This document shows positions 1 through 8,682 of a stretch of DNA of 8,682 nt, in pieces. The notes under the pieces are model-generated. The model saw only the letters and a program-made list of their open reading frames with translations. It had not been told where the DNA came from and ran no database searches. Position 1 is the first letter of the stretch, and every line of letters begins with the position of its first letter. The stretch lies in NCBI GenBank assembly GCA_003647765.1, contig QMNM01000044.1, forward strand, positions 1-8,682. Direction: 5' to 3'. Origin of the DNA: Candidatus Cloacimonadota bacterium. Lineage in GTDB: Bacteria; Cloacimonadota; Cloacimonadia; JGIOTU-2; B8-G9. The position numbers and the translations under genes are program-made.

Positions 1-1
1 A

Positions 2-85
2 TTCATAAAAGAGACTGAACCTTTATATAAAAAATTTTTAGAAGAAGTTAAAGAATATCTTAAAAAACGCTTATTTAGTTCTTAG
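2..85 (+). CDS. C-terminal end of an unidentified protein (5' end outside window)
   Basis: Reading from base 2 gives 27 open codons ending ...EEVKEYLKKRLFSS and a TAG stop at 83-85. The peptide is lysine/glutamate rich and looks like an amphipathic C-terminal helix. Too little is left to name the family. It lies 40 bases before the small CXXC-protein gene on the same strand, so the two may share a transcript. The final codons (F-S-S-stop) overlap a 7-bp repeat array that starts at about 75, so the original terminus may have been altered by repeat expansion. The other two forward frames contain early stops, which supports this frame. The call as coding is moderate; function is unknown. Confidence 0.5.
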   Translation, partial: FIKETEPLYKKFLEEVKEYLKKRLFSS

Positions 86-116
86 TTCTTAGTTGATAGT
101 TGGTAGTTGTTAGTTG
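75..116 (+). repeat. Degenerate heptamer tandem array (NTAGTTN, 6 units)
   Basis: Six consecutive 7-base units can be read: ttagttc, ttagttc, ttagttg, atagttg, gtagttg, ttagttg. The array begins inside the last codons of the upstream gene and provides its TAG stop, and it ends 9 bases before the next start codon. Its period equals that of the two GCGTANN arrays later in the window, but the unit sequence differs, so it is a separate repeat family. Confidence 0.8.
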
Positions 117-125
117 AAGGTACAA

Positions 126-275
126 ATGGCAAAAAAGAAAGTTTATAAACAGATAAGATACTTAATACTACTAATAGCACTATTATTTATTTTTATTGGA
201 ATACATACAAATGAATTAGCAGAAATATTCAAAAATGCCTCTACTCTATGTTTGTCTTGTATTGGGATTGGTTGA
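126..275 (+). CDS. CD1871A-type small membrane protein with C-terminal CXXC motif
   Basis: ATG at 126 opens a 49-codon frame ending TGA at 273-275. The protein has a basic N-terminus (MAKKKVYKQIRY), one hydrophobic segment at about residues 13-26, a short polar stretch, and the terminal sequence TLCLSCIGIG with Cys42 and Cys45. As I recall the family, CD1871A-type proteins are about 45-50 residues long, with a single transmembrane helix and a near-invariant ending CLxCIGIG; length, layout and ending all match. Their biochemical role is not established as far as I know. The CXXC pair at the membrane face suggests metal, Fe-S or thiol chemistry, and relatives that I recall lie beside ferredoxin-like membrane proteins, but none is visible here. 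A weak ribosome site (GAAGG, 116-120) precedes the start by 5 bases. The gene is short enough to be missed by length-filtered gene callers. Confidence 0.8.
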   Translation: MAKKKVYKQIRYLILLIALLFIFIGIHTNELAEIFKNASTLCLSCIGIG

Positions 276-331
276 GAAAAAATAAGCATAAGTACAAAAT
301 TGGTTGGTGCTAAAATTTTTGTGTGTTTTTG

Positions 332-337
332 TATAAT
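332..337 (+). promoter_or_regulatory. Possible -10 element upstream of the adaptor gene
   Basis: A perfect TATAAT lies 31 bases before the ATG at 369, which would give a short leader. No good TTGACA-like hexamer sits 16-18 bases upstream, and the region is very AT-rich, so chance occurrence is a real possibility. Confidence 0.25.
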
Positions 338-368
338 TTTGTAACTAACAATAATGAAAGGCAAGACA

Positions 369-1511
369 ATGAAAAAGATTATATTTATCATTATCGGTGT
401 GATTGTGCTAGCTATTATATTATTTTCTGCATTTAAGGGAAATAAGAAAGGAAAAGGAATAGATTCTGAAACCAAATTAGAAATAGCAGTTGTAAAAAAA
501 GATACTATAACAGCTACATTAGAGGAAATTGGCGAGATTAAGCCGGAAAAAGTAATTGAAGTAAAATCAAAAGTAAGTGGTAAAATAAGCAAAATGTATA
601 TTGAAGAAGGTGACAGGATAAAAGAAGGTGATATTATTGCTGAAATTGAACCTGATATGAATCAAGCAAGGACCATATCTTCTATAAAGAGTAATCTTAA
701 ATTAGCATCTATCAATTTGCAATCCGCTCAGGATAATTATAATGCACAGAAAAAATTATATGAGAATGGCTTTATATCCGAAGATGATTTGAAAAAATTT
801 TCTGATAATCTTGAAAAGGCAAAGATTGACCATCAATCAGCATTAGAACAATATGAGCTGGTTAAAGAAACAGGTATTACAGAAGAGGAATTAAAGATTA
901 TTGCACCTGCTTCTGGGACAATTATTGAAAAGAAAATTGAACAAGGCGAAATGGTAGTTTCAGGAGGAAGTTCATTTTCAGGTGGTACTATTATATTGAG
1001 TATAGCTGACATATCAAAGATGATTATTGAAACAGGGATAAATGAGTTAGATATAGGTAAAGTAGAACTTAATCAGCCAGTAGAAATAAATGTTAGTGCT
1101 TTTCCTGATGTGAAATATAAAGGAAAAATTACTCATATATCTCCTATGGCAAAAAACGAAAATAATATCAGAATATTTGATATAAAAATTGCGATACTAA
1201 ATCAAGACGAACGGCTTAAGCCAGGTATGACTGCTAATATTAGCATCTCTGGTAAATGTAGAAAAGGTATTTTAACAGTGCCAATGCAAGCGATTTTTGA
1301 AGATGATAATGGTAATGATATTGTATATCGTGTGAAAAATGATTCTATAACAGATAAGCAGATTGTGAAAACTGGGATCAATGATTTTGAGAAAGTAGAG
1401 ATTCTGGAAGGTCTATCATTGAACGATACTATATCACTTCAGCCACCTGAAAAAAAATTATCAGAGAAAAAAGAAACCAACATAAAAAGAGGAAAACTAA
1501 GAAGAGGTTAA
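369..1511 (+). CDS. Efflux RND/ABC periplasmic adaptor (HlyD/MacA-type membrane-fusion protein)
   Basis: A 380-residue membrane-fusion protein that would link an inner-membrane pump to an outer-membrane channel. Numbering from the ATG at 369: an N-terminal membrane anchor (about 2-21); the first half of a lipoyl/barrel-sandwich domain containing KVSGKISKMYIEEGDRIKEG (about 68-87); a coiled-coil hairpin (about 100-168); the returning lipoyl half with APASGTI (179-185) and EQGEMV; a beta-barrel (about 213-295) with the family signature LKPGM (283-287); and a membrane-proximal domain to about 357, followed by a lysine-rich tail. The ATG at 369 is preferred because AAAGG at 357-361 sits 7 bases ahead of it. 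An in-frame ATG at 354 would add five residues but has no ribosome site. Usually an ABC permease/ATPase or RND pump gene follows; here none does, because the next gene is convergent murJ. The substrate cannot be told. The family call is secure. Confidence 0.9.
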   Translation: MKKIIFIIIGVIVLAIILFSAFKGNKKGKGIDSETKLEIAVVKKDTITATLEEIGEIKPEKVIEVKSKVSGKISKMYIEEGDRIKEGDIIAEIEPDMNQARTISSIKSNLKLASINLQSAQDNYNAQKKLYENGFISEDDLKKFSDNLEKAKIDHQSALEQYELVKETGITEEELKIIAPASGTIIEKKIEQGEMVVSGGSSFSGGTIILSIADISKMIIETGINELDIGKVELNQPVEINVSAFPDVKYKGKITHISPMAKNENNIRIFDIKIAILNQDERLKPGMTANISISGKCRKGILTVPMQAIFEDDNGNDIVYRVKNDSITDKQIVKTGINDFEKVEILEGLSLNDTISLQPPEKKLSEKKETNIKRGKLRRG

Positions 1512-1638
1512 TATAATGCAATTTTTATATAAGTGCCTGAGCAAAAGAGTTGCGACGGTGTTTACACAGTCAAAACCTAATTTGACAAAGTAATATTAAC
1601 AGTTCTTATAATTATTTCTGCTTTTTAGACCGGACTCA
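1512..1638 (+). other. Convergent intergenic region with a 25-codon ORF resembling a later intergenic segment
   Basis: This gap lies between the adaptor stop and the murJ stop. It contains an ATG at 1516 with AGAGG 8-9 bases upstream and a stop at 1591-1593 (25 codons, MQFLYKCLSKRVATVF... ending NLTK). Nothing in the peptide suggests a function. It is not the start of the ATPase that often follows an adaptor gene. The DNA shares short blocks (GCnTGAG, AAAGA, TTGACAAnGTAA) with 3690-3741, in the same order, so it may be a degenerate intergenic repeat copy. A TTGACA at 1582 and a TATAAT at 1607 are spaced 19 bases apart, but they would read into the back of murJ. No clear terminator hairpin is visible for either gene. 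Confidence 0.3.
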
Positions 1639-3201
1639 TTACTTGAATTTTCTCAAAATATGAGTTTTTATCATATCAATATATTGAACCTTCAATAGAT
1701 ACAATCCAGCAATATAAAAAGAAAACAGTGCCATCAATATAACTAAAATTTTCAATAATAAATAAAATTTATTAAATGTAACAAAAATCCCAGACAAGAA
1801 ATGCGAAGCAATAAATATTATTATAGAAAGGAATAGAATTTTCAAAAAATTTACCCAGAATTGTCGTAATTCTATTGTTAAATATTTCTTATTTAACAGA
1901 ATCCATAGTAAGATTAGCTGTATAGTAGATGACAAAGAAGTAGCAAGAGCCAATCCGCGCAATTGTAAGTAATGCATCAGAATTATATTAAGGAAGATAT
2001 TACTTGTCATAGAAATAATAGCAATTTTTACAGGTGTTTTAGTATCTTTCTTTGCATAAAACACAGGAGCAAGAGTTCGTACTCCACTAAAAGAGACCAA
2101 TCCAATTGAATAGAATGCAAGTGCATTATAAGTCATCCGAAGTGCTCGCTCATTAAATTCACCTTGATAAAATAAAAGCATTATAAAATCTTTGCCCATC
2201 GCATTAATCACTGCAATTATAGGCAACATAATGATTACAATAAAGTGCATTGCAAATTGTAACGATGTGCGCAGTCCCTCATCATCATTATTAGCTGTAT
2301 GTCTGGAAAATAATGGCAAAACAGCAGTACTAATTGCTATACCGAATACTCCCAATGGAAGCTGCATAAGCCGACTACCATATCCTAATGCCGCAATACT
2401 TCCAGAAACTAATAAAGATGCTAATAATGTATCTACTACTAAGTTGACCTGCCGTATGGCTAAACCAACAATACCTGGTATCATTCTTGTCCAAACTTGA
2501 TGAACTTCCTTTTGCCTCAAATTTATAAAAAATTTTAGCTTATACCCTACTTTTACCAGTAAAGGAATGTTAACAATCAATTGCATAAATCCACCAATTA
2601 ACACACCAAAAGCAAGAAAATAAATTCTATCAATCATTGTAGAATTAGTTGATAATGCATAAATGGATACAGTAATAATCATTCCAAAATTTAGCATTAC
2701 AGGTGAAAGCGATGGAATGAAAAAAATATTATGAGAATTAAGTATGGCGATAATAATGGAAGTTAAGCCAATGAGAAATATGTATGGGAAAAGAATTCTT
2801 GTAAGTTTTGTACATAATATTGCTGTGTTTTGGCTAAAACCAGGTGCAACAATTTTGACAATTAAAGGGGCAATCCAAATGCCTATAAAAGTTAACAATG
2901 TAAGAAAGATTAGCAAAAGGGATAGTATATTTAGCGTAAAGTAGATTGTATCTTTTTTGCTTTTATTTTTTAAAAATTCGTTATAAATGGGTATAAAAGC
3001 TGCGGAGAGTGCACCTTCTCCGAATAGTAAGCGAAGCATATTAGGGATAAGAAAAGCAACACGAAATGCATCCGCTACATAAGTTGTGCCAAAAAAGTAA
3101 GTGCTAACTATATCACGAAGTAAACCGGAAATACGACTTAGAAATGTAGCCAGAGAAATTTTTGCTATATTCTTTGCGAGATTTTTATTTTCACTTCTCA
3201 C
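1639..3201 (-). CDS. murJ: Lipid II flippase MurJ (MviN family)
   Basis: A 520-residue, highly hydrophobic MOP-superfamily protein with about 14 predicted membrane helices. It moves lipid-linked peptidoglycan precursor (lipid II) from the cytoplasmic to the outer face of the inner membrane. The N-terminus carries the family hallmark LSRISGLLRD, then VADAFRVAFLIPNMLR and FGEGALSAAFIP. Arg23, Arg29, Asp44 and Arg57 keep the same mutual spacing as Arg18, Arg24, Asp39 and Arg52 of E. coli MurJ. Arg277 in GYGSRLMQLP matches E. coli Arg270, so all the central-cavity charges are present. Length is typical. The start appears to be GTG at 3199-3201; there is no ATG nearby in frame and no ribosome site, so the exact start is uncertain. 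It is convergent with the adaptor gene, and the remnant NUDIX sequence lies directly behind its 5' end. Confidence 0.95.
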   Translation of the reverse strand: MRSENKNLAKNIAKISLATFLSRISGLLRDIVSTYFFGTTYVADAFRVAFLIPNMLRLLFGEGALSAAFIPIYNEFLKNKSKKDTIYFTLNILSLLLIFLTLLTFIGIWIAPLIVKIVAPGFSQNTAILCTKLTRILFPYIFLIGLTSIIIAILNSHNIFFIPSLSPVMLNFGMIITVSIYALSTNSTMIDRIYFLAFGVLIGGFMQLIVNIPLLVKVGYKLKFFINLRQKEVHQVWTRMIPGIVGLAIRQVNLVVDTLLASLLVSGSIAALGYGSRLMQLPLGVFGIAISTAVLPLFSRHTANNDDEGLRTSLQFAMHFIVIIMLPIIAVINAMGKDFIMLLFYQGEFNERALRMTYNALAFYSIGLVSFSGVRTLAPVFYAKKDTKTPVKIAIISMTSNIFLNIILMHYLQLRGLALATSLSSTIQLILLWILLNKKYLTIELRQFWVNFLKILFLSIIIFIASHFLSGIFVTFNKFYLLLKILVILMALFSFYIAGLYLLKVQYIDMIKTHILRKFK

Positions 3202-3273
3202 TTTTTTATATGAAATTATGTTTGGATACTGAATGTCTGTATTGGTATGTGTGAAGTTCGTCCATTTAAATTA

Positions 3274-3481
3274 TTATTGAATCAAATTATTTGATTTTAT
3301 TCTCTCTTCTAATTCAAATAACGCTGTCTTAATTACTGTCCCAGAACAAAATAGTTTGAGCGTATTTTATTGATGCCCATTTGTATTCTGAATGCTCTTT
3401 TGAAAGTAAAATATTATTTTCTACTATTTCAACTGCAAAACAATATTCTGGAATTACTAAAATCTGAAATGATGTCCTCAT
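3274..3481 (-). pseudogene. NUDIX hydrolase remnant: internal deletion plus C-terminal frameshift
   Basis: On the minus strand an ATG at 3479-3481 opens 50 codons to a TAA at 3329-3331. The start, MRTSFQILVIP, matches the first beta strand of MutT-like NUDIX pyrophosphatases (typically xRxxFQVLVIPY). It then continues at once with PEYCFAVEI..LLSKEHSEYKW....FWDSN, which in this family is the C-terminal third (IPEYCFAVEV...SxEHxEYKW...LKWDSNKTALWELNERL). About 90 residues, including the whole Nudix box with its metal-binding glutamates, are missing between the two shared 'IP' codons. After DSN, dropping one T restores KTALFELEERIKSNNLIQ and a stop at 3274-3276. This is therefore very probably a dead gene, lost by recombination across a short ATTCCA-like homology and then frameshifted. 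The family assignment rests on remembered family sequence; the deletion is inferred by comparison with it. Confidence 0.7.
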
Positions 3482-3613
3482 TTATTGCTTTTCATTATAA
3501 AATTTTTTGTTGAAAAGCACTTCAAATAATGAGTTTAAAGACTCTGCTTGTCCTACAAAGTTTTAACGAACTAGGGTAATTTTGTAGTTTTTACCTAATT
3601 TTGCATAACTCAT
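3482..3613 (-). pseudogene. Possible decayed ORF with an in-frame stop, abutting the NUDIX remnant
   Basis: On the minus strand an ATG at 3611-3613 opens a 43-codon frame that ends TAA at 3482-3484, directly against the NUDIX ATG, an operon-like junction. The frame is broken by one TAA at 3563-3565 (codon 17). The peptide reads MSYAKLGKNYKITLVR, stop, then NFVGQAESLNSLFEVLF and a short lysine-rich tail. The segment after the stop looks protein-like and shows no low-complexity bias, but I do not recognise a family. A short frame in AT-rich DNA can also look like this by chance, so confidence is low. Confidence 0.25.
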
Positions 3614-3683
3614 AATTTGAACAGAATTAAGTTTGAGAGAAAAAATAGGTCAAATTTATCTTATGTTCCAATATATCATTAGA

Positions 3684-3720
3684 AAACCCGGCTTGAGTCC
3701 AAAGAACCAGGGTCGGGTTT
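3684..3720 (+). other. GC-rich hairpin in the smpB upstream region
   Basis: AAACCCG (3684-3690) is perfectly complementary to CGGGTTT (3714-3720), giving a 7-bp stem around a 23-base loop. It stands out in otherwise very AT-rich DNA. No T-run follows on the plus strand, so it is not a normal intrinsic terminator for that strand; on the minus strand TTTTCT follows the stem, which is weakly terminator-like. TTGACA lies 9 bases downstream (3730-3735). Apart from this, the 215 bases between the decayed ORF and smpB hold only a weak 61-codon frame without a ribosome site. No tRNA or tmRNA is visible. Confidence 0.4.
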
Positions 3721-3793
3721 CAGCTAAACTTGACAAGGTAAGTTTGATAAAATTGATTTTTATTACAGACCTAATAAGTAAGGATAAGGTATG

Positions 3794-3799
3794 TATAAT
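3794..3799 (+). promoter_or_regulatory. Possible -10 element for smpB
   Basis: A perfect TATAAT lies 29 bases before the smpB ATG, with TG immediately upstream. The hexamer at the ideal -35 distance (CTAATA) is poor, so this is a weak call. The smpB ribosome site AAAGGA (3818-3823) with 5 bases of spacing is clear. Confidence 0.3.
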
Positions 3800-3828
3800 A
3801 GCAGCTTATTATATTTAAAAGGAAAACT

Positions 3829-4320
3829 ATGGAATCCGATACTATTATAAAAGAATTCAAAAATAGAAAAGCAGAACGAGATTATTTTATTGAATCTCGG
3901 TATGAGGCAGGAATTGTGCTAAAAGGCACAGAAATAAAATCAATTCGTAGCGGGAAATTAAATTTTAAGGATGCTTATGCAATTATAAAAAATGGCGAGG
4001 TGTGGCTATTAAACCTACACATTGCGGCTTATGAAAAAGATGGATACTCTATATCAAAAGGTGGAGCATTCGGAATTCACGAGCCAGAAAGAAAAAGAAA
4101 ACTACTTTTACATAAAAGGGAAATAAATCGCTTAGAAAAAAAAGTGCAAGAAAAAGGATATAGTTTGATTCCATTGCGTATATATATTATAAAGCGAGGA
4201 TTTGCCAAAATAGAAATTGCTCTGGCACGAGGTAAAAAAATGTATGATAAAAGAGAAAAACTACGAGAAAAAGAAGACGCAAGACAAATAGAGATAAATT
4301 GGAAGAGGCGTAGGGCGTAA
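3829..4320 (+). CDS. smpB: SsrA-binding protein SmpB (trans-translation)
   Basis: A 163-residue cytoplasmic RNA-binding protein that delivers tmRNA to ribosomes stalled on messages without a stop codon. Family motifs appear in order: [19 protein letters not shown] (11-29), [12 protein letters not shown] (31-42), NFKDAYA (45-51), [11 protein letters not shown] (55-65), KLLLHKREI (91-99) and the conserved [13 protein letters not shown] (131-143), which precedes the basic tail that folds in the ribosomal A site. The loop after HIAAYE is a few residues longer than usual. The start is well supported by AAAGGA at 3818-3823. The final residues (RRA) and the TAA stop are encoded by the first units of a heptamer array, so the natural C-terminus was probably changed. 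tmRNA is not found in this window. Confidence 0.97.
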
Positions 4321-4391
4321 TGCGTAGGGCGTAATGCGTAATGCGTAGGGCGTAGGGCGTAATGCGTAATGCGTAGGGCGTAAAGCGAAAG
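4308..4391 (+). repeat. GCGTANN heptamer tandem array (11 units plus one degenerate)
   Basis: From 4308 the units read gcgtagg, gcgtaat, gcgtagg, gcgtaat, gcgtaat, gcgtagg, gcgtagg, gcgtaat, gcgtaat, gcgtagg, gcgtaaa, then a decayed gcgaaag. The first four bases and the fifth A are invariant through eleven units, while the last two vary between GG and AT (AA in the last). The array starts inside the last codons of smpB, contains its stop, and ends 12 bases before the next gene, where gcgaaagg supplies the likely ribosome site. It is far richer in GC than its surroundings. Units have no spacers, so it is not a CRISPR. Confidence 0.95.
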
Positions 4392-4403
4392 GATGATTAT
4401 AAA

Positions 4404-5234
4404 ATGAAATGGATATGGAAGCCATCCACTCACTTGAAAATAAATCAATTAGCATTGCAAAAGATGTCTAAAAAATTCCAAAAGTTTATTAATATTTATC
4501 AGCATCTATTCCAACTTGGTGTTATTGCACCAGATAAAATATTCGCTGACACGAGCAATCATTATTATAATATTACTCCTAATTCAAATGGCTATCACAG
4601 TGGAACTGTTGTAAAAAAGATTGAAAAAGAAATAATGTTAATTTATCAAATGATGAATAGTTATGATACAGTTATTCATCATCCTCGTTGTGCAGATTAC
4701 CTTAAATCCATTATGGACACTCCATTGAAAGCAGTTATATTTGAATTAGGCGTGATTTCTCATTATGTTGCTGACTTGCATCAGCCATTTCACACTGATG
4801 GTAAATATCATTTTCCGTATGAAGAAGTGCCACATAAAATCTTTGAAGCAGATGTACGAAAAAATTTTGCCATTCTTTCCATCTCTTTATCCAAACGCAG
4901 ATATAGAATAAAAAATATTACGCAGTTCTTCTATAACCAAATTGATAAAATTCACCCTTTTTATGATAAGTTAGTTGATAATTACTTTCTAAATCCACAA
5001 AAGGTCAAACCAGACCGTTTTACAAAATCCATTTCTATTACTGAATTTTGTATTGGAATAGCTGCGGATAATGTGGCAAATGTCTGGTTTTTATTTGAAG
5101 ATAAACTGGATAATTATAAAAGTCAGATACAGTATCTATTACTACACCAAAAAATTAACAGCCATCTGAGTCCAGAAAATAAATATTCATTAAAAGTATA
5201 TCCAAGTGGAACAGTTAGCATTAGAAAAAATTAA
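4404..5234 (+). CDS. Zinc-dependent phospholipase C / S1-P1 nuclease-like protein
   Basis: A 276-residue, mostly helical protein of the trinuclear-zinc phospholipase C/P1 nuclease superfamily, which hydrolyses phosphodiester bonds. Residues 120-130 read HYVADLHQPFH, giving H120-x3-D124-x5-H130, followed by H144-x3-E148. The spacing equals H118, D122, H128, H142 and E146 of Bacillus cereus phospholipase C exactly. Further likely ligands are His10 (KPSTH), Asp44 (IAPD) and His53 or His65. The N-terminus (MKWIWKPSTH) has no signal peptide, unlike secreted members whose mature terminus begins with a zinc-binding Trp, so this one is probably cytoplasmic. GAAAGGA at 4387-4393 lies 10 bases before the ATG, slightly far. 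Lipid or nucleic-acid substrate cannot be decided. Family confidence is high; activity is inferred. Confidence 0.85.
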   Translation: MKWIWKPSTHLKINQLALQKMSKKFQKFINIYQHLFQLGVIAPDKIFADTSNHYYNITPNSNGYHSGTVVKKIEKEIMLIYQMMNSYDTVIHHPRCADYLKSIMDTPLKAVIFELGVISHYVADLHQPFHTDGKYHFPYEEVPHKIFEADVRKNFAILSISLSKRRYRIKNITQFFYNQIDKIHPFYDKLVDNYFLNPQKVKPDRFTKSISITEFCIGIAADNVANVWFLFEDKLDNYKSQIQYLLLHQKINSHLSPENKYSLKVYPSGTVSIRKN

Positions 5235-5292
5235 CCAAGAAATAATTGACAGAAAAATTAAGACATAAAGAAATAATGCCAATAAATTATTC

Positions 5293-5298
5293 AGGGGG
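5293..5298 (+). promoter_or_regulatory. Strong ribosome binding site deciding a TTG start
   Basis: AGGGGG lies 5 bases ahead of TTG at 5304-5306. It is the strongest purine/G block of the 69-base gap and supports the TTG as start, since no in-frame ATG precedes the conserved region. A TTGACA occurs upstream at 5246-5251 with only a poor -10 (AATAAT, 20-base spacing). Confidence 0.6.
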
Positions 5299-5303
5299 AA
5301 ATT

Positions 5304-5846
5304 TTGGACAGAGAGTTGAAATTAGATGGTAAGGTATGGTTAATTGTGAATAAAGAGCATCAGCTTATTGATGATATTGATACAGATATGATTTTTCATA
5401 ATCGGTATTTAGCAATTACTGATATTGCTCAAATGGGCCAATATACATTTGATAATCTTGAAGAATGGAAAGATTTTGCACAAAGAACAGAAAAAGGGGA
5501 CATAATTATTGTAGGAGCAAATTTTGGTTCTGGTTCATCTCGTCAGCAAGCAGTTGACTGTTTTGTCTCTCTCGGAATTCAAGCGATAATTGCTAAGTCC
5601 TTTGGTGCTATATATAAAAGAAATGCGATAAACTCCGGATTTCCTATCCTAACTTACAATTATATAAATCTAAATAAAATAGCAAATCGTGAAGAAATAA
5701 CTATTGATTTAGAAAAAGGAACTGTAAATAAAATAGAAAGTGATGAAGAATTTATAAATGTTAATCCATTTTCACAAGTGCAAATGGATATCTATAAAAG
5801 TGGAAATTTATTTAATTATGGAAAAACATTAGGCAATCTTAAATGA
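5304..5846 (+). CDS. Aconitase-type swivel subunit (LeuD-like small subunit of a hydro-lyase)
   Basis: A 180-residue small subunit of the two-subunit isopropylmalate isomerase/homoaconitase family. It supplies substrate-binding residues to an iron-sulfur large subunit that isomerises a hydroxy-acid. Visible motifs are DDIDTDMI (23-30), RYLAI (34-38, the substrate-specificity loop), GANFGSGSSRQQA (71-83) and KSFGAIYKRNAINSGFPIL (98-116). SSR keeps the substrate-binding arginine. The usual GCGSSRE is here GSGSSRQ. The loop YLAI lacks the arginine of the YLRT type that I associate with homoaconitases, so a hydrophobic-substrate (isopropylmalate- or dimethylmalate-like) role is more likely, but this is inference. 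The start is TTG behind AGGGGG. No large subunit or other leucine gene is nearby. Its TGA overlaps the ATG of the next gene (ATGA, 5843-5846), implying translational coupling. Confidence 0.85.
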   Translation: MDRELKLDGKVWLIVNKEHQLIDDIDTDMIFHNRYLAITDIAQMGQYTFDNLEEWKDFAQRTEKGDIIIVGANFGSGSSRQQAVDCFVSLGIQAIIAKSFGAIYKRNAINSGFPILTYNYINLNKIANREEITIDLEKGTVNKIESDEEFINVNPFSQVQMDIYKSGNLFNYGKTLGNLK

Positions 5847-8608
5847 ATAATAGAAAGATATACTATTTATATATTTTCATTCTCCTTGTTTCATTTATTA
5901 TGATTAGTTGTGGAAAACTAGCAAAGAATGATGTATCAGTGCAGAATGTAGAAGTAGTAGATGTGCCTAATGATGATGGTGGTGGAGTAGTCATAAATTG
6001 GAAGCCCCTTCCTCGTGAAAATAAAATTATAGAATATCGTATTTATCGTGGAATTCATCCTGATACTCTTTATTATATTGGCAAAATACCAATCAATATT
6101 AAAAGTGGCGTAATAGCTGATACTTTGAAATTCTATGATAAGGGCTACACTTTTTTTGTAGATGCTAATTCTCCATCTAAAAGAAAATTAGAAAAGGGCT
6201 TACCAAAAGGCGAAACACGACTATATCGCTCTTATCCAAAAGATTTATCTGTTATCGGACCACTTTTTAAGTATTATAAAATGTTATGCATAATACCTGA
6301 TAAACAATACTATTACAAAACCAAAAAGAAATTATTTGTTGATATTATTGATACAGAGCATGGGAAAAAGGATACAGTTGAAGAATATCTTTCTGGATTG
6401 AAAATAGAACAATTTTCTGAGATTGCGGCAAAACTAAAACCAGATCAGGATTATTATTATGCTGTGCAAGCAGTGAACAATTCTCGTAAAAAATCCCCTC
6501 TTTCAAAAGTGGTAAAAATAAGAACTACTGATGATCCACCAGAACGATTAAATGATTTTTATGCAGTGAATATAATAGACAAGCAAAGAATGCATTTTGA
6601 ATGGTCAATACCATTTTTTACTTCTGACCTAGAATCGTATAATATTTATTTGATAGATAAAGACAGTGAAAAACATCTTATTTTTCATAGGATAACCGCA
6701 TTCCCTTATACCTCTCAAACTAATTGTATAGTAAATTATGAGGATATAAAAAAGTTATATCCAGATTTTGATGAAAATAATATTGATAATTACTGTTTTG
6801 ATATTGGAGTAAAAGATAATGCAGGGCAGGAAACATTCTATTCTGATGGCAATGGCATTTTTGCAAAAAATATTACTTCTAAACAATTACCTACACCAGT
6901 GGAGTTCTTTACTATAAAAGACAATCCAAACGATAGTGGTGAACATATCCTGATTTATTTTGGCAAACCTTATGCAGAAGTTACAAGAGCAGAATATTCA
7001 CATAATTTTAAACGACTTATACTCAATTATTATTATAAGGATAATGATATATTTAAAATAAAAGCAATTATATTCACAATTAAGGACAAAAAATATACTG
7101 AATATGTTTTAGATAAAAAAATTGTAGTTAAAGTTAATTGGGAACCGACAGAACCAATTGATATAAATATATCATTCAAAGTAAAAACAAAAAAAGGTGG
7201 TCCGTCATTACCTGATGATTATAAACTGACTTATACTATTGATTATGATAAAGAGATGGAAAGAGCATATATAGTTGATAAAGGCATTAAGTACAACTAT
7301 CAAGTATATAAGCTCAGCAAAGCAGAAGAAGTGTATCGTTTTCCAAAATTGATTCCTTATAATTGGCGCGAATATAAGGACAAAGTTAATTATGAGACAG
7401 ATATTTATCGTGGAGTGGCGAAATATGATAATAATTACATTTACACCTCTGCTTATTTGTGTATGGATTTTGATAGGGATAATAATGAAATTATATTTAC
7501 AGATTTATATTTAGACCAATTAAAGAAGAATAAAGACATATCAGCAAAAAAGATTAAGAAGTTAAATGAAAAATTATTAAAGCCCAATTTGCCAGATACA
7601 TTAAAATATAAAATAGAGCAAAATATCGCTGATTATAAAAAAGTAATTTCAGAAGATAATTTGCCTAACTATTTGAAAGAGGCAAATAGGCAATCAAGTG
7701 ATAAGAAGCGGATAAAATTTCTTGCTGAAATGCGAGAGAAAAACATCCGTACTTGCACCTATTTTTTGAGAACAACTGATGGTAAAGGACATTTTGCAGA
7801 TACTGAACATTCTGAATACATATTCCCTAAACCTGAATGGTTTGATAAAAATCAGATATTAGTATTGATATTTGTATTGATATTTACACTATTTGTCTAT
7901 TATTTCATTAAGTCAGCACAAAGAGGAAAGGAATTTTATATTCGTCCAATTGCTGGAATTCAAGAGATTGATAATGCAATTGGTAGAGCAACAGAAATGG
8001 GAAGACCCATTTTGTATGTTAATGGACTTGGTTATATAGAGGATGTAGCAACTCTTGCTGGATTAGCAATTTTAAGTAGAGTTGCAAAGAAGTCCGCTGA
8101 ATATGATACCAAGCTTTTAGTACCAGCATTTGATTATATAGTATTGCCTATTTCACAAGAAATTGTTAAAGAAGCACATTACGAAGCTGGACGACCTGAT
8201 ACTTATGATAAGGATAATGTATTCTTTGTTACTGATAGTCAGTTTGCTTATGTGGCTGGCGTTAACGGAATTATGATTCGTGAAAAAACAGCCACGAATT
8301 TTTATATGGGGATGTTCTATGCTGAATCCTTACTATTGACAGAAACAGGAAATATGACAGGAGCAATCCAAATTGCTGGAACTGATGCAGTTGCACAATT
8401 GCCATTTTTCATCACTACTTGTGATTATACTTTGATTGGTGAAGAATTATATGCAGCAGGTGCTTATCTATCCAGACAACCATTGATTATGGGAACATTA
8501 AAAGCACAAGATTATGCAAAATTGCTAATTGTAGCATGTGTTATTATTGGAACATTCTTGTCAACTGCACATTTAACATTTTTTATCAACTTGTTTCCAG
8601 AAAAATAG
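5843..8608 (+). CDS. Large lipoprotein with FN3-like domains and C-terminal DUF6754-like membrane domain
   Basis: A 921-residue protein. Residues 1-23 form a lipoprotein signal (hydrophobic 7-21, lipobox-like MISC with Cys23). Two fibronectin-III-like segments follow: about 34-228, with YRIYRG near 65-70, YYYAVQAVNNS at 204-214 and a TTDDPPE linker at 228-234; and about 235-335. Next comes a long beta-rich, tyrosine/lysine-rich region to about 540, and a charged, probably coiled segment (about 555-640). A membrane helix at 671-689 precedes the most conserved part, 700-910: RPIAGIQEIDNAIGRATEMGRP, LLVPAFDYIVLPI, EAGRPDTYD, MFYAESLLLTETG, GTDAVAQLPFF and CDYTLIGEELYAAGAYLSR. A second helix (893-914) closes the protein. 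I recognise the C-terminal block as the DUF6754 type, known in several little-studied phyla and with no assigned function. Predicted topology is a large periplasmic half with DUF6754 on the cytoplasmic side. It overlaps the swivel-subunit gene by four bases. No catalytic motif is evident. Confidence 0.75.
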   Translation: MNNRKIYYLYIFILLVSFIMISCGKLAKNDVSVQNVEVVDVPNDDGGGVVINWKPLPRENKIIEYRIYRGIHPDTLYYIGKIPINIKSGVIADTLKFYDKGYTFFVDANSPSKRKLEKGLPKGETRLYRSYPKDLSVIGPLFKYYKMLCIIPDKQYYYKTKKKLFVDIIDTEHGKKDTVEEYLSGLKIEQFSEIAAKLKPDQDYYYAVQAVNNSRKKSPLSKVVKIRTTDDPPERLNDFYAVNIIDKQRMHFEWSIPFFTSDLESYNIYLIDKDSEKHLIFHRITAFPYTSQTNCIVNYEDIKKLYPDFDENNIDNYCFDIGVKDNAGQETFYSDGNGIFAKNITSKQLPTPVEFFTIKDNPNDSGEHILIYFGKPYAEVTRAEYSHNFKRLILNYYYKDNDIFKIKAIIFTIKDKKYTEYVLDKKIVVKVNWEPTEPIDINISFKVKTKKGGPSLPDDYKLTYTIDYDKEMERAYIVDKGIKYNYQVYKLSKAEEVYRFPKLIPYNWREYKDKVNYETDIYRGVAKYDNNYIYTSAYLCMDFDRDNNEIIFTDLYLDQLKKNKDISAKKIKKLNEKLLKPNLPDTLKYKIEQNIADYKKVISEDNLPNYLKEANRQSSDKKRIKFLAEMREKNIRTCTYFLRTTDGKGHFADTEHSEYIFPKPEWFDKNQILVLIFVLIFTLFVYYFIKSAQRGKEFYIRPIAGIQEIDNAIGRATEMGRPILYVNGLGYIEDVATLAGLAILSRVAKKSAEYDTKLLVPAFDYIVLPISQEIVKEAHYEAGRPDTYDKDNVFFVTDSQFAYVAGVNGIMIREKTATNFYMGMFYAESLLLTETGNMTGAIQIAGTDAVAQLPFFITTCDYTLIGEELYAAGAYLSRQPLIMGTLKAQDYAKLLIVACVIIGTFLSTAHLTFFINLFPEK

Positions 8609-8682
8609 CGTGGTGCGTAGTGCGTAAGGCGTAAGGCGTAAGGCGTAAGGCGTAGTGCGTAATGCGTAGTGCGTAGTGCGTA
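8608..8682 (+). repeat. GCGTANN heptamer tandem array, running off the window
   Basis: Units from 8608: gcgtggt, gcgtagt, four copies of gcgtaag, gcgtagt, gcgtaat, two copies of gcgtagt and a partial gcgta at the edge. The first G is also the last base of the preceding TAG stop. It belongs to the same family as the array at 4308-4391 but with a different mix of final dinucleotides (AG, GT, AT), so the two arrays expanded independently rather than being copied whole. Confidence 0.95.

Follow-up and report, generated by a model that had tools for sequence, protein, structure and literature searches.

The window that we analysed is a whole contig of 8,682 bp (G000:C70) from a MAG of 1.97 Mb in 360 contigs, ~89% complete, which is placed in the Cloacimonadota by named relatives. 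It carries a long plus-strand open reading frame, whose parts are listed in Table 1. This frame is real, as judged from relatives in other Cloacimonadota genomes that align over residues 3–921 and from a match to Pfam family PF20539 (DUF6754) at E 3e-119, in which the C-terminal 255 residues cover the profile end to end (positions 2–256 of 257), far over the cut-off (397 bits versus 27). Hydropathy analysis gives three hydrophobic helices, one at aa 6–24 and two that bracket the DUF6754 block, as the sequence-only reading of this DNA had proposed. The PF20539 entry covers the domain alone and assigns it no function; the N-terminal arm and the partner proteins described below lie outside it. 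Elsewhere in the window, a zinc-dependent phospholipase C family protein (PF00882, E 7e-12) is encoded at 4404–5234 (+) between smpB and leuD, with a match to S1/P1 nuclease just under the cut-off. Tandem repeats of a 7-bp GCGTAAG-type unit lie between genes at 4306–4392 and 8614–8682, with the contig end inside the second; the first of them gives rise to a spurious minus-strand ORF at 4077–4448 that encodes repeated THYALRP.

Table 1. Parts of the DUF6754 gene in the window, with coordinates, strand and basis of assignment.
Feature	Position	Strand	Basis or remark
DUF6754 subunit gene, long form	5843..8608	+	921 aa plus stop; ORF call, PF20539 E 3.4e-119
N-terminal hydrophobic signal, aa 1–23, with lipobox-like MIS-C23	5843..5911	+	sequence, hydropathy, lipobox counts
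Putative extracytoplasmic arm, aa 24–670, FN3-like modules, differing between clades	5912..7852	+	
Best single FN3-like match in arm, aa 197–224	6431-6514	+	
PF20539 DUF6754 domain including both membrane helices, aa 663–917	7829..8593	+	
Membrane helix 1, aa 671–689, followed by K/R-rich stretch (positive-inside)	7853..7909	+	
Probable cytoplasmic alpha/beta domain, aa 690–893, holding nearly all invariant residues	7910..8521	+	alignment A1; model pLDDT 62
Membrane helix 2, aa 894–912	8522..8578	+	

The DUF6754 domain is strongly conserved. Alignment A1, which holds 27 sequences from several phyla, contains more than 50 invariant columns, including patches of Glu, Gln, Lys and Arg, and many residues of the conserved polar patches picked out by the sequence-only reading are invariant throughout. 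A signal peptide before the domain and a K/R-rich stretch after the first C-terminal helix suggest that the domain lies in the cytoplasm and the arm outside. Identity between the window protein and its relatives is 55–77% in the domain and only 16–44% in the arm. The structural model of the domain is weak (pLDDT 62) but shows helices and strands alternating between the two membrane helices, and its matches are generic alpha/beta folds: the USP-like protein 5ahw at E 0.067 in Foldseek, and VIA Z scores of 7.8 for Rv1636, 7.3 for 5ahw and 8.4 for TrpB.

The N-terminal part of the protein is much less uniform. The window protein does carry a lipobox, as first read, but its nearest orthologues (L038, L069, L075 and L081) have N-terminal signals without one, and a lipobox occurs in only 17 of 103 family members of at least 340 aa; because it is so sporadic, ‘lipoprotein’ is not a family trait. 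In the window protein, FN3 (PF00041) scores 20.7–23.2 bits against a cut-off of 25, whereas the family profile of the arm matches a titin chain (E 1.4e-9) and an fn3 match occurs in 12 of 19 long relatives. We therefore call the arm FN3-like only. The middle part, first read as beta-rich and uncharacterised, is more aptly seen as a series of FN3-like repeats that differ from clade to clade; it is not unique to one genome, being common to long homologues across Cloacimonadota. In other DUF6754 members the arm is replaced (a PQQ propeller matches in 2 of 19) or missing, some proteins being only 292–304 aa long.

Listing the neighbours of DUF6754 genes across phyla placed this protein in a larger setting. 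ORFs were called around 50-odd DUF6754 genes and clustered, with loci from Zixibacteria, Armatimonadota and a fourth phylum added later. Directly downstream, in fixed order and on the same strand, three families recur: C2 (~210 aa, a polytopic membrane protein), C1 (~300 aa, helix–domain–helix) and C3 (~200 aa, also polytopic). At least C2–C1–C3 follow in order on one strand after 75 of 108 distinct DUF6754 genes, or 76 with one tandem DUF6754 pair, and the remaining genes are mostly at contig edges, are misses by the simple ORF caller or are second DUF6754 genes placed after C3. The order is the same in Cloacimonadota, Zixibacteria, Armatimonadota and the fourth phylum, the median spacers within the unit are 12, 0 and 2.5 bp, as many as three complete units follow one another directly (L049, L101), and in L104 C1 and C3 are fused in one 571-aa ORF. 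A fixed fifth component was looked for upstream and not found: the genes there differ by clade, and include LeuD, PanC, SDR and MutL together with a 375-aa protein. The conserved unit contains no fixed regulator, enzyme or ATPase, no P-loop ATPase occurs among its four families, and no conserved kinase, cyclase or DNA-binding gene neighbours it.

The presence of these families across genomes follows the same pattern. PF20539 occurs in 121 of 124 Cloacimonadota, in all 80 sampled Zixibacteria (often in 4–6 copies), with copy numbers of up to six in these two phyla, in 16 of 17 genomes of the fourth phylum and, above cut-off, in 18 of 148 Armatimonadota; it was found in 0 of 14 well-known control genomes. 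When C2 and C1 were searched independently in the 148 Armatimonadota, each was found in the same 17 genomes, all within the 18 with DUF6754, and in the eighteenth (G129) the DUF6754 gene is cut by a contig end. The Fisher P value for this co-occurrence, 2e-21, is uncorrected for phylogeny and is overstated because the genomes are related. Linkage is not the only cause of the pattern, since in G214, G218 and G228 C2 and C1 are present on a different contig from DUF6754.

The genome of the window itself holds all four components. It has two DUF6754 genes, that of the window and one on contig C307 (a 972-aa frame), and a single C2–C1–C3 set was found, on another contig, C63, ahead of secA (E 3e-96, 3e-115 and 5e-86 for C2, C1 and C3, respectively). 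In the tree, the two DUF6754 copies pair with each other (support 0.987) inside a clade (support 0.996) in which every other member heads an intact unit with the same order, and a LeuD gene lies upstream of the window gene, as in most of those relatives. From this placement and the shared upstream LeuD, the window gene is the orthologue of an operonic gene. The contig ends within a tandem repeat 74 bp past the DUF6754 stop. As a separate observation (L134, 5590–8784 of G000:C63), secA lies just downstream of the C2–C1–C3 set and was not seen there in the other genomes inspected.

None of the four components matches a family of known activity above threshold. C1, C2 and C3 match no Pfam family at all at this level; searches of PDB sequences with P0001, A1, A2, A3 and A4 returned nothing significant; and no characterised family was matched in sequence by the DUF6754 block in Pfam, NCBIfam or the PDB, in keeping with the earlier statement that no activity is assigned to it. 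For C2 and C3, no transporter family gave a significant match. For C2, there are sub-threshold matches only (ABC2_membrane_5 and TMD0_ABC); the matches to TMD0_ABC, 7TMR-DISM, MgtC and Acyl_transf_3 are below threshold in every member inspected and vary between members, an inconsistency expected from membrane composition. Inspection of the alignments shows no invariant sets of Cys and His such as mark redox or metal sites, and the helices of C2 and C3 have no prominent conserved charged residue at mid-helix of the kind found in ion-driven motors. Hydropathy helix counts scatter, from 4 to 6 for C2 and from 2 to 5 for C3. Two apparent links within the unit were rejected. Homology between DUF6754 and C1, suggested by a resemblance in architecture and in a stretch ahead of the last helix, is unsupported by profile–profile comparison, and a match between the C1 and C3 profiles is an artefact of the fused C1–C3 ORF in the alignment. 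A role in anti-phage defence is likewise unsupported, as neither PADLOC nor NCBIfam gave a match above cut-off.

The structural model of C1 is confident (pLDDT 91.5), with a helix, a Rossmann-like alternation of strands and helices and a long final helix, and its alignment contains invariant Glu, Lys and His residues. K/R residues occur at both ends (about 8 in the flanks), so that the positive-inside rule would place the domain between the helices outside the cytoplasm. The unit would then present a Rossmann-like domain on either side of the membrane, DUF6754 inside and C1 outside. The strand/helix order of C1 is shared with the Rossmann domains of TrkA/RCK K+ channels (VIA Z 8.0 for TrkA and 7.5 for RCK), but these scores are level with those of unrelated Rossmann folds and the likeness is one of fold class only, because SDR enzymes and CODH epsilon score the same; moreover, C1 is bracketed by two membrane helices and is probably extracytoplasmic. 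A helix–alpha/beta domain–helix protein beside a six-helix protein is presumably also the arrangement in GldG/ABC_transp_aux with its ABC-2 permeases, from which the present unit differs in that C1 has no Pfam match and the conserved unit has no ATPase.

We conclude that DUF6754, C2, C1 and C3 very probably form one complex, given a gene order kept in four phyla, near-zero spacers, co-occurrence even when unlinked and one C1–C3 fusion. An undescribed, self-contained inner-membrane complex of four proteins is the most likely explanation and is well supported. The sequence-only reading had pictured a transmembrane device linking outside binding to an inside domain; an outer arm and an inner domain agree with the topology, but the protein does not stand alone, being one subunit of a conserved four-gene membrane unit.

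How might such a complex work? In our model, the window gene encodes subunit A, in which a variable FN3-like arm (in some members a PQQ propeller) would extend outside the membrane and be joined by a helix to the conserved Rossmann-like domain in the cytoplasm and then to a second helix. C2 and C3, with about six helices each, would form the membrane core, and C1 would place a second Rossmann-like domain on its outer face. Docking of the arm to envelope or surface partners or ligands could be relayed via the helix to the inner domain, which would gate or drive passage of a solute or polymer through the C2–C3 core, and paralogous sets with different arms could serve different partners. As a whole, with this proposed working, we give the explanation a probability of about one in two. 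Several findings count against it: C2 and C3 gave no significant transporter match, their helix counts scatter and their helices show no prominent charged residue, the DUF6754 model is weak, no energy source is evident in the unit, and the only C2–C1–C3 set found in the genome of the window lies on another contig than DUF6754. That the job of the complex is translocation we infer more tentatively, at somewhat less than even odds. Transport or a channel fits somewhat better than a sensor or an enzyme because the unit is self-contained, has two polytopic subunits and an invariant core, carries an exchangeable arm and occurs as several paralogues in a genome.

An envelope sensor or signal relay is an unlikely alternative but the strongest of those considered. 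Here, the FN3 arm would sense a periplasmic or surface ligand, the inner Rossmann-like domain would bind a nucleotide or second messenger or signal to an effector, and C1–C3 would be accessory. The joining of a variable outer part to an almost invariant inner part, the several paralogues per genome and the likeness of the low-confidence inner model to USP-like folds, several of which bind nucleotides, would all suit a sensor. Nevertheless, chance alone would give fold matches of this level, a sensor would not need two polytopic subunits, some members have no arm at all, and no regulator, kinase, cyclase or DNA-binding gene is conserved nearby. With a unit that lacks a fixed regulator, enzyme or ATPase and upstream genes that vary by clade, transport is favoured over signalling.

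Quite unlikely, in our judgement, is a membrane-bound enzyme complex in which C1 and DUF6754 would be enzymes of the Rossmann fold with a lipid or a cell-wall precursor as substrate, held by C2 and C3. The invariant polar patches of DUF6754 and the invariant Glu, Lys and His of C1 would suit this reading, and Rossmann-fold proteins are among the structural matches of the C1 model (Z 8.9 for CODH epsilon, at 3.1 A over 146 residues; Z 7–8 for SDR reductases). However, Z scores near 8 are common among unrelated alpha/beta proteins, neither the DUF6754 nor the C1 model has a Foldseek match at E<0.001, and no invariant GxGxxG occurs in the alignment of DUF6754 (A1) or C1 (A2), so there is no indication of a classical NAD(P) enzyme. 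Because the scores against TrpB, USP and CODH epsilon are at the level of common alpha/beta folds, none of these matches was used to assign function. Finally, a part of, or substitute for, a type IX secretion/gliding motor, with the arm resembling the periplasmic shaft of GldM, is very improbable: the architecture of an inner-membrane protein with a long Ig/FN3-like arm and a putative C-terminal sorting-like domain protein two genes upstream of C2 on C63 would fit, but Pfam and NCBIfam scans show no similarity to GldL or GldM. SprA_N (PF14349) matched 0 of 148 Armatimonadota, among them all 18 with DUF6754, but the controls gave no match to this profile either.

More broadly, DUF6754 is an already named domain. 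None of the subunits ties the unit to a system whose function is known, with the reservation that a structure may yet place it in a known class. In the literature searched, which lacks most subscription papers and all preprints, no paper was found to name DUF6754 or PF20539 or to describe the unit, its partners or its distribution; these phyla are not named in the main text of a catalogue that covers novel families of uncultivated taxa (PMC10849945). For a wider proposal, the odds are just short of even: the unit would be an inner-membrane machine of a new class, with Rossmann-like domains on both faces and an outer arm that can be exchanged, probably important to the envelope of Cloacimonadota and Zixibacteria because it is near-universal and amplified to several copies there. 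A module found in nearly every genome of whole phyla, in multiple copies and with stronger conservation than most envelope proteins, should have a central role. There are several further implications. First, a lone domain of unknown function becomes a testable complex once it is defined as a unit. Second, three unrecognised families gain names and boundaries, three of the four proteins lying outside any Pfam family. Third, the unit gives a way into the envelope biology of phyla that are largely uncultured, and its presence in some Armatimonadota may open a genetic route.

The composition of the unit and its surroundings also varies in smaller ways. A conserved protein of ~375 aa starting MGHVYTPGLKVTEF lies upstream of DUF6754 in L042, L044, L045, L127–L129, L100 and L102; it matches no Pfam family over cut-off and adjoins a MutL (PF13941) protein in L042, L044 and L045. 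Extra C1 genes occur after C3 or elsewhere in the genome (L050 and L113; G217, G221 and G237), which suggests that C1 can vary in number. In L096, next to panC, a tandem pair of DUF6754 genes without arms (283 and 291 aa) precedes one C2–C1–C3 set. Many Cloacimonadota carry a second long DUF6754 gene straight after C3 (L036, L071, L072, L076, L079 and L084), and one unit may thus have two different A subunits.
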